Positions 1 to 58,816 of a stretch of 58,816 nucleotides of DNA are shown piece after piece. How positions within the stretch are numbered: the first letter of the stretch is position 1; each line of letters opens with the position of its first letter. Both the position numbers and the translations under genes were made by a program. Below the pieces are notes generated by a model. The model saw only the letters and a program-made list of their open reading frames with translations, did no database searches and had not been told where the DNA came from. Source of the stretch: Rhodospirillaceae bacterium (GTDB taxonomy: Bacteria > Pseudomonadota > Alphaproteobacteria > Rhodospirillales > JABHCV01); contig JABMOQ010000007.1 in the NCBI GenBank assembly GCA_013204045.1, positions 1 to 58,816 on the forward strand. The letters are read 5' to 3'.

Positions 1-1
1 C

Positions 2-1585
2 GCCGTCGAACAGTACGTCGGCGACTGGGCGATTATTAAAGATCTGAAATTTTCCAAGCCTGAAAAAGAAACCGGCAAAAAAGTCGCCGTCATCGGCGGT
101 GGCCCGGCGGGTCTGGCGGCCGCCTACTTCCTGCGCCGTCTCGGCCACGCCTGCACCATTTTCGAAGAATACAAGGAACTGGGCGGGATGATGGTTTTCG
201 GCATCCCCGGTTACCGCACACCCCGCGACGTATTGGAAAGCGAAGTCAAACGCATCATCGATATGGGCGTCGAGGTCAAACTCAACACCCGCGTCGGTAC
301 CGATATCTCCGTCGAGCAATTGGAAAAAGATTTCGACGCTGTGTTCTGGGGTATCGGGGCGCAGTCAGGCAAGGCGTTGCCGCTTGACGGCGCCGAAGCG
401 CCCAACGTCGTTTCCGGCGTTTCGTTCCTGCGCGCCTTTAACGAAGGCACCCTGCAACACCTGACAGGCCGCATTCTTGTCGTCGGCGCCGGCGATACGG
501 CCATGGACGTTGCCGCCGTTGCGCGCCGTATCGGTCATATCAAACATTCCCACGAAAACGATCATCCGGAAATGGTCATTCTCGGCCACACTATTCACGA
601 CGTCACTTCCGCCGCGCGGCGGCAGGGATCGGATGTCTGGGTCGTTTACCGGCGGCCGATTTCCAACGCACCGGCAACCAAGCACGAACTTGATTCCGTT
701 ATTGCCGAAGGCGCTGAAATTCATGACAGCCTGGCGCCGGTGGAAATTATTCTCGGAGAAGACGGCCGGGCCAAGGCCCTGCGCGTCGTTCCCGTTGACT
801 GGAAGGACGGTAAAATGACCGTCCGCGAAGGCGAAGAATACGATATCGAATGCGGCCTTATCGTCGGCGCTACTGGTCAGGCCGGTGATTTCACCGGGTT
901 CGAGGATTTTGCCAATGAATGGGGCCTGATGGATGCCGATATCGCCTATCGCTCACCGGTTAAAGAAGGCCACTTTGTCGGCGGCGACGTTATCAAACCG
1001 CACCTGTTGACCACGGCCATCGGTCATGCGCGTATCGCCGTTGAAAGCATCGACAGACAATTCAAGGGCGAGGACCTGGATAAGCGGCCAAAAGTCGAAG
1101 GCCATATGTTCAGCTTGCTGGAAGAATTGCGCATTCACGATCACGAAGTCGTCCCGAACGAAGAAGCCGAAGTCCGCGGCACCGATACTGCCGGCTTCGC
1201 CGTTCATAATTACGAGGACCGCTCGACGCGCGAGATTATCCTGCACGAAAACCTGTACCTGGGCCATTTTCCCTATGTCGCCATGCATCGGCGCCCGGAA
1301 GTCAACATCACGGCCAAAGACGTTCTCAACAATTTCAATGAACGGTTCACCGGACTTGAGGAACAAGACGCCATCGACGAGGCCGAACGCTGCATGAGCT
1401 GCGGCATGTGTTTCGAATGCGACAACTGCGTTGTTTTTTGCCCCCAAGATGCAGTGTTTAAGGTAAAAAAGGACAAGGTCGCCGTCGGCCGTTACGTCGA
1501 TACGGATTATGGCAAATGTATCGGTTGTCACATTTGCATGGACGTCTGCCCGTCCGGCTATATCCAGATGGGCCTGGGAGAGTAA
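2..1585 (+). CDS. dsrL: DsrL-like iron-sulfur flavoprotein, copy 1 (5' end beyond window)
   Basis: NAD(P)H oxidoreductase of the glutamate-synthase small-subunit type carrying a ferredoxin tail, as in DsrL. In sulfur oxidisers DsrL is thought to pass electrons from DsrAB to NAD(P)+ in the cytoplasm. The frame is open to the left edge; comparison with the next gene suggests about 120 N-terminal residues are missing, including the first Cys cluster. Visible are an FAD Rossmann motif (VIGGGPAGLAA, about bp 83-121), a second dinucleotide-binding motif (VVGAGDTAMD, about bp 479-508), and a C-terminal two-cluster module with CMSCGMC and CIGCHICMDVC. It ends 33 bp before its paralogue. Assignment to DsrL rather than another GltD-like protein rests on the dsrJOP-N genes that follow. 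Confidence 0.88.
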   Translation, partial: AVEQYVGDWAIIKDLKFSKPEKETGKKVAVIGGGPAGLAAAYFLRRLGHACTIFEEYKELGGMMVFGIPGYRTPRDVLESEVKRIIDMGVEVKLNTRVGTDISVEQLEKDFDAVFWGIGAQSGKALPLDGAEAPNVVSGVSFLRAFNEGTLQHLTGRILVVGAGDTAMDVAAVARRIGHIKHSHENDHPEMVILGHTIHDVTSAARRQGSDVWVVYRRPISNAPATKHELDSVIAEGAEIHDSLAPVEIILGEDGRAKALRVVPVDWKDGKMTVREGEEYDIECGLIVGATGQAGDFTGFEDFANEWGLMDADIAYRSPVKEGHFVGGDVIKPHLLTTAIGHARIAVESIDRQFKGEDLDKRPKVEGHMFSLLEELRIHDHEVVPNEEAEVRGTDTAGFAVHNYEDRSTREIILHENLYLGHFPYVAMHRRPEVNITAKDVLNNFNERFTGLEEQDAIDEAERCMSCGMCFECDNCVVFCPQDAVFKVKKDKVAVGRYVDTDYGKCIGCHICMDVCPSGYIQMGLGE

Positions 1586-1618
1586 TTTTCGCGTCATAAA
1601 CAATTGGGGGATTGCAAC

Positions 1619-3553
1619 GTGACAGAGGGATCAAAAGTGCGGACATTCAGGCGCTATAAAGACGGCGACACCGAGCACGTGCCGTGGGACCGGGAGTTCC
1701 TTACCTCCGGTGAATCCTACAAATGCCCCACCTATGTTCACCGGGCCCCGCCGTGCCAGGGCAGTTGTCCGTCCGGCCACGATATCCGCGGCTGGCTTTC
1801 CATTGCCCGCGGCATGGACAAGCCCGGCGGCGATACCCCGTGGCAGGAATACGCCTTTCGGCGGATGGTCGAATCAAACCCCTTCCCCGCCGTCATGGGC
1901 CGCGTCTGTCCAGCGCCGTGCCAGGACGGTTGCAACCGCAATGAAGTCGAAGAACATGTGGGCATCAACGGCGTCGAACAGTATGTCGGTGACTGGGCCT
2001 TGGAAAACGGCCTCACCTTCCCGAAGCCGGAAAATGAAACCGGCAAGAAGGTGGCCATCGTCGGCGGTGGCCCGGCCGGGCTTGCGGCAGCCTATTTCCT
2101 GCGCCAAAAAGGCCATGGCTGCACCATCTTCGAGTCCTACAAGGAACTGGGCGGGATGATGGAATTCGGCATCCCCGGATACCGCACCCCTAAAGATGTT
2201 CTGCAAGGCGAGATCAAACGCATCGTCGATATGGGCGTAGATGTGCGTCTTGGAACCCGCGTCGGCACCGATGTAACTGTGGCCACCCTGGAAAGCGATT
2301 ATGACGCCGTATTCTGGGCCATCGGAGCGACATCGGGCAAGGCCCTACCGATCCCCGGCGCCGACGCCCCCAATTGTGTCGACGGCATTTCATTTTTGAT
2401 GGCCTTTAACGAAGGCCGCCTGCAACACCTGTCGGGCCGTGTACTGGTCATCGGCGCTGGCGACACCGCCATGGATGTTGCCGCCGTGGCCCGGCGCATC
2501 GGACATATTGATCATGTATCTGAAAAAGATCACCCGGAAGCCGTTATCCTCGGCCATACGGTTCATGATGTGGCCACCGTCGCCGCCCGTCAGGGTGCCG
2601 ACGTCTGGGTCGTTTACCGCCGCCCCATATCGAAAGCCCCGGCCAGCCAGCACGAGTTGCAGTCGGTAATCAAGGAAGGCGTCGAAATTCACGAAAGCCT
2701 GGCTCCGCTGGAAGTGATCATCGGTGACGATGGCCGGGCGACGGCGCTGCGCGTGCAACCGGTCGATTGGGTCGATGGCAAGATGAGCCCCCGGGAAGGT
2801 GCCGAATATGATATCGAATGTTCGCTGATCGTCGGCGCCACGGGACAGGCCGGTGATTTCACGGGCTTTGAAGACCTGAATAACGGCTGGGGCCAGATGG
2901 ATGCGGACAAGCTTTACCAGATGCCAGGCAAACCCGGCCATTTCGTCGGTGGTGATGCCATCAAGCCGCACCTGCTGACCACGGCAATCGGCCAGGCATC
3001 CATCGCCGTTGACGGTATCGACCATTACCTGAGCGGCCTTGAACTGGCGGCGCGACCGAAGATCGATGCCCACCACTTCAATTTGCTTGATGAGTTGCGT
3101 GTCCATGACCAGGCACCGGTCCCCTACGACCACGAGCCGGTGCTTGGAACCGACAGCAGCAATTTTGCCGTTCATAATTACGAAGACCGTTCCTTCGCCG
3201 AACTTGCCACCCATGAAATGCTCTACATGGGACATTTTGAAACCGAAGCCATGAACCGCCGCGTAGAAGTCGATATTACGGCGGATGTTGTGCTTGGCAA
3301 TTTCAAGGAACGCTTCACCGGGTTTTCGGAACGACAAGCCATCGACGAGGCCAACCGATGCATGAGCTGCGGCATGTGTTTCGAATGTGACAGTTGCGTT
3401 ATCTACTGTCCGCAGGATGCCATTTACAAAGTCAAAAAAGACAAAGTCACCGTTGGCCGCTACGTCGATACGGACTACGGAAAATGTATCGGTTGCCATA
3501 TCTGCATGGATGTCTGTCCGTCCGGTTATATCCAGATGGGACTTGGAGAATAG
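1619..3553 (+). CDS. dsrL: DsrL-like iron-sulfur flavoprotein, copy 2
   Basis: Full-length paralogue of the preceding gene (644 residues from this start). The N-terminal part carries Cys motifs typical of GltD-like proteins (CPTYVHRAPPCQGSC and VCPAPCQDGC). An FAD site (VAIVGGGPAGLAA), an NAD(P) site (VLVIGAGDTAMD) and two C-terminal [4Fe-4S] motifs follow. By eye it aligns with copy 1 without gaps over the shared length and at roughly 70% identity. The GTG at 1619 has a G-rich stretch upstream; an in-frame TTG at 1604 is the alternative start. The dsrL-dsrJ-dsrO-dsrP order supports the name. Two tandem dsrL genes are unusual: published rdsr operons generally carry one next to dsrJOP. Confidence 0.9.
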   Translation: MTEGSKVRTFRRYKDGDTEHVPWDREFLTSGESYKCPTYVHRAPPCQGSCPSGHDIRGWLSIARGMDKPGGDTPWQEYAFRRMVESNPFPAVMGRVCPAPCQDGCNRNEVEEHVGINGVEQYVGDWALENGLTFPKPENETGKKVAIVGGGPAGLAAAYFLRQKGHGCTIFESYKELGGMMEFGIPGYRTPKDVLQGEIKRIVDMGVDVRLGTRVGTDVTVATLESDYDAVFWAIGATSGKALPIPGADAPNCVDGISFLMAFNEGRLQHLSGRVLVIGAGDTAMDVAAVARRIGHIDHVSEKDHPEAVILGHTVHDVATVAARQGADVWVVYRRPISKAPASQHELQSVIKEGVEIHESLAPLEVIIGDDGRATALRVQPVDWVDGKMSPREGAEYDIECSLIVGATGQAGDFTGFEDLNNGWGQMDADKLYQMPGKPGHFVGGDAIKPHLLTTAIGQASIAVDGIDHYLSGLELAARPKIDAHHFNLLDELRVHDQAPVPYDHEPVLGTDSSNFAVHNYEDRSFAELATHEMLYMGHFETEAMNRRVEVDITADVVLGNFKERFTGFSERQAIDEANRCMSCGMCFECDSCVIYCPQDAIYKVKKDKVTVGRYVDTDYGKCIGCHICMDVCPSGYIQMGLGE

Positions 3554-3557
3554 TTTG

Positions 3558-4040
3558 GTGAGAAGATTTCTTGGAATATTGGTATTGGCGTTATTGACGT
3601 TTAGTGCCGCCCCCGGCACCCTGGTGTCGGAAAGCATGGCCGGGGAAAGCCGCGTGCCGCTGCCGTCACCGGCCAAGGCTTTCAAGGGTGAGCAGTGCGT
3701 CGAGCCTGCCGCCGTGATGCGCCGTGAACACATGGTTTACTTACAGCACCAGCGCGACGAAACCGTGCGCGACGGCATACGCGGGAAAAAATACAGCCTC
3801 AAGGAATGCGTTGCCTGCCATGCCACAGCAAGCCCAAAAATTGCCGATGGCTCTGTCCGCACGCTGCAACCCTTCTGCGCCGAGTGTCACGCATACGCCG
3901 CCGTGACCATCGACTGTTTCGCCTGTCATACGGACAAACCAGATAACAGCAAAAGCAGCGCTGTCCTGGATGATGATGCGCTGATGGCAATGATCGAAAA
4001 CCATTTAAAGTCTCCGGGCAATACGGAGTTAAAACAATGA
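3558..4040 (+). CDS. dsrJ: DsrJ, periplasmic trihaem cytochrome c of the DsrMKJOP complex
   Basis: Secreted trihaem c-type cytochrome of the membrane DsrMKJOP complex. The GTG start 4 bp after dsrL gives a 160-residue protein with an N-terminal hydrophobic signal or anchor (residues 4-20). Three CxxCH haem sites are visible: CVACH (84-88), CAECH (107-111) and CFACH (120-124). Cys47, in GEQCVEP, sits where DsrJ of Allochromatium has the Cys that gives one haem its unusual His/Cys ligation (established for the family). The length is normal. It overlaps dsrO by 4 bp. Confidence 0.93.
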   Translation: MRRFLGILVLALLTFSAAPGTLVSESMAGESRVPLPSPAKAFKGEQCVEPAAVMRREHMVYLQHQRDETVRDGIRGKKYSLKECVACHATASPKIADGSVRTLQPFCAECHAYAAVTIDCFACHTDKPDNSKSSAVLDDDALMAMIENHLKSPGNTELKQ

Positions 4041-4774
4041 CCAAAGCCTTTGATGTCAGCAAACGCCGCCTGCTGGCCGGATCGGCCGCCCTGGCCGGCA
4101 TCGCCGTAGCCCCGGGCATTACCCTGATCGCCACATCCGAGGCCCGCGGCGCCGGACCGGCAACGTCTAAAAACCGCTGGGGCCTGTTGATCGACAGCAC
4201 CAAATGCACGGCCGGGTGCGATGAATGCGTCGTCGCCTGTCGCACCGAACAGGGCTGGCAGGGTCACGACCGGCCAACCACGGACGCCCAGTGGATTCGA
4301 AAAGTTTCCTTGAAAGACAACAGCACCGGCGCTACCCATTCCCTGCCGGTCATGTGCCAGCATTGCGAAAACCCGCCGTGTGTCGATGTCTGCCCGACCG
4401 GCGCGTCCATGCAGCGTGCCGACGGCATTGTCCTGGTCGACAAACACATCTGCATCGGCTGCCGCTATTGCATGATGGCATGTCCCTACAAGGCGCGTTC
4501 CTTCGTCCATGAAGATGTTACGGATCAGAAAACCCATATGCCCCGTGGCAAGGGAACGGTTGAATCGTGCACCCTCTGCGTTCACCGCATTGATGCCGAC
4601 GGTATTCCGGCCTGCGTCGAAGCCTGCACGGAAAAAGCAGAGAACGCCATGATGTTCGGTGACCTGAATGATCCGGGCAGCGACATTGCCAAAGAACTCA
4701 GCAAGCAAGTGACGACACGGCTACGCGCCGATCTTGGCCTCGAGCCCGGCGTTCATTACCGGGGGATCGGATAA
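4037..4774 (+). CDS. dsrO: DsrO, Tat-exported ferredoxin subunit of DsrMKJOP
   Basis: Periplasmic four-cluster ferredoxin (245 residues) that passes electrons between DsrJ and DsrP. The N-terminus is a Tat signal: twin arginine in SKRRLLAGS, a hydrophobic stretch, then an Ala-rich cleavage region near residue 35. Four cysteine clusters are visible: CTAGCDECVVAC, CQHCENPPCVDVCP, CIGCRYCMMACP and CTLCVHR...CVEAC. The start overlaps the dsrJ stop (ATGA) and the stop overlaps the dsrP start by one base, so translational coupling along dsrJOP is likely. Confidence 0.93.
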   Translation: MTKAFDVSKRRLLAGSAALAGIAVAPGITLIATSEARGAGPATSKNRWGLLIDSTKCTAGCDECVVACRTEQGWQGHDRPTTDAQWIRKVSLKDNSTGATHSLPVMCQHCENPPCVDVCPTGASMQRADGIVLVDKHICIGCRYCMMACPYKARSFVHEDVTDQKTHMPRGKGTVESCTLCVHRIDADGIPACVEACTEKAENAMMFGDLNDPGSDIAKELSKQVTTRLRADLGLEPGVHYRGIG

Positions 4775-6054
4775 TGAAAAGAATCGAATTTACAGTGATC
4801 GACGGCAATTCAGGGAGTTACTACGCCCTGCTTGGCTGGCTCGGCACCTTCGCAGCCGCCGCCCTGGGCGCCACCTGGTACATGGAGCACAACGGCCACT
4901 ATGTTACCGGCATGAGCAACCAGATCGTCTGGGGCACGCCTCATGTATTCGCCGTATTCCTGATCGTGGCGGCCTCTGGGGCGCTTAACGTGGCCTCCAT
5001 TTCGTCGGTTTTCGGCCGTGTCATGTACAAGCCGCTGGCGCGGCTATCGGGCTTGCTGGCGCTGGCGTTGCTGTCCGGTGGGCTGATGGTGCTGGTGCTC
5101 GATCTGGGCCGTCCCGACCGCCTGATCGTCGCCATGACCACCTACAATTTCAAATCCATCTTCGCCTGGAACATCTATCTGTATAACGGCTTCTTCGTCG
5201 TTGTCGGCATCTACCTGTGGATGATGTTCGAACGGCGCATGAACCGCCATACCCGCGTCGCCGGCCTGATCGCCTTCATCTGGCGGCTGGCGCTGACCAC
5301 CGGTACCGGTTCTATTTTTGGTTTCCTTGTCGCCCGACAGGCCTATGACGCGGCGATCATGGCACCCATGTTCATCATCATGTCATTTTCCTTCGGACTG
5401 GCCATTTTCTTGCTGGTGCTGATGGCATCGTGCAAGTGGACCGAACGGCCCCTGGGCGATGCGCTGATCGCAAAACTTAAAAACCTGCTTGGCGTGTTTG
5501 TCGCGGCGGTGCTTTATTTTGCCACGGTGCAACACCTGACCAACCTGTATGCGCCCGAGCATCACGGTATTGAAGCCTTTATCCTGCGCGATGGCGGCAT
5601 TTACACCGGCCTGTTCTGGATCGGCCAGATCATCATCGGCGGGCTGCTGCCCCTGGCCCTGCTGTATCATCCGGCAACGGGCAAGAATCGCACCATGATC
5701 GGCCTCGCCGCGGCCATGATCATCGTCGGCGGCATGGCCCAGGTTTATGTCATCATTATTGGCGGTCAGGCTTTCCCGCTGTTGATTTTCCCCGGCTTTG
5801 AAGTGACCAGTTCTTTCTATGACGGTGTGGTCGCCAGCTATACGCCGAGCCTGCCCGAAGTTGTTCTTGGCCTTGGCGGCGTTGCTATGGCTCTGTTGAT
5901 GGTGGCGGTTGCGGTCAAGGTCCTGCCGTTCTTAGCCGTAAGCCTAGCCGACTCCGATATTGATCCCCACTACGTCGCCCCGCCCGCGCCCGAACCGGAG
6001 CAGCCGGGCGACGATAAAGCGGAAGAAGGCGACGAGGCGGCTGAAACAGCCTAG
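4774..6054 (+). CDS. dsrP: DsrP, NrfD-like integral membrane quinone-reactive subunit
   Basis: NrfD/PsrC-type membrane subunit of DsrMKJOP, expected to exchange electrons with the quinone pool. The 426-residue protein has about ten hydrophobic helices, beginning with ALLGWLGTFAAAALGATWYM, and an acidic, Pro/Glu-rich C-terminal tail (from about residue 395, APPAPEPEQPGDD). It overlaps dsrO by one base and is followed after 12 bp by the TrpD/YbiB-like gene, still on the same strand. Confidence 0.92.
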   Translation: MKRIEFTVIDGNSGSYYALLGWLGTFAAAALGATWYMEHNGHYVTGMSNQIVWGTPHVFAVFLIVAASGALNVASISSVFGRVMYKPLARLSGLLALALLSGGLMVLVLDLGRPDRLIVAMTTYNFKSIFAWNIYLYNGFFVVVGIYLWMMFERRMNRHTRVAGLIAFIWRLALTTGTGSIFGFLVARQAYDAAIMAPMFIIMSFSFGLAIFLLVLMASCKWTERPLGDALIAKLKNLLGVFVAAVLYFATVQHLTNLYAPEHHGIEAFILRDGGIYTGLFWIGQIIIGGLLPLALLYHPATGKNRTMIGLAAAMIIVGGMAQVYVIIIGGQAFPLLIFPGFEVTSSFYDGVVASYTPSLPEVVLGLGGVAMALLMVAVAVKVLPFLAVSLADSDIDPHYVAPPAPEPEQPGDDKAEEGDEAAETA

Positions 6055-6066
6055 AGTTTCGTAGCC

Positions 6067-7059
6067 ATGACCGAAGAACACCCATTCGCACAATATGTCC
6101 GCATCATCGGCAAGGGGCCGAACCTGTCGCGCCCCCTGAACGAGGCCGAAATGTACAGCGCCGCGACCATGATCATGAACGGCCAGGTCGAGCCCATGCA
6201 ACTGGGGGCGTTCCTGTGCATCCTGCGTATGCGCACCGAGGTGCCGGAAGAAGGTGCCGGTTTTGTGCGCGCCGTCCGTGATAGCCTGGATCTGCCGGAG
6301 ACCATCCCCGCCATAGACCTCGACTGGTCGTCCTATTCTGGCAAAAAAAGGCAACTGCCCTGGTATCTGATGGCCGCCCTGCTGCTGGCGGAAAATGGCG
6401 TGCGTATTTTCATGCAAGGCACCGAAGGCCATACGGCAGGCCGCATTTATGCCCGGCAGTCCTTAGAAAGCCTTGGCATCCCCATGGCGCACTCTTTTTC
6501 AGAGGCCGCTGCCCATATCGAAGCCACTAACTTCGGCTTCCTGCCGTTGGCCGTGCTGTCGCCAAAATTACAGAAAATCATCGACCTGAAAGCCACCCTC
6601 GGTGTGCGGACCCCGGTCAACACCTTCGGGCGCATGGTCAATCCGTTCGCCGCGCCTTATGAAATCCAGACCGTTTTCCACCCCAACTACCGCGATGTTC
6701 ACCGTGATACGGCGGCCCTTCTGGGCCAACCCCACATGGCCGTGTTCAAGGGCGAAGGTGGCGAGGCCGAGCGCCGCCCGCAGAAACCGGTGGTCGTGCA
6801 AAGCCTGCACGACGGGGAATTGAGCGAAGAAGAATGGCCGGCCCTGATGCCCGAAGACAGCGTCAAGGTCGATGAAGGCATGGATTTGAACCGCTTGAAA
6901 ACCGTCTGGCGCGGCGATGAAGATGATGCTTACGCCGATGCCGCCGTCAGCGGCACGGTGGCCATCGTACTCAGATTGCTGGAGCGCGCCGAAAGCCCCA
7001 TTGATGCCGGCATCCAGGCTCGTAAAATGTGGCAAGACCGAAACAGGGACAGGTTCTGA
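6067..7059 (+). CDS. Glycosyltransferase family 3 protein (TrpD2/YbiB-like) in the dsr operon
   Basis: 330-residue member of the anthranilate phosphoribosyltransferase fold. The signature KATLGVRTPVNTFGRMVNP is visible around residues 178-196, preceded by an N-terminal helical domain (LNEAEMYSAATMIMNGQVEPMQLGAFL). True TrpD makes phosphoribosyl anthranilate, but no other trp gene is present and the setting is a sulfur operon. The YbiB/TrpD2 branch, reported to bind nucleic acids rather than make tryptophan, is therefore the better guess. It lies 12 bp after dsrP and 3 bp before dsrN. Its role in sulfur oxidation is unknown. Confidence 0.75.
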   Translation: MTEEHPFAQYVRIIGKGPNLSRPLNEAEMYSAATMIMNGQVEPMQLGAFLCILRMRTEVPEEGAGFVRAVRDSLDLPETIPAIDLDWSSYSGKKRQLPWYLMAALLLAENGVRIFMQGTEGHTAGRIYARQSLESLGIPMAHSFSEAAAHIEATNFGFLPLAVLSPKLQKIIDLKATLGVRTPVNTFGRMVNPFAAPYEIQTVFHPNYRDVHRDTAALLGQPHMAVFKGEGGEAERRPQKPVVVQSLHDGELSEEEWPALMPEDSVKVDEGMDLNRLKTVWRGDEDDAYADAAVSGTVAIVLRLLERAESPIDAGIQARKMWQDRNRDRF

Positions 7060-7062
7060 ACC

Positions 7063-8490
7063 ATGCCCCATGTGCTGATCTCGGCGGCCCACAAGTCATC
7101 GGGCAAAACCACCATCTCCATCGGACTGGCCGCTGCCTTACGCAACCGGGGCATGACGGTTCAGACCTTCAAAAAAGGCCCCGACTATATCGACCCCATG
7201 TGGCTGGCCCGGGCCAGCTGGCGGCCCTGTTGCAACCTGGATTACTACACCATGAATGTGGACGAAATCCTGGCCTCGTTCTCGCGCTTTTCCCATGGCT
7301 CGGACATTTCCCTGATCGAAGGCAATAAAGGCCTGTATGACGGGCTTGACCTTGATGGCGGCAATTCCAATGCGGCGCTGGCGCTGCTGGTCGGCGCACC
7401 GGTGGTGCTGGTCATCGATTCCCGCGGCATGACCCGTGGTATCGCGCCGTTGATACTCGGCTATCAGGCATTCAATCCGAAAATCAACATTGCCGGTATT
7501 ATCCTTAACAAGGTCGGTGGCAATCGCCACGAGAGGAAACTTCGCGCCATTATCGAGCACTTCACCCATGTCCCCGTAGTCGGGGCCGTGCACCGGGATG
7601 AACGCCTGGAAATCGTCGAACGACACCTGGGCCTTATGCCCAGCAACGAGACGCCGGAAGCCGATATCAAGATCGATGCCATCGCCGAGTTGATTGGCGC
7701 GCAAGTCGATCTGGATAAATTTCTGGAAATTGCAGGGCAAGGGGCCGAACTTGCATCCCCGCCCATGGCGCGGCGAGCGCAGACCAGCGCCGACATCACC
7801 ATCGGCATCGCCAGAGGCAGCGCCTTCGGGTTTTATTATCCGGGCGATCTGGAAGCCCTGGAAGCGGCAGGCGCCCGCCTCGTCCCCATTGATCTGACCA
7901 GCGACAGCCGATTGCCCGATATTGACGGACTTTTTATCGGCGGCGGATTCCCCGAGGTTCACATGCAGGCGCTGGAAGCTAATACGGAAATGCGTGCCCA
8001 GGTGCAGTGCGCCATTCGCCGCGGATTGCCCGCCTACGCCGAATGTGGCGGCCTGATGTATCTGGCCAGAAGCCTGAGTTGGCATGGCCAGACAAGGCAA
8101 ATGGCCGGCGTCATCCCCGGTGATGTGGTCATGCATGATCGGCCGACCGGGCGCGGCTATGTCAAGCTACGGGAAACCGGCAAGGGGCCGTGGCCGTTGC
8201 TGGATGCAGGCGGTAACCCTGGCAAGATCCCGGCCCATGAATTTCATTATTCAAGCCTGGAAAATCTTGAAGGCGATCCGGTCTTCGCTTACGACGTTGT
8301 GCGCGGCCATGGTATTGACGGCAAACACGACGGGCTGGTTTACCAAAACCTTTTGGCCAACTATACCCATCTGCGCGATGTCGCCGCCAACCGCTGGACC
8401 ACCCGCTTTATCGGATTTGTCAGGGAACAAAAAGACATGAAAACTATGGGCATGGCCGATAGTAATGCGCCGCAACAGGTGGGCAACTGA
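7063..8490 (+). CDS. dsrN: DsrN, cobyrinate a,c-diamide synthase-like sirohaem amidase
   Basis: Glutamine-dependent amidotransferase of the CbiA/CobB family (475 residues), proposed to amidate sirohaem for DsrAB. The N-terminal P-loop domain starts with HVLISAAHKSSGKTTISIGL (dethiobiotin-synthetase-like) and has KKGPDYIDPMW. The C-terminal class I GATase domain has GGGFPEVH and the nucleophile Cys in AYAECGGLMYL (about residue 328). The start lies 3 bp after the YbiB-like gene, and the stop overlaps the next ATG. Cobalamin CbiA is the alternative name, but the neighbours favour DsrN. Confidence 0.88.
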   Translation: MPHVLISAAHKSSGKTTISIGLAAALRNRGMTVQTFKKGPDYIDPMWLARASWRPCCNLDYYTMNVDEILASFSRFSHGSDISLIEGNKGLYDGLDLDGGNSNAALALLVGAPVVLVIDSRGMTRGIAPLILGYQAFNPKINIAGIILNKVGGNRHERKLRAIIEHFTHVPVVGAVHRDERLEIVERHLGLMPSNETPEADIKIDAIAELIGAQVDLDKFLEIAGQGAELASPPMARRAQTSADITIGIARGSAFGFYYPGDLEALEAAGARLVPIDLTSDSRLPDIDGLFIGGGFPEVHMQALEANTEMRAQVQCAIRRGLPAYAECGGLMYLARSLSWHGQTRQMAGVIPGDVVMHDRPTGRGYVKLRETGKGPWPLLDAGGNPGKIPAHEFHYSSLENLEGDPVFAYDVVRGHGIDGKHDGLVYQNLLANYTHLRDVAANRWTTRFIGFVREQKDMKTMGMADSNAPQQVGN

Positions 8491-9269
8491 TGAAACCCTT
8501 GTCCCCTGTAATGATTGTCGGCGCCGGGCCGGGTGATCCGGACCTTTTAACGGTCAAGGCGGCGCGCGCCCTGAAAGAAGCAGACGTGGTTGTTTACGAT
8601 CGTCTGGTCTCGGATTTGATCCTTGACCTTTTACCGCCTGAAACCGAGCGCATGTTTGCCGGCAAGGCGGCCCGCGATCACCACATGTCACAGGACAAAA
8701 TCAACGAACTGCTGGTCAGCCTGACCAAAGGCGGCCGCCGGGTGGTTCGCCTGAAAGGGGGCGATCCTTTCATCTTTGGCCGGGGCAGCGAAGAGGCCCT
8801 GTATCTGGCGAAACATAATGTGCCTTTCGAGATTGTCCCCGGCATCACCGCATCGGCCGGTTGTGGGGCTTATGCGGGGATACCGCTGACCCACCGGGGC
8901 ATGGCTACGGGCGTGCGTTTTGTCACCGGCCATTGCCGTGATGGTCATCACCTGGACCTGAACTGGAAAAGCCTTGCCGATCCGGACACCACACTTGTCA
9001 TTTACATGGGCCTGATCAACGTCAAGAAAATCAGTGACGAGCTTATCAAGGCAGGACTTGCCGCAGATACCCCTGCAGGCGCCATCGAACGGGGCACCAC
9101 AGCCGATCAGCGAACCATCCTGACCACTCTTTCGGAGCTACCGGAATGCATAGAGAATGCGAACCTGAAGGCGCCGAGCCTGCTGATCATCGGGCGTGTG
9201 GTTGATCTGGCCAATGAACTCGGCTGGAATGTTCCTGCCATCAATTGTGATGCCGAGGTTAAACGCTGA
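8490..9269 (+). CDS. cobA: Uroporphyrinogen-III C-methyltransferase
   Basis: S-adenosylmethionine-dependent methyltransferase that converts uroporphyrinogen III to precorrin-2, the first committed step to sirohaem. The family signature VGAGPGDPDLLTVKAARAL is at the N-terminus, with VVRLKGGDPFIFGRGSEE near residue 83 and VPGITASAGCGAYAGIPLTHRG after it. The 259-residue length fits a stand-alone SUMT without the CysG dehydrogenase domain. It overlaps dsrN by one base and is followed by a chelatase, giving a sirohaem branch inside the dsr operon. No precorrin-2 dehydrogenase is visible here. Confidence 0.93.
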   Translation: MKPLSPVMIVGAGPGDPDLLTVKAARALKEADVVVYDRLVSDLILDLLPPETERMFAGKAARDHHMSQDKINELLVSLTKGGRRVVRLKGGDPFIFGRGSEEALYLAKHNVPFEIVPGITASAGCGAYAGIPLTHRGMATGVRFVTGHCRDGHHLDLNWKSLADPDTTLVIYMGLINVKKISDELIKAGLAADTPAGAIERGTTADQRTILTTLSELPECIENANLKAPSLLIIGRVVDLANELGWNVPAINCDAEVKR

Positions 9270-9271
9270 AC

Positions 9272-10054
9272 ATGGCTAGCCATAAGGCCCTGATTCTTGC
9301 CGCACACGGCTCTTCGAATACAAAGCCGGACAACCTGGTTAGCCATCTCGCAGAAAATATTCACCGGCGCAACCTGTTCTCCGAGGTGACTGCTGGTTTC
9401 CTGATAGAAGAGCCGTTGCTGGGCAATGTCATTGGGAAAATAAAATCTGACGACATTATCGTCGTGCCGGTAACCGCCGCGAAAGGATACGTTACCGACC
9501 ACCTGATCCCCCGCGCCATCGACATGGCCTCGACTGGCAAGTCGGTCATCATTACCGAGCCTGTGGGAACCCACGCCTTGATCGCCAAAGTGATGGCAAG
9601 GCATGTAGATGCCATCGCCGCCATCCACCATCTGGCGGCTGATGACACCAGCCTTGTCATCGTCGCTCACGGCAATCCAAAACACGATGATAATGCCCGT
9701 CAGGCCCGGAGTGTTGGTAAATCCGTGGCGGCTTTGGCGGCCGCATCCTTAGGCAGCCCGCCAAGGGTGACCAATGTTTTTATCGATCAGGAACCTGCCT
9801 TGAAGGAATGGTCGAAGCTGGCCCGCGGTGGCAACCTGATTATTTTGCCATTGCTGATCGGTGGCGGCCGCCATGGTGTTGATGACCTGAGAGGCATGTT
9901 GGAATTACCGAAGACCGATCCCGCCTTCCAGAGCCTCGGCGATGTGCCCTATTTGGGCCCACTGGATATCCATGGTCGCAAAGTCTGGTGCTGCCGTGCG
10001 GTCGGTAACGAGCCGGAAATTGCCGACATTGTCGTTGAAAGAGCCGGGCTCTAG
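9272..10054 (+). CDS. Sirohydrochlorin chelatase (CbiX/SirB-like)
   Basis: Two-domain chelatase-type protein (260 residues). The N-terminal half begins LILAAHGSS and the second half LVIVAHGNP, both with the His typical of CbiX-like metal chelatases. It would insert iron into sirohydrochlorin, completing sirohaem for DsrAB; insertion of cobalt cannot be excluded from motifs alone. It starts 2 bp after cobA and is the last plus-strand gene of the operon. Its TAG stop overlaps the stop of the convergent coiled-coil gene in a shared CTAG, with no hairpin between them. Confidence 0.82.
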   Translation: MASHKALILAAHGSSNTKPDNLVSHLAENIHRRNLFSEVTAGFLIEEPLLGNVIGKIKSDDIIVVPVTAAKGYVTDHLIPRAIDMASTGKSVIITEPVGTHALIAKVMARHVDAIAAIHHLAADDTSLVIVAHGNPKHDDNARQARSVGKSVAALAAASLGSPPRVTNVFIDQEPALKEWSKLARGGNLIILPLLIGGGRHGVDDLRGMLELPKTDPAFQSLGDVPYLGPLDIHGRKVWCCRAVGNEPEIADIVVERAGL

Positions 10055-13000
10055 GTATCGGACAGCAACTCTCGCCCCAATGCCTGCGTCAGCACCATAT
10101 AGAGCTTGCCCATATCCGATGACAGGAAGATGGTGCCGAGAACGCCCTGATGGTCGCGTTTGCGTGCTTCGTCCAGAAAGCCTTTGAATTCGTCCATGTA
10201 ACGGGAAACATAATCGCGGAACTGGGTGTCTTCCTGATAACGTTGCTTGATAGAAGCAAGCCTGGCCTTGTCGCGGAAACCCAGCAACTTGCGAACGAAA
10301 ATGCCCTTCTCGCCGCGGTTGAAGCGTTTCCAGTCGTCCTCGCTGATGGTTGTTTCCATCAACCGGCTCATATCTACGGCCAAAGATTGCAAGCGCTCCA
10401 TGATAAATGTCGCACGTTTAAGGAAATCGTCGACACCGATCTCGCGTGAATGTTTTTTCAAAGCTTCCGTCAATTCCGTAGCTTCATTAACCGTTTTATT
10501 CATTTCACGGGTCTGTTTGTCGATAGACTTACTGACGCTTTCGGCCTGGCTGACAACCCGGCTAGATGTATCGCCAAGAATTTTGGCGCTTTCTCGGACG
10601 ATTCGATCCCAGTGATCGACCCTGCCAAGGGCTTTTTGGGTAACGCTATCCACTTCTTTGGCACGCTCGGTAAGTGATATGGTCAGCGCGCCCATCTTTG
10701 TTTCGGCGTTTTCATAGGCACTGGAAAGTTCCAGAAGTTGGCTGCGCAGTGAATCGTAGGCACCATCCATCCTGGAGGATAACTGCTCGGTTCGGCTGCT
10801 GGCTTCCTGGGAATGACGCCTGAGCAATTCTCCGACCTTTTGCAATTTGGCAGAACCTATGTCCGATGACCTGATGGCCTCGTCTGAACGTTGTGCCATT
10901 GACATGCCAACCCGGGCCAGGCGTGCCGAGGCTTCGTCCGATGCGTTGACAAGTTCCTGTGATCTTTGCCACAGGGCAGACGCGACTTCGGTAATTTTTC
11001 CAACAGCATTTTTTGCTGTGCCGTCCACATCCGTGGTGCGTTGTGCAAGAAGATGTCCAATCTCGGTAATCTGCCTGGTGACTCGCTCGCTGGTCTGGTC
11101 CAGCCCTGTGGCCAAAGTTTTCAGATCATCCCCTACCGTTTCCACGTTGACCTTGGCTATTTCGGAACTGGCAGTCAGATCCTCGGAATGTTTGTTAAGC
11201 GCCGATGTGACAAGGTTCATCAGCTTAGCCGCGCGTTCGACACTGATCCGCACCTCATGGGAACGCTCATGCAGGCCATCACCGACTTTGGAGATTTGCG
11301 CAACGGCATCACCGGAAACACTGGACAAAGTCGCCGCCTGCTCATGCACTTCATCGCCGAAGGATTTAAGATGTGAGGAGGCTTCTTCGTAGGAATGGTT
11401 TAAATCCTGGGTGCGCTTGCGCAATATTTGCCCGACCTCGCCCAAGCGATCGCTGGCACGGTCAAGGGATGCATCAAGATCATCTGTATGGGCATGCAAT
11501 GCTCCGGAAATATTTTCAAGCCTGGTTGACGCCCGATCCGTAGCTTCGGTTGCATCCAATACATTATCACGCAGAATCTCGCCGACCTTTTTAAGCTGCG
11601 CCGATGATCCTTCGGCTGTCTTGTTCAGGCTTTCTTCACCGGTTTTGATAAAACGTGAAACTTCATCAAGCTCTGCAATGGCTTGCCTTGAACGTTCTTC
11701 CAGACTATCCGTCTGCTCCTTCATTGCCTCGCCGGCATCCGCAAGGCGCATGGACGTTATCTCACCTATCTTACCCAGTTCCCGGGATCGTTCGCCAAAA
11801 GCCTCACCCGAAGCGCGTATTTTTGTCGTAGCTTCTTCGGTAGCCGTGTTCAGGGTTTCGGCTTGATGGTTCATAGCATCGGAAACAAGGGCGATTAGTT
11901 TTGCCGCTTTTTCAGATGAAGAAGCGATTTCATGGGAACGTTCTTGTAAAATATTGCCGATCTTAGAGACATCGGTCACGGCAATACCGGAAACACTGCC
12001 CAGCCCATCAGAATGTTTTTGCAGCAATTCACCGGCCGACTGCATGCGCACCGCCGCTTCGTCAGAGGCGGCGGTCATGTTTAGCAGGCTATGCCTGATT
12101 TCCTCGCCAACACCGCGCAACCTTACCGTTGCCCGTTCCGACATGGTGTTCAGGTCATCGGTGCGCCCCTTCACCAATTCCCCGGCATGATCCAGAAGTG
12201 TCGTCGCCCTGATCGAAATCTGACCAAGTCTTTCACCTTCTTCGCCAAGCATGGACGATGCTGCATTAACTCGATCTTCCGCCAACTCCGATACGGTCGT
12301 GATTGTATCTGTTGCCAACGTGCCGGCCTGCACAATCCGTTTTGCCGCCTGGTCGGATGCTGCGGCGACATCCCTGCCTTGGTTCATAACAAGGCTGCCG
12401 AGTTCCGTTATGCGCGATGCCGCGGTTTCGGAAATGCCCCTGACGTCTTCCATCTGGTTGCCCAGATCGCCAAGGATGCCGCTGGCTTTCTCGGATGATT
12501 TCTCGACCTGCATGACACCTTCTTGCAAATCCATAGTGGCCTTGCCGATACTGAGGGAGCTTTTTTCAACCGTGGAATCCAGGTTTTCAGAACTGTTGTT
12601 AAGGGTTTCGCTAAGGGCACCGATATGCGCACCGGATTTTTCGGCAACCACCGCCAATTCGGCGACGCTTTGGCGCACGGCATCACCGGCAGAATTGATG
12701 CGTAGAACCGTATGGTTCGACATTTTTGACAAATCATTGGTACGTTCACGGATGGCAATTCCCGCTTTGCCTACATTCTTTACGGCATCTTCAGAAGCAT
12801 CGGAAAGCTCTAGCGAGCGCAACTGCAAATCGTCGCCGACACGTTCCACCCTTTCGAGCACCCGATCCGATATCATTTCCAGGTCATGGGACGTCTGGCG
12901 CAGGTTTTCACCGATAGAGTTAGTCTTAGTCATCGTCCGGTCGGAAATCTGGTTCAGGTCATCGGCCTGTTTGCGGAAAGTATCTGCGCTTGATTTAACA

Positions 13001-14271
13001 TGCAGCGATACCTGCTGCGATGTGCCGACAAGTTCCCTCGCCTGACTGGACAATTCATCACCGATGGATTTCACATCGACGGCTACCTTGTCCGAAGTTT
13101 CCTTCAACACACGGTTCTGCCGATCAAGGTTGGCCTCGATCTCGGAAGTTTTTGCTGCGAGCAGGCGTCCGGTATCGGATAAATCATCTGTTTGACGCTT
13201 CAACTGTTCGCCGATCAGGTTTGTCTGGGCCTCGACCCTGTCGGAACGTTTGCTCAGGTCGACAGCATAACCGTGCAGAATTTCCGCCCCGTGCCCGACC
13301 TTGCCGACGGCGATGTCCGATTCTTTCAGCAGCGCTTCCAGTTGATGGCTCAGGGTGTCGCCCACCGACCCCGCCATGCCGACGGTTTGATCAGACATAT
13401 CCTTCAACTCCCGGATACGCTCGCGGAAGGTGTCGGCGGCGGTGCGGGTCATCTCGGCCACTTCTTCGGAAGTCCGTGACAATTCCTGGTTGCGACGATT
13501 CAAGACGTCGCTCATGTCTTCGGCCCGGGTCGAGGCGCGCTCCGAAGTGGTAACCATATCGTGGGAATGCTTGAACAAAATTTCGCCGGCGTGCTGGGCG
13601 CGCGCCGTCGCCTTTTCCGTAACCGCCCGAAGGTCTTCTGACTGACGGCGCAGCGACTCGGCGATCGCCTGGGCCCTGACATCGGCATCTTCCGATGCTT
13701 TTGTTAACGCCAGTGTCCGGCTCTGCACCTGCTCGTTGATTTTTTCTGCTCGCACGCTGGCTTCATCGGAAACCTTGCTGAGTTCCCGGGCCTGACGGCG
13801 CAACGCTTCGGTAATTTCATGAACCCTTGCTTGTGCCGTGTTCGACGGATAGGTCAATTGCCTGAGCTGCCAACCCAATGCCTGTGTTTCAGTCCTGATC
13901 TGACGTCCACGTTCGAAAAATGCGACGACCATCCACAACAATGCCAGCGGCGTCAACGTACCGGCCGCCATACCACCGATTTCATGAGGCAACAGGGCCG
14001 ACAAGTCGGAAAAAGCGATCTGCTCGTTGATAAAGGTGAGGCTGAACCATAACCAGACGGCGCTTAAAACGACTCCGGCAAGGGTCGCCAGTCGGTATCG
14101 GATGTAGAACGGCGGGGCCCAACGATCAAGCGTGTCATCGGCCACGGAGGCGCCGGGCGCACTGCCCAGTCCGTCGATTCCGATGTCAAAACCTTGTTCG
14201 GAAAGGTCGGACGCCGGATCGATGGCGCCTTCCTGCGGGCCTTGCTCTTGTCCGGTAATCTTTTTGACCAT
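10051..14271 (-). CDS. Giant membrane-anchored coiled-coil protein with ~45 repeats of 25 residues (TipN/GPR-like architecture)
   Basis: 1406 residues from the ATG at 14271, which has GGGGG six bases upstream; a TTG two codons earlier is less likely. Layout: a cytoplasmic N-terminus, two hydrophobic helices (about residues 60-80 and 101-119), then an uninterrupted helical region of about 45 units (about 156-1273). The common unit is 25 residues with pattern (A/I/L)L..(R/H)S.(D/E)L...S(D/E).A..(R/K)(L/V)..(V/A)G(D/E). A C-terminal domain of about 130 residues contains RFNRGEKGIF and a final SSDMGKLYMVLTQALGREL. Two N-terminal helices plus a huge coiled coil resemble alphaproteobacterial polarity proteins (TipN of Caulobacter, GPR of Agrobacterium). 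That link is an inference from architecture. A role as a polar or envelope scaffold is plausible; the function is not shown. Confidence 0.85.
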   Translation of the reverse strand: MVKKITGQEQGPQEGAIDPASDLSEQGFDIGIDGLGSAPGASVADDTLDRWAPPFYIRYRLATLAGVVLSAVWLWFSLTFINEQIAFSDLSALLPHEIGGMAAGTLTPLALLWMVVAFFERGRQIRTETQALGWQLRQLTYPSNTAQARVHEITEALRRQARELSKVSDEASVRAEKINEQVQSRTLALTKASEDADVRAQAIAESLRRQSEDLRAVTEKATARAQHAGEILFKHSHDMVTTSERASTRAEDMSDVLNRRNQELSRTSEEVAEMTRTAADTFRERIRELKDMSDQTVGMAGSVGDTLSHQLEALLKESDIAVGKVGHGAEILHGYAVDLSKRSDRVEAQTNLIGEQLKRQTDDLSDTGRLLAAKTSEIEANLDRQNRVLKETSDKVAVDVKSIGDELSSQARELVGTSQQVSLHVKSSADTFRKQADDLNQISDRTMTKTNSIGENLRQTSHDLEMISDRVLERVERVGDDLQLRSLELSDASEDAVKNVGKAGIAIRERTNDLSKMSNHTVLRINSAGDAVRQSVAELAVVAEKSGAHIGALSETLNNSSENLDSTVEKSSLSIGKATMDLQEGVMQVEKSSEKASGILGDLGNQMEDVRGISETAASRITELGSLVMNQGRDVAAASDQAAKRIVQAGTLATDTITTVSELAEDRVNAASSMLGEEGERLGQISIRATTLLDHAGELVKGRTDDLNTMSERATVRLRGVGEEIRHSLLNMTAASDEAAVRMQSAGELLQKHSDGLGSVSGIAVTDVSKIGNILQERSHEIASSSEKAAKLIALVSDAMNHQAETLNTATEEATTKIRASGEAFGERSRELGKIGEITSMRLADAGEAMKEQTDSLEERSRQAIAELDEVSRFIKTGEESLNKTAEGSSAQLKKVGEILRDNVLDATEATDRASTRLENISGALHAHTDDLDASLDRASDRLGEVGQILRKRTQDLNHSYEEASSHLKSFGDEVHEQAATLSSVSGDAVAQISKVGDGLHERSHEVRISVERAAKLMNLVTSALNKHSEDLTASSEIAKVNVETVGDDLKTLATGLDQTSERVTRQITEIGHLLAQRTTDVDGTAKNAVGKITEVASALWQRSQELVNASDEASARLARVGMSMAQRSDEAIRSSDIGSAKLQKVGELLRRHSQEASSRTEQLSSRMDGAYDSLRSQLLELSSAYENAETKMGALTISLTERAKEVDSVTQKALGRVDHWDRIVRESAKILGDTSSRVVSQAESVSKSIDKQTREMNKTVNEATELTEALKKHSREIGVDDFLKRATFIMERLQSLAVDMSRLMETTISEDDWKRFNRGEKGIFVRKLLGFRDKARLASIKQRYQEDTQFRDYVSRYMDEFKGFLDEARKRDHQGVLGTIFLSSDMGKLYMVLTQALGRELLSDT
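10453..13806 (-). repeat. Protein-level tandem repeat region: ~45 units, mostly exactly 25 codons
   Basis: Reading the giant protein in blocks of 25 from residue 156 keeps phase for 18 consecutive units. Then come single units of 21, 25 and 22 residues around residues 606-673, and then 24 further units of exactly 25. Twenty-five residues equals two heptads plus one hendecad, a period compatible with a nearly straight coiled coil. The units are well diverged at DNA level, so this is an old protein repeat and not a recent DNA tandem array. Confidence 0.85.
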
Positions 14272-14365
14272 GACCAACCCCCGTTATCATTCGTGGCCCG
14301 AACGCGCACAAACGGCGCACCTCAGGAACTCCGCAGTAACACGACATCATACACGATCAACATGA

Positions 14366-14416
14366 TGTGGGTAAACGAAGAAACAGCACCAAATATTGTG
14401 GAAAACCTGTGGATAA
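14366..14416 (-). promoter_or_regulatory. Cluster of three DnaA-box-like 9-mers
   Basis: The 160-bp gap between the giant coiled-coil gene and the SDR gene holds three 9-mers in one orientation. On the minus strand they are TTATCCACA (14408-14416, perfect consensus), TTTTCCACA (14397-14405, one mismatch) and TTACCCACA (14366-14374, one mismatch). They lie 95-145 bp upstream of the coiled-coil start. DnaA acting as a transcription regulator is one reading. Chance is possible, and nothing shows an origin here. Confidence 0.4.
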
Positions 14417-14431
14417 GCAGGCTTTAAGGGC

Positions 14432-15172
14432 TCAGAACAGGTGCTGGCCGCCGGTTACCCAGACCTCGGTCCCGGTGACATAGCTGGAATCGTCGGAACA
14501 CAGGTAATAGATGGTGCCCGCCACATCCATGGGTGAGCCCATGCGTTCGAGGGGAATACGGGGGATCAGGGCCTCGTATTCGGGCTGCACCATATCCGTC
14601 TCGATCTCACCGGGGGCAACCGCATTGACCCTGACATCCAGGGCCGCAAATTCGTTGGCCAGTTCCCGGGTCAGCGCCGAAAGCGCCGCCTTGGAAATGG
14701 AATAGGCGGAACCGGCGAACGGGTGGATCTTGTGCCCGGCAATAGAGGTAACGTTGACGATGGCCCCCTTGCCCTGATGCAGGGGGGCGGCGAAGCCACG
14801 GGCCAGCTTCAGGCCGGCGAAGAAATTGATCTCGAAGACTTGGCGCCAGGCATTCAGATCACCGTTCAGGCAGCCCAAACGTTCCTTGTAGGGCGCCTTT
14901 GGCGACATGCCGGCATTATTGACCAGGCCATGCAGGGGTTGCCCTTCAAGGGCTGCATTGGCCTGTTTGATGAACGAAGCGATGGAGTCGGCATCGGCCA
15001 GGTCGGTCGGGATATGACAGGTCCAGTTGGGATCGCGCTTGCATTCGGCCGGGGTATCGTCCCGGGAACAGGTGATGATCCGCCAGCCGCGCTCCAGAAA
15101 AAGCGTCGCCGTGGCATGGCCGATGCCGCGACTGGCCCCGGTAATGATGACATTTTTGCGGTTTTCGTTCAT
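14432..15172 (-). CDS. SDR-family oxidoreductase
   Basis: Classical short-chain dehydrogenase/reductase (246 residues). The N-terminal NAD(P)-binding motif is TGASRGIG, NNAG is in VNNAGMSP, and the catalytic Tyr-Lys pair is in YSISKAAL, preceded by the Ser of VTSIAG. The C-terminus ends GTEVWVTGGQHLF, as in 3-oxoacyl-ACP reductase-like SDRs. The substrate cannot be told from sequence. It sits 24 bp downstream of the universal stress protein gene on the same strand. Confidence 0.88.
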   Translation of the reverse strand: MNENRKNVIITGASRGIGHATATLFLERGWRIITCSRDDTPAECKRDPNWTCHIPTDLADADSIASFIKQANAALEGQPLHGLVNNAGMSPKAPYKERLGCLNGDLNAWRQVFEINFFAGLKLARGFAAPLHQGKGAIVNVTSIAGHKIHPFAGSAYSISKAALSALTRELANEFAALDVRVNAVAPGEIETDMVQPEYEALIPRIPLERMGSPMDVAGTIYYLCSDDSSYVTGTEVWVTGGQHLF

Positions 15173-15196
15173 GGCGCAACGTTAAGATGAATTGAC

Positions 15197-16063
15197 CTAA
15201 TGCGCCATCAAAACCGGAATTTCGGCGTTTTCCAGCACATGCCGGGTGACCCCGCCCAGAATCAACTGGCGCATGCGTGAATGGGTATAGGCACCCATGA
15301 CCAAAAGATCGGCGCCCATGGCCTTGCATTCGGCGAGCACCGCCTCGCCGACCTGAGAGCCGGACGCGGCCAGAGTCTTAACCTCGGTGGCAACCCCATG
15401 ACGGGCGAAATAATCGACCAGTTCGGGCGCGATTCCGGAAGGCACCTTGTCGCTTTCCACCGTCAGCACGACAACGTTGTGGGCTTTGCGGATCAACGGC
15501 ATGGCCGCGGCAACCGCTTTCGACGCTTCGGCGCTGCCATTCCAGGAAACGGCGATCTTGTGGCCGATCCGGGCCGGGGGTGACGGCGGGGCCATCAGCA
15601 CCGGACGGCCCGTTTCAAATAACGAGGCATTGATGGTCATGGTCGCCGAGGCATCAGATTTTTCCGTCGGGCGTGCCTGAACGATCAGGTCTGACAGCCG
15701 CCCCTTCAGGGCCATGACCTCGTCTTCATGGCCGGTGACATTAGTCAATTCTGCTGAAGCACCTTCCGATGCCGGCGGACGTTCGCTGAGCGGCATGGAC
15801 ATGCTTGCGCACATTTCATCGAACATGGCCTTGGCCTTAGCGGCACGTTCCTGGGAGTCTTTTTCGGAAAGCTGGATCATTTCCTCGATGATCGCCGCCG
15901 ACATCCCTTCGCCCAGCAACGGCACCGCATCTTTCGAATCAACATTCACATGCAATGCACATACATAGGCCCCAAGATCGCGGCCAAGCGTAAAAGCCGC
16001 TTGCAGCGCCGGCCTGGACGCTTCGGAACCGTCAACGGGAACCAGGATTGTTCTGATCGTCAT
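15197..16063 (-). CDS. Universal stress protein with two Usp domains
   Basis: 288 residues with an N-terminal UspA domain (TILVPVDGSEASRPALQAA) and a second, C-terminal UspA domain (HKIAVSWNGSAEASKAVAAA) ending in the nucleotide-binding type motif LLVMGAYTHSRMRQLILGGVT. Cytoplasmic stress-response or nucleotide-binding role; the partner is unknown. The start is supported by a strong GAGGAGG upstream of the ATG. Proteins like this are commonly the tandem-type Usp of Proteobacteria. Confidence 0.9.
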   Translation of the reverse strand: MTIRTILVPVDGSEASRPALQAAFTLGRDLGAYVCALHVNVDSKDAVPLLGEGMSAAIIEEMIQLSEKDSQERAAKAKAMFDEMCASMSMPLSERPPASEGASAELTNVTGHEDEVMALKGRLSDLIVQARPTEKSDASATMTINASLFETGRPVLMAPPSPPARIGHKIAVSWNGSAEASKAVAAAMPLIRKAHNVVVLTVESDKVPSGIAPELVDYFARHGVATEVKTLAASGSQVGEAVLAECKAMGADLLVMGAYTHSRMRQLILGGVTRHVLENAEIPVLMAH

Positions 16064-16107
16064 GACACCCTCCTCAATAACTCAAATAAGCCTGTAGTTT
16101 AGGTCTT

Positions 16108-17625
16108 TCAATTATGCGCCTTTAAACCAATGGAAAACAGACCCTTATCAAGGGTTTCCCGAGCCGGGCCGGAACTATCTATATGAGTCCAATCAATGGT
16201 ACCCAGATCATAGGAAAGCTGGTTTCGCACCACATCCTCATCGGCGTCCGATGCATTGTTGCGGCGATTGGCTGCCCGTTCCATCATCACCTCGGGCGGG
16301 GCTTCCAGCCACAAGCCATGGAACGGCACGGCAAGATCTTCGGCCACGGCGGCGATGGCGCGGCGTTGTTCTGGAAGCGCGAATACCGCATCGGCGATTA
16401 CCGATTGCCCGGCGGCCAGGGCGGTCCGTGCCTCGTCATAAACGGCCCGGTAGGTCCGCAGGGTCATTTCTGCCGTATAACCATCGGCAGCCAACCGGGT
16501 CAGCGCATCAACACCGGCAAGGCGCTTCCTGAGAACGTCGGAACGGGCCACCCGCGCCCCCGGCGCAGCCCCGATGTAGGGCGCCAGTTCCCGGCCCAGG
16601 TGCGACTTACCACTACCCGACAGGCCGCCGACGGCGATCAGGCAGGGTGGCGGCGGGTTCAGGTAATCGCTTGCCAGAGCCAGATAGGACCGGGAGTCAT
16701 CGGCGGCGGACGTGGTCGCCGCCACATGGGCCCGGATCATGGCGCGCAGGTTGAGGAACAGCGGCAGGCACCATAGCCCGCCCGAGTCGTCGGTGATATC
16801 CAGATAACGATTAAGCGCAATATTGGCAAGCCGCCGAAGGCCGCGATGATCCAGGTCCATCAGCAGAAACGACAGATCGTAAAGCACATCGATGTCGGCG
16901 AAGGTATCTTTGAATTCGATGGCATCGAAAAGAGTCGGATGCCCGTCATCAAGAAAAATATTTCTCAAATGAAGATCGCCATGGCAGTGGCGCACCCGTC
17001 CCCGGCGGCGGCGTTCATCAAGCAAATCGCCGCAGGCACCGTTGATCATGTCCATGCTTGCTGCGGTCATGGCGGCAATGGCATCCATATCCAGAATCCC
17101 CGGGCCGACTACTTCGAAGGTTGCGGCGTTTCCGATAACCGTTGTCGCCAGCCCTTTGCGGGTATCTGCATCGGGGCGCAGTGCGGCATTTTCATGAAAG
17201 CGGGCGATGTTTGTCGCAAGCTCGCCCATTAATTTTGAGTCGAGCTTTCCGGCCACCGCCAATCGGTCGAACAAGGTGTCCTGATCGAAACGCGCCATTT
17301 CGACCAGCCAGTCGACGACGTCCCCAGCGCCGCCCAATGCCAACCTGCCATTTTTATTGCGGGTAACGGCGACGGTACCTTTGTAAAGTTCCGGCGCGGT
17401 GCGGCGGTTGACGGTAACTTCCGCCTCGCAATACTTCTTGCGCGCGGCCAGGGTCGAAAAATCCAGATAGGGGTACGTGACGGCGCGTTTCAGCTTGTAC
17501 GCATGACCTGCGATCAGGAACACCACCGAGATATGGGTCTCGATGGTCTCGACCGGCCCCGCCGCGCCGTATGTTTCCGGGCGGGATAGGAAGTCAATGA
17601 TCTGTGACTGGTCAGTTGCGTCCAT
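16108..17625 (-). CDS. Fusion of aminoglycoside-phosphotransferase-like domain and P-loop kinase
   Basis: 505 residues from the ATG at 17625; a TTG 11 codons earlier is the alternative. The first about 330 residues resemble APH/choline-kinase-like proteins: RVRHCHGDLHLRNIFL carries the catalytic HGDLHxxN and FDAIEF the metal-binding region. The last about 170 residues form a P-loop kinase (VGGLSGSGKSHLGRELA) with a Zeta-toxin or gluconate-kinase-like look. This two-domain arrangement is common and conserved in Proteobacteria as a protein of unknown substrate. It should not be read as antibiotic resistance. Confidence 0.82.
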   Translation of the reverse strand: MDATDQSQIIDFLSRPETYGAAGPVETIETHISVVFLIAGHAYKLKRAVTYPYLDFSTLAARKKYCEAEVTVNRRTAPELYKGTVAVTRNKNGRLALGGAGDVVDWLVEMARFDQDTLFDRLAVAGKLDSKLMGELATNIARFHENAALRPDADTRKGLATTVIGNAATFEVVGPGILDMDAIAAMTAASMDMINGACGDLLDERRRRGRVRHCHGDLHLRNIFLDDGHPTLFDAIEFKDTFADIDVLYDLSFLLMDLDHRGLRRLANIALNRYLDITDDSGGLWCLPLFLNLRAMIRAHVAATTSAADDSRSYLALASDYLNPPPPCLIAVGGLSGSGKSHLGRELAPYIGAAPGARVARSDVLRKRLAGVDALTRLAADGYTAEMTLRTYRAVYDEARTALAAGQSVIADAVFALPEQRRAIAAVAEDLAVPFHGLWLEAPPEVMMERAANRRNNASDADEDVVRNQLSYDLGTIDWTHIDSSGPARETLDKGLFSIGLKAHN

Positions 17626-17671
17626 AACAGGTGATATTAGCGTGCTTTGCGCCCGCAAGGTATGAGCCGGA

Positions 17672-20600
17672 TCAATTCTCAGGCGATACGCCCTTTTCGT
17701 CGTCGCGCATGACCACGTAGATCGCCGGAATAACCAACAGGGTCAGCGCCGTCGAGGAGGCTAGCCCGAACACCAGCGAAATGGCCAGCCCCTGAAAGAT
17801 CGGATCGGGCAGGATGAAGGCGGCGCCGATCATGGCGGCGACGGCGGTCAGGAAAATCGGCTTGAAGCGGATGGCGCCGGCTTCCAGCAGCACCTGGCGC
17901 AACGGGGTTTTACCATCCTGACGATGACGAATGAAATCTACCAGCAGGATCGAGTTGCGGACGATGATCCCGGCCAGCGCGATAAAGCCGATCATCGATG
18001 TCGCACTAAAGGGCGCAGAGAACATCCAGTGGCCGATCATGATACCGATCAGGGTCAGCGGTACCGGCGTCAGGATAACCAGGGGCAACTTGAAACTGCC
18101 GAACTGGCCGACGACCAGCAGATAGATGCCAATTAATGCAAAAATAAAAGCCAGCCCCATGTCGCGGAAAGTGACATAGGTGACTTCCCATTCCCCGTCC
18201 CATAGCAAGGTCAGCCCGCTTTCGTCTTTTGGCTGTCCGTGATAGGCAATGGCCAGCGGCCCGGCTTCGCCCCAGTCGATCCCGGCAAGGGCTTCTTCGA
18301 CGGCAAACATGCCGTAGATGGGCGCCTCAAATTGGCCGGCCATTTCACCGGTCACCAGTTCGGCAAAGTATCCGTCCCGGCGGAACAACGGATGCGATGC
18401 CCGTTCCCGTTTTAGGCGAACCACATCGCCGAGCTCTACATTTTGGCCGCTGTCGGCGGCGACACCCGGCGCCGGGACCGGTGTCGATAAAATTCTTTCG
18501 CCCATAGTTAGTGCCTGTTTGGGCAGACCGACCGTGATCTCGACCGGATTGACGCCATCGCCACGCTGGGAATAACCGACGCTGACGCCGCCGATCAGGG
18601 CTTCCAGAGTGTCATAAACGGCCTGCTCCTGAACGCCGAAGAATTCCAGGCTTTCCTGATCGATCTCGACGCGCAGGCGTTCCTGCGGAACACCCAGAGA
18701 ATCATCCACATCGACAACATAATCCACCGACTCGAATGCCTTTCGTACCTTGCGCGCGGCGGCCCGGCGGCTTTCCGCATCGGGGCCGTATATTTCCGCC
18801 AGCAGGGTGCTAAGGACGGGCGGTCCCGGCGGCACCTCGACCACCTTGATGGCGGTTCCATCGGGCACGTCGAGTCCGGCAAGCAGGCGGCGGACTTCCA
18901 ACGCTATATCGTGGCTCTGGCGGTCCCGGTCACCTTTCGGCAGCAAGTTAATCTGCAAATCACCCTGCCACGTTTCGGACCGCATGTAGTAATGACGCAC
19001 CAGCCCGTTGAAGTTGAACGGCATGGAGGTTCCGGCATAGGCCTGCATGTTGGTCAGTTCGGGAATGTCCTTTATACGCCCGGCGGCCGCCAGCAGAACA
19101 CGTTCGGTCATTTCCAGGGACGCCCCTTCCGGCAGGTCAACGACGATCTGCAATTCGGATTTGTTATCGAAGGGCAGCAACTTGACGGTGACGCTCTTGG
19201 TCGCAAAAAGCCCCATGACCGCAACGGTAACCAATCCAACGCCAACAAGAAACTTGATCGAGCGCATACGTCCGACCAGCAATGGGGTTGCTACTTTCAG
19301 GTACAGGCGGCCCAGCATGCCGGGATCGTTTTCTTCGTCGCCATGGTGTTCAAGTATCTTTGCGGTTTCCGCGTCGGCGTTATCTTTGCCGCGAAAGGCA
19401 ATTTTATAGAGCAGCCACGGGGTAATCATCATGGCGACAAAATAAGAAAAGATCATGGCCGCCGAGGCATTTGCCGGTATGGGGCTCATGTACGGCCCCA
19501 TCAGGCCGGAAACGAACATCATCGGCAGCAGCGCCGCGACGATGGTCAGGGTGGCGATAATGGTCGGGTTGCCGACCTCGGCGACCGCTTCAATGGTCGA
19601 TTCAACGGGTCGGCGGATGCCGCCCTTGGACCAGTGACGAACGATATTTTCGACGACGACGATGGCGTCATCAACCAGAATACCGATGGAAAAAATCAGG
19701 GCAAACAGGCTGACCCGGTTGATGGTGTAGCCCATCATCCACGATGCGAACAACGTCATCAGGATGGTTGTCGGCACCACCACCATAACCACGGCGCCCT
19801 CGCGCCAGCCCATGGTGAATGTAATCAACAGTACGATGGAAACCGTCGCCAGGGCCAGATGGAACAAGAGTTCGTCGGATTTTTCGGTTGCCGTTTCGCC
19901 GTAATTACGAGTCACCACCACATCGACGCTGGTCGGCACCAGCCGTCCCTTGACGGTTTCCAGGCGAGACAACAGGTCGTCGGCGACAGACACCGCATTG
20001 GCCCCGGTGCGTTTGGCAAATGCCAGGGTGACCGCGGGAACACGGCCCAGATTGCCTTTATCGTCGCTTTCCAGATACCAGACCCGTTGCTCCAGTTGTT
20101 TCGATCCGACGATGACATCGGCGACATCTTTGACATAAACAGGCCGTCCATCCCGCGCCGTGATCAGCAGCAAACCGATATCCGGCAGCCCGGACAGGGT
20201 CTGACCGGCAACCACCGGCAGCGCCCGGCCATCGTCACGTACCGTGCCCACATGAAAGGATCGGTTGGCGTTGGCCACCTTGCTAACAAGCTGGCTTAAG
20301 GTAACACCGTACAGGGACAGCTGTTCGGGGTTCGGCTCGACGCGGATCTGGTCGGGCCGACCGCCGACGATGAATGTCAGGCCGACATCCTTGACCTTCG
20401 ACAATTCAAAAAGAAGTTCTTCGGCAATATCGTAAAGGGCGTTGTCGTTCCAGCGCGCCGCGACGTCGGCGGCAGGTTTCAGGGTCAGGGTAACGATCGG
20501 AACATCGTTGATACCGCGCCCGACGATCAACGGTTCCGGAATGCCAATCGGCAAGCGGCTCATGTTGGCGCGTATCTGGTCATGCACGCGAACAATGGCG

Positions 20601-20923
20601 ACGTCGGCCGATGTCCCCACATCGAAGCGCGCGGTGACAACCACACGGTCGTCCTCACTTAATGAATAGACATGCTCGACAGCATTGATCCCCTTGATGA
20701 TGTCTTCCAGGGGCTCGGTCACGAGTTCAACCGCATCGGCCGCCTTGTAGCCGTCGGCGCGGATCATGATATCGACCACCGGCACGCTGATCTGCGGCTC
20801 TTCTTCGCGGGGCAACGCCATCAACGCGACAATGCCGACGGCGATGGAGGCCAGTAGGATCAGCGGCGTCAGGGGCGATTGCAGGAACGTTTTGGTAAGG
20901 GCGCCGGATAGTCCGAGTTTCAT
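17672..20923 (-). CDS. RND efflux permease
   Basis: Inner-membrane proton-driven RND pump of 1083 residues, the size normal for the HAE/HME branches. The N-terminal helix is followed by the porter region, and the central proton-relay motif GILVDDAIVVVENI (TM4 Asp pair) is visible near the middle. The C-terminal half repeats the fold. The ATG at 20923 lies 16 bp after the adaptor stop; an upstream in-frame start would overlap that gene. It forms an operon with the adaptor just upstream. No outer-membrane factor is present, so a shared TolC-like channel is assumed. The substrate is unknown. Confidence 0.93.
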   Translation of the reverse strand: MKLGLSGALTKTFLQSPLTPLILLASIAVGIVALMALPREEEPQISVPVVDIMIRADGYKAADAVELVTEPLEDIIKGINAVEHVYSLSEDDRVVVTARFDVGTSADVAIVRVHDQIRANMSRLPIGIPEPLIVGRGINDVPIVTLTLKPAADVAARWNDNALYDIAEELLFELSKVKDVGLTFIVGGRPDQIRVEPNPEQLSLYGVTLSQLVSKVANANRSFHVGTVRDDGRALPVVAGQTLSGLPDIGLLLITARDGRPVYVKDVADVIVGSKQLEQRVWYLESDDKGNLGRVPAVTLAFAKRTGANAVSVADDLLSRLETVKGRLVPTSVDVVVTRNYGETATEKSDELLFHLALATVSIVLLITFTMGWREGAVVMVVVPTTILMTLFASWMMGYTINRVSLFALIFSIGILVDDAIVVVENIVRHWSKGGIRRPVESTIEAVAEVGNPTIIATLTIVAALLPMMFVSGLMGPYMSPIPANASAAMIFSYFVAMMITPWLLYKIAFRGKDNADAETAKILEHHGDEENDPGMLGRLYLKVATPLLVGRMRSIKFLVGVGLVTVAVMGLFATKSVTVKLLPFDNKSELQIVVDLPEGASLEMTERVLLAAAGRIKDIPELTNMQAYAGTSMPFNFNGLVRHYYMRSETWQGDLQINLLPKGDRDRQSHDIALEVRRLLAGLDVPDGTAIKVVEVPPGPPVLSTLLAEIYGPDAESRRAAARKVRKAFESVDYVVDVDDSLGVPQERLRVEIDQESLEFFGVQEQAVYDTLEALIGGVSVGYSQRGDGVNPVEITVGLPKQALTMGERILSTPVPAPGVAADSGQNVELGDVVRLKRERASHPLFRRDGYFAELVTGEMAGQFEAPIYGMFAVEEALAGIDWGEAGPLAIAYHGQPKDESGLTLLWDGEWEVTYVTFRDMGLAFIFALIGIYLLVVGQFGSFKLPLVILTPVPLTLIGIMIGHWMFSAPFSATSMIGFIALAGIIVRNSILLVDFIRHRQDGKTPLRQVLLEAGAIRFKPIFLTAVAAMIGAAFILPDPIFQGLAISLVFGLASSTALTLLVIPAIYVVMRDDEKGVSPEN

Positions 20924-20939
20924 GGAAATTTTCCCAGCC

Positions 20940-21917
20940 CTAACGCGCGTCCGGGACGACCAGAATATCACCGGCTTTCAGTCCCGATAGAATTTCAATA
21001 CCGCCGGGCGCATCCATGCCCGGCTGTACGACGACTTCGCCGACGCCTTTAATCATGGCAAAGGTCACCCCGAAACGGCTGAACAGGTAAGTGCCGGGAA
21101 TGATGACGGTTTCACGCGTGCCCGACCCCACATAGACGCGTACCCGCTCGCCGACGAAAAAATCGCCCAGTCCGGCGACGGTAACATCGGCGATGACCCG
21201 GCCCTGGCGCAGTTCCGGGTAGACCTGGTGGATAATGCCTGTGTGCGGCTCGCCGTCATCACCGACGGTGACGGCGTTGCCGACCTTGATAAAGCGGGCG
21301 TGACGTTCCGGCAGTTGCAGACGCAGGATATAGCCCTTGGCGGCAATGGTCGCGACCGGTTCGCCCGGCAATATGACGGCCCCTTCGGTGACATGCACCC
21401 TGGTGACCCGGCCAGAAACCGGCGCCCTGACCACACCCTCGGCACGTTGCTCGGAAACCACCGACAGTTCCGCCTGCAGGGCTGCCAGATCACGTTCGAT
21501 CACATCGAAACCGGCTTCAGCCTCCTCCAGCCTTTTCTTTGGGATGGTTCCTGTTTCCGTTAGCTTGCGGGCTCGCTCCAGGGCCGTTGCCGCCAGCTTC
21601 TTTTGCGCCTTCAGTGAATCGGCGTGAGCTTCCAGCGCATCCATGCGCAACCGCAGTTTGGTATCGATAACGGTAGCGATCGGCGACCCTTCCTCGACCT
21701 TGCTGCCTTCATCAACGACCAATTGGGTGACCGTGCCGCCGATGCGGGCACGGGCCCCGATAACGTCGGCCGTCTCGACGGTGGCGAACACCGCTTTCCT
21801 GTCTTCAATCTGGGTTTTTTCGACCGTCAGCTCGGAAACGGCCATGGCCGAATGCCCGTGAAACACTGTCAGAATCCCAAAGCTGAGATAAATTACCTTA
21901 TTAATCAAAGACTTCAT
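20940..21917 (-). CDS. RND efflux periplasmic adaptor (membrane fusion protein)
   Basis: HlyD/AcrA-type adaptor (325 residues) with an N-terminal signal ([18 protein letters not shown]). A lipoyl-like half motif surrounds a coiled-coil hairpin (residues about 70-150), followed by a beta-barrel region with [23 protein letters not shown]. It bridges the permease at 17672-20923 to an outer-membrane channel. It is transcribed away from an AT-rich region with palindromes (21952-22000) that probably controls it and the divergent DUF2892 gene. Confidence 0.9.
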
Positions 21918-21951
21918 TGGTTTTTCCCAAATGTATGGAACAACTTGATCT

Positions 21952-22000
21952 CTAATATATTAGCGTTTGCTTATAAATCAAGTTTTGTTTATAAACCAAA
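21952..22000. promoter_or_regulatory. Palindromic operator-like region between divergent genes
   Basis: A perfect 12-bp palindrome, CTAATATATTAG, lies at 21952-21963. Two related imperfect palindromes follow, TTTGCTTATAAATCAA (from 21966) and TTTGTTTATAAACCAA (from 21984), with centres exactly 18 bp apart. The block lies between the RND adaptor (minus) and the DUF2892 gene (plus), as expected for a shared operator. The binding protein is unknown. The ArsR-type regulator at 40974 is one candidate, because AT-rich dyads and DUF2892 genes go with BigR-type regulation. Confidence 0.5.
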
Positions 22001-22040
22001 ACTGGATTTACCCAATAAACAACAATCTGGAGCTTTTCTC

Positions 22041-22244
22041 ATGAGCATCGACCGTATGGTATTCGCCTTTGGCGGCTTCGTCGTCCTGATCAGCGTCGCC
22101 CTGTCAAATTACCACAATCCCAACTGGATGTGGCTGACAGTTTTCGTTGGCGCCAACATGTTCCAGGCGGCGTTCACCAAGTTCTGCCCGCTGGCCATGA
22201 TTCTCAAGAAACTGGGGGCCAGCCCCGGCAAGGCCTTCAGCTAA
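22041..22244 (+). CDS. DUF2892 (YgaP-like transmembrane) small membrane protein
   Basis: 67-residue protein with two hydrophobic stretches ([17 protein letters not shown] and [17 protein letters not shown]) and the C-terminal [12 protein letters not shown] typical of the YgaP transmembrane family. In several bacteria this domain is joined to, or lies next to, rhodanese and sulfide-handling genes. Here it stands alone, so a link to sulfur is inferred. The start has CTGGAG eight bases upstream. Shorter forms of the frame further upstream have no such site. Confidence 0.85.
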
Positions 22245-22320
22245 TTTATAAGTTCGTATTGATTTTACGGACTACTTGGTAAAAATTGGGGCTCTCAAAT
22301 CATCAGAGAGCCCCGTTGCC

Positions 22321-23484
22321 ATGTCAGACCAACAGAATGAAGCCGAGTGCAATGCCTTGTCACGCAGTGAGCCTTCATTGCCGGCTAACTGGTATTATGA
22401 TCCCCTCCACTACGCCCAAGAAGTAAAGTCAATCTGGCAACGCACATGGCTTTATGTTTGCCACACCGATGCTCTTGCCGAGCCGCTTACTTACCGGACC
22501 CTGGAAATTGGCGATCAAAGTGTCGTTGTGCTGCGCAGTGCAGAGGGAGAGTTGCGGGCGTTCCACAACTCCTGTCGGCACCGCGGCTCGATCCTGTGTA
22601 CGGAACGTCAAGGGCGGCTCAAATCAAAGCTGATTGTGTGTCCCTATCACCAATGGTCTTACGCGGTTTCCGACGGCCATTTGGCTCGCACGTCCTCGTT
22701 TAAGGAGCCGGAAGGCTTTGACAAGGCGGACTACCCCCTGTTCCCGGTAGCTGTTACCGAATGGCGCGGCTGCATCATGATCAATCTCGATCCCGCTGCC
22801 CGCTGGGATATGCAACAGGTTTTTAGCTATTCCCCTGAAAACCTTGCCAACTATCCACTCGAAGACATGGTCGTCGGGCATACTTGGCGAAAGGTGATGA
22901 ATTGCAACTGGAAGACATTCTGGGAGAATTTTAACGAATGCCTCCATTGCCCCAACATACACCCGGAACTCGGCAAACTTGTCCCTTTGTACACCCGCCG
23001 CATTATGGAGCCGAAAGACCAGCCGGACTGGCCGCAGCATCAGGGGTCAGACGATCCCAAATTCCGTGGCGGCCTGGCCAAGGGTGTCGAAACATGGTCT
23101 ATGGACGGCAGCGCCCAGAACCATGTGATCGAGTCACTTAATGACGAGGACCTGAGCCGTGGCTACTCCTACGGCGTGTCAATGCCCAGCGTCTTTATTG
23201 GTGCCTATGCGGACCACGTTCGCATAGTACGGTTGCTGCCGATTGGCCCCGAGCAAACCGAGTTGGTAGCTGAATGGCTGTTCGAAAAAGACACCCTGAA
23301 TGCGGCCGACTACGATATGTCAAATGTCGTCGATTTCGCCAAGCTGGTCATGGGCCAGGATTCGGCCGCCAGTGAACTCAACCAGCGTGGCATGCATGCC
23401 GCCCCGTTCAAGCAAGGCGTTTTGATGCCTGAAGAATACGAGATCAAGGATATGCACGACTGGATACGCGCCCACCTGGCTTAA
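22321..23484 (+). CDS. Rieske non-haem iron oxygenase, alpha subunit
   Basis: 387-residue aromatic-ring-hydroxylating or amine-demethylating type oxygenase. The N-terminal Rieske [2Fe-2S] centre is made by CRHRG and CPYHQW. The catalytic domain carries NECLHCPNIHPEL, holding the two His of the mononuclear iron site. The 387-residue size and the single-gene setting resemble the GbcA or stachydrine/carnitine-type oxygenases more than two-subunit dioxygenases; the substrate is not determinable. No ferredoxin reductase partner lies next to it. Confidence 0.88.
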   Translation: MSDQQNEAECNALSRSEPSLPANWYYDPLHYAQEVKSIWQRTWLYVCHTDALAEPLTYRTLEIGDQSVVVLRSAEGELRAFHNSCRHRGSILCTERQGRLKSKLIVCPYHQWSYAVSDGHLARTSSFKEPEGFDKADYPLFPVAVTEWRGCIMINLDPAARWDMQQVFSYSPENLANYPLEDMVVGHTWRKVMNCNWKTFWENFNECLHCPNIHPELGKLVPLYTRRIMEPKDQPDWPQHQGSDDPKFRGGLAKGVETWSMDGSAQNHVIESLNDEDLSRGYSYGVSMPSVFIGAYADHVRIVRLLPIGPEQTELVAEWLFEKDTLNAADYDMSNVVDFAKLVMGQDSAASELNQRGMHAAPFKQGVLMPEEYEIKDMHDWIRAHLA

Positions 23485-23486
23485 AA

Positions 23487-24389
23487 TTATCCCGTAAAAT
23501 CCTTCCGCCTTTCATCGACGCCGACCGGGTCTTCGTGGATCAGCACCTCGGCGTTGGGAAAGGCGGCTTCAATTTTATACATGACGTCCTCGGCGATGAT
23601 GTGGGCGTCATGAAGGGTTATGTCCGGCTGCATTTCAAGGTGCATCTGAATAAACGTATCAAGCCCCGAAGACCGGGTTCTTAAGTCATGGATGCCGTGA
23701 ACGTCCGGATGGCCGTCTGCAATGTCGGCAATACGCTGGCGATCCTCGGCCGGTAATTCACGGTCCATCAACAAATGCAGCGAACCCGCCCCCACTTCCC
23801 AGGCCCCCTTGAAGATATAGGCGGCGATGGCGATGGCGAATAACGGGTCGGCAAGCGGAAATCCTAATCTCGACGACAACACCAGCGAAATGACGACGCT
23901 GATATTGACCAGCACATCCATTCTGTAATGGACGGTATCGGCAGCGATGGCGATCGACCCGGTGCGCGTGACCACATACCTTTGGAACATCACCAGCCCG
24001 ACCGTCATGACAATCGACAGCGCCATCACCGCATAACCGATTTCCGTATTGACGATGACCTGTGGATTGAACAGGCGGTCGCCAGCCTCAAGCAGCAGAA
24101 ACAGGGCCGAACCGCTAATGAACGCCGCCTGCGCCAGCCCGGCCAGTGGTTCCGCCTTGCCGTGTCCGAAACGGTGCTCGGCGTCGGCCGGTTGCAGGGC
24201 ATGGCGGACGGCCAGCAGGTTGACGGCGGAAGCGGCAACATCGAGCAGGGAATCGGTCATGGTCGACAACAAACTGACCGAATCGGTCATCACCCAGGCG
24301 GCAAACTTGACGCAGACAAGCACCGACGCCGTGGCGACGGCGGCATAGGTGGCGATACGCATCAGCCGGGGGTTGGTTTCACTACTCAT
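23487..24389 (-). CDS. Cation diffusion facilitator (FieF-like metal exporter)
   Basis: 300-residue CDF family metal/proton antiporter in the inner membrane. TM2 carries the metal-binding DSLLD and the loop HRFGHGKAEPLAGL; TM5 carries DTVHYRMD. The C-terminal cytoplasmic metal-sensing domain (LPAEDRQRIADIADGHPDVHGIHDLRTRSSG) is present. The ATG at 24389 lies 8 bp after pdxH, whereas further upstream starts would run into that gene. The FieF-type sequence suggests Fe2+ or Zn2+; this is not certain. Confidence 0.92.
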   Translation of the reverse strand: MSSETNPRLMRIATYAAVATASVLVCVKFAAWVMTDSVSLLSTMTDSLLDVAASAVNLLAVRHALQPADAEHRFGHGKAEPLAGLAQAAFISGSALFLLLEAGDRLFNPQVIVNTEIGYAVMALSIVMTVGLVMFQRYVVTRTGSIAIAADTVHYRMDVLVNISVVISLVLSSRLGFPLADPLFAIAIAAYIFKGAWEVGAGSLHLLMDRELPAEDRQRIADIADGHPDVHGIHDLRTRSSGLDTFIQMHLEMQPDITLHDAHIIAEDVMYKIEAAFPNAEVLIHEDPVGVDERRKDFTG

Positions 24390-24396
24390 GATCGCC

Positions 24397-24987
24397 TCAG
24401 GGATACAGGGTTTCGCTCGTCCAGCCATGGTCGGTGCGATGGAACACCAGGCGTTCATGCAAGCGGAATGGCCGGTCGCTCCAGAACTCGATCATCCGGG
24501 GCGCGATTCGGTAGCCGGACCAGAATTCCGGCCGCGGGATATCACCCACATGAAACTTTGCAGTAAATTCAGCAACCCTTTTTTCAAGCTCGAAACGTCC
24601 CTTCAGGGATTGTGACTGTTTCGACGCCCAGGCGCCGATTCGGCTGGTGCGGGCCCGCGAAGCAAAATATTCATCGGCTTCGGCACCATCGACGGCGGTC
24701 ACCGTCCCTTCGATGCGGATCTGGCGTTTCAGGGATTTCCAGTGGAAACACAACGCCGCTTGCGGATTGCCGTCGAGCTCTTTGGCCTTTCGGCTGCCAA
24801 GGTTGGTGTAGAAGGTAAACCCGGCCTCATCGACGCCCTTCAACAGCACCATACGCGCCGAGGGAACCCCATCGGGCGTCGCCGTTGCCAGGGTCATGGC
24901 ATTGGCGTCGCTGGGCTCCAGCCTTGCGGCTTCGGCGTACCAATCGTTAAATAATTCAATAGGATCGCGGTCCGTGATGACAGTCAT
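24397..24987 (-). CDS. pdxH: Pyridoxamine 5'-phosphate oxidase
   Basis: FMN-dependent enzyme that makes pyridoxal 5'-phosphate from PNP or PMP. Family motifs are visible: [20 protein letters not shown] (FMN site), [21 protein letters not shown], and the C-terminal RLVFHR. A 196-residue length is normal. It is the first gene of a two-gene minus-strand unit with the CDF transporter, a pairing without obvious functional link. Confidence 0.95.
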
Positions 24988-25041
24988 AGTGTCCTTGCTT
25001 TAATATCCATCCTGACAGCCCCATACATAACAGGAAATGGC

Positions 25042-25512
25042 ATGAACAAAATAGCCCCGCTGTTGTTTTCCCTGGTTTTGCTGGCCGCCTGCTCGGGTGG
25101 CAAAAACCACACTGGCGAGAACGTAGGACAGGCCGCTGGTGCCGTAATTGGCGCCGTCGTCGGTTCCGGAGTCGGGAGTGGCAAGACCAACGCCCTCGCC
25201 GTCGGGCTGGGGGCGATCCTCGGCGCTGTGCTCGGCAAAGAGCTGGGGCGTACAATCGACGAGATGGATCGTGATATAGCCGAGAAAGCCGCCAAAGAAA
25301 CCCTTGAAACAGCACAAGCCGGTGAAACGGTCAGTTGGAGTAACCCGGACAGCGGCAATTCGGGAACCTATACGCCGACCAGCGATCCCGAAGAGGAAGA
25401 CGACGAAGTGTGCCGAAACTTCGAATCGACTGTTTTCATAGACGGCAAGGAGCAAAAGGCCGAGGGTCGGGCCTGCCAGCAATCTGACGGTACCTGGAAA
25501 ATTGTTGAATGA
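25042..25512 (+). CDS. Glycine-zipper lipoprotein (17-kDa-antigen-like)
   Basis: 156-residue lipoprotein with a signal peptide and lipobox LLAAC at residues 13-17. A glycine-zipper segment follows ([15 protein letters not shown]...[19 protein letters not shown]), as in Rickettsia 17-kDa antigen and SlyB-like outer-membrane lipoproteins, then a C-terminal domain ending SDGTWKIVE. Likely anchored in the outer membrane; function unknown. Its stop overlaps the start of the DnaJ-like gene by 4 bp. Confidence 0.85.
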
Positions 25513-26408
25513 AAGACCCCTATACAGTCCTGAGTGTTGCCCGTAATGCCAGCGGCGATGACATAAAAAAGGCCTATCGCAAGCTTGCCCGCGAATTGCA
25601 CCCGGACAGCGCACCAGGAAATCCAAAGGCTGAAGACCGCTTCAAGGATCTGTCCACGGCTTACGAAATACTATCAAACGCCAAGAAAAGAGCGAGCTAT
25701 GACAATGGGGACATCGATGCCACCGGTAATCCGGTTGCCCGTGACGGTCGGAGAGCCCACCCCCGGTCATCCCCTAATGGAGCGAAAGGACACCCTTTCG
25801 AGGATTTTTTTAAACGCCACACAATGAATCGCACCGCCGGCCTGAAGATAAACGGCAGCGACGTTTCCTATTCCCTGAAAGTTGATTTTCTGGACGCTGC
25901 CGGGGGGGCCGAAAAAAACGTCAGTATGACCAACGGCAAACGTCTGGTCGTCAAGATTCCGCCCGGAACAAACGACAGACAGGTGCTGCGCCTGAAGGGC
26001 CAGGGCATGGAAGGCGTCGGCGGCGGCATAAACGGCGATGCTCATGTTGAAATAATCATCATTCCCGACCGCCTTTACAGCAGCAAAGGCAATGATGTGC
26101 TGATGGAATTTGCGGTCACCCTGCAAGAAGCCATACTCGGTGGACGGGCCGAAGTGCCGACCATTCACGGACCCGTAAATGTCACAATTCCCAAGGGCTC
26201 GAACACCGGTACGGTGCTGCGGCTCAAGGGTAAGGGTATCAAAAAAGCAAAGGCAAAAAGCCCAGGAGACCAGTTGGTTTCCTTAAAAATCCTGTTGCCG
26301 GAAAAACCGGACACGGCGCTGACCGAATTTGTCGAAAAATGGGCCAAGGACAATGATTACGATGTCCGCGGTATGGGTTTAAAACCAAACAAGGCGGAAG
26401 CGGATTAG
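25509..26408 (+). CDS. DnaJ-type co-chaperone (CbpA-like, no zinc finger)
   Basis: 299 residues: an N-terminal J domain with [14 protein letters not shown], where the canonical HPD is present, then a G-rich linker, then the C-terminal substrate-binding beta domains ([21 protein letters not shown] and onward). There is no CxxCxGxG zinc finger, which points to the DjlA/CbpA-like class II DnaJ. It overlaps the preceding lipoprotein gene by 4 bp, and its stop overlaps the convergent YihY gene. Confidence 0.92.
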
Positions 26409-27292
26409 GGTTTTTCCTGTTCCTGTTTTCGCATACTGCGCCAGTCCTGTAACGACGCCGTCATCACGGCACCGCCCAGAACCACCGTCCACGACAGAAA
26501 CATCCAGATCAGAAATACCGGCACTACGGACAGTGCACCGTAAATAATCTTGTAGGTTGGAAACAAAACCAGATAGATCCCGAACAACCAGCGCAATGCG
26601 GAGAACAGCAGGCCAGCGACAAGACCGCCCAAAAAGGCATCGCGCCAGGCAACGGGTCGGTTTGGAACCATTTTATAAAACAGCACAAATCCCATAACCA
26701 TAATAGACGCCGGCATGACACGGGTGATCCAGCTAAGGGAGCCGGTGTATTCCTCTACCCCCAGTCCCCTGGTCAGGGCAAAGATATAGGTAGCAAGACT
26801 GAAACTGACGGCCAGCACCAGGGGGCCGGCAATCAGCGCTGCCAGATAGACACCCAGCCGGATCAGGATCGGGCGCTGTCGTTCGACCCGGAAAATGATG
26901 CTCATTTCGGCAAAAATGGTGTTAATCATGATGATCGACACCACCACCAACCCGGCAATGCCAAAAGTCGTCATATTTCTGGCGCTAGCGATGAACCCGT
27001 TAAGGGATTCTTCCACCTTGTCGCTGGATTCCGGCATCAGGTTGGCGAACACAAAATTCGTCAGTTCACCGCGAAAACCCTCCAGCGCGGGCACCGCCGC
27101 CAGGACAGCAAAAATAATGGCGACCAGCGGCACCAGTGCCAGAACAGACACATAACTGAGCGATCCCGCCACCACCCGGCAACGGTCTTCCCCGTAACGC
27201 CCGAGCGCATAGGCCAGAAACGAGCCCGAAGCCTTGCATCCTTTGATGAGCCTTTGACCGAGGATTCCTGACAGCAACATGCTCTCCTTCAA
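26405..27292 (-). CDS. YihY/BrkB-family membrane protein
   Basis: 295-residue integral membrane protein with six hydrophobic stretches and the family pattern [19 protein letters not shown] near the N-terminus, then [18 protein letters not shown] and [26 protein letters not shown]. Function unsettled in the family. The old name ribonuclease BN is a misassignment. It overlaps the DnaJ-like gene tail to tail. Confidence 0.9.
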
Positions 27293-27424
27293 TTGACCCG
27301 GCGGATATGATCATATAACACGTGGGTGCTTGGCTTTTCCCGCTTATGCGACTCGTATATTATGATAGGTTAGGTAAGCCGGATATGGTCAACAATTGGT
27401 TTGTTATTTGAAAAAGGGGATTAC

Positions 27425-28237
27425 ATGACCTCCGTTGAACCGCTGATGAAGGGCAAAAAAGGCCTGATCATGGGGGTCGCAAATGACCGTTCCATTGCCA
27501 CCGGTATTGCAAATGCCGTCCACGCGCAGGGCGCAGAGCTTGCGTTTACCTATCAGGGCGAGGCTTTGCTCAAAAGAATCACGCCGATCGCTGAAAAAAT
27601 GGGCTCGGATATCATCCTTGAATGCGATGTCAGCGACATGGCAAGCATGGACAAGGTCTTCGACGAAATCGGCAAACAGTGGGGGAAACTGGACTTCCTT
27701 GTCCATGCCATCGCCTATTCGGACAAAGAAGAACTGAAAGGCGCCTACGTCGATACCAGCCGCGAAAATTTTGCCCGCACCATGGATATTTCATGTTATT
27801 CGCTAACCGCCGCGTGCCAGCGTGCGCGTCCGTTGATGCGCGATGGCGGTTCGATCATTTCACTGACCTACTACGGAGCCGAACGGGTGATCCCGCACTA
27901 TAATGTCATGGGCGTTGCCAAGGCGGCGCTGGAAGCTAGCGTGCGTTACCTTGCCGAAGATCTGGGCCGCGAGAACATTCGCGTCAACACCCTTTCGGCC
28001 GGACCCATGAAGACCTTGGCGGCTTCCGGTATTGGCGATTTTCGCTATATCCTGAAGTGGAACGAGCTAAATTCTCCGCTCAGGCGCAATGTCACGCTGG
28101 ATGATGTCGGCGGGGCGGGTATGTATCTGTTGAGTGATCTTTCAAGCGGCGTTACCGGTGAAACCCACCACGTCGATTGCGGCTATCACACCGTCGGCAT
28201 GAAAGCTGTCGATGCACCCGACATTTCCACGGTCTGA
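27425..28237 (+). CDS. fabI: Enoyl-ACP reductase (NADH) FabI
   Basis: Final reductive step of type II fatty acid synthesis, reducing enoyl-ACP with NADH. 270 residues. The FabI-type nucleotide signature GVANDRSIATGIA is at the N-terminus, and the catalytic Tyr/Lys region reads LTYYGAERVIPHYNVMGVAKAALE, with SAGPMKTLAASGI after it. The ATG at 27425 is preceded by AAAAGGGG. It is followed 14 bp later by aroC, probably in one transcript. Confidence 0.95.
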   Translation: MTSVEPLMKGKKGLIMGVANDRSIATGIANAVHAQGAELAFTYQGEALLKRITPIAEKMGSDIILECDVSDMASMDKVFDEIGKQWGKLDFLVHAIAYSDKEELKGAYVDTSRENFARTMDISCYSLTAACQRARPLMRDGGSIISLTYYGAERVIPHYNVMGVAKAALEASVRYLAEDLGRENIRVNTLSAGPMKTLAASGIGDFRYILKWNELNSPLRRNVTLDDVGGAGMYLLSDLSSGVTGETHHVDCGYHTVGMKAVDAPDISTV

Positions 28238-28251
28238 AGGAGGTCTGACAG

Positions 28252-29328
28252 ATGGCCGGAAATTCCTTTGGCAAACTGTTCACGGTAACAAGCTTTGGTG
28301 AAAGCCATGGCCCGGCCATCGGCTGCATCGTCGACGGCGTACCGTCACTGATCGAGTTGAACGAAGGCGATATTCAAGGCTATGTGGACAAGCGCCGCCC
28401 CGGCCAGTCTAAATTCACCACCCAACGCCAGGAATCGGACACGGTGCAGATCCTGTCTGGCGTGTTTGAAGGCAAGACCACGGGGGCACCCATCGGCCTG
28501 ATGATCGTCAACGAAGATCAGCGTTCCAAGGATTACGACGACATCAAGAATAAGTTCCGACCCGGCCATGCCGATTACACCTATTTCAAAAAATACGGCA
28601 TCCGTGATTATCGCGGTGGCGGTCGCTCCAGCGCCCGCGAAACCGCCATGCGCGTCGCCGCCGGAGCCATTGCTCGTAAAATTCTGGGCAACGGCGTCGA
28701 GGTTCGTGGCGCCATGGTCCAGATGGGCCCCCATGAAATCGACCGCGATAGCTGGGATTGGCAGGAAATCGGCAACAACCCGTTCTGGTGCCCCGACAAG
28801 GCGGCGGCGGTACGGTGGGAAGACTACCTTGATGATATTCGCAAACAGGGCTCGTCCATCGGCGCGGTTATCGAAATTGTCGCCAGCGGTTTGCCGGCAG
28901 GGCTCGGCGAGCCGGTGTTCGATCGCCTGGATGCCGACCTGGCCAAGGGGTTGATGAACATTCCCGCCGTCAAGGGGGTCGAAATCGGCGCAGGATTCAA
29001 GGCCGCCACCCTGACAGGCCCCGAAAACGCCGACGAAATGCGCGCCGGCAAGGGCGGACTTCCAGAGTTCCAATCCAACAACGCTGGCGGTGTGCTGGGC
29101 GGCATTTCTACCGGCCAGGATATTGTCGCGCGCTTCGCCGTCAAACCGACAAGCAGCATCTCCGTATCCCAAAAAACCGTCGATAGCAAAAACAAGAATA
29201 TGGATATCGCCACCAAGGGCCGCCACGACCCGTGCGTCGGCATTCGCGCCGTCCCCATTGGCGAGGCCATGGTCGCCTGCGTGCTGGCCGATCATCTGTT
29301 GCGCCACCGGGCGCAGTGCGGCGATTAA
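28252..29328 (+). CDS. aroC: Chorismate synthase
   Basis: Converts 5-enolpyruvylshikimate 3-phosphate to chorismate using reduced FMN. 358 residues. Conserved blocks are visible: [46 protein letters not shown], and near the C-terminus [18 protein letters not shown]. The length is normal. Together with fabI upstream it forms a short plus-strand unit. Confidence 0.97.
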
Positions 29329-29467
29329 CCATCCGTTCTATCTAACCATTTAAAATATATGAATATTATATACGTTTCCTATTTTTAACATAATTTTACT
29401 GTATATATTATTTAATTGACATTTATATTAGTGTGAATTAAACCATTTGAGTTCAAACCGAAATGTG
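29329..29467. promoter_or_regulatory. AT-rich region with promoter-like TTGACA before rhodanese fusion gene
   Basis: Distinctly AT-rich gap (runs such as TATATTATTTAATTGACA) after aroC. A TTGACA sits at 29416-29421; the element 17 bp downstream (TAAACC) is a poor -10. Several short A/T dyads are present, but none is long enough to call an operator. The base composition differs strongly from the flanking genes. Confidence 0.35.
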
Positions 29468-29488
29468 ATGACTATTGAGGACACTATC

Positions 29489-30226
29489 GTGGCCAGGGCA
29501 CAGAACATGAGCAGCAAGCCGGAAACAACCGCCGACGTGGAAATCGTCGAGGCCGATGCCGAGACCGTCGCCAGATGGCTCGCCAACGGCGAAGCACTGC
29601 TTGTCGATGTGCGTGAAACGTCGGAATACGAACAGGAACATATCCCGGGGTCCATGCTGGTACCGTTATCCGTCCTCGATCCGGATACCTTCCCCCGCAT
29701 CACCATCAAGAAACTTGTTCTACATTGCGCCATCGGCAAGCGTTCAGCCGCCGCCGCCAAGCAGTTGATCCAGGCTGGCCATACCCCGCCGATCAATCTG
29801 AAGGGTGGCATCAAGGCATGGCGCGAGGCTGGCCTTGAAACCGAAATCTTCGACCTGCCGCCGCCCCTGCCGGAAGCCAAGCCGGTGACAGTGGAAGAAG
29901 CCTTAAAGCCGTCCGACATTCCGCCCGGCAACATCCTGGTAGAGGAATTCATGAAGCCCCAGTGCATCGACTCCGAAGAACTGGCCCGCGACGTCGGCCT
30001 GCCGGTCAGTCATATCGCCGCCATCATCGACTCAGATCGCGCCATCGACGCCGATACCGCCTTCCGCCTTGGCCGTTATTTCTCGACCACCGAGGATTTC
30101 TGGCTGCGCCTGCAAATAGCCTACGATCTGGAACAGGCGAAAAAGCGTTCCGGCGACGAGATCCAGCGCACCATCACGCCGCGCAAACATAAAGAAATAA
30201 AAACCGGCGTCACATACGGCTGCTAA
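29489..30226 (+). CDS. Rhodanese fused to HigA-type antitoxin-like DNA-binding domain
   Basis: 245 residues in two parts. Residues about 15-112 are a rhodanese domain with the active-site loop HCAIGKRS (Cys80) and the entry motif LLVDVRETSEYEQEHIPGS. Residues about 135-235 match a HigA-type addiction-module antidote/HTH domain (PGNILVEEFM...SEELARDVGLPVSHIAAIIDSDRAI...FRLGRYF...FWLRLQIAYDLEQA). No HigB toxin is nearby. The GTG at 29489 has GAGG eight bases upstream; an ATG at 29468 is possible. A sulfur-responsive regulator is an inference. Confidence 0.85.
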   Translation: MARAQNMSSKPETTADVEIVEADAETVARWLANGEALLVDVRETSEYEQEHIPGSMLVPLSVLDPDTFPRITIKKLVLHCAIGKRSAAAAKQLIQAGHTPPINLKGGIKAWREAGLETEIFDLPPPLPEAKPVTVEEALKPSDIPPGNILVEEFMKPQCIDSEELARDVGLPVSHIAAIIDSDRAIDADTAFRLGRYFSTTEDFWLRLQIAYDLEQAKKRSGDEIQRTITPRKHKEIKTGVTYGC

Positions 30227-30227
30227 T

Positions 30228-30983
30228 TTAAGCGCCGTCGAAAACAGCGGCGATCAGAAATTCAATATTACCTTCCGGCCCGGTGATCGGGCTTTCTTCT
30301 ACGCCGAGCACCCGCCAGCCGGGCAAGCCGCCCAACCAACTGCTGATCCGTTCGCAGACCTCTTCGTGCTGGGCAGAGTCACGCACCACCCCGCCCTTGC
30401 CCACATTGCCCTTGCCGACTTCAAATTGCGGTTTTATGAGCGCGATCAGTCGGGCACCGGGCAGAGCCAGCGCCAGGGTTGCCGGAAGTAACGTCTCGAG
30501 CCCGATGAAACTGGCGTCGCAGACAATCAACTGGATTTGTTCCGGCACTTGTTCAGGTGTCAGGTGGCGGGCGTTGGTGCGTTCCATCACCCGCACCCGG
30601 TCGTCCTGCCTAAGTTTCCACGCCAACTGCCCGTGCCCCACATCGACGGCGATGACATGCGCCGCACCATTGGTCAGCAACACATCTGTGAAGCCGCCCG
30701 TCGATGCGCCGATGTCAAGGCACGTCAGCCCTGTCGGATCGATTTTAAAATGCGATAACCCATGATCCAGCTTCAACCCGCCGCGCGATACCCAACGATG
30801 GTCCTGACCCTTGATTTCAATATTGATATGGGCGCCGACCTGCTGGCCCGGTTTATCAAGACGCCGGGTCTCGCTATAGACTTGACCGGCCATGATCGTG
30901 GCTTGCGCCTTGGTTCGGGTTTCAACAAGCCCGCGTTCGACCAGCAATTGGTCGAGCCTAATTTTTTTATCTTTTCCGGTCAC
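30228..30983 (-). CDS. tlyA: TlyA-family rRNA methyltransferase
   Basis: 251 residues: an N-terminal S4 RNA-binding domain (RLDQLLVERGLVETRTKAQATIMAGQVY), then an FtsJ-like SAM methyltransferase domain with CLDIGASTGGFTDVLL. The family makes 2'-O-methylcytidine in 16S/23S rRNA. It is often annotated hemolysin A, which is misleading. It overlaps dapB by 4 bp and closes the xseB-ispA-dxs-dapB cluster. Confidence 0.93.
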   Translation of the reverse strand: MTGKDKKIRLDQLLVERGLVETRTKAQATIMAGQVYSETRRLDKPGQQVGAHINIEIKGQDHRWVSRGGLKLDHGLSHFKIDPTGLTCLDIGASTGGFTDVLLTNGAAHVIAVDVGHGQLAWKLRQDDRVRVMERTNARHLTPEQVPEQIQLIVCDASFIGLETLLPATLALALPGARLIALIKPQFEVGKGNVGKGGVVRDSAQHEEVCERISSWLGGLPGWRVLGVEESPITGPEGNIEFLIAAVFDGA

Positions 30984-31783
30984 TTAAACAACAGTGCATC
31001 AAGCCCACGCACCAGTCCCTTGACCTGCATCGCCTTTTTCGCCGCCAGCAGGGTTCCCGCCACATAAGGTGCGGCGCTTGGGCCGGCTTCATGGAAAATT
31101 TCAAGGCGCTCACCCTCAAGTCCAAAAACGGCGCCACAACGCAGGGTATACCCGGGCAGCCGCACACTATGAACCTGCACCCCGTTGATGGTGGCGCCGC
31201 GTGCCTCAATCGGTCCATGCAGGCTGTCCATAGAACGCACCTGCTTGGGTTGCTGTACGTCGCCCAGCTTCTCGGCCAGCTCGCGGCCGGTGCCGCTGGG
31301 CACGTCTTCCTTTTCCGCCCAGGCGTAATCCAGCACCTCGAACTGCGGCACGTTGCGGGCTGTCTCCAGTGCCAGACGTTGCATCAACGTCGCCGTGATA
31401 CTGAAATTACCGCCGACGACGACACCGACGCCATTCGATTCGGCAGCCTTTTCGATGTCGTCGTAATCTTGCGCCGTTAACCCCGATGTACCGACGACAA
31501 CGGCAATGCCCCGCTTGATGGCATAGAGGACATGGTCCTTGACCGTTGCCGTGGTGGTGTAGTCGACGAGGACGTCGGTTTTGACTTCAAGTGCCTCGGC
31601 CACCGATGATGAGACGACTACGCCGGCATTCTCACCAAGCCCAAGAACCTGGCCAATATCGCGGCCTGCCGTGGCCTGGGCGACGGTGCCGGTCAGGGTA
31701 AAGGCATCGCTGTTCAGCACACCCCGAACAACCGCCGAGCCGGTCCAGCCGGTCGCCCCTGCGACACAAATTCTGATGGTCAT
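30980..31783 (-). CDS. dapB: 4-Hydroxy-tetrahydrodipicolinate reductase
   Basis: Lysine/diaminopimelate pathway enzyme, 267 residues. N-terminal nucleotide motif VAGATGWTGSAVVRGV, the VGTSGLTAQD block, and the dipicolinate-binding region with EVLDYAWAEKEDVPSGTGRELAE. It sits between dxs (18 bp upstream) and tlyA (4-bp overlap). Its placement inside an isoprenoid cluster is not obviously functional. Confidence 0.92.
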   Translation of the reverse strand: MTIRICVAGATGWTGSAVVRGVLNSDAFTLTGTVAQATAGRDIGQVLGLGENAGVVVSSSVAEALEVKTDVLVDYTTTATVKDHVLYAIKRGIAVVVGTSGLTAQDYDDIEKAAESNGVGVVVGGNFSITATLMQRLALETARNVPQFEVLDYAWAEKEDVPSGTGRELAEKLGDVQQPKQVRSMDSLHGPIEARGATINGVQVHSVRLPGYTLRCGAVFGLEGERLEIFHEAGPSAAPYVAGTLLAAKKAMQVKGLVRGLDALLFK

Positions 31784-31801
31784 ACTTTAAAAGGCATAGG
31801 G

Positions 31802-33763
31802 TCAGGCCCTGGCTGGCTTGCTGCTCGGCTTGCGGGTCTCTGCCTCGACCGATGCTTCCTTATCCACACCAAGCGCGGCGAGAGCGGTGTCAATAATATT
31901 GGCCGCCTGCAGGCCCGCCAACTCATACTGGGTGACCGGCTTTTCCTGGTCGATCATCGTGTCCGGCAGGGTCATTGGCCGGAACCGCAGCCCGCCGTCG
32001 AGCAATCCTTCGCCGGTCAGGAACTGCATGACATGGGCGGCGAAACCACCGGGCGAGCCTTCCTCTATGCTGATCAGGACTTTGTGGGATGTGGCCAGGC
32101 TGCGGATCATGTCGGTGTCCAGCGGCTTTGCAAAACGGGCATCGGCGACGGTCGTCGAAAATCCCTTGGCGGCCAGTTCGTCGGCAGCCTTGATTGATTC
32201 CTGAAGGCGTCCACCGAGGCTGAGAATGGCAATGGTCTTGCCTTCGCGCACGATCCGTCCCTTGCCGATTTCAAGCACATCACCCTTTTCCGGTAACTCG
32301 ATGCCGATGCCTTCACCGCGCGGATAACGAACGCAGCTGGGCTTATCGTCGATGGAAGCGGCCGTTGCCGTCATGTGCATCAGTTCGGCCTCGTCTGACG
32401 GTGCCATGACGACAATATTCGGCAGGCAGCACAGATAGGCCAGATCATAAACCCCGGCATGGGTGGCGCCATCGGCACCGACAAGCCCGGCCCGGTCGAT
32501 GGCGAAACGCACCGGCAACTTTTGCAAGACCACATCATGAACAAGCTGGTCATAGCCGCGCTGCAGGAACGTCGAATAAATTGTAGCGAACGGCTTATAG
32601 CCTTCGCAGGCCAACCCGGCGGCAAAGGTCACGGCGTGTTGTTCGGCAATACCAACATCAAAACAGCGATCGGGAAATTTTTCGCCAAATTTATCCAGGC
32701 CGGTGCCCGACGGCATGGCAGCCGTGATGGCGGTGATACGTTCATCGGCCTCGGCCTCTGCGATCAGTGCCTTGGCGAATACGCTGGTATAGGACGGCGC
32801 ATTTGATTTCGGTTTATCCAGCTTGCCGGTCATGAAGTCGAATTTGCCGACGCCATGGTATTTGTCGGCGGCTTCTTCGGCCGGGCCGTAACCGTGGCCC
32901 TTCTGGGTGACCACATGCAGCAGCACCGGGCCTTGTTCCCTGTCATCACGCAGGTTTTTCAAAACCGGTAACAGATGATCAAGATTGTGTCCGTCAATGG
33001 GGCCGACATAAAAGAACCCAAGTTCCTCGAACAAGGTGCCGCCGGTAACCATGCCACGGGCATATTCTTCGGCGCGCCTGGCGACTTCTTCCAGACGATG
33101 CGGGAACTTCTTCGACATTTCCTTGGCGAAGTGCCTGAGCGTGCGATAGGACTTGGACGATATCAACCGCGATAAATAAGCACTCATGGCACCGACCGGC
33201 GGTGCGATCGACATATCGTTGTCATTAAGGATGACGATCAGCCGGGAATCCATCGAACCGGCATTGTTCATGGCCTCGTAGGCCATGCCGGCGCTCATGG
33301 CACCGTCACCGATGACCGCGATGACGTGGTTGTCGTCGCCCTTGTAGTCGCGCGCCACGGCCATGCCAAGAGCTGCTGAAATGGACGTCGAGCTGTGCCC
33401 GGCACCGAATGGATCATATTCGCTTTCGCTACGTTTGGTGAACCCGGACAGGCCGCCCCCTGTTCTGAGAGTCATCATGCGGTCGCGCCGCCCGGTCAGG
33501 ATTTTGTGGGGATAGCATTGGTGACCAACATCCCAGATCAGCCGGTCGTCCGGCGTATTGAACACATGATGAAGCGCGACTGTCAGTTCTACCACACCAA
33601 GGCTGGCGCCCAGATGGCCACCGGTGATCGAAACCGAGCGTATGGTATCCTGGCGCACCTCGTCGGCAAGCTGGCGCAGCTGCTCGTCCGTGAAAGTCCG
33701 GATGTCGGCAGGTGAGGAAACAGTATCCAGTAGTGGTGTTTCTTGTTTTTCGTTCACGAACAC
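31802..33763 (-). CDS. dxs: 1-Deoxy-D-xylulose-5-phosphate synthase
   Basis: Thiamine-diphosphate enzyme that starts the MEP isoprenoid pathway from pyruvate and glyceraldehyde 3-phosphate. 653 residues. Motifs include [19 protein letters not shown], the ThDP-binding [18 protein letters not shown]...NDNDMSI, and the transketolase-like [19 protein letters not shown] and [15 protein letters not shown]. It is 27 bp downstream of ispA, which makes the prenyl product of the same pathway. Confidence 0.97.
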
Positions 33764-33790
33764 ATCCCCGTGCGATCCATATTCCGGACC

Positions 33791-34678
33791 TCAATTGCGT
33801 CTTTTTACCACAAAATCAGCCAATTGGCGTAAAGAGTCTGCTTTTTCTGCAAAAACTTCAAGATGGTCGGCGGCCTGATCGGCCAGCATTTGAGCCTGCT
33901 CCCGGGCCCTTTCGATGCCAAGCAGCGTGACGAAAGTCTTTTTGCCGGCAGCAATATCCTTTCCGGTCTTCTTGCCGACCGTATTTTCGTCGCCTTCCAC
34001 ATCCAATAGATCATCGGCGATCTGGAATGCCAACCCCAGATCATGAGCAAAGGCATGCAGTGCATGACGCGCACCCTCGGTTGCTTTTCCCAGTATGGCC
34101 CCGGCCTCACAGGAAACGGCAATCAACATGCCCGTCTTCATCCGTTGCAGGCGCGTAATTTCGGGTATCATCAGCGTATGATGCTCGGCCACAAGATCGA
34201 GCATCTGGCCACCGACCATGCCTTCTGCCCCGGCGGCGCGGGCCAGTGCCAGAACCAGATCGGCGCGTACCTTGGGATCATCGTGGGTGGCTTCATCGGA
34301 CAGCACCTCGAACGCCTTGGTCAACAGGGCGTCCCCGGCCAGGATCGCCGTCGCCTCGTTAAACTTGATATGACAGGTCGGCTGACCGCGGCGCAGCTCA
34401 TCATCATCCATGGCCGGCAAGTCGTCGTGAACCAGTGAATAGCAATGCACCATCTCAATCGCGGCGGCGGCACGCAGCGCCGACGATTGCCTGACATTAA
34501 ATAGCCCGGCGCTGGCCATGACCATAAAGGGGCGAATGCGCTTACCGCCATCCAGGGTCGAATAACGCATGGCCTCGATCAGTTGACCCTCGGGGTCATC
34601 ATGCATGGGGAAAAACTTGTCCAGGGCCTCATTCACGGCCTCGGCATTTTCCATAAGTAGTTTCTTGAAATCAGGCAC
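33791..34678 (-). CDS. ispA: Farnesyl diphosphate synthase-type polyprenyl synthetase
   Basis: Short-chain trans-prenyltransferase of 295 residues. First Asp-rich motif DDLPAMDDDELRRG and second DDLLDVEGDENTVGK are both intact. GGKRIRPF marks the diphosphate-binding region near the N-terminus. It sits 8 bp after xseB and before dxs, the usual bacterial arrangement for supplying isoprenoid precursors. Confidence 0.94.
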   Translation of the reverse strand: MPDFKKLLMENAEAVNEALDKFFPMHDDPEGQLIEAMRYSTLDGGKRIRPFMVMASAGLFNVRQSSALRAAAAIEMVHCYSLVHDDLPAMDDDELRRGQPTCHIKFNEATAILAGDALLTKAFEVLSDEATHDDPKVRADLVLALARAAGAEGMVGGQMLDLVAEHHTLMIPEITRLQRMKTGMLIAVSCEAGAILGKATEGARHALHAFAHDLGLAFQIADDLLDVEGDENTVGKKTGKDIAAGKKTFVTLLGIERAREQAQMLADQAADHLEVFAEKADSLRQLADFVVKRRN

Positions 34679-34686
34679 GACGGCGG

Positions 34687-34930
34687 TTAATCCAGATCTG
34701 CCGGCTCGGAGGAGACATCGCCGCCGGCAGCCAGCACGACTTTCTCGACTCGGGCTTGGGCCGCCTTCAACCTGGCCTCGCAGTGATTCTTCAGGTTTGC
34801 ACCCCGCTCATATGCCTTGATCGACGATTCCAGTCCACCCGAGCCTTCTTCAAGCTCGCGCACGATGTCTTCAAGTTCCTCGAGGGCATCTTCGAAGCTC
34901 AGTTTGGCGATGTCCGCCGGAATGCTGTTT

Positions 34931-34938
<8 letters not shown>
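34687..34938 (-). CDS. xseB: Exodeoxyribonuclease VII small subunit
   Basis: 83-residue protein with the XseB pattern SFEDALEELEDIVRELEEGSGGLESSIKAYERG. Binds XseA in the single-strand-specific exonuclease VII, which processes DNA ends in mismatch and repair pathways; xseA is not in this window. Its start overlaps the end of the HDAC-like gene by 8 bp, and it is followed closely by ispA, as in many Proteobacteria. Confidence 0.93.
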
Positions 34939-35872
<934 letters not shown>

Positions 35873-35978
35873 ATGCCATTCTGACCAAATTCAACCGCCC
35901 TGCCAACGAGATGGTTGATTGACTGACATTTTCGGGGGAAACTCCCGCTCCGTAGACGGTTACGACCTGGGGAACACA

Positions 35979-37088
35979 TTGAGACATCCGAATAAAATTA
36001 GCCTCCTGTTATCTGTTCTGGTGGTGCTGGTGAGCGCCTTGCCGGCGATTGCCCAGGAGGCGACGCCGGTCGGCGTCGATACGGTCATCGCCGAGCCGCT
36101 GAATCAAACCGTGCCGGTGATCGGACGCCTGATCGCATCGAAGGCTGGTGTGGTCGCATCACGCGCCGCCGGACCTATTGCCGAAATGAAGGCCCGGGTT
36201 GGCGACCGGGTCGAAAAGGGTGATATCATCGCGGTGCTGGTCAAAGACGTCATTCACTGGAAACACCAGCTTAGCAAAGCCGAGGCCGAACGGGCCGAGG
36301 CGGCATTGAAAACGGCGGAAGCTGTTCGTGACCTCAGGGCCCAGGAACTGAAGCGATTAAACCGGCTGAAAGAGTCGGCGGCTTTTAGTCAGGCCCGCCT
36401 TGAAGACAAGAACCAGGAACTGGTGCGCGCCATCAGCGCCGTCGCCGAAACCAAGGCAGGTCTTGCCCAAGTGTACGCCAATCTGAAGCTGGCCGAGATC
36501 AATCTATATAATGTGGATATCCGCGCCCCCTACGCCGGAGTCATTTCTAAACGCCACACCGATGTCGGGGCCTATGTGGCCATCGGCAGCCCGGTCATCA
36601 ACATGATCGACGACAAACATCTGGAAATAGAAGCCAGCGTTCCATCCAGCCGGATCGACGGAATGACCCCCGGAACCGTCATTTCCTTCCGTCTTGAATC
36701 GGGGCATAGCCAACTGCAAGCCGACCTGCCGGCGACGGTGCGCGCTGTCGTGCCAGAAGAAGATGCACAAACAAGAACCCAAATGACCCGCTTCATTCCA
36801 AATTTCAACCTTGTGAAAAACCCCCTTGCCGCCAACCAGAGTGTTATTCTGAAAATACCTGCGGGTGGCACCCGCGATGTCGTCAGCGTCCACAAGGACG
36901 CTGTCCTGAACCGCAAGGGCAATAACATCGTCTATATTGTCGAGGACGGTGTCGCCAACATCCGCCCGGTAACGTTAGGCGAGGCCGTCGGCACCCGTTT
37001 TGTCGTTCTTGGCGGGCTTGCCGTTGGCGATCTGGTGGTGGTGCGCGGCAACGAACGCCTGCGCCCGGGCCAGAAAGTTTCCCATTAG
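35979..37088 (+). CDS. RND efflux periplasmic adaptor
   Basis: 369 residues from a TTG start with GGGGAA seven bases upstream. The frame further upstream lacks a better start and would delay the signal peptide (residues about 8-22, ending ALPAIAQ). A biotinyl-lipoyl-like half (GPIAEMKARVGDRVEKGDIIAVL), a long coiled-coil hairpin (about 78-150) and the second half (LYNVDIRAPYAGVISKRHTDVGAYVAIGSPV) mark an HlyD/AcrA-type adaptor. It precedes its permease by 12 bp. Confidence 0.88.
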   Translation: MRHPNKISLLLSVLVVLVSALPAIAQEATPVGVDTVIAEPLNQTVPVIGRLIASKAGVVASRAAGPIAEMKARVGDRVEKGDIIAVLVKDVIHWKHQLSKAEAERAEAALKTAEAVRDLRAQELKRLNRLKESAAFSQARLEDKNQELVRAISAVAETKAGLAQVYANLKLAEINLYNVDIRAPYAGVISKRHTDVGAYVAIGSPVINMIDDKHLEIEASVPSSRIDGMTPGTVISFRLESGHSQLQADLPATVRAVVPEEDAQTRTQMTRFIPNFNLVKNPLAANQSVILKIPAGGTRDVVSVHKDAVLNRKGNNIVYIVEDGVANIRPVTLGEAVGTRFVVLGGLAVGDLVVVRGNERLRPGQKVSH

Positions 37089-37100
37089 TCAGGACGCCCC

Positions 37101-40100
37101 ATGAACCTGATCCGCATCGCCATTGACCGACCGATTGCCATCACTGCCGCCGTGCTGATGATCATCATGTTCGGTCTGGTCGCGTTGCAGACCATCCCCA
37201 TCCAATTGACACCCGATATCCGCAAACCAATCATTACCCTACGCACCAACTGGCCCGGCGCGGCGCCTGCTGAAATCGAGCGCGAAATCATCAACCGCCA
37301 GGAAGATGTTCTGCGTGGACTTGAGGGTCTGGAAAAAATGTCGAGCCGCTCGCAGGACGGGCGCGGTTCTATCTCGCTGGAATTCAACATAAATCAGGAC
37401 ATGGACAAGGCGTTGCTGCTGGTCGCCAACCGCCTCGACCGGGTCAGTGGTTATCCGGGCGAAGCGGATCAACCGACCCTGGACACCGCCGGCAGCGAGG
37501 ATCGGCCCATCGCCTGGTTCACCCTGACTCGAATAGGCGGCAATGACCGCGACATACAAACATACGGTGATTTTGTTGAAGATTTCATACAAGATCGCCT
37601 GGAACGTGTTTCCGGAGTCGCCCTTGTCAATGTTTATGGCGGCGCCAAACGGCAAATGGAAATTATCGTTGATCCGTCGAAGATGGCCCGCTACGGCCTG
37701 ACCGTGCCGCAGGTGGCACAGTCCCTGAATGCTGCCAATTCTTCCGTCACTGCCGGCGACGTGGAAGAAGGCAAGCGCCGTTATGTTGTTCGCACCGAAG
37801 GCGAGTTGTCCAGCGTCGAACAGGTTAAGGCCGTGGTATTGCGCAGCATCGCTGAAGTTGACTCCGGCGGCCTCACCGGCGGCCTGGGCCGTGTCACCGT
37901 CGGCGACATCGCAGAAGTCGGATTCGGCTACAAGAAAGCCACGGCGACAATCCGCCACTTGGGCAGGCCGGCGCTGGTCATGAACACGGTGGGGGAAACA
38001 GATGCCAATGTCATCGACACCATGGTCGGCATTCGCGAAGCCGTCGATGAGCTCAATCGCAATATCCTGCCCAAGGAAAAATTGCTTCTTACCCAGGTTT
38101 ATGACGAAACCATCTACATAAATTCCGCCATCGACCTGGTTCAGCAAAATATTTATGTGGGCGGCGCGCTGGCCGCCATGGTGCTGCTGCTGTTCTTGCG
38201 GTCGGGTGCGGCAACATTGATTATCTCGCTGGCCATTCCGGTGTCGGTCATCGGATCCTTCGTCGCCATGGCCGCCATGGGCCGTTCCATTAATGTCATT
38301 TCATTGGCCGGCATCGCCTTTGCCGTCGGCATGGTAGTCGATGCCGCCATTGTCGTGCTGGAAAATATCTACCGCCTGCGACAAGAAGGAAAACCGGTAT
38401 CGGAAGCCGCCTACATGGGGGCCCAGCAGGTATGGGGGGCGGTGCTTGTTTCCGCCCTGACAACGGTGCTGGTGTTTACGCCAATTCTGGTGATGCAACT
38501 GGAAATCGGACAACTATTCCGCGACATTGCGGTCGCCATTTCGGTATCTGTAACCCTGTCGCTGCTGGTCGCGGTGACCTTGATTCCGGCGCTGTCGAAC
38601 CGGCTATTGCGCAATGCACCCGCCAGCACTGAAAGCCGCAGCCTGCCCTTTGTCGATGCCTTCGCCAAGCGCTTCACCGACACGGTCACAGGCTACACCC
38701 ACATGGTGGTTGGCGACAGAAAACGCGCATTCATGGTGGTTGCCACTATCTGCGGCATCACTGCCCTGGCCAGCATCCTTTTTTTACCAAAGCTGGAATA
38801 CCTGCCGGAGGGTAACCGCAACCTGATCATTGGCGTGCTGTTGCCACCGCCGGGCTATAACCTGAAAACGGCGACTGAAATTGCCCATCAGGTTGAAGAG
38901 GCGGTCAAGCCGCTGTGGGCATCGGAAACGGGGCCGGAATCAAAGCCTGGAGAGCCGCCAAAAATAGATAACTTCTTTTTTGTGGCCCGATCATCAACCA
39001 CCTTTGTTGGAGCCAACAGCATCGATCCGAAACGGGTCGCCGAACTGATCCCGATCCTGAGGAAACCTATTTTCAAGGAACCAGGCACCTTCGGCTTTAT
39101 CACCCAGCCGTCGCTGTTCGGGCGATCCATCGGCAGCGGACGCTCCATAGACGTCGATATATCCGGACCGGATCTTGAAAAAGTTCTTGATGTCGCCCTG
39201 CAAGGAACGGGGATTATTAACGAAGTTCTGCCAAGGGATGAAGGCAACCAGATGCGTCCGAAACCGGGACTGGAACTGGGGGCGCCGGAAGTGCGTATTC
39301 TCCCCGATCCGCTAAGGCTGGCAGACAACGGCATTACGGCGCGCGAATTCAGCCAAACCGTCGATGCCTTCAACGATGACCTCAGGGTCGCCGAAATCAC
39401 GGTTGACGGTACGCGCATCAATCTGGCGCTGAAGGGACCACAAATCGGCATCACCGAGACCCAGGGAATCGGTAATCTTCCGGTAGTTACCCGGTCCGGC
39501 GGTATTGTCCCGGTCAGTTCGCTGGCCGAGATCAGGGTCACCTCGGGGCCAACGGAAATCCTTCACAAGGAACGGGAACGCACCGTTACACTGGAAGTCC
39601 GTCCCGCACCCGATCTTCCCCTTGAGCAAGCGATGGATATTATATCCAGTAAGGTCATCCAGCCCCTGCAACAGAGCGGCTTGCCGCCAGGCGTCAAAAT
39701 CATATTATCGGGAACCGCCGACAAGCTGACCGAGGCCTGGGATCATATGGTCCTGAACCTGATTATTGCCGCTATTATTGTCTATTTGGTGATGGCGGTA
39801 CTGTTCGAAAGCTTTATCTATCCGTTGATCATCATGCTGTCAGTGCCACTGGCAACGGCGGGTGGTGTTGGCGGATTGGCTATCTTGAACATATTCGTGA
39901 CACAACAGCTCGACATGCTGACCCTGCTCGGCTTTGTCATCCTGATCGGTATCGTCGTCAATAACGCCATCTTGCTGGTTCACCAGACGCTTTATCACCA
40001 TCGCAAGGAAGGGCTCAATTTCGAAAAATCCCTGATCGCCGCCACCCGCAACCGCATCCGGCCGATCTTCATGTCGACCCTGACCAGCATCTTCGGCATG

Positions 40101-40286
40101 TTGCCGCTGGTCATGTTCCCGGGCGCCGGTTCGGAACTTTACCGCGGGCTGGGTTCGGTTGTTGTCGGTGGGCTGGCACTGTCAGCGTTGCTGACACTGG
40201 CCATTATTCCGCCTCTGATGATTCTGATATCCGGATTTTCGGAACGCAAATATGACCTGCAGCACGCGGATGAAACGGTCGAATAA
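37101..40286 (+). CDS. RND efflux permease (AcrB/HAE1-like)
   Basis: 1061-residue RND pump. The N-terminal TM1 (IAITAAVLMIIMFGLVALQ) and porter domains are present. GMVVDAAIVVLENIYRL carries the TM4 Asp region, here VVDAA rather than VDDA. A C-terminal RIRPIFMSTLTSIFGMLPLVMFPGAGSE is typical of the family. It is the second RND system in the window and is distinct from the one at 17672. The outer-membrane partner is not encoded nearby. Confidence 0.95.
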   Translation: MNLIRIAIDRPIAITAAVLMIIMFGLVALQTIPIQLTPDIRKPIITLRTNWPGAAPAEIEREIINRQEDVLRGLEGLEKMSSRSQDGRGSISLEFNINQDMDKALLLVANRLDRVSGYPGEADQPTLDTAGSEDRPIAWFTLTRIGGNDRDIQTYGDFVEDFIQDRLERVSGVALVNVYGGAKRQMEIIVDPSKMARYGLTVPQVAQSLNAANSSVTAGDVEEGKRRYVVRTEGELSSVEQVKAVVLRSIAEVDSGGLTGGLGRVTVGDIAEVGFGYKKATATIRHLGRPALVMNTVGETDANVIDTMVGIREAVDELNRNILPKEKLLLTQVYDETIYINSAIDLVQQNIYVGGALAAMVLLLFLRSGAATLIISLAIPVSVIGSFVAMAAMGRSINVISLAGIAFAVGMVVDAAIVVLENIYRLRQEGKPVSEAAYMGAQQVWGAVLVSALTTVLVFTPILVMQLEIGQLFRDIAVAISVSVTLSLLVAVTLIPALSNRLLRNAPASTESRSLPFVDAFAKRFTDTVTGYTHMVVGDRKRAFMVVATICGITALASILFLPKLEYLPEGNRNLIIGVLLPPPGYNLKTATEIAHQVEEAVKPLWASETGPESKPGEPPKIDNFFFVARSSTTFVGANSIDPKRVAELIPILRKPIFKEPGTFGFITQPSLFGRSIGSGRSIDVDISGPDLEKVLDVALQGTGIINEVLPRDEGNQMRPKPGLELGAPEVRILPDPLRLADNGITAREFSQTVDAFNDDLRVAEITVDGTRINLALKGPQIGITETQGIGNLPVVTRSGGIVPVSSLAEIRVTSGPTEILHKERERTVTLEVRPAPDLPLEQAMDIISSKVIQPLQQSGLPPGVKIILSGTADKLTEAWDHMVLNLIIAAIIVYLVMAVLFESFIYPLIIMLSVPLATAGGVGGLAILNIFVTQQLDMLTLLGFVILIGIVVNNAILLVHQTLYHHRKEGLNFEKSLIAATRNRIRPIFMSTLTSIFGMLPLVMFPGAGSELYRGLGSVVVGGLALSALLTLAIIPPLMILISGFSERKYDLQHADETVE

Positions 40287-40309
40287 CTATTTTTCCGACT
40301 AACGTTTGC

Positions 40310-40534
40310 TCAAACAACCTCTAGGCGAATTGTAAAGACGCCGTCTGTTTCGGTGCTACCAAGCAGCTTGTGGCCCGTCGTATCGCAAAAGGCTACAAAA
40401 TCCAGAGGCGCACCGGCATCAGTCGACAGTACTTCGAGCACGTCGCCTGGGATCAATTCCTTGACCGCCCGGTTGGCCCTTAAAATTGGTAAGGGGCAAC
40501 TCTTCCCCTTAACGTCCAGTGTCGTTGTCACCAT
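40310..40534 (-). CDS. tusA: TusA-family sulfur carrier protein
   Basis: 74 residues with the sulfur-carrier motif KSCPLPILRANRAV (Cys13 in CPxP). TusA proteins carry persulfide sulfur in the cytoplasm between rhodanese, DsrEFH and DsrC-type partners in sulfur oxidisers, or in tRNA thiolation. This one is convergent to the RND permease and diverges from the ArsR-type regulator at 40974. A role in sulfur trafficking with the dsr operon is an inference. Confidence 0.9.
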   Translation of the reverse strand: MVTTTLDVKGKSCPLPILRANRAVKELIPGDVLEVLSTDAGAPLDFVAFCDTTGHKLLGSTETDGVFTIRLEVV

Positions 40535-40973
40535 AGTTTTTGCTCCCCGCCAAAATCGGCCTGATCATTATACCAAGTTAGCGAATTTAGGATGCAGAAT
40601 CACCGCCAAGCCAAAGCCATCGCCCTACCCAAAAAAGGTCTAAAATACTAAATCGGCGAAATTTTCGATATTGCACCGCACAACATCCGGGGGACTTTAT
40701 TGCCCCAATCTGTTCCCTTTGCGGCGACTGATAACCGGGAAAGTGTGCTGAACCGGCCTTGTAACGACTGCTAATGACTCGCATTTTCCTGACTTTAATA
40801 AGGCTTTTACAGCGCGTTGTATGATACTTGGAGAGATTGGGGCTTGCCCAGGCTGAGAAGAACCAGGCGCCAATGATCTTTATTGCAGTGCACAATAGTT
40901 TATCATTTTTCTGCTGGTCGGGGCCCCCTTACATTATGTAGTCTTAATTTAGGAAAATCAGGAGGGCACTAAA
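40535..40973. other. Noncoding gap between tusA and the ArsR-type regulator
   Basis: 439 bp without a convincing gene. It holds the divergent promoters of tusA and the regulator. I see a strong AGGAGG at the right end, before the GTG at 40974, but no long inverted repeat and no RNA gene signature. The stretch at 40900-40960 is somewhat AT-rich. Confidence 0.6.
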
Positions 40974-41345
40974 GTGAATGTCAGCAGCGAAGCAATAATT
41001 GACCTCGAAAGAATTCAGAATAACGCGAAACGCGCCAGCACCCTGCTCAAGGCCATGAGCAACCAGCACCGGTTGATGATTCTGTGCCAACTGGTGCCAG
41101 GAGAGAAGTGCGTTGGCGAGCTCGAAAAAATAGTTGGCCTGAGCCAGTCGGCCCTTTCGCAACATTTGGCGAGGCTTCGCCGCGATACTCTGGTGCAGAC
41201 ACGCCGCGATGCGCAGACGATTTATTATTCCCTTTCCGGTGATGAGGCGAGCGCCGTCATCGAGACGCTGTACGGACTTTATTGTGCAACCGAGGCAACA
41301 CTGACCTTTGAGGATATCGGCGGAGCAAAAACCGTCGCTGTTTAG
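40974..41345 (+). CDS. ArsR-family regulator resembling persulfide sensors SqrR/BigR
   Basis: 123-residue winged-helix repressor of the ArsR/SmtB family (LLKAMSNQHRLMILCQL, then SQSALSQHLARLRRDTLVQTRRDAQTIYYSL). It has Cys at 38, 46 and 104. Cys38 and Cys104 are 66 residues apart, the same spacing as the Cys41/Cys107 persulfide-sensing pair of SqrR, and lie in the matching contexts (after RLMIL and in LYGLYC). A persulfide-responsive repressor is the best guess. The GTG start has AGGAGG eight bases upstream. A clear terminator follows the gene. Confidence 0.87.
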   Translation: MNVSSEAIIDLERIQNNAKRASTLLKAMSNQHRLMILCQLVPGEKCVGELEKIVGLSQSALSQHLARLRRDTLVQTRRDAQTIYYSLSGDEASAVIETLYGLYCATEATLTFEDIGGAKTVAV

Positions 41346-41367
41346 CCCCCCCTCGATCACGACAAAC

Positions 41368-41395
41368 AAAAGGCGCCCTTGTGGCGCCTTTTTTT
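41368..41395 (+). terminator. Rho-independent terminator after the ArsR-type gene
   Basis: GGCGCC / GGCGCC stem with an A-run before and T-run after: 41368-41377 pairs with 41383-41392 around the loop CTTGT, followed by further T residues. It lies about 25 bp after the stop and may also serve the convergent minus-strand gene ending at 41412, since the A-run and T-run make it symmetrical. Confidence 0.9.
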
Positions 41396-41411
41396 CGTTA
41401 TTGCAGAAAAT

Positions 41412-42191
41412 TTAGTGCCAGGGAACCTCGGAACCTGAACGCGTGGCAACCGCCTGAACCCTTTTTTCCTGGGCCGCGATCCAGCGCAATTCCTCTTTAA
41501 TAATATCCATATGGTGGCTTTCCCTGGCGCTCAATACGGATGCCACGATGGCCCGGCGAACGGAATTCGGGAAGCGTTCCAGGTTTTCGATAAACAGGAA
41601 TTTGATCGACGGCCTGATCGATTCAGACAGCAGCAAACTAAGGACCAGTTTACGGCGAACGTCGTTGCGCAAGTTGCCGACCTCGGTCAATTCAAAAAAC
41701 TGACCGACAAAAACCCTTGGCGCCAATGTCCCATCCAGCAACTCCTGCAGGTTCTGGCGCATGGCCATGGTGTATTGCTTGCGCGAATTAACGATGAATT
41801 TGGATGTTTTTGTGTGCACCCTGGTAATCGTTTCCGGGCTGAAAGCGCTTTCGGTAATCAACTCCACGCATTTGCGCACCAAGGGATGTTTTGATTTTTC
41901 ACCGACGACCTGGAAAATACCGGCCAGCAGGTCGGTTTTAATCCCCATGGGGCCAAACCGGGCCGCCGCCGCCAGCGCCATGGGTGTCTCAGGATCCCGC
42001 GTCGCCAGCATGGCCAGTGACAAGGGATCATCGATGGTGTGCAGGTCAAGGTGGCGGTTCATCAGGTTTTCCGGCATCAAGATACGATCGCCCTCGCCCG
42101 GGACGCACACCAGTTCGCCCTTCTTGTAGTTTTCCTTGATGGAAAGTGCCGTTTTCAGGCCTTCATGGGTGATTCCGTCGAGTTGGCTCAT
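41412..42191 (-). CDS. Unknown protein, alpha-helical, paired with an HTH protein
   Basis: 259 residues, soluble, no signal or membrane segment. It looks mostly helical, with LATRDPETPMALAAAARFGPMGIKTDLLAGIF and NSVRRAIVASVLSARESHHMDIIKEELRW, suggesting HEAT-like helical pairs; I do not recognise the family. Its start overlaps the stop of the HTH gene by 1 bp, so the pair is co-translated. No enzyme motif is visible. Confidence 0.75.
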   Translation of the reverse strand: MSQLDGITHEGLKTALSIKENYKKGELVCVPGEGDRILMPENLMNRHLDLHTIDDPLSLAMLATRDPETPMALAAAARFGPMGIKTDLLAGIFQVVGEKSKHPLVRKCVELITESAFSPETITRVHTKTSKFIVNSRKQYTMAMRQNLQELLDGTLAPRVFVGQFFELTEVGNLRNDVRRKLVLSLLLSESIRPSIKFLFIENLERFPNSVRRAIVASVLSARESHHMDIIKEELRWIAAQEKRVQAVATRSGSEVPWH

Positions 42192-42619
42192 CAGGCGACC
42201 GCCTGTTTGGTGCTGGTGTCGGGGGGGCCGTCCATCTTAGCAAGCCACCATTTGCGGAACAGGCGTGATCCGTCGCGCACCTCATCTTGCGTGAGCAAGT
42301 TGTTGGCGTCCTCCTGCAAGGCAAGGCATCGCCTGAGCGCCTTTAGAGCGATTTCCGACTGGGGGTCCCGGCTAATGCGCGTGCGTAATTCCAGTTCCGC
42401 CTCCATCTCGTCAATCCAGTTGGCCAGCAACAGGGTCAGCATAACCAGCTTTGCCGCCGGGATATGTCCTTGTCCACTGCGCCACTTGCTGTAGGTCGGC
42501 GCAGACACGCCCAGAATTTTGGCAATTTCCTTTCCCGATACCCTTATATCTTCGAGTCCGCGAAACACCGGATAGTTGTCCTTGCTGGTATTGGAAACCC
42601 ATTGCTCCGTGATTGTCAT
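42191..42619 (-). CDS. HTH-containing putative regulator of a two-gene unit
   Basis: 142 residues. The N-terminal part holds an HTH-like stretch (SGKEIAKILGVSAPTYSKWRSGQG, residues about 28-51) of the XRE/phage-repressor type; the C-terminal half is helical and charged. Two 20-bp tandem repeats lie directly in front of its start (42638-42677) and are a good candidate for its own operator. It overlaps the downstream unknown gene by 1 bp. The function of the pair is not known. Confidence 0.75.
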   Translation of the reverse strand: MTITEQWVSNTSKDNYPVFRGLEDIRVSGKEIAKILGVSAPTYSKWRSGQGHIPAAKLVMLTLLLANWIDEMEAELELRTRISRDPQSEIALKALRRCLALQEDANNLLTQDEVRDGSRLFRKWWLAKMDGPPDTSTKQAVA

Positions 42620-42637
42620 GGCTTACCCGCAAACATA

Positions 42638-42677
42638 TGGTTAACGACCCAATATTGTGGTTAACGACCCAGTATTG
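42638..42677. repeat. Two tandem 20-bp operator-like repeats
   Basis: TGGTTAACGACCCAATATTG (42638-42657) is followed with no spacer by the same 20-mer with a single A-to-G change (42658-42677). A weaker GTAACCCAG remnant follows. The 20-bp period is close to two helical turns, so two protein molecules could bind on one DNA face. They lie 19-58 bp upstream of the HTH gene start. Confidence 0.75.
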
Positions 42678-43272
42678 ACGCTTGTAACCCAGGGTTTGGG
42701 CGAAATAAACCATTATCTGTGCCTGTAGCAAAAAAAACCACAACATGTAGTTATTTATACGCTTACTTGCCGACGGCAAATCGACAAATGAAAGGGCCAA
42801 AAACAAAGACGAATCCGATGAGCAATCAGTTGATTCAACTTCATCAAAACCAGTCAATATTTCTATATTTGGGGTTTTTTATAAATAAAATATAAAGCTG
42901 GAATTTTTGCTGTCTTGTCGGGATACAAAAGAAAAAGAATTAGTAATCATGCCTGGGAAATAAGATGCAGATCGATTCAATGCATTGAAATGAATCCATT
43001 ATTTCTGGAATGATGCTTACTTTGCGGAGTCAAACAAGTGTCGAGAAGATAAGAAACGACTCTATACAAGGTTATATTCTGTGCCTGAAAATCAAAAAAA
43101 CATACTAGATGATGTGTCCACGCCATTGACACTACCCCTCATATATTATAATCCGGTTATAACTTGGAATTAAAAAAGAATCTGTGATTCCAACGAGTCG
43201 CAAGTAGAGATCGCAAAGTACTCGTTTTGAAGATGACTTGAAGCACCGGAACAAAAAGGGGGAGTTCTCGAG
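42678..43272. other. Noncoding gap of ~600 bp, AT-rich
   Basis: No convincing gene. Mostly AT-rich, containing A-runs near 42729 and 42915-42940. It includes the promoter-like element at 43126-43152 and a loose inverted pair TTGGAAT/ATTCCAA (about 43168-43191) in front of the 43273 gene. No tRNA or recognisable ncRNA structure. Confidence 0.6.
43126..43152 (+). promoter_or_regulatory. Sigma-70-like promoter candidate
   Basis: TTGACA at 43126-43131 and a perfect TATAAT at 43147-43152, but with 15-bp spacing, two shorter than ideal. It lies about 120 bp ahead of the 43273 gene. Alternative registers of the -10 exist in the AT-rich stretch. Confidence 0.4.
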
Positions 43273-43602
43273 ATGCCTAGCCGTCATGTGGCCAGCCAAG
43301 GTTCGAATACCGTTGCGGAACGTCCCTTCGCCATATTTTATGTCAACAAACGGGTGCCTGAAGAAATCCACACCGAAACGGTCATGGCCGAAGGGCCGGA
43401 TCAGGCCTGCGCCATCGCCGCTGAGAAGCATCGGCAAGACGTTATCCTCCATGTGCGCGCCATTGGTGAACCAAATGGCGACCAGGCAACGTCCCTGAAA
43501 AAGAAGACACCCTCACCCCTCCCCGGCGCCCGCTTCATCAAAGGCGAATTTCGGGCCGTCCCCTTCAACGACGAATTACTGCTGGAAACGGTTCCCGACT
43601 GA
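43273..43602 (+). CDS. Small conserved-looking unknown protein
   Basis: 109 residues, cytoplasmic by appearance. GGGGGAG eight bases before the ATG supports the start. The sequence has FYVNKRVPEEIHTETVMAEGPDQACAIAAEKHRQDVILHVRAIG and a basic KKKTPSPLPG linker. I recognise no domain. It lies 44 bp before the ROK-kinase gene on the same strand and could share a transcript. Confidence 0.65.
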   Translation: MPSRHVASQGSNTVAERPFAIFYVNKRVPEEIHTETVMAEGPDQACAIAAEKHRQDVILHVRAIGEPNGDQATSLKKKTPSPLPGARFIKGEFRAVPFNDELLLETVPD

Positions 43603-43646
43603 AGGCCAATGAAGTTACTATCCGGTGTCTCGGATAGGAATTCTTC

Positions 43647-44540
43647 ATGCGCATCGGCATCGATTTGGGCGGCAGCAAGATCGAAGGCATTGTCCTCGGC
43701 GATAATGGCGACCAGGTGGCGCGCCTTCGCATTGATACGCCGGCCGGGGATTATGCCGCCACCGTATCCGCCGTCGCCACACTGGTCGCTGATCTGGAAG
43801 GGCAAGCCGCCATCGGGGGTATTAAAATTCCCGTCGGAGTCGGCATCCCCGGTACCGTATCACCGGCATCATCGCTGGTTAAGAACGCCAACTCGACCTG
43901 CCTGATCGGCCAGCCCCTGGACCGGGACCTGGAAACGGCGCTGTCGCGGCCGGTGAGGCTTGCCAATGACGCCAACTGTTTCGCCGTGTCGGAAGCCATC
44001 GACGGGGCGGCCGCCGGTGCCAATGTGGTATTCGGCGTTATTCTTGGCACCGGAGTCGGTGGTGGCGTGGTCATCAATGGAACGGTGATGCGTGGCGTCA
44101 ACGCCATCGCCGGGGAATGGGGCCATAACCCCCTGCCCTGGCCCTGGCCACATGAACTTCCCGGCCCGGCATGCTATTGCGGATTAACCGGCTGCATCGA
44201 GACCTTCCTGTCGGGCGCTGGCCTTAGCTCAGACAGTGGGCTTTCCTTAAGCGCCGCCGACATCGCCGCCACCAACACCCCGGCGGCGCGGGCCGCTCTG
44301 GACCGGTATGAAAACCGCCTGGCCAGGGCCCTGGCATCGGTGATCAATATTCTCGACCCAGATGTCATTGTCCTCGGCGGCGGGCTGTCCAATATATCTC
44401 GGCTCTACGAAAATGTTCCCGAGCTATGGGCTGAATGGGTTTTCTCGGACCGAGTCGATACCCGGCTTGTGCGCAACGCCCACGGCGATTCAGGCGGCGT
44501 TCGCGGTGCCGCTTGGCTGTGGCCTACTGTGCGCGATTAA
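43647..44540 (+). CDS. ROK-family sugar kinase (fructokinase/NagK-like)
   Basis: 297 residues. N-terminal ATP-phosphate motif GIDLGGSKIEGIVL, then GTGVGGGVVINGTVMRG. The zinc/substrate motif is GEWGHNP followed by CYCGLTGCIETFLSG, matching the H...CxCG..GCxE of NagK/fructokinase-type ROK proteins. There is no HTH at the N-terminus, so this is a kinase and not a repressor. The sugar is undetermined. Confidence 0.9.
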   Translation: MRIGIDLGGSKIEGIVLGDNGDQVARLRIDTPAGDYAATVSAVATLVADLEGQAAIGGIKIPVGVGIPGTVSPASSLVKNANSTCLIGQPLDRDLETALSRPVRLANDANCFAVSEAIDGAAAGANVVFGVILGTGVGGGVVINGTVMRGVNAIAGEWGHNPLPWPWPHELPGPACYCGLTGCIETFLSGAGLSSDSGLSLSAADIAATNTPAARAALDRYENRLARALASVINILDPDVIVLGGGLSNISRLYENVPELWAEWVFSDRVDTRLVRNAHGDSGGVRGAAWLWPTVRD

Positions 44541-44543
44541 AAG

Positions 44544-46319
44544 CTAGAGTTCACCAGCTGGCAGGGTGACTGAGAACCGCGAACCTTTTCCAGGGTTACT
44601 TTTCACCTGAATATTGCCGCCAAGATTCTTGGCCAAATCGGCGCACAGGGGCAGGCCAAGGCCGGTTCCTTTCTCGCCCAAGGTTCCAAGAGTCGTGGTT
44701 TTCCGGTCTATGGCAAACAATTGATGGATAATGGATTCCGGAATCCCGATTCCGGTATCCACGACGGAAATTTCAACCATCTTACCCTTGCCATGAGCTG
44801 ACACTTCAACCACGCCACCGCTTGCCGTGAACTTGATGGCATTGCTGACAAGATTGCGCAGAATCGTCAGAACCACGTGATGATCGGCGAAGATTTTTTC
44901 ATCGGCCACCTTGCTGATTAGTTTAATTCCCTTTTCCTTGGCCACGGGGCCAAGCACATCCAGGGTGGCCTCGAATACATCCCCAACGGCGATTATTCGG
45001 TTTTCGGATGGCGCGCCATCCAGTTGCGCCCGCGACCACTCGAGAAGATTCTCCACCGCATTGAACACGCTTTTTGAGACCCGGTTGATGGTCTCAGCCT
45101 TCTCGATCAATATTTCCTTGGAATATGTGTCCGCCTTCAGCATCATAGATTCAGACAATCCGATGAGTAAGGTAAAAGGGCTGCGCAGATCATGGGAGAT
45201 AATCGAAAACAGCCTGTTCTTGACGGCTATTTCCTGTGACAGGTAGGCATTCAGCTGGGCTTCTTTTTCCGCCAGTTCTTTGAGCTCAACGGCCTGACGG
45301 GCCAGCTTTTCTTCAGTCATTTTTTTCTGAGTGATGTCGGAGAACACGGCGACCCGCCGATCCACCGATCCATCCGCCTTATAGATGGTGTTAATAGTAA
45401 GTGCCTCGGCAAAGATTTTGCCATTTTTATGCCGGTTCCAAAGCTCGCCATCCCAGTGCCCGGTGTTCGAAATGGACTCCCACATGACCTGGTAGAAAGC
45501 TTTGTCATGACGTCCCGAACTGAGGATATTCGGGTTCTTGCCAATGACATCTTCCGGAAGATAACCCGTTAGCCGGGTGAAGGACGGATTGACGGCAATG
45601 ATCTTGTTTTCAAAATCAGTCACTGTCATGGCATCGCTGCTATTGTAAAACACTTGAGAAGCCAACTGTGCTTCATCTTCAGCTTGCCTGCGGCGCGCCA
45701 TTTCGTCTTGCAGCTGAATGTTTAAGTCAATTATTTCAAGGGAACGGATACCAATGCCATCATAAAAATCGCTGATCGCGTTGCTCAGCATATCGTGACT
45801 CGTCACTTCCTCAAGATTTACCGCCTCAGCGGATTCCACAGAATCCTCTCCGGCACGCAAGGCAATGATCTCTTTAGCCATGCGTTTATCAACGTCTAAA
45901 ATGTGATGGACCAGCCATTTGACAAGAAAAGCCAGCAGATGATCGACCACATAGGAAGGATGGGAAACAATCAGCTTATCTATTTTCCCGATACGTTCGA
46001 TAAAGCCCCGATGCGCTTTAAGATGCGCAATCTTGTTAGCCTCGATCATCGGCCAGGCATTCATCAATTCTTCTTCATGCTGGAAATGATACAGGGTGTA
46101 GTTTTTTAATTCATCGTAGGCGGCGATCAGCATATCGGACGCAGAGTCGCATGCTTGCAGCCTGCCCAGTTTGTTGATTACCTCGAAGAGTTTTTGGTGC
46201 TGAGAATCAACGTCGTCCAGACCGGTTGCAAACTGATCCGACCAATCAACAACAGACTTTTGTTTATCACCACTTATCGCCTCGATATCGTGTGTCAGGT
46301 TGATATTCAAAGCGTCCAA
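44544..46319 (-). CDS. Haemerythrin-PAS-histidine kinase hybrid sensor
   Basis: 591 residues, no membrane segment. An N-terminal bacteriohaemerythrin domain has the diiron ligand set (H41, H78 with E82, H99, H103, H139, D144) intact. A PAS domain follows (about 225-335), then a HisKA dimer region with phospho-acceptor H376 in IISHDLRSP, and an HATPase_c domain with LRNLVSNAIKFT, VVDTGIGIPE and GEKGTGLGLPL. A cytoplasmic oxygen- or redox-responsive kinase is expected. It sits 43 bp downstream of the unusual response regulator at 46363-47277. Confidence 0.94.
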   Translation of the reverse strand: MDALNINLTHDIEAISGDKQKSVVDWSDQFATGLDDVDSQHQKLFEVINKLGRLQACDSASDMLIAAYDELKNYTLYHFQHEEELMNAWPMIEANKIAHLKAHRGFIERIGKIDKLIVSHPSYVVDHLLAFLVKWLVHHILDVDKRMAKEIIALRAGEDSVESAEAVNLEEVTSHDMLSNAISDFYDGIGIRSLEIIDLNIQLQDEMARRRQAEDEAQLASQVFYNSSDAMTVTDFENKIIAVNPSFTRLTGYLPEDVIGKNPNILSSGRHDKAFYQVMWESISNTGHWDGELWNRHKNGKIFAEALTINTIYKADGSVDRRVAVFSDITQKKMTEEKLARQAVELKELAEKEAQLNAYLSQEIAVKNRLFSIISHDLRSPFTLLIGLSESMMLKADTYSKEILIEKAETINRVSKSVFNAVENLLEWSRAQLDGAPSENRIIAVGDVFEATLDVLGPVAKEKGIKLISKVADEKIFADHHVVLTILRNLVSNAIKFTASGGVVEVSAHGKGKMVEISVVDTGIGIPESIIHQLFAIDRKTTTLGTLGEKGTGLGLPLCADLAKNLGGNIQVKSNPGKGSRFSVTLPAGEL

Positions 46320-46362
46320 TCCAATGCGTCAAAAAGGAGATCCTATGCCCTGGTGACTTTCC

Positions 46363-47277
46363 TTATTTTAAAGTTCGAGATTCGGCAGCAAGGCATTTGA
46401 TAACAGAAATCCGATCATTGAGTTTTTCTATATGGGTCAAAAGTTTATCTTGGCTCAGTACCGTTCCATCCGATGCCTTCGCAGTGCCTTCTCTATCGTA
46501 AATGCTCTGCATCTTGTTCAGTTGGTTGATCCACTTGTCGAGGTAAGGAGCCCAGTTGCCGTTGTGCTTTCTATCGACGTAATCAACCATGCTAAAGTGG
46601 GTTGTGGTCCCCCACCAACTGACAATCGGCGCTTCTTTGCACTTGCTGCTGAAGGGCCAATTTGAACCGGCCGTCTCTGTGGATGGTGTCTCGGATATGA
46701 CTTCTGCATTATTTCTAAAGTTCAGAAATGCGCCGCCCCCGATCAGCAACAAGACAACCAGAGCCGCAGCCATGATCAGCAGGCCACGGCTTTTTCCTTG
46801 CGCCGCTGCAGCTGGTTGATGGGGACCGCCAGATAACACACTTTGCCCACCGGAAGGGTCGGGCTCTGGCACCGGGGGCGTCTTTTGCGAGGCCCGCATG
46901 GCCGTGATCTGGCTCAGATGATTATTAACCTTTGCAATGACGATTTTAGAATCGAATGGTTTGGTGATGTAGTCAACCGCTCCCAGTTGCAGGCCTTCCG
47001 TAACGTCTTTTTCGTTGCTCATCCCAGTCAGGAAAATGACCGGGATGTGCTGCGTATCCGTATTTTTTTTCAGTCGCCGGCAGACTTCAAAGCCGTCCAT
47101 CTCGGGCATATCGACATCAAGAAGAATCAAATCGGGTCTGTGTGTTTTAGTAAGCTCCAGCGCCTTGATACCGCTCGGCGCAAAGGAGACACTGACTTCG
47201 TCCTGAAGAATGTCGATCAAGTAATCGAGAATATCGCGGTCATCGTCAACGATAAGGATCTTGTTGGCAGTTTTCAT
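46363..47277 (-). CDS. Response regulator with a transmembrane segment and extracytoplasmic tail
   Basis: 304 residues. An N-terminal REC domain (about 5-125) carries DDD at 11-13, phospho-acceptor Asp54 in LLDVDMP, Thr84 and Lys107. A Pro-rich linker follows, then one membrane helix (about 165-187), then about 115 residues with two Cys (213, 295). The positive GKSR just before the helix suggests the N-terminal REC lies in the cytoplasm and the C-terminal part outside. No HTH, enzyme or GGDEF output domain is seen. Unusual: REC normally joins a cytoplasmic output. The adjacent haemerythrin kinase is the likely partner. Confidence 0.85.
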   Translation of the reverse strand: MKTANKILIVDDDRDILDYLIDILQDEVSVSFAPSGIKALELTKTHRPDLILLDVDMPEMDGFEVCRRLKKNTDTQHIPVIFLTGMSNEKDVTEGLQLGAVDYITKPFDSKIVIAKVNNHLSQITAMRASQKTPPVPEPDPSGGQSVLSGGPHQPAAAAQGKSRGLLIMAAALVVLLLIGGGAFLNFRNNAEVISETPSTETAGSNWPFSSKCKEAPIVSWWGTTTHFSMVDYVDRKHNGNWAPYLDKWINQLNKMQSIYDREGTAKASDGTVLSQDKLLTHIEKLNDRISVIKCLAAESRTLK

Positions 47278-47634
47278 GGTTAGAAATTCACTCTAACTGA
47301 CGGTTCTCAAGGTATTCGAGACAGGATTTTTAGGTAACCATCTTCGGATAAAGGTATCCCCATTCACTAAAAACAACTGTGACGGTTATCACATTCATAA
47401 AATTTAACTAAAATGCTGTATAAATTTCCGGTGTCCGAGTTAATTCAGATCGGGTCACTTTGTATCGAAATATTTGAACCGTTGATTGCCCCTTCGACTG
47501 TGTTTGACACTAATATCCGTTACTGACGACAAGCTGACCTTCACAGAAAAACTACCTTTTCGTGCATTACGTCACCTTTTCAGGTGTCCTGCCCGACCCT
47601 CCCCAACCCGGAATCATTTCCCTATCTAATCCAG

Positions 47635-47658
47635 AATTTGCCCCCGGCCCGGCAAATT
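47635..47658. promoter_or_regulatory. Dyad, candidate enhancer-binding-protein site
   Basis: AATTTGCC and GGCAAATT, perfect 8-bp inverted arms around the GC-rich 8-bp spacer CCCGGCCC. The centre lies about 88 bp upstream of the expected start of the sigma-54 promoter, in the usual range for an enhancer-binding activator. A second AATTTTGCCCCC overlaps the right arm as a partial direct repeat. Confidence 0.5.
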
Positions 47659-47707
47659 TTGCCCCCTACCCATAGTGCTAACCTATTGATTTAGCTCATT
47701 TCCATAC

Positions 47708-47724
47708 TTGGCACGCCCCTTGCT
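47708..47724 (+). promoter_or_regulatory. Sigma-54 (RpoN) promoter
   Basis: TTGGCACG-CCCC-TTGCT matches the RpoN consensus TGGCAC-N5-TTGC(A/T) at all core bases with exact spacing. The first G of GG at 47710 and the G of GC at 47722 are 12 bp apart. Transcription would begin near 47735, about 80 bases ahead of the diguanylate cyclase start. It would need an enhancer-binding activator, not seen in this window. Confidence 0.85.
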
Positions 47725-47813
47725 GGATAAACAATGAAATCCACGAAGATTTTGTTAATGATTCGACACTATGACTCGCTGTTAAGAACTTAAATAAGCG
47801 AAGGGATGAAACA

Positions 47814-48566
47814 TTGAATATTTCCACTCTCGCGCTGCGGCCCCAGGATCTGCAAACCCCAGATCAGGATATGTCAAGCAGCAGCGACCTGATCGGGGCT
47901 GTGAGCAAACTTGTCGACTGCCTTAAACGTTCCCATAGCCATCTCGGCCATCGGGCTGGATATTATGATGGCGCCGCCGCCGCTGAGGCGATCGGTGCCG
48001 CCATGTCTGCAGATGTTACTATTACAGAGCTGACGGCCCGCGTCGCCGAACTGGAGCAGTTGGCCGAAACCGATGAACTGACCGGGCTGCTGAACCGCCG
48101 TGGCTTCGATCAAATTCTCCATCGTTCCATGGCCAGCGCCGATCGTTACGATGAGCAAGGCGTCCTGATCTACATTGATCTGGACAGCTTCAAGCCGATT
48201 AACGACACCCATGGCCACGCCGCCGGCGACGAGGTTCTGCGCAAGGTGGCGTGCGCCCTTATAGAAAATACCCGTGATACTGACTACGTGGGTCGGCTCG
48301 GCGGTGACGAATTTGCCGTCCTGCTGACCCGGACCTCATGGATAAACGGCCTGAAAAGAGCGGGAAATATAGAAGGCCAGCTAAATAGCATGATGGTCGG
48401 CTGGCAGGGTCGGAAGATTTCCGTTCGTGCCAGTCTGGGCCTACAGAAATATGGCGCTAGGGACATCGGGCACGACATTCTGTGCCGGGCCGACGAAGCC
48501 ATGTACCAAACCAAGCGATTAAGATCAGAACTGCTTCCCGAAACGAAGGCGCGCCGCCTTGCTTAA
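47814..48566 (+). CDS. Diguanylate cyclase (GGDEF) under sigma-54 control
   Basis: 250 residues. A short N-terminal region precedes a coiled-coil (ELTARVAELEQLAETDELTGLLNRRGF). The GGDEF domain reads RLGGDEFAVLL (GGDEF at 163-167), so it should be catalytically active in making c-di-GMP. The inhibitory I-site RDTD (154-157) lies five residues before GGDEF, as in feedback-inhibited enzymes. The TTG start at 47814 has AGGG upstream; an ATG at 47871 would lose about 19 residues. No membrane or PAS domain. Confidence 0.93.
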   Translation: MNISTLALRPQDLQTPDQDMSSSSDLIGAVSKLVDCLKRSHSHLGHRAGYYDGAAAAEAIGAAMSADVTITELTARVAELEQLAETDELTGLLNRRGFDQILHRSMASADRYDEQGVLIYIDLDSFKPINDTHGHAAGDEVLRKVACALIENTRDTDYVGRLGGDEFAVLLTRTSWINGLKRAGNIEGQLNSMMVGWQGRKISVRASLGLQKYGARDIGHDILCRADEAMYQTKRLRSELLPETKARRLA

Positions 48567-48643
48567 GGCACGATAGCAGCGACAGGAGGCATCCACCTCT
48601 CTCCCCCTCTCGCGGTTGCGTCCCCCGCACCGTGAGCTCTTAG

Positions 48644-48670
48644 CCCCACTCCCCGAAAATGGGGGTGGGG
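48644..48670. other. GC-rich hairpin between the GGDEF gene and next gene
   Basis: CCCCAC-T-CCCC (48644-48654) pairs with GGGGGTGGGG (48661-48670) around GAAAAT with one bulged T. It lacks a clean T-run after it, so it is terminator-like at best. It sits 39 bases before the 48709 gene, whose leader would carry it. Confidence 0.45.
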
Positions 48671-48708
48671 TCAATTTCAAGGCTCGGAACAGGCGACCGG
48701 ACTAGACC

Positions 48709-49203
48709 ATGAAAGTCGACCAACATATCAGCCTAGCCAAAATGAGTGATCGGAACACACCGATCGCCGTTGATCGTCAGCTGGTTCCGGTCAAAAAAAT
48801 AGAACCCCCGGCCGTTAGCGGCCCGCTGGTCGATCAATCCGAAAACGTCCTGGTCGGTCTGGGCACCGGGAAACGCCTGCGGTCCGTCGATGTGCGTTTT
48901 CTGAGTCCGCGTCAAATGACGGAGACCAGCCTCGATCTTTATGTCATCGGCGCCATTGGCTGGGATGAACACGCCCTGCTCTCGTTCCAGGCCGAACTGC
49001 ACCCGGATTTTAACAGCACCATTGGCGCCCTGACCGGCGAGACGGCACAGCCCGACCGCGAGCGAGATTTTCTTGAGGAATGGGAAAAACGGCTACAATT
49101 TGAACGACGCCACAACTTTGGCAACGCGAAACGCATTCGCAACATCGATCACATCGTCAACGTACTTCGTCAACTCGATGCACCGATTGATCTTTCCGTT
49201 TAG
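48709..49203 (+). CDS. Unknown 164-residue protein
   Basis: No known domain seen. It has no signal peptide or membrane segment. Internal features: VRFLSPRQMTETSLDLYVIGAIGWDEHALLSFQAEL in the middle, and a charged C-terminal helix LEEWEKRLQFERRHNFGNAKRIRNIDHIVNVLRQL. It runs convergent into the SPOR-lipoprotein gene, overlapping stops by 4 bp. Could be conserved in related alphaproteobacteria; not verified. Confidence 0.7.
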   Translation: MKVDQHISLAKMSDRNTPIAVDRQLVPVKKIEPPAVSGPLVDQSENVLVGLGTGKRLRSVDVRFLSPRQMTETSLDLYVIGAIGWDEHALLSFQAELHPDFNSTIGALTGETAQPDRERDFLEEWEKRLQFERRHNFGNAKRIRNIDHIVNVLRQLDAPIDLSV

Positions 49204-49889
49204 GAATCGCTAGAAGGTTTAACTGCCGTGGCCAGCAGCCACTGGCGGCGATCGATTTGGACCTGCCAGGCTTCCTTGAAGCCTGAGTCGCCGATGGCGC
49301 GGCGGACGGACGCCTTGTCATCCATACTGAACGGGCCAACGGCAACACGGTAGATTTCTTCGTCGTTCAGGCGCAAAGCCATGACGGCTGGGCCAAGGGC
49401 CGGGTTATTCTGGACCAAACGGCGGGCATTGTCCCGATTGCGGAAGCTGCCGATAACGTAATACAGATCGGCATCGTTGCGGGTACTCCACACATGCAGG
49501 CCGCTAATCAATACCCGTTCCTTGATATGCGCCGGCGCAGATACGCTGCCTGGCGCATCGGGCACTTTTTCAACATCAAGTGACGGCGAACCAGAATCTG
49601 GAGAAACAGGGGCAAGGGCGGCTATGGTTGTGGTGTTGCTGCCCGTTTCATCAGTGGTGCAGATGTCCTCGCCCTTGAAGCCCCGCCACAGGGCGCAATC
49701 TTTCTGCGCGAGTGCCGAAATTCCGTGATCGGCCAGCGACTTGTCTGTGGTCAAAAAAGAAACCCCGTCGGCGGCCCATGACACGACCTGCAAAGGAATC
49801 GGTACCGCGCAACCGGCTAACAGCATGGCCGATGCCAGCACGCCGGCCAAACGAGTGGCCTGCCAAGTTCCTTTATCCATCAAACTCAT
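49200..49889 (-). CDS. SPOR-domain lipoprotein
   Basis: 229 residues from the ATG at 49889; a GTG at 49904 is an alternative. The signal peptide ends at lipobox LLAGC. The C-terminal SPOR-like region (YYVIGSFRNRDNARRLVQ...VAVGPFSMDDKASVRRAIGDSGFKEAWQV) resembles domains that bind denuded peptidoglycan at division sites. Probably a periplasm-facing lipoprotein linked to the cell wall. The function is not known in detail. Confidence 0.85.
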   Translation of the reverse strand: MSLMDKGTWQATRLAGVLASAMLLAGCAVPIPLQVVSWAADGVSFLTTDKSLADHGISALAQKDCALWRGFKGEDICTTDETGSNTTTIAALAPVSPDSGSPSLDVEKVPDAPGSVSAPAHIKERVLISGLHVWSTRNDADLYYVIGSFRNRDNARRLVQNNPALGPAVMALRLNDEEIYRVAVGPFSMDDKASVRRAIGDSGFKEAWQVQIDRRQWLLATAVKPSSDS

Positions 49890-50055
49890 TACTGTTCTTA
49901 CCACTTAATATTGCTACCAATTCGCGTGTATAGATTAAGTATGCTCAATAACCAATGAAACTACCAGAAATAATGCTTATTCTTTATTTCCTGTATAGTA
50001 TCGAGGCGATACCGGGTATAAAAACAAAGGGTTATGGGCTATCAGACGAAAATAT

Positions 50056-51873
50056 TCAATTATTGTCCGGGCCGTCTTTTTTCACCGGTTTTGGCAGGTT
50101 GAGCTTCAGGAAAAGCTCTTTCAGGCGTGAATCCTCGACCACAGCCGGGGCTCCCATCAACAGGTCTTCTGCCTGCTGGTTCATGGGGAAGGCGATGACC
50201 TCGCGAATATTCGGCTCGTCGGCCAGCATCATGACAATACGGTCGATCCCCGGGGCTGAGCCACCGTGGGGCGGGGCGCCGAAGCGAAACGCCTTCAGCA
50301 TGCCGCCAAACTGCTCCTCGACCACATCGGCACCGTAGCCGGCAATCTCGAAAGCCTTGAGCATGATGTCCGGGCGGTGGTTCCGGATGGCCCCGCTCGA
50401 CAATTCGATACCGTTGCAGACGATGTCGTACTGATAGGCGAGAATGTCCAGAGGATCCTTGCTTTCCAGTACCTCCATACCGCCCTGGGGCATGGAAAAC
50501 GGATTGTGGCTGAATTCGATCTTGCCGGTGTCTTCTTCCATTTCATACATGGGATAATCGACGATCCAGCAAAACTTGAAGACGCCTTTTTCCAGCAGGC
50601 CAAGCTCATCACACACGCGGGTACGGGCAAGCCCGGAAAACCGAGCCGCATCGGCGGGCTGACCGCAAACGAAAAACACCGCATCGCCATCGCCGATATC
50701 CGGGTTGACCGCGTTCAGCGCCTGCTTGATGGCCTGGGTACGGTCGGCTTCCAGATTTTTGCCGATCGGTCCCTTGGTCCCGCCATCGGCAAAAACAATA
50801 TAGCCGAGGCCGCCGGCGCCTTCATCCCGGGCCCAGTCGTTGAGCTTGTCGAAGAAGCTGCGTGGCCGGTCGGCGGCACCGGGAGCCGGAATGGCGCGCA
50901 CCACGGCACCTTTTTCGACGTTCTTGGCAAACAGGCCGAAACCGGACCCCCGGAACGCCTCGGTGACGTCGGCGATAATCAGGGGATTTCGCAAATCCGG
51001 CTTGTCGTTACCGTAGTGCAGCATGGATTCAGCATAGGGAATCTGCTGGAATGGCAACCCGCTGACTTTACGGCCATCGGCAAATTCCTCGAACACGCCA
51101 TGCAACACCGGCTCTATGGCCGCGAACACATCATCCTGGGTGACATAGGCCATTTCGAAGTCGAGTTGGTAAAACTCGCCGGGGCTGCGGTCGGCGCGGG
51201 CATCTTCGTCGCGGAAACACGGCGCAATCTGGAAATACTTGTCAAAACCGGAAACCATCAACAACTGTTTGAACTGCTGCGGGGCCTGCGGCAGGGCGTA
51301 GAACTTGCCCGGGTGAATGCGGCTCGGCACCAGATAGTCGCGAGCCCCCTCAGGGCTGGAAGCGGTCAGGATCGGCGTCTGCATTTCCAGAAATCCCTGA
51401 TCGGTCATACGGCGGCGAATGCTTGAGATAACATTGCTGCGCAGCACGATGTTGGCGTGAACACTGTCGCGCCGAAGATCCAGAAACCGGTGCGAGAGGC
51501 GCATTTCGTCGGAATATTCGGCCTCGCCGGCAACCTGCATGGGCAGCACCTCGGCCGGGTTTTCAACAATAAGTTCCTTGATCATCAATTCGACCTGGCC
51601 GGTCGGCAGGTTGGCATTGATGGTGTCATCCGAGCGCCGGGCAATATTACCGGTTACCGTCAGCACACTTTCCGGGCGGGCGCTTTCGGCCATTTCAAAC
51701 AGTGGGCTGGAAATGTCGATGACGCACTGGGTCAACCCGTAGTGATCGCGAAGATCGATAAACATCAGGTTGCCGTGATCGCGCTTGCGGTGAATCCAGC
51801 CGGAAAGCCGGGCTTGCGTATCAGCATCCTTGATTGTCAGTTCGCCGCAGGTATGGGTCCTGTAGGGGTGCAT
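50056..51873 (-). CDS. aspS: Aspartyl-tRNA synthetase
   Basis: 605-residue class II aminoacyl-tRNA synthetase of the bacterial type. The anticodon-binding OB domain begins [13 protein letters not shown]. Class II motif 2 is [28 protein letters not shown], and motif 3 near the C-terminus is [18 protein letters not shown]. Alphaproteobacterial enzymes of this type are often non-discriminating (Asp/Asn), which cannot be read from sequence here. The first 14 bp of the gene recur at 54307-54320 on the far side of the AbiE island. Confidence 0.97.
51860..51873. repeat. Direct repeat, left copy (aspS start)
   Basis: CTGTAGGGGTGCAT, identical to the copy at 54307-54320. On the minus strand this is the start of aspS (ATGCACCCCTACAG, M-H-P-Y-R). 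The two copies bracket the AT-rich AbiE region of about 2.4 kb, so they look like the ends of an inserted element that restored the aspS start. Confidence 0.65.
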
Positions 51874-52172
51874 CTACTATTACTATCCTGATGATTTATA
51901 AGGATTTTTTATGGTGTTTTTTTCAAGTGAATGAAAAGTGAATGGTGATATGCCTTTTGTTGTGTGGCTTCTAAGCGATTATTAGCAACTGCACAACAGC
52001 CTTATATAACATAGCACTTAGCCGGAAAAGTCTTATCAAGATTCCATTCTTCATCTTCTCCCACTACACTCAAAAGCTAACTGCGTTTCTTTTATAAGCC
52101 CTATGGCATCAGGCTAAGGGTGACTGGAATGCCGCACAGCTTCTAAGAAAATTTTAGGACAAGCCATTTCCT

Positions 52173-52266
52173 AAAAAGTGATTTGACAACCAAAAAAATT
52201 AATGTAATCATTAGTTGTTGCATATAACACATATCGGTCCTCCTTAGGAGGACCGATATGTGTTAT
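52173..52266 (+). promoter_or_regulatory. Module 1: promoter-like element plus perfect 43-bp palindrome
   Basis: AAAAAGTGATTTGACA starts at 52173 (TTGACA at 52183-52188), with TAATCATTA at 52205-52213 as -10 region. A perfect palindrome follows at 52224-52266: arms of 21 bp, with the central bases TTA, containing ATAAC, ATATC and CCTCC/GGAGG blocks. It is homologous to module 2 about 106 bp downstream. Transcripts from this promoter would start at or near the palindrome, so it may also act as a 5' hairpin. Confidence 0.8.
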
Positions 52267-52278
52267 TGGGTACAAATA

Positions 52279-52375
52279 AAAAAGTGATTTGACACATGAG
52301 ATGAGTCGGATTATCATTAATCTGTGTCTAGATAACGGATATCCTACCTCCTGAGGAGGTAGGATATCCGTTATC
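52279..52375 (+). promoter_or_regulatory. Module 2: promoter-like element plus perfect 45-bp palindrome
   Basis: The same AAAAAGTGATTTGACA recurs at 52279-52294 (TTGACA 52289-52294), with TTATCATTA at 52311-52319, the same distance as in module 1. The palindrome at 52331-52375 has arms of 22 bp with central TGA and conserved ATAAC, ATATC and CCTCC/GGAGG blocks. The bases between the blocks differ from module 1, yet both arms still pair perfectly. It lies 38 bp before the AbiEi-like gene and is a natural operator for it. Confidence 0.8.
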
Positions 52376-52413
52376 CGCAACATACTCAAATAATTCTTTG
52401 TTTTCAGGGCGTT

Positions 52414-53331
52414 ATGGACACACTTTCTTTTTCTCAGGCGATGGTATTAGCCCTAGCGGATACAGGGAAACCTGTGATTTCGGATTTTGACCTAAGCATT
52501 ATCATAGCTGAATTGCTAACTTATAAAATGTACAACAGCACTCGAATTAGTGTGCGCCAAGGCGACATTGATCAAGAGAGTTTCACTCGAAGAATTCGAA
52601 CGATCGAAAAAAATAGAATTGTTATTCCCGATGAGGACTTCTCACGAGGCAGACCCTCGCCGAAGATACGTTATGGAGCTAATGTTTGGTGGATATCAGG
52701 CGCCCCTAAAGGAACAGCCGAAGATGTGGCGTGTATAACAGATCCTTTTTGTCACATTTCATATCTCTCAGCGATGCAGCGTTATGGTCTCACAGAGAGA
52801 GCCCCTAAAAACCTAATATTGGGTACATACAAGCGAGATGCCTGGAATTCTCAACGAGATAAACTTGAAGAAACTATATTAGAAAAAATTAATGCTGACG
52901 GACTAGCTTTAAGAAAGATTTCAATGCCATCAAAAATAAGAGGCAGAAAAATTGAAATTCATGAATTTGGACAACCACGAAAAACAATAGACGTAGTAGA
53001 TACCTTCGCAAGAGTATCAGAAATCGGAACAACATTTGTAGATATGCTGGAGCGTCCCGAGCTCTGCGGTGGAATGGAACATATTCTAACAATATGGGAG
53101 AATGAATCTGAAAAATACCTTGATCAGATAATTAGATCAGTTGATCAAACTCCGAGAAAAATTACTAAAGTAAGAGCTGGTTACATTCTCGATGAACGCA
53201 TGGGTTTGAATGACACGCGCGTCATGAAATGGCAAACATACGCTACCAGAGGCGGTGACCAAAAGCTTGATCCTCATGGCGATTTTCGTCCACCATATTC
53301 CGACAAATGGATGATCTCAATAAATGGATGA
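52414..53331 (+). CDS. abiEi: AbiEi-family antitoxin/transcriptional regulator
   Basis: 305 residues, AT-rich compared with neighbours. The N-terminal helical segment (LSFSQAMVLALADTGKPVISDFDLSIIIAELL) looks like a winged-helix antitoxin part; ISYLSAMQRYGLTERAPKNLILGT is reminiscent of AbiEi core sequences. In type IV AbiE systems AbiEi both counters AbiEii and represses its own promoter at inverted repeats. The 8-bp overlap with the AbiEii-like gene and the palindromes upstream fit that. The family link is by motif and context. Confidence 0.8.
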   Translation: MDTLSFSQAMVLALADTGKPVISDFDLSIIIAELLTYKMYNSTRISVRQGDIDQESFTRRIRTIEKNRIVIPDEDFSRGRPSPKIRYGANVWWISGAPKGTAEDVACITDPFCHISYLSAMQRYGLTERAPKNLILGTYKRDAWNSQRDKLEETILEKINADGLALRKISMPSKIRGRKIEIHEFGQPRKTIDVVDTFARVSEIGTTFVDMLERPELCGGMEHILTIWENESEKYLDQIIRSVDQTPRKITKVRAGYILDERMGLNDTRVMKWQTYATRGGDQKLDPHGDFRPPYSDKWMISING

Positions 53332-54211
53332 TTTCAAAATTATTCCAGCGGAATTGGATATTCGCGATTGGGTAATCAATGCAAAAGATGACCCTGTAAA
53401 TTTCCGTTCTCGTCAGGTCACAGAAATTTTATTAACGGCAATTGGCCTAACCAAAAGCCTCAAGGATTGCCTGTTCCTTAAAGGAGGAACATTGATGGCC
53501 TTGGGATTTAGAAGCAGTCGCGTCACAGCCGATGTTGATTTTACATCAAATGCTGATCCAGAAGACTTACCAGAGAGGTTAAAGGAAGAGCTCAATCGTG
53601 GCCTTCAGCAAGCTCAGGCGAGCCTTGGCTATCTGGACTTAATGTGCCAAGTCCAAAAAATCAAAAAAAGACCCCGCCCAATTAATTTTTCAGATCAAGA
53701 TTTTCCCGCACTGGAAGTGGGAATTGCCTATACAATTAGAGGCAGTAAGGGTGAAAAACGTTTCCATGAAGGACATGGAACAGATGTTGTGAAAGTAGAA
53801 ATAAGTTTTAAAGAACAAGTTTACGCTTTTCAAGAACTGCACCTATCTAAAGCTGGTGTCGCTATATACGCTTATTCTGTGACGGAAGTCATTGCAGAAA
53901 AATTACGCGCCCTTCTACAACAACCCAAACTAAGAGATAAATCTAGGCGACAAGATATTTACGACATTTCGTATTTAACTGATGGTCAAGACTTTAATGA
54001 TGATGAGCGCAAATTAATTTTTCAAACTTTTATAGATAAATGCAAAACCAGGGACATTTATCCAACGCCCGACTCTTTCGATCACCCCAAGATAAAGGAA
54101 CTTGCGTTCAAAGAATGGCACACTCTAAAAGATGAAGTGGAGGAACTGCCTGACTTTGAAGAACGGTTTACCGTAGTGTCAAAATTTTATAAAAATTTAC
54201 CTTGGTCTTAA
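53324..54211 (+). CDS. abiEii: AbiEii-family nucleotidyltransferase toxin
   Basis: 295 residues with the nucleotidyltransferase signature FLKGGTLMALGFRSSRVTADVDF: GG, then DxD about 13 residues on. A further Asp/Glu motif is VVKVEISF, and the helical EKLRALLQQ...RRQDIYDISYL region is typical of AbiEii/AbiGii toxins. The likely activity is nucleotide transfer onto an RNA or other target, held off by AbiEi. Codon use is AT-rich like its partner. It overlaps AbiEi by 8 bp. Confidence 0.87.
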   Translation: MDDFKIIPAELDIRDWVINAKDDPVNFRSRQVTEILLTAIGLTKSLKDCLFLKGGTLMALGFRSSRVTADVDFTSNADPEDLPERLKEELNRGLQQAQASLGYLDLMCQVQKIKKRPRPINFSDQDFPALEVGIAYTIRGSKGEKRFHEGHGTDVVKVEISFKEQVYAFQELHLSKAGVAIYAYSVTEVIAEKLRALLQQPKLRDKSRRQDIYDISYLTDGQDFNDDERKLIFQTFIDKCKTRDIYPTPDSFDHPKIKELAFKEWHTLKDEVEELPDFEERFTVVSKFYKNLPWS

Positions 54212-54306
54212 TGAAGCACAGGCCATATTCCAGTCCGAAAAACGACCAATATTAAGACATCCCCAGAATCTACCGTAATAAGGCTTGATCCGTCCTAAAA
54301 TGTATT

Positions 54307-54320
54307 CTGTAGGGGTGCAT
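54307..54320. repeat. Direct repeat, right copy
   Basis: CTGTAGGGGTGCAT, identical to 51860-51873. It lies in noncoding sequence between AbiEii and rnd. Outside the 14 bp the flanks differ. If the island were excised through these repeats, the aspS gene would regain the upstream sequence now at 54321 onward. Confidence 0.6.
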
Positions 54321-54469
54321 ATGGGCTATCTTTCGCCGTTTAAGTCTGTACATCCAATTTGCGCGCAAAAGCACACCGTAGTGGGCCTAATGTCAAGGCC
54401 AGATGCGAATTTTGGCAATATTCCTCAACAATCTTTCCCTGCGCCAAATTTGTCTATATACGTCTGCCT

Positions 54470-55630
54470 ATGCCATTAATAACCGATACAGACACCCTCG
54501 ACGCCTTCTGCAAAAGCCTTGTAGAAGAACCCTTCATCACCGTCGATACAGAATTCATGCGTGAAAAGACCTATTGGCCTATCCTCTGCCTTGTCCAGGT
54601 GGCCGGTACCGACGATGCCCGGGTCATCGACGCCATGGCCCCCGGAATCGACCTTGCCCCCCTGTTTGAATTGATGGATAACCCGAAAATACTCAAGGTT
54701 TTCCATGCCGCCCGCCAGGATCTGGAGATTTTTTATCAATTAATGGGGCATCTGCCGACACCGTTATTCGACACCCAGATCGCGGCCATGGTTTGCGGAT
54801 TTGGCGATTCGGTCGGCTACCAGACCCTGATAGAGAAACTGACCAAGGCGCATATCGATAAATCATCGCGTTTTACCGACTGGTCGGTGCGGCCTTTGAG
54901 CGAACGCCAGATCACGTACGCGCTGTCCGATGTCACCCATTTACGCGACGCCTATCGCAAGCTGGCCGACAAACTGCACCAGAACGGCCGCGAGGCCTGG
55001 CTGGATGAGGAAATGGAAACCCTGATGGCGGATCGCACCTATGATCCAGACCCGCAGGATTCTTACCGCCGCATCAAGTCAAAGGGCGCCAACCCGCGCC
55101 TGCTGGCGATCCTGCGCGAACTGGCAGCCTGGCGCGAGCTTGAATGCCGCAAGCGCGATCTGCCCCGCAACCGTGTCCTGCGCGACGAAGCGCTGCTGGA
55201 AATAGCCCATCACACGCCGAAAACCGTGGAAGAGCTTGCCCGCACCCGCGGCCTCGGCCAACGACTGGCCGAAGGCTCCATGGGGGCCGGGATTCTCGAA
55301 GCCGTCATTCGCGGCAAGGCCGTCGCCGACGCCGACCTGCCGAAAATAAAGGCCAAGAAAAACCTGCCGCGCGGCATCGGCCCGATTATCGATCTTCTGA
55401 AAGTGCTGCTGAAAATGAAATGTGACACATCGGACGTTGCCCAGAAACTGCTGGCATCAAGCGCCGACATCGAACAGATTGCCGCCTTCGGCGAAGAAGC
55501 CGATGTCGCCGCCATGCACGGCTGGCGCCGGGAACTGTTCGGCGAAGACGCGCTTCGCCTGAAGAATGGTGAAATCGGTTTCGCCATCAAGGGCCAAAAC
55601 CTGTCGCTGATTACACCGGCCAAAGACTAA
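54470..55630 (+). CDS. rnd: Ribonuclease D
   Basis: 386 residues from the ATG at 54470; upstream in-frame starts would extend into the AT-rich gap. The DEDD exonuclease motifs are FITVDTEFMRE (Exo I), the His-Ala-Ala region VFHAARQDLEIF (Exo II) and YALSDVTHLRDAY (Exo III). A C-terminal HRDC region follows (RRIKSKGANPRLLAILRELAAWRELE). It processes the 3' ends of tRNA precursors. The neighbouring ppx is convergent. Confidence 0.95.
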   Translation: MPLITDTDTLDAFCKSLVEEPFITVDTEFMREKTYWPILCLVQVAGTDDARVIDAMAPGIDLAPLFELMDNPKILKVFHAARQDLEIFYQLMGHLPTPLFDTQIAAMVCGFGDSVGYQTLIEKLTKAHIDKSSRFTDWSVRPLSERQITYALSDVTHLRDAYRKLADKLHQNGREAWLDEEMETLMADRTYDPDPQDSYRRIKSKGANPRLLAILRELAAWRELECRKRDLPRNRVLRDEALLEIAHHTPKTVEELARTRGLGQRLAEGSMGAGILEAVIRGKAVADADLPKIKAKKNLPRGIGPIIDLLKVLLKMKCDTSDVAQKLLASSADIEQIAAFGEEADVAAMHGWRRELFGEDALRLKNGEIGFAIKGQNLSLITPAKD

Positions 55631-55631
55631 T

Positions 55632-57119
55632 TCAGGCGAACTTGCCCTTCAGATCAAGGCAGCGGGCCAGCGTTTTCAACCGGCGTTCGACGGTTTCGCT
55701 GACAAACAATTCATTCGGCAAATCATCGGGAAGTTCCAGAATCAACTTGTTGCTGCCCAGCTTCAACCGGGTCTTCGACAGCACGTCCGGGGCGCTGCCG
55801 GAAATCGTGTGCGCCAGCCTGAGTCCAAACCCGACGACCCGCACCCAGGCAAGCTGACCGGCATCGAGAAGCCCGCGCACCGGTGCCACCAATTTTGAAT
55901 CCGCTTCCCCGTTGTAGCGCACATAAATGGCATCGGCGATCAGCACCCGTTGTTGATGGGTCAAACCCGCAAACGGTATCCTGAGCACCCGGTGAAACGC
56001 GTGCTCGGCCCGGTAGTCAGGATGCTCGTTCCAGCCGATATCGCTGAGCAGGCAGGCGGCCAGTCGAAGCCTTTTTTCCGACGCGCTTTCGTCTGAGAAC
56101 AGGGGGCTCATCCATTCCAGGATTTCCTCGCCCCGTATGGCAAAACGTCCGGTACGTTCGGCAAATCCGATGCTGGCACTGATCAGCGGGTCTTGATGGC
56201 GAAGTTCCTTGGGCAGGGTATCGAGAAGTTTGCCTTCGCGCATGCCGAAACCGGAAAACACAAGCTCTTCCGGTTTCGCCGTCTTGAGCAGGGCTTCCAA
56301 AACCATGGCCGCGTACGGCAAGGTTTCCAGGCGGCGCTTTGGCACGCCGGTAATTCCCTCAAGACTGTCATGGCTGAGCCCGGCGATCATGCGTGTCAAC
56401 CGCAAGGCATCGGCCCTGCGGATGGTGAAATTATCGACCACATGCAAAGGATGGCCCATTTGGTCGATAAGGATACGTGCCAGCGCCCGACATGATCCAC
56501 CGATGGCATAGAGCGTCCGCCCCTTCGCCTTGCCGATCCATGGCAGGCTATCAATGGCCTGCTCGATTATGTCTTTCAGCGATCCACTACTGGCGGCTTC
56601 TGCCAAACGCAGGTGACCCAGCGGCAGCGTTCCCTGTTCACCGAAGTTACCATGATCAAGCGACACAAGGTCGAGGCTGCCGCCACCCAGGTCACCGACC
56701 AGTCCGTCCGCCAGGGGAACGCCGGAAAGCAGCCCCATGGCCGCCATGCGGGCTTCTTCTTCGCCGCTCAACACCTGTATGTCGCGGCCAAAGCGGCGTT
56801 TGACCTCGGCAACGAAATCGGGGCCGTCGGTGGCATCGCGAACGGCCGCCGTCGCCACCAGTTCCAGATGCTCGACGCTCATGGCGGCGCTCAGGTTGAT
56901 GAAGCGCGACAGGCTGCTCAGCGCCAGCACGACGCCATCTGGATTAAGCTTGCCAGTGCTCGCCATGCCACGCGCCAGTTCACACTGTGCCTTTTCATTG
57001 AACATGGGAATCGGCAAGCGCAGTGGTGCGTCATAAACGACCAGGCGAACGGTGCTGGAGCCGATGTCGACGATGGCGACTTTGCCCGGTTGCCGTGGCA
57101 AAGAGGAAGTTGAATTCAT
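55632..57119 (-). CDS. ppx: Exopolyphosphatase (Ppx/GppA family)
   Basis: 495 residues. N-terminal phosphate-binding region VAIVDIGSSTVRLVVYD and GDLGGGSLDLV are the sugar-kinase/Hsp70-fold motifs of Ppx/GppA. The C-terminal HD-like helical part extends the protein. Hydrolyses polyphosphate or pppGpp. It overlaps the upstream ppk stop by 3 bp (TGATG). Confidence 0.94.
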   Translation of the reverse strand: MNSTSSLPRQPGKVAIVDIGSSTVRLVVYDAPLRLPIPMFNEKAQCELARGMASTGKLNPDGVVLALSSLSRFINLSAAMSVEHLELVATAAVRDATDGPDFVAEVKRRFGRDIQVLSGEEEARMAAMGLLSGVPLADGLVGDLGGGSLDLVSLDHGNFGEQGTLPLGHLRLAEAASSGSLKDIIEQAIDSLPWIGKAKGRTLYAIGGSCRALARILIDQMGHPLHVVDNFTIRRADALRLTRMIAGLSHDSLEGITGVPKRRLETLPYAAMVLEALLKTAKPEELVFSGFGMREGKLLDTLPKELRHQDPLISASIGFAERTGRFAIRGEEILEWMSPLFSDESASEKRLRLAACLLSDIGWNEHPDYRAEHAFHRVLRIPFAGLTHQQRVLIADAIYVRYNGEADSKLVAPVRGLLDAGQLAWVRVVGFGLRLAHTISGSAPDVLSKTRLKLGSNKLILELPDDLPNELFVSETVERRLKTLARCLDLKGKFA

Positions 57120-58816
57120 CAGGTTTTCAATACCAGTCGCGGTGCCACATCGGCACGGTTTTTCCCTGCACTGCCCAATCCGGACAGGCTCACATTGGAC
57201 ATAAAGTAATTATGGGCGCTGAACGGATCAATATCATTTTCGTCTTTATCCCGTGCCGGTTTCGCAATGTTAATGCGCGCGTATGTCCCATCAACACCAA
57301 GAGTCCAGCTTTGCGCCGTATCATTCATGTTGGCCACCAGAATTTCATCCAGAACCTGTTCATGAACCGTCGGGTCCGTTATCGGCACCATGACCTCGAC
57401 GCGCCAATCCATATTGCGCTGCATCCAGTCGGCCGATGAAATAAACACAAGCGCCTTGCGTGACGGCAACTTGTGGCCGTTGCCGAAGGTCATGATACGG
57501 GCATGTTCAAGGAAACGCCCGACGATGCTCTTGACCCGGATATTTTCCGACAGACCGGGAATGCCGGGGCGCAAACAACAAATGCCGCGCACCACCAGAT
57601 CGATTTTGACCCCGGCCATCGAGGCCCGGTAAAGGGCGTCGATGATACTTTCGTCAACAAGCGCGTTGAGCTTGGCCCATATGCTCGCTGGCCGGCCAGC
57701 CCGGGCGTGTTCTATTTCATTTTCGATGTGCCGGATAACCGACTGGCGCAGATCCAGCGGCGCTGCCGAGAGCTTTTCCAGGGGCTCCGGCTTGGCGGTG
57801 CCGGTCATAAAATTAAAAATTCGCGCCGTGTCCCGGCACAAAGCCTCGTCACACGTAAAGAATGACAGGTCGCTGTAAACCTTGGCCGTTTGCGGATGAT
57901 AATTACCGGTGCCGAAGTGGACATAAGTCCGCATCCCCCGGCCCGTGCTTGAATGACGGATAACAAGGCTGATCTTGGCGTGAATTTTCTTGTCCGGCAA
58001 GCCGTAGACAACCTGGGCACCAGCCCGTTCCAGATCGCGGGCCCAACGGATGTTGGCTTCCTCGTCAAAGCGCGCCTTCAACTCGACCATGGCGGTCACC
58101 GATTTACCAGCTTCTGCCGCTTCAATCAGGGCCTTGACGATGGGCGAATTGTCGCTGGTCCGGTAAAGGGTCTGCTTGATTGCCACCACCTTGGGGTCTC
58201 GTGCCGCCTGTTGCAGGAACTGTACAACCACATCAAAGCTTTCATAGGGATGGTGGACAATCATGTCCTTGCTACGAATGGCCTCGAAGCAATCGCCGCC
58301 GCAATCGCGAATACGCTCCGGATAGCGCGCATGGAAGGCCTCAAATATCAGGTCAGGGCGTTCTTCGACGATTAACTGTTCGGTTTCTGCCAGACCCAGC
58401 AGGCCCTTCTGAAGAACAACGTCACTGGGAAGAAGGCCCAGATTTTCTACGACCAGTTCCTTTAACTCGTCCGGAATGTCGGCATTGAATGAAAGCAGGA
58501 TGGTGCTGCCACGGCGGCGGCGTTTCAGCGCCGATTCAAATGTCCGGACCAGATCTTCGGCCTCTTCATCAATTTCAACGACGCTGTCACGGATGAGCCG
58601 GAAGCAACCGGTCATCAGCAGTTCGTGGTCGGGGAACAGTTTGTCCAAAAACAGGCCGATCATGTCCTCGACCGGAATAAAACGGATATGGTCACCGGGC
58701 AGCCGGATAAAGCGTTCCAGCAGATGCGGTATCGGCAGCAAGGCGCGCAATTTCTCGCCGTTCATAGTGCTTTTCAGTTTCAGGACGAGGGAAAACCCGA
58801 GATTGGGAATGAACGG
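57119..58816 (-). CDS. ppk1: Polyphosphate kinase 1 (5' part beyond window)
   Basis: The frame runs to the window edge, so only about 565 C-terminal residues are seen of a normal Ppk1 of about 700. [10 protein letters not shown] lies at the very edge, and the first ATG in view is internal. [11 protein letters not shown] and [20 protein letters not shown] carry the first catalytic His region; [12 protein letters not shown] carries the second. It makes long-chain polyphosphate from ATP, and forms the usual ppk-ppx pair. Confidence 0.96.

Follow-up and report, generated by a model that had tools for sequence, protein, structure and literature searches.

The window, the whole 58,816-nucleotide stretch of Rhodospirillaceae DNA analyzed here, encodes a protein which, judged by its sequence, is a member of an extended RgsE/GPR C-domain family: its C-terminal domain is homologous to that of RgsE and a membrane hairpin precedes a long helical region. 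The family plan is hairpin, rod and C-domain, and the corresponding features of the window protein are listed in Table 1. An alternative ATG lies two codons inside the TTG start, at 14271. Both hydropathy and profiles agreed with an earlier reading, made from the letters and open reading frames of the window (the first-pass annotation), of two N-terminal membrane helices and a conserved-looking C-terminal domain. An acidic loop precedes the second membrane helix and an Arg-rich segment follows it, so that by the positive-inside rule both ends of the protein are predicted to be cytoplasmic. The helical stem that joins rod and C-domain overlaps the final rod unit.

Table 1. Features of the rod-protein gene and its immediate neighbors, in window coordinates.
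Feature	Position	Strand	Residues, basis or remark
Rod-protein gene	10051..14277	-	single open frame, 1408 aa counted from TTG
Conserved N-terminal domain with two-helix membrane hairpin	13828..14133	-	residues 49-150; alignment A2, 28 sequences; hydropathy
Predicted membrane helix 1	14029..14085	-	about residues 65-83; hydropathy
Predicted membrane helix 2	13924..13980	-	about residues 100-118; hydropathy
Rod, 45 units, period 25	10489..13842	-	residues 146-1263; self-similarity and unit layout
Irregular zone 1	12289..12492	-	residues 596-663 (21+25+22)
Irregular zone 2 (weak unit)	11614..11688	-	residues 864-888; unit layout, relatives' insertions
Helical stem, rod to C-domain	10408..10563	-	residues 1239-1290; alignment A1, low-confidence model
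Conserved C-terminal domain core	10069..10407	-	about 113 aa; profiles A1 and A4; found across Alphaproteobacteria
SDR-family gene	14432..15172	-	directly upstream of rod gene; neighbor kept in Rhodospirillales
CbiX-family gene	9272..10054	+	convergent with rod gene; cobalamin genes kept downstream in Rhodospirillales

An independent unit layout divided the rod into 18 units of 25 residues (residues 146-595), three units of 21, 25 and 22 residues (596-616, 617-641 and 642-663) and 24 further units of 25 (664-1263), that at 864-888 being weak. This agrees exactly with the first-pass count, whose span of 10453-13806 is the same 1118 residues as 10489-13842 with the units phased 12 residues later. 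Self-similarity of the rod was maximal at lags of 25, 50, 75, 100, 125 and 150, its hydrophobic period was 3.573 residues per turn, i.e. 25/7, and core positions fell regularly at 3, 7, 10, 14, 18, 21 and 25 of the unit. The lag-25 score of 0.781 was far above both null sets: 2000 shuffles gave -0.565 +/- 0.060, and 1000 that preserved the hydrophobic pattern never rose above 0.12, the latter indicating that surface positions also repeat. By the same measure the SMC coil of this genome has a period of 7 and 3.50 residues per turn. The units had been described as near-perfect, which holds for their strict length but not for their sequence, as mean pairwise identity was 20.5% (maximum 52%); no tandem repeat was found in the DNA of the rod region. 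The 1118 residues contain neither proline nor cysteine and, if they form a coil, would extend up to about 165 nm (1118 x 0.15 nm). The rod would be nearly straight, as proposed, only in part, since 3.57 residues per turn still corresponds to weak left-handed supercoiling; the relaxed helix has 3.63 residues per turn, to which hendecads (3.67) come closer than 25/7, according to the available text of PMC9858780. Literature searches returned no report of a 25-residue coiled-coil repeat.

The link to RgsE, and with it a distant relationship to the growing-pole organizers of Sinorhizobium and Agrobacterium, is provided by the C-domain. In a tblastn comparison residues 1292-1402 were 33% identical (E 4e-13) to a 2089-aa Sinorhizobium meliloti protein, which also scored 102 bits with profile A1, built from Rhodospirillales only and without RgsE. 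A length of 2089 aa is also that published for RgsE (PMC7327166, available sections), which is homologous to the growth pole ring protein (GPR) of Agrobacterium. This homology supports the earlier proposal of a membrane-anchored scaffold on a GPR-like plan. The C-domain together with the membrane hairpin was found in 156 of 387 genomes and is widespread in Alphaproteobacteria, the rod gene being single copy in most carriers, with ORF lengths from 329 to 2872 aa over the class. Profile A2 of the hairpin domain did not recognize the RgsE hairpin. In Pfam and NCBIfam the window protein gave only weak matches below cut-off, and the C-domain has no name in either above cut-off. Assignment to SMC or ATG17-type proteins was rejected on coil-driven scores of 14.4 against a cut-off of 729 and 16.9 against 43, and membership of ZorA (Zorya) on 9.4 bits against 190. 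No solved structure matched profile A1 under E 0.03. The AlphaFold check recommended earlier, run on the C-domain and on residues 560-930, yielded low-confidence models only. For the C-domain (AF2 pLDDT 62) none of 121 Foldseek matches to the PDB at E<=10 reached E<=0.001 and no fold was assigned; the model of residues 560-930 (pLDDT 55), with low-confidence breaks near 657-662 and 759-763, was set aside.

Rod length was compared among 28 members, as had been suggested for repeat number, and was often exactly equal yet varied overall from 878 to 1655 residues (878, 946, 1060, 1066, 1067 in ten, 1074 in two, 1089 in four, 1122, 1155, 1158, 1177, 1242, 1287, 1630 and 1655). On these values, the idea that length always changes by whole multiples of 25 was rejected. 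The ten relatives with rods of exactly 1067 residues, an equality taken from profile ends, belong to at least six families, and with a raised gap penalty their alignment contained no gapped column among 1063 at a median identity of 34% (down to 26%). A single phase slip was present at the same place in 26 of the 28 members; in the window protein irregular zone 1 contains this slip, a 46-residue step, and is 22 residues longer than in the 1067-aa rods. Irregular zone 2 marks a site at which insertions (22, 55, 88, 110 and 110 residues) occur in five relatives. Insertions at these joints relative to the short form were multiples of 11 in loci L001, L002 (the same protein as L017), L003, L004, L006, L009, L010 and L015, but not in L121 and L122 (563 and 588 residues), which carry block duplications of 6-7 units. 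Since relatives often share exactly the same rod length and the units keep strict 25-residue steps, the sequences suggest that rod length itself matters, and the ten equal rods support the earlier claim of selection on length.

Most of the lineages tested keep the 25-residue phase. When periods of 7, 11, 18, 22, 25, 29, 32 and 36 were compared in 63 members, a set of rods of at least 250 aa made without the near relatives L003-L009, L011 and L013-L035 and without loci L039-L068, whose flanks are short, 25 was best in 50. A later targeted set was less uniform: among its 17 new rods of sufficient length the best period was 25 in five, 11 or 22 in six, 36 in four (one tied with 25), 18 in one and 7 in one. 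Homologues lacking the 25-residue phase, which the first-pass annotation had named as telling against its reading, do exist, S. meliloti RgsE (11/22) among them, and speak against it in part; they form one clear branch, while the 50 of 63 members above have the phase.

We consider it probable that the rod protein is a scaffold at the pole or septum in which the rod sets a distance. The sequence features that point this way are the hairpin, some 1,100 proline-free residues in a 25-residue phase and the C-domain homologous to that of RgsE. The hairpin would be inserted into the inner membrane, at either the new pole or the septum, with the Tol-Pal system assisting its placement; the rod would oligomerize into a coil and hold the C-domain at a set distance, where it could recruit cytoplasmic partners, acting as a length-set spacer within a polarity or division scaffold. 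This genome encodes TolQ (278 bits) and a DUF2497 protein (82.6 bits), which we take to be of PopZ type. The absence of the 25-residue phase from RgsE, the failure of A2 to detect its hairpin, the lack of an Hpt-like neighbor and the wide variation in rod length are points against the scaffold reading, as are the low-confidence AF2 models, which leave the continuous helix a prediction, and the possibly different role in Rhodospirillales suggested by Krol et al. (PMC7327166). A broader generalization, which we regard as doubtful, is of a modular molecular spacer common to Alphaproteobacteria, in which a coil of 25-residue units separates the hairpin from the recruiting C-terminal domain by a distance that each species sets. 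Short forms would then span about 20 nm and the longest over 300 nm, the rod in Rhodospirillales would often have a constant 1067 residues including one built-in slip, additional length would be accommodated at two joints, mostly as multiples of 11 residues, and the RgsE branch would have recast its whole rod into hendecads, perhaps with use in polar growth.

The strongest competing explanation, a serious possibility that we rate somewhat below even, is that length and phase were inherited from an ancient duplication of units and have persisted only because of coil packing in general, the rod having no ruler role. This is compatible with a scaffold and contradicts only its spacer part. The very different rod lengths in the family, some without the phase, and the block duplications in L121 and L122 are as it would predict, whereas ten exactly equal rods across at least six families at such low identity, and a slip kept in nearly all members, would seem to go beyond packing alone. 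It is unlikely that the protein is instead an evenly spread, membrane-anchored tether of envelope or chromosome, unrelated to polarity, with the C-domain binding DNA or another cytoplasmic structure. In favor of this are its conserved neighbors in the order (SDR, Usp and cobalamin genes), which are metabolic rather than division genes, and weak coil-driven matches to SMC and ATG17-type coils; against it, those scores lie far below cut-off and the C-domain is homologous to that of polar RgsE. That it is a bacterial apolipoprotein whose helical repeats bind membrane lipid, as proposed for GPR (termed an apolipoprotein in the available text of PMC8262873), is very improbable, for although PF01442 covers RgsE (258 bits, 12 stretches), the rod protein itself gave no PF01442 hit in the Pfam search, the best score in this genome, in the rod gene, was 25.5 bits, short of the 90-bit cut-off, and its repeat follows a 25/7 period with regularly placed core positions rather than 11/22.

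RgsE homologues in Rhodospirillales have been mentioned before (PMC7327166, available sections). New, as far as searches show, are the wide spread of C-domain plus hairpin in Alphaproteobacteria, the 25-residue phase in most lineages tested alongside 11/22 in the RgsE branch, and the ten 1067-residue rods with a slip at one place. A scaffold known mainly from polar-growing Rhizobiales is thereby tied to a family across many alphaproteobacterial lineages, and the exact rod length, conserved slip, two insertion sites and natural length variants of about 330 to 2,800 residues make the molecular-ruler question directly testable.

Among known systems, GPR has been called similar to TipN, the new-pole marker of Caulobacter crescentus (PMC8546619, in the text available). 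ORFs of 830-936 aa in family f82 matched the C-domain weakly at seven loci (E 9e-8 to 6e-13), searches of a plasmid collection with two candidate TipN-like proteins gave no match, and literature searches found nothing on TipN with Rhodospirillales. By analogy, Scy and FilP of Streptomyces resemble the rod protein as coiled-coil division or polarity proteins of non-heptad periodicity, the Scy rod exceeding 1,000 residues (PMC9858780, available text), but differ in their hendecads and DivIVA-like N-terminus. Coil length is under selection in steps in SMC arms also (available text of PMC5344682), whereas these are heptad coils with an ATPase. For RgsE/GPR the comparison was made with the RgsE sequence: the C-domains are homologous, and both proteins have two N-terminal membrane helices and a very long helical cytoplasmic part. 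According to the available sections of PMC7327166, RgsE is found at the growing pole as an inner-membrane-anchored protein that lies mostly in the cytoplasm and has TolQ, RgsA and RgsS as interaction partners; Krol et al. there report that other Rgs homologues were not found in Rhodospirillales, where its role is possibly different. GPR is non-functional without its last 221 residues, and cells become curved and constricted when its last 10 are missing (PMC8262873, available text). Outside the order, the rod gene has an Hpt-like neighbor at 21 of the 75 loci, e.g. L036 and L037 (Sinorhizobium, Shinella), but is absent from the window and from all order loci screened. The PF01442 feature of RgsE/GPR proper, which may reflect the hendecad pattern of RgsE, is likewise lacking in the window protein. 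A further feature of RgsE/GPR proper is a ring of foci at the growing pole. The rods themselves differ, that of RgsE being about 1,770 aa with an 11/22-residue repeat at 3.65 residues per turn and that of the window protein about 1,100 aa in the 25/7 phase at 3.57.

An independent unit layout of the rod gene (Table) coincided exactly with the first-pass annotation, in which 18 units, three irregular units and 24 further units had been read. Periodicity of the window rod was visible at lags 25 to 150, with a lag-25 score of 0.781 against -0.565 ± 0.060 in 2000 shuffles. In 1000 shuffles preserving the hydrophobic pattern this score reached at most 0.12, indicating that non-core positions also repeat. 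The hydrophobic pattern corresponds to 3.573 residues per turn, and the same kind of measure gave a period of 7 and 3.50 residues per turn for an SMC coil from the same genome. Consensus core positions are 3, 7, 10, 14, 18, 21 and 25, glycine occupies position 11 in 23/42 units, and the rod lacks proline and cysteine. Since mean identity among units is 20.5% and no DNA tandem repeat is left in the rod region, the strictness of the repeat is one of length.

Table. Layout of the rod protein and intervening genes in relatives
Feature	Position	Strand	Description
Rod-protein reading frame	10051-14277	minus	1408 residues
Rod, regular units	residues 146-595		18 x 25 residues
Rod, irregular unit	residues 596-616		21 residues
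Rod, unit	residues 617-641		25 residues
Rod, irregular unit	residues 642-663		22 residues
Rod, regular units	residues 664-1263		24 x 25 residues, one weak
SDR-to-rod intervening genes, locus L008	958-4371
SDR-to-rod intervening genes, locus L009	6433-9777
SDR-to-rod intervening genes, locus L014	5766-9289

Rod length is constrained among relatives. Taken between profile ends in the 28 members that carry both domains within a single frame, it was exactly 1067 residues in ten and 1089 in four, the latter including the window protein and one duplicate entry (L002 and L017 represent a single protein). Other lengths were 1074 (two members), 1060 and 1066 (one each), and 878, 946, 1122, 1155, 1158, 1177, 1242, 1287, 1630 and 1655. 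The ten 1067-residue rods derive from six families (f21 three times, f14 twice) and one named MAG, share 26-75% pairwise identity (median 34%) and align with 0 gaps over 1063 columns, under a raised gap penalty of which their equal length is independent. Phase maps, made with a profile trained on the window rod and biased toward its phase, typically consisted of 16-17 steps of 25 residues, one of 46 (25 + 21) and 23-25 of 25. The 46-residue step was present in 26/28 members, being absent from L034 and replaced by 32 + 39 in L028; RgsE-type rods put through a similar script did not show the phase of the window rod. The window rod carries an additional 22-residue insertion next to the slip, and the irregular zone noted at first pass is made up of the conserved slip and this lineage-specific insertion. 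At a second joint (residues ~864-888), insertions of 22 (L004), 55 (L003), 88 (L015) and 110 residues (L009 and L006) are all multiples of 11. L010 exceeds the short form by 220 residues at the first joint, and the first arm has ~7 units more in L012 and ~5 fewer in L016. The 563 and 588 extra residues of L121 and L122 represent block duplications and are not multiples of 11. The L122 rod contains four similar blocks of ~180-200 residues, and every block has a 46-residue slip of its own. Literature searches returned no report of a class-wide 25-residue phase, fixed rod length, conserved slip or joints.

Membrane helices are predicted at residues ~65-83 and 100-118, within a domain conserved in 28 sequences, and flanking charges suggest that both hairpin ends are cytoplasmic. 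C-terminal to the rod are a helical stem and a C-domain with 29 invariant columns across 26 Rhodospirillales sequences; two AF2 models were too poor to establish a continuous helix or the C-domain fold. The full-length protein matched 49/60 genomes of the order, its own included, and 15 named MAG loci, whose titles give Rhodospirillales or Rhodospirillaceae (13), Magnetovibrio (one) and Alphaproteobacteria (one). A C-domain profile built on the 26 order sequences matched 147/387 Alphaproteobacteria genomes and a class-wide profile (59 sequences) 156/387. In a phylum draw the latter matched 128/397 genomes, all from the window's own genome, order or class, the number of other-class genomes in the draw not being stated. 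Residues 1292-1402 matched Sinorhizobium meliloti (tblastn, 33% identity, E 4e-13) within a 2089-codon CDS annotated 'kinesin', whose product scores 258 bits against PF01442. PMC7327166 describes RgsE as a 2,089-aa homologue of Agrobacterium GPR found only at the growing pole, and the length, species and PF01442 match of the CDS argue that it encodes RgsE. The window protein is a divergent representative of this known family of scaffolds, and its coil differs. The link to Rhodospirillales is already in print, distant RgsE homologues having been reported in Emcibacterales and Rhodospirillales (PMC7327166).

Shorter forms were also observed. In 35 genomes of family f49, frames of 329-481 aa contain the C-domain (E 4e-12 to 2e-4), and five proteins examined have two membrane helices with 122-136 residues from hairpin to C-domain. 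The f49 loci L149-L151, L119 and L120 encode 330-354 aa, with two membrane helices, the C-domain and almost no rod. A 420-aa frame (L118, G008:C25) with the N-terminal hairpin domain (E 5e-16) and no C-domain is a possible paralogue. G022:C222 and G022:C151 give two additional weak C-domain matches in 333-337-aa frames, alongside a long form encoded by the same genome.

Among 42 loci of the order, an SDR gene was detected upstream in 23 and cobA downstream in 14; many of the 42 have flanks too short to reveal either gene. In some relatives, glycosyltransferase, TPR and glycerophosphotransferase-type genes separate the SDR gene from the rod gene. Outside the order, a gene like the S. meliloti or Sphingomonas Hpt neighbour is near the rod gene at 21/75 loci, on the opposite strand except at L152, and Pfam recognised Hpt in 2/3 neighbour genes tested. 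Such small genes, Hpt-like in most, include L036 2090-2482, L038 4829-5128 and those of L073, L074, L104-L107 and others; none adjoins the window rod gene. Elsewhere in the window, GC is 0.40 at 52001-54000 (~0.56 elsewhere) and a 20-base tandem repeat is present in two copies at 42638-42677.

The window's genome encodes TolQ and has DUF2497, the PopZ-type domain, which matched only Caulobacter in the control set. According to published work, RgsE is a membrane-anchored, cytoplasmic TolQ interactor (PMC7327166), polar placement of the Caulobacter new-pole marker TipN requires Tol-Pal (PMC7391070) and the GPR C-terminus is essential (PMC8262873). The window protein may mark or organise a pole or septum, and the rod may space the C-domain from the membrane, by up to ~165 nm if it forms one continuous helix.

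When eight candidate periods were compared across Alphaproteobacteria, 25 scored best in 50/63 members, followed by 11 or 22 (eight), 29 (three) and 18 (two). Periods varied more in a later set of 17, picked to take in Rhizobiales-like and f82 members (25 in five, 11 or 22 in six, 36 in four, 18 and 7 in one each). Six clear hendecad rods among the 63, from Sinorhizobium, Shinella and families f88, f175 and f179, form one starred branch (SH-aLRT 99) of a C-domain tree obtained by a quick method from 114 columns, with many open forks; L090 and L097, ambiguously labelled 11, fall outside it. A 25-residue phase thus prevails, with the RgsE branch as the exception; being unrooted, the tree does not give their order of origin. 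The 258-bit PF01442 match of RgsE compares with a best of 25.5 bits in the window's genome (cut-off 90), and the hendecads of GPR and RgsE may explain why both have been described in print as apolipoproteins.

Follow-up and report, generated by a model that had tools for sequence, protein, structure and literature searches.

What keeps the two arms of a long DNA palindrome identical when most of their bases are free to differ? The question is raised by two units upstream of an AbiE operon, a type IV toxin-antitoxin system of phage defense, in a contig of a Rhodospirillaceae bacterium (positions 1 to 58,816, a stretch here called the window). The most likely answer is that these units are a variant of known AbiE autoregulation, in which the arms are held identical at the DNA level, independent of their sequence.

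The original prediction described twin units at a spacing of 106 bp, each with -35 and -10 boxes and a perfect palindrome of 43 or 45 bp, and the coordinates, both promoter-like blocks and all arm blocks were found as described (Table 1). The stretch AAAAAGTGATTTGACA is present exactly twice (52173-52188 and 52279-52294, a spacing of 106), and TAATCATTA (52205) and TTATCATTA (52311) both start 22 bp past the first base of TTGACA, which corresponds to a 16-bp gap. The arm reads ATAAC-AC-ATATC-GGT-CCTCCT in palindrome 1 and GATAAC-GG-ATATC-CTA-CCTCCT in palindrome 2; both palindromes have a one-base center and zero mismatches, and by chance about 1e-8 such palindromes with 21-bp arms would be expected per window. 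The distance from TTGACA to the palindrome center is 62 bp in unit 1 and 64 bp in unit 2, and 38 bp separate the proximal palindrome from the abiEi start codon. That the units are homologous, as was also proposed, holds for the -35, -10 and palindrome blocks, the only parts that match, but not for the whole 106-bp modules, whose likeness is weak (49 of 106 positions identical). The core CCTCCTNAGGAGG has only two sites in the 2.68-Mb genome, namely the two window palindromes, and a dispersed repeat family was ruled out, further copies being absent from the organism's own genome. A candidate leader peptide in unit 1 (ATG TGT TAT TGG GTA CAA ATA AAA AAG TGA, after the AGGAGG of palindrome 1) was dropped because it is absent from unit 2.

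Table 1. Features of the abiE locus in the window (forward-strand positions).
Feature	Position	Strand	Details
abiE insertion between aspS and rnd-like gene	51874..54320		14-bp direct repeat CTGTAGGGGTGCAT at 51860-51873 and 54307-54320
Promoter-like block 1	52173..52213	+	AAAAAGTGATTTGACA (-35 TTGACA 52183-52188), 16-bp gap, TAATCATTA (52205-52213); duplicated in module 2
Distal palindrome (palindrome 1)	52224..52266		43 bp, 21-bp arms, center T at 52245, core CCTCCTTAGGAGG
Promoter-like block 2	52279..52319	+	AAAAAGTGATTTGACA (-35 TTGACA 52289-52294), 16-bp gap, TTATCATTA (52311-52319)
Proximal palindrome (palindrome 2)	52331..52375		45 bp, 22-bp arms, center G at 52353, core CCTCCTGAGGAGG
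abiEi, antitoxin/repressor, 305 aa, N-terminal winged helix	52414..53331	+	PADLOC AbiEi E 6e-90; AlphaFold model fold matches
abiEii, nucleotidyltransferase-type toxin, 295 aa	53324..54211	+	Pfam AbiEii E 1e-27; PADLOC E 4e-99

The neighboring genes, taken for an AbiE pair from the start, are a true one: PADLOC recognizes both, Pfam recognizes abiEii, and AbiEi has a matching fold. The end of abiEi overlaps the start of abiEii by 8 bp, in the bicistronic arrangement expected. For AbiEi, PDB sequence searches gave no match, and matches came from fold comparison alone. In the AlphaFold model (mean pLDDT 92), the winged helix spans residues 4-98, and the best fold matches are Rv2827c (1zel, Z 12.5 over 241 residues) and the AbiEi protein of S. 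agalactiae (6y8q, Z 11.5 over 187 residues). An N-terminal winged helix and a C-terminal antitoxin domain were identified by PADLOC together with this comparison, and the AbiEi fold is confirmed at the level of the predicted structure. The operon lies in a 2.45-kb insertion that contains nothing else, an integrase being absent. Its 14-bp direct repeat takes in the aspS start codon, and among 300 shuffles none had a shared 13-mer. A genome of the same family (L141) is without abiE, and there the aspS and rnd starts are 162 bp apart.

Relatives were collected by scanning genome contigs with an alignment of AbiEi proteins, which yielded 80 loci at 32-42% identity; one had no upstream DNA, leaving 79 readable. 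All 79 carry perfect or near-perfect palindromes upstream of abiEi, and 62 have two units. Because the selection of loci rested on the protein, not on the palindrome, this is not an effect of ascertainment. The center is one base in 138 of 141 core-bearing units, arms cluster at 21-24 bp, and mismatches between paired arms number 5 of 3,172, so that symmetry is essentially perfect across the clade. The element occurs in Proteobacteria, Rhodothermales, Acidobacteria, cyanobacteria and others, and plasmid-borne members (E. coli, Klebsiella, Salmonella, Xanthomonas, Acinetobacter, Nitrosococcus and Acidovorax) share these features. Two loci keep the palindrome despite an altered center (L012, with a 3-nt center and no TCCT, and L079); L073 carries both palindromes, and in a Rhodobacteraceae locus (L122) the sole palindrome is degenerate and far upstream. 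In the small sample of other AbiEi subfamilies examined (L014-L019), the palindromes are absent.

A phage or viral origin was rejected: AbiEi relatives were not found in phages or viral contigs, and AbiE is missing from the four viral contigs that show the core pattern. Two of the viral contigs have perfect arms of 18-19 bp with AbiE not nearby, and these are probably unrelated hairpins. One viral contig without AbiE has, at L148:5471-5509, a perfect palindrome with 19-bp arms; its core is the same, and it is flanked by two genes that are likely structural. Separately, four palindromes are clustered at L105:2193-2511 in a genome whose AbiEi match is weak, and one of them has perfect 22-bp arms that meet without a spacer.

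Conservation was counted on 105 nonredundant units, with positions numbered outward from the center. The only conserved parts of the units are the center TCCTNAGGA and a -10-like stretch: positions 1-4 (TCCT) are invariant, position 5 is mostly G, and positions 6-10 resemble a -10 box (TATAyG). The invariant core contains CCTNAGG, the site recognized by Bsu36I-type restriction enzymes. The outer arm, positions 11-20, is free in sequence, with 0.02-0.23 bits of information, yet it is 95-100% symmetric. Twin units within one locus differ at a mean of 8.4 of 20 arm positions. Over a wider set, the arms are still symmetric in 766 of 772 cases at positions where twins differ. Among Rhodobacterales whose AbiEi proteins are 97-98% identical, five distal positions differ, and every one is changed on both arms. 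Because arms remain symmetric where species and twin units differ, the rule for an arm base, as read from these alignments, is to match the other arm rather than to be a particular base. The original prediction had suggested that the pairing itself is under selection; uncompensated arm changes, chosen beforehand as its test, were looked for at about 80 loci and not found, in support of pairing, not sequence, as what is kept. Pairing exceptions at arm positions 1-20 total four, one of them T-G.

In most relatives, the palindrome is predicted to overlap a promoter, with the -10 box within the left arm and the start near the center. Boxes resembling TTGACA begin 31-37 bp before the center in most proximal units. 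A promoter whose -10 box falls within an arm was detected in 79 of 106 proximal units and, on either strand, in 55 of 87 distal ones, compared with 3-7% in controls. Inverted arms of about 23 bp overlapping -35, -10 and start were sought; the clade has them at about 22 bp, and in the window the palindromes lie downstream of the boxes, which are about 30 bp further upstream than usual. With a start near the center, the transcript from that promoter would lack the left arm in most relatives, where the local promoter would correspondingly not give the whole hairpin. In a minority (the window, L069, L079 and L083 among them), the promoter is just upstream of the palindrome, and the whole hairpin would be transcribed there. 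The distal palindrome often has a promoter on the opposite strand (for example, in L013 and L009), which may drive a divergent transcript.

Arm length is sharply bounded. Among Rhodobacterales, position 22 is symmetric in 22 of 22 haplotypes and position 23 in 2 of 22, and the end bases are themselves variable, the 4-mer at positions 19-22 taking 7 forms in one unit and 11 in the other. Copying without selection predicts erosion of the ends, which was not observed; the arms stop abruptly at position 22. Since copying alone would erode the ends, some function must hold the arm length. The simplest ruler would be a protein footprint, by analogy with published 23-bp AbiEi arms (PMC3985639, PMC7319586), and the alternative is a stem as long as two helical turns. 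The twin units themselves gave a weak signal of helical phasing that was not used. In cyanobacteria, two loci (L077 and L095) have 32-bp arms, compared with 21 bp in L085, which suggests that short length changes also happen in both arms.

The tempo of arm change was assessed in 15 independent closest locus pairs at arm positions 5-19. Spacer identity was rejected as a clock because spacers are short and partly constrained, and fourfold synonymous sites were used instead. The loci differ by 0.191 at fourfold sites, and paired differences in the arms amount to 0.158 per pair. Differences were paired in 57 cases and one-sided in 4, whereas about 3 paired and 99 one-sided differences would be expected if the arms changed independently. 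The one-sided differences (4 of 360) all come from a single inserted T in one arm of a Xanthomonas plasmid (L113). The arms change in lockstep, and paired changes without one-sided intermediates are the pattern expected of template switching. By the theory of compensatory evolution, selection against broken pairs can hide intermediates but would slow paired change far below the synonymous rate. Paired change near the synonymous rate and without intermediates therefore fits a one-step process such as template switching, a mechanism that perfects quasipalindromes in E. coli (PMC7202029) and by which hairpins are maintained (PMC8794818). The inserted T, which disrupts the distal palindrome of L113, is fresh relative to the sister plasmid L126 and represents a natural one-sided intermediate. 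In the Xanthomonas plasmids, arms evolve more slowly than their flanks, and sequence constraint, judged from the alignments, exists in some clades such as this one.

We lean, with modest confidence, toward the explanation that the units are putative AbiEi operator-promoters in which template switching or hairpin-mediated copying keeps the arms identical while selection holds the 22-bp length. The two modules would be promoter-operator units of the AbiE operon. By analogy with characterized systems, AbiEi most likely binds the palindromes through its winged helix, one monomer per 22-bp arm, and would thereby repress its own operon; the symmetric operator read by AbiEi that was first proposed fits the published AbiE systems (PMC3985639, PMC7319586). 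A change in one arm would be copied to, or erased from, the other arm in effectively one step, most plausibly through template switching during replication or repair of an extruded hairpin or cruciform, and selection would keep the symmetric unit at about 22+1+22 bp. Several points stand against this explanation. An operator read base by base needs no symmetry at positions where twin units and species differ, copying alone predicts erosion of ends that are in fact sharp, the Xanthomonas arms are slower than their flanks, and the promoter boxes of the window are displaced upstream.

AbiEi might be an ordinary repressor that reads every arm base, with symmetry reflecting the need of a homodimer and sequence drifting along with AbiEi specificity. 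The arm length does match published 23-bp AbiEi sites (PMC7319586), the twin units of the window share blocks, and the Xanthomonas arms are conserved and block-shared between twin units; but one AbiEi must then read twins as different as those described above, the Rhodobacterales arms have changed on both sides under a nearly constant AbiEi, and known S. agalactiae arms have four mismatches (PMC3985639), and we judge this account unlikely. At the other extreme, template switching may keep any short-loop palindrome perfect, leaving the outer arms functionless. Such pure mutational lock-in would explain lockstep change at about the synonymous rate through a correction established in E. coli (PMC7202029), yet it predicts eroded ends and broadly distributed arm lengths where lengths are narrow and ends abrupt. 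Moreover, just 2 of 281 background quasi-palindromes (arms of at least 14, most of them weak chance matches) are perfect, and we consider this account very unlikely.

Selection might instead act directly on symmetry because the DNA structure is the signal: at the promoter, the 45-bp palindrome would extrude as a cruciform or, in single-stranded DNA, fold as a hairpin, to be bound or to couple transcription to supercoiling or DNA entry. Symmetry without sequence conservation, a stem length exact to the last pair, a -10 box within the stem and the strong fold predicted for the window as single-stranded DNA (z about -10) all agree with this idea, which we nevertheless regard as rather improbable. 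The conserved center TCCTNAGGA is not AT-rich, which would slow extrusion, and paired change at a near-synonymous rate is hard to achieve by selection alone if one-sided intermediates are harmful. A further reading, which we consider doubtful, is that AbiE of this clade is controlled by a DNA element whose capacity to fold back is what is recognized or what maintains it: a sequence-free 22-bp promoter stem, regenerated by internal copying and akin to DNA hairpins read as structure, not to an operator read base by base. The least probable of the explanations is that abiE transcripts begin with an RNA hairpin that acts on translation, stability or the toxin. The RNA fold is strong (z about -10), and the hairpin suggested by the original prediction is possible in the window and the three other loci whose promoters end just before the palindrome; as a general reading, it conflicts with starts near the center in most relatives. 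G-U pairs, which an RNA stem would tolerate, were sought alongside the compensatory changes and are essentially absent, and an Rfam search of the region found no family at its gathering score. The microRNA and small RNA matches were weak and far below it, and any long hairpin would be expected to give such matches.

In most bacterial operators, the spelling is conserved and the symmetry is loose. The units described here show near-absolute symmetry with mostly free spelling, in several phyla and upstream of a phage-defense toxin-antitoxin operon, a pattern suggesting that what is kept is the self-pairing or internal copying of the DNA, not its spelling. The units would thus be either a DNA-structure-dependent switch for such an operon or a clear natural example of a regulatory palindrome whose arms evolve as pairs in one step.

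The processes and operators already described resemble these units in part. Template-switch correction of quasipalindromes (PMC7202029, PMC8794818) likewise makes arms identical in one event and gives paired changes without intermediates, but it has been characterized as a source of mutation at hotspots and in RNA genes, whereas here it would act on a protein operator, in many phyla and with fixed arm length. The original prediction held twin promoter-palindromes to be unfamiliar. Two pairs of inverted arms are in fact known from the M. tuberculosis Rv2827c promoter (IR1-IR4; Beck et al. 2020, PMC7319586), although perfect, sequence-free arms changing in lockstep were not found described in the open-access literature. 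As in our units, the tandem pairs of 23-bp inverted repeats at Rv2827c precede an AbiEi-like gene and overlap its promoter; they differ in having 13-bp gaps within each pair and four arms of unequal affinity, and a perfect short-loop palindrome is not reported there (PMC7319586). S. agalactiae AbiEi represses through two 23-bp arms placed 3 bp apart (IR1-N3-IR2; Dy et al. 2014, PMC3985639). That operator shares with ours the AbiEi fold of its protein and two inverted arms of similar length around the -35, -10 and start of a bicistronic abiE, but it is a single pair with 4 mismatches in 23 bp, the perfect part being the outer 11 bp. The clade described here has arms perfect throughout, a conserved center, a 1-nt spacer and usually two pairs. 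Of what has been published, the autorepression of AbiEi by way of two inverted arms of 23 bp comes closest to these units.
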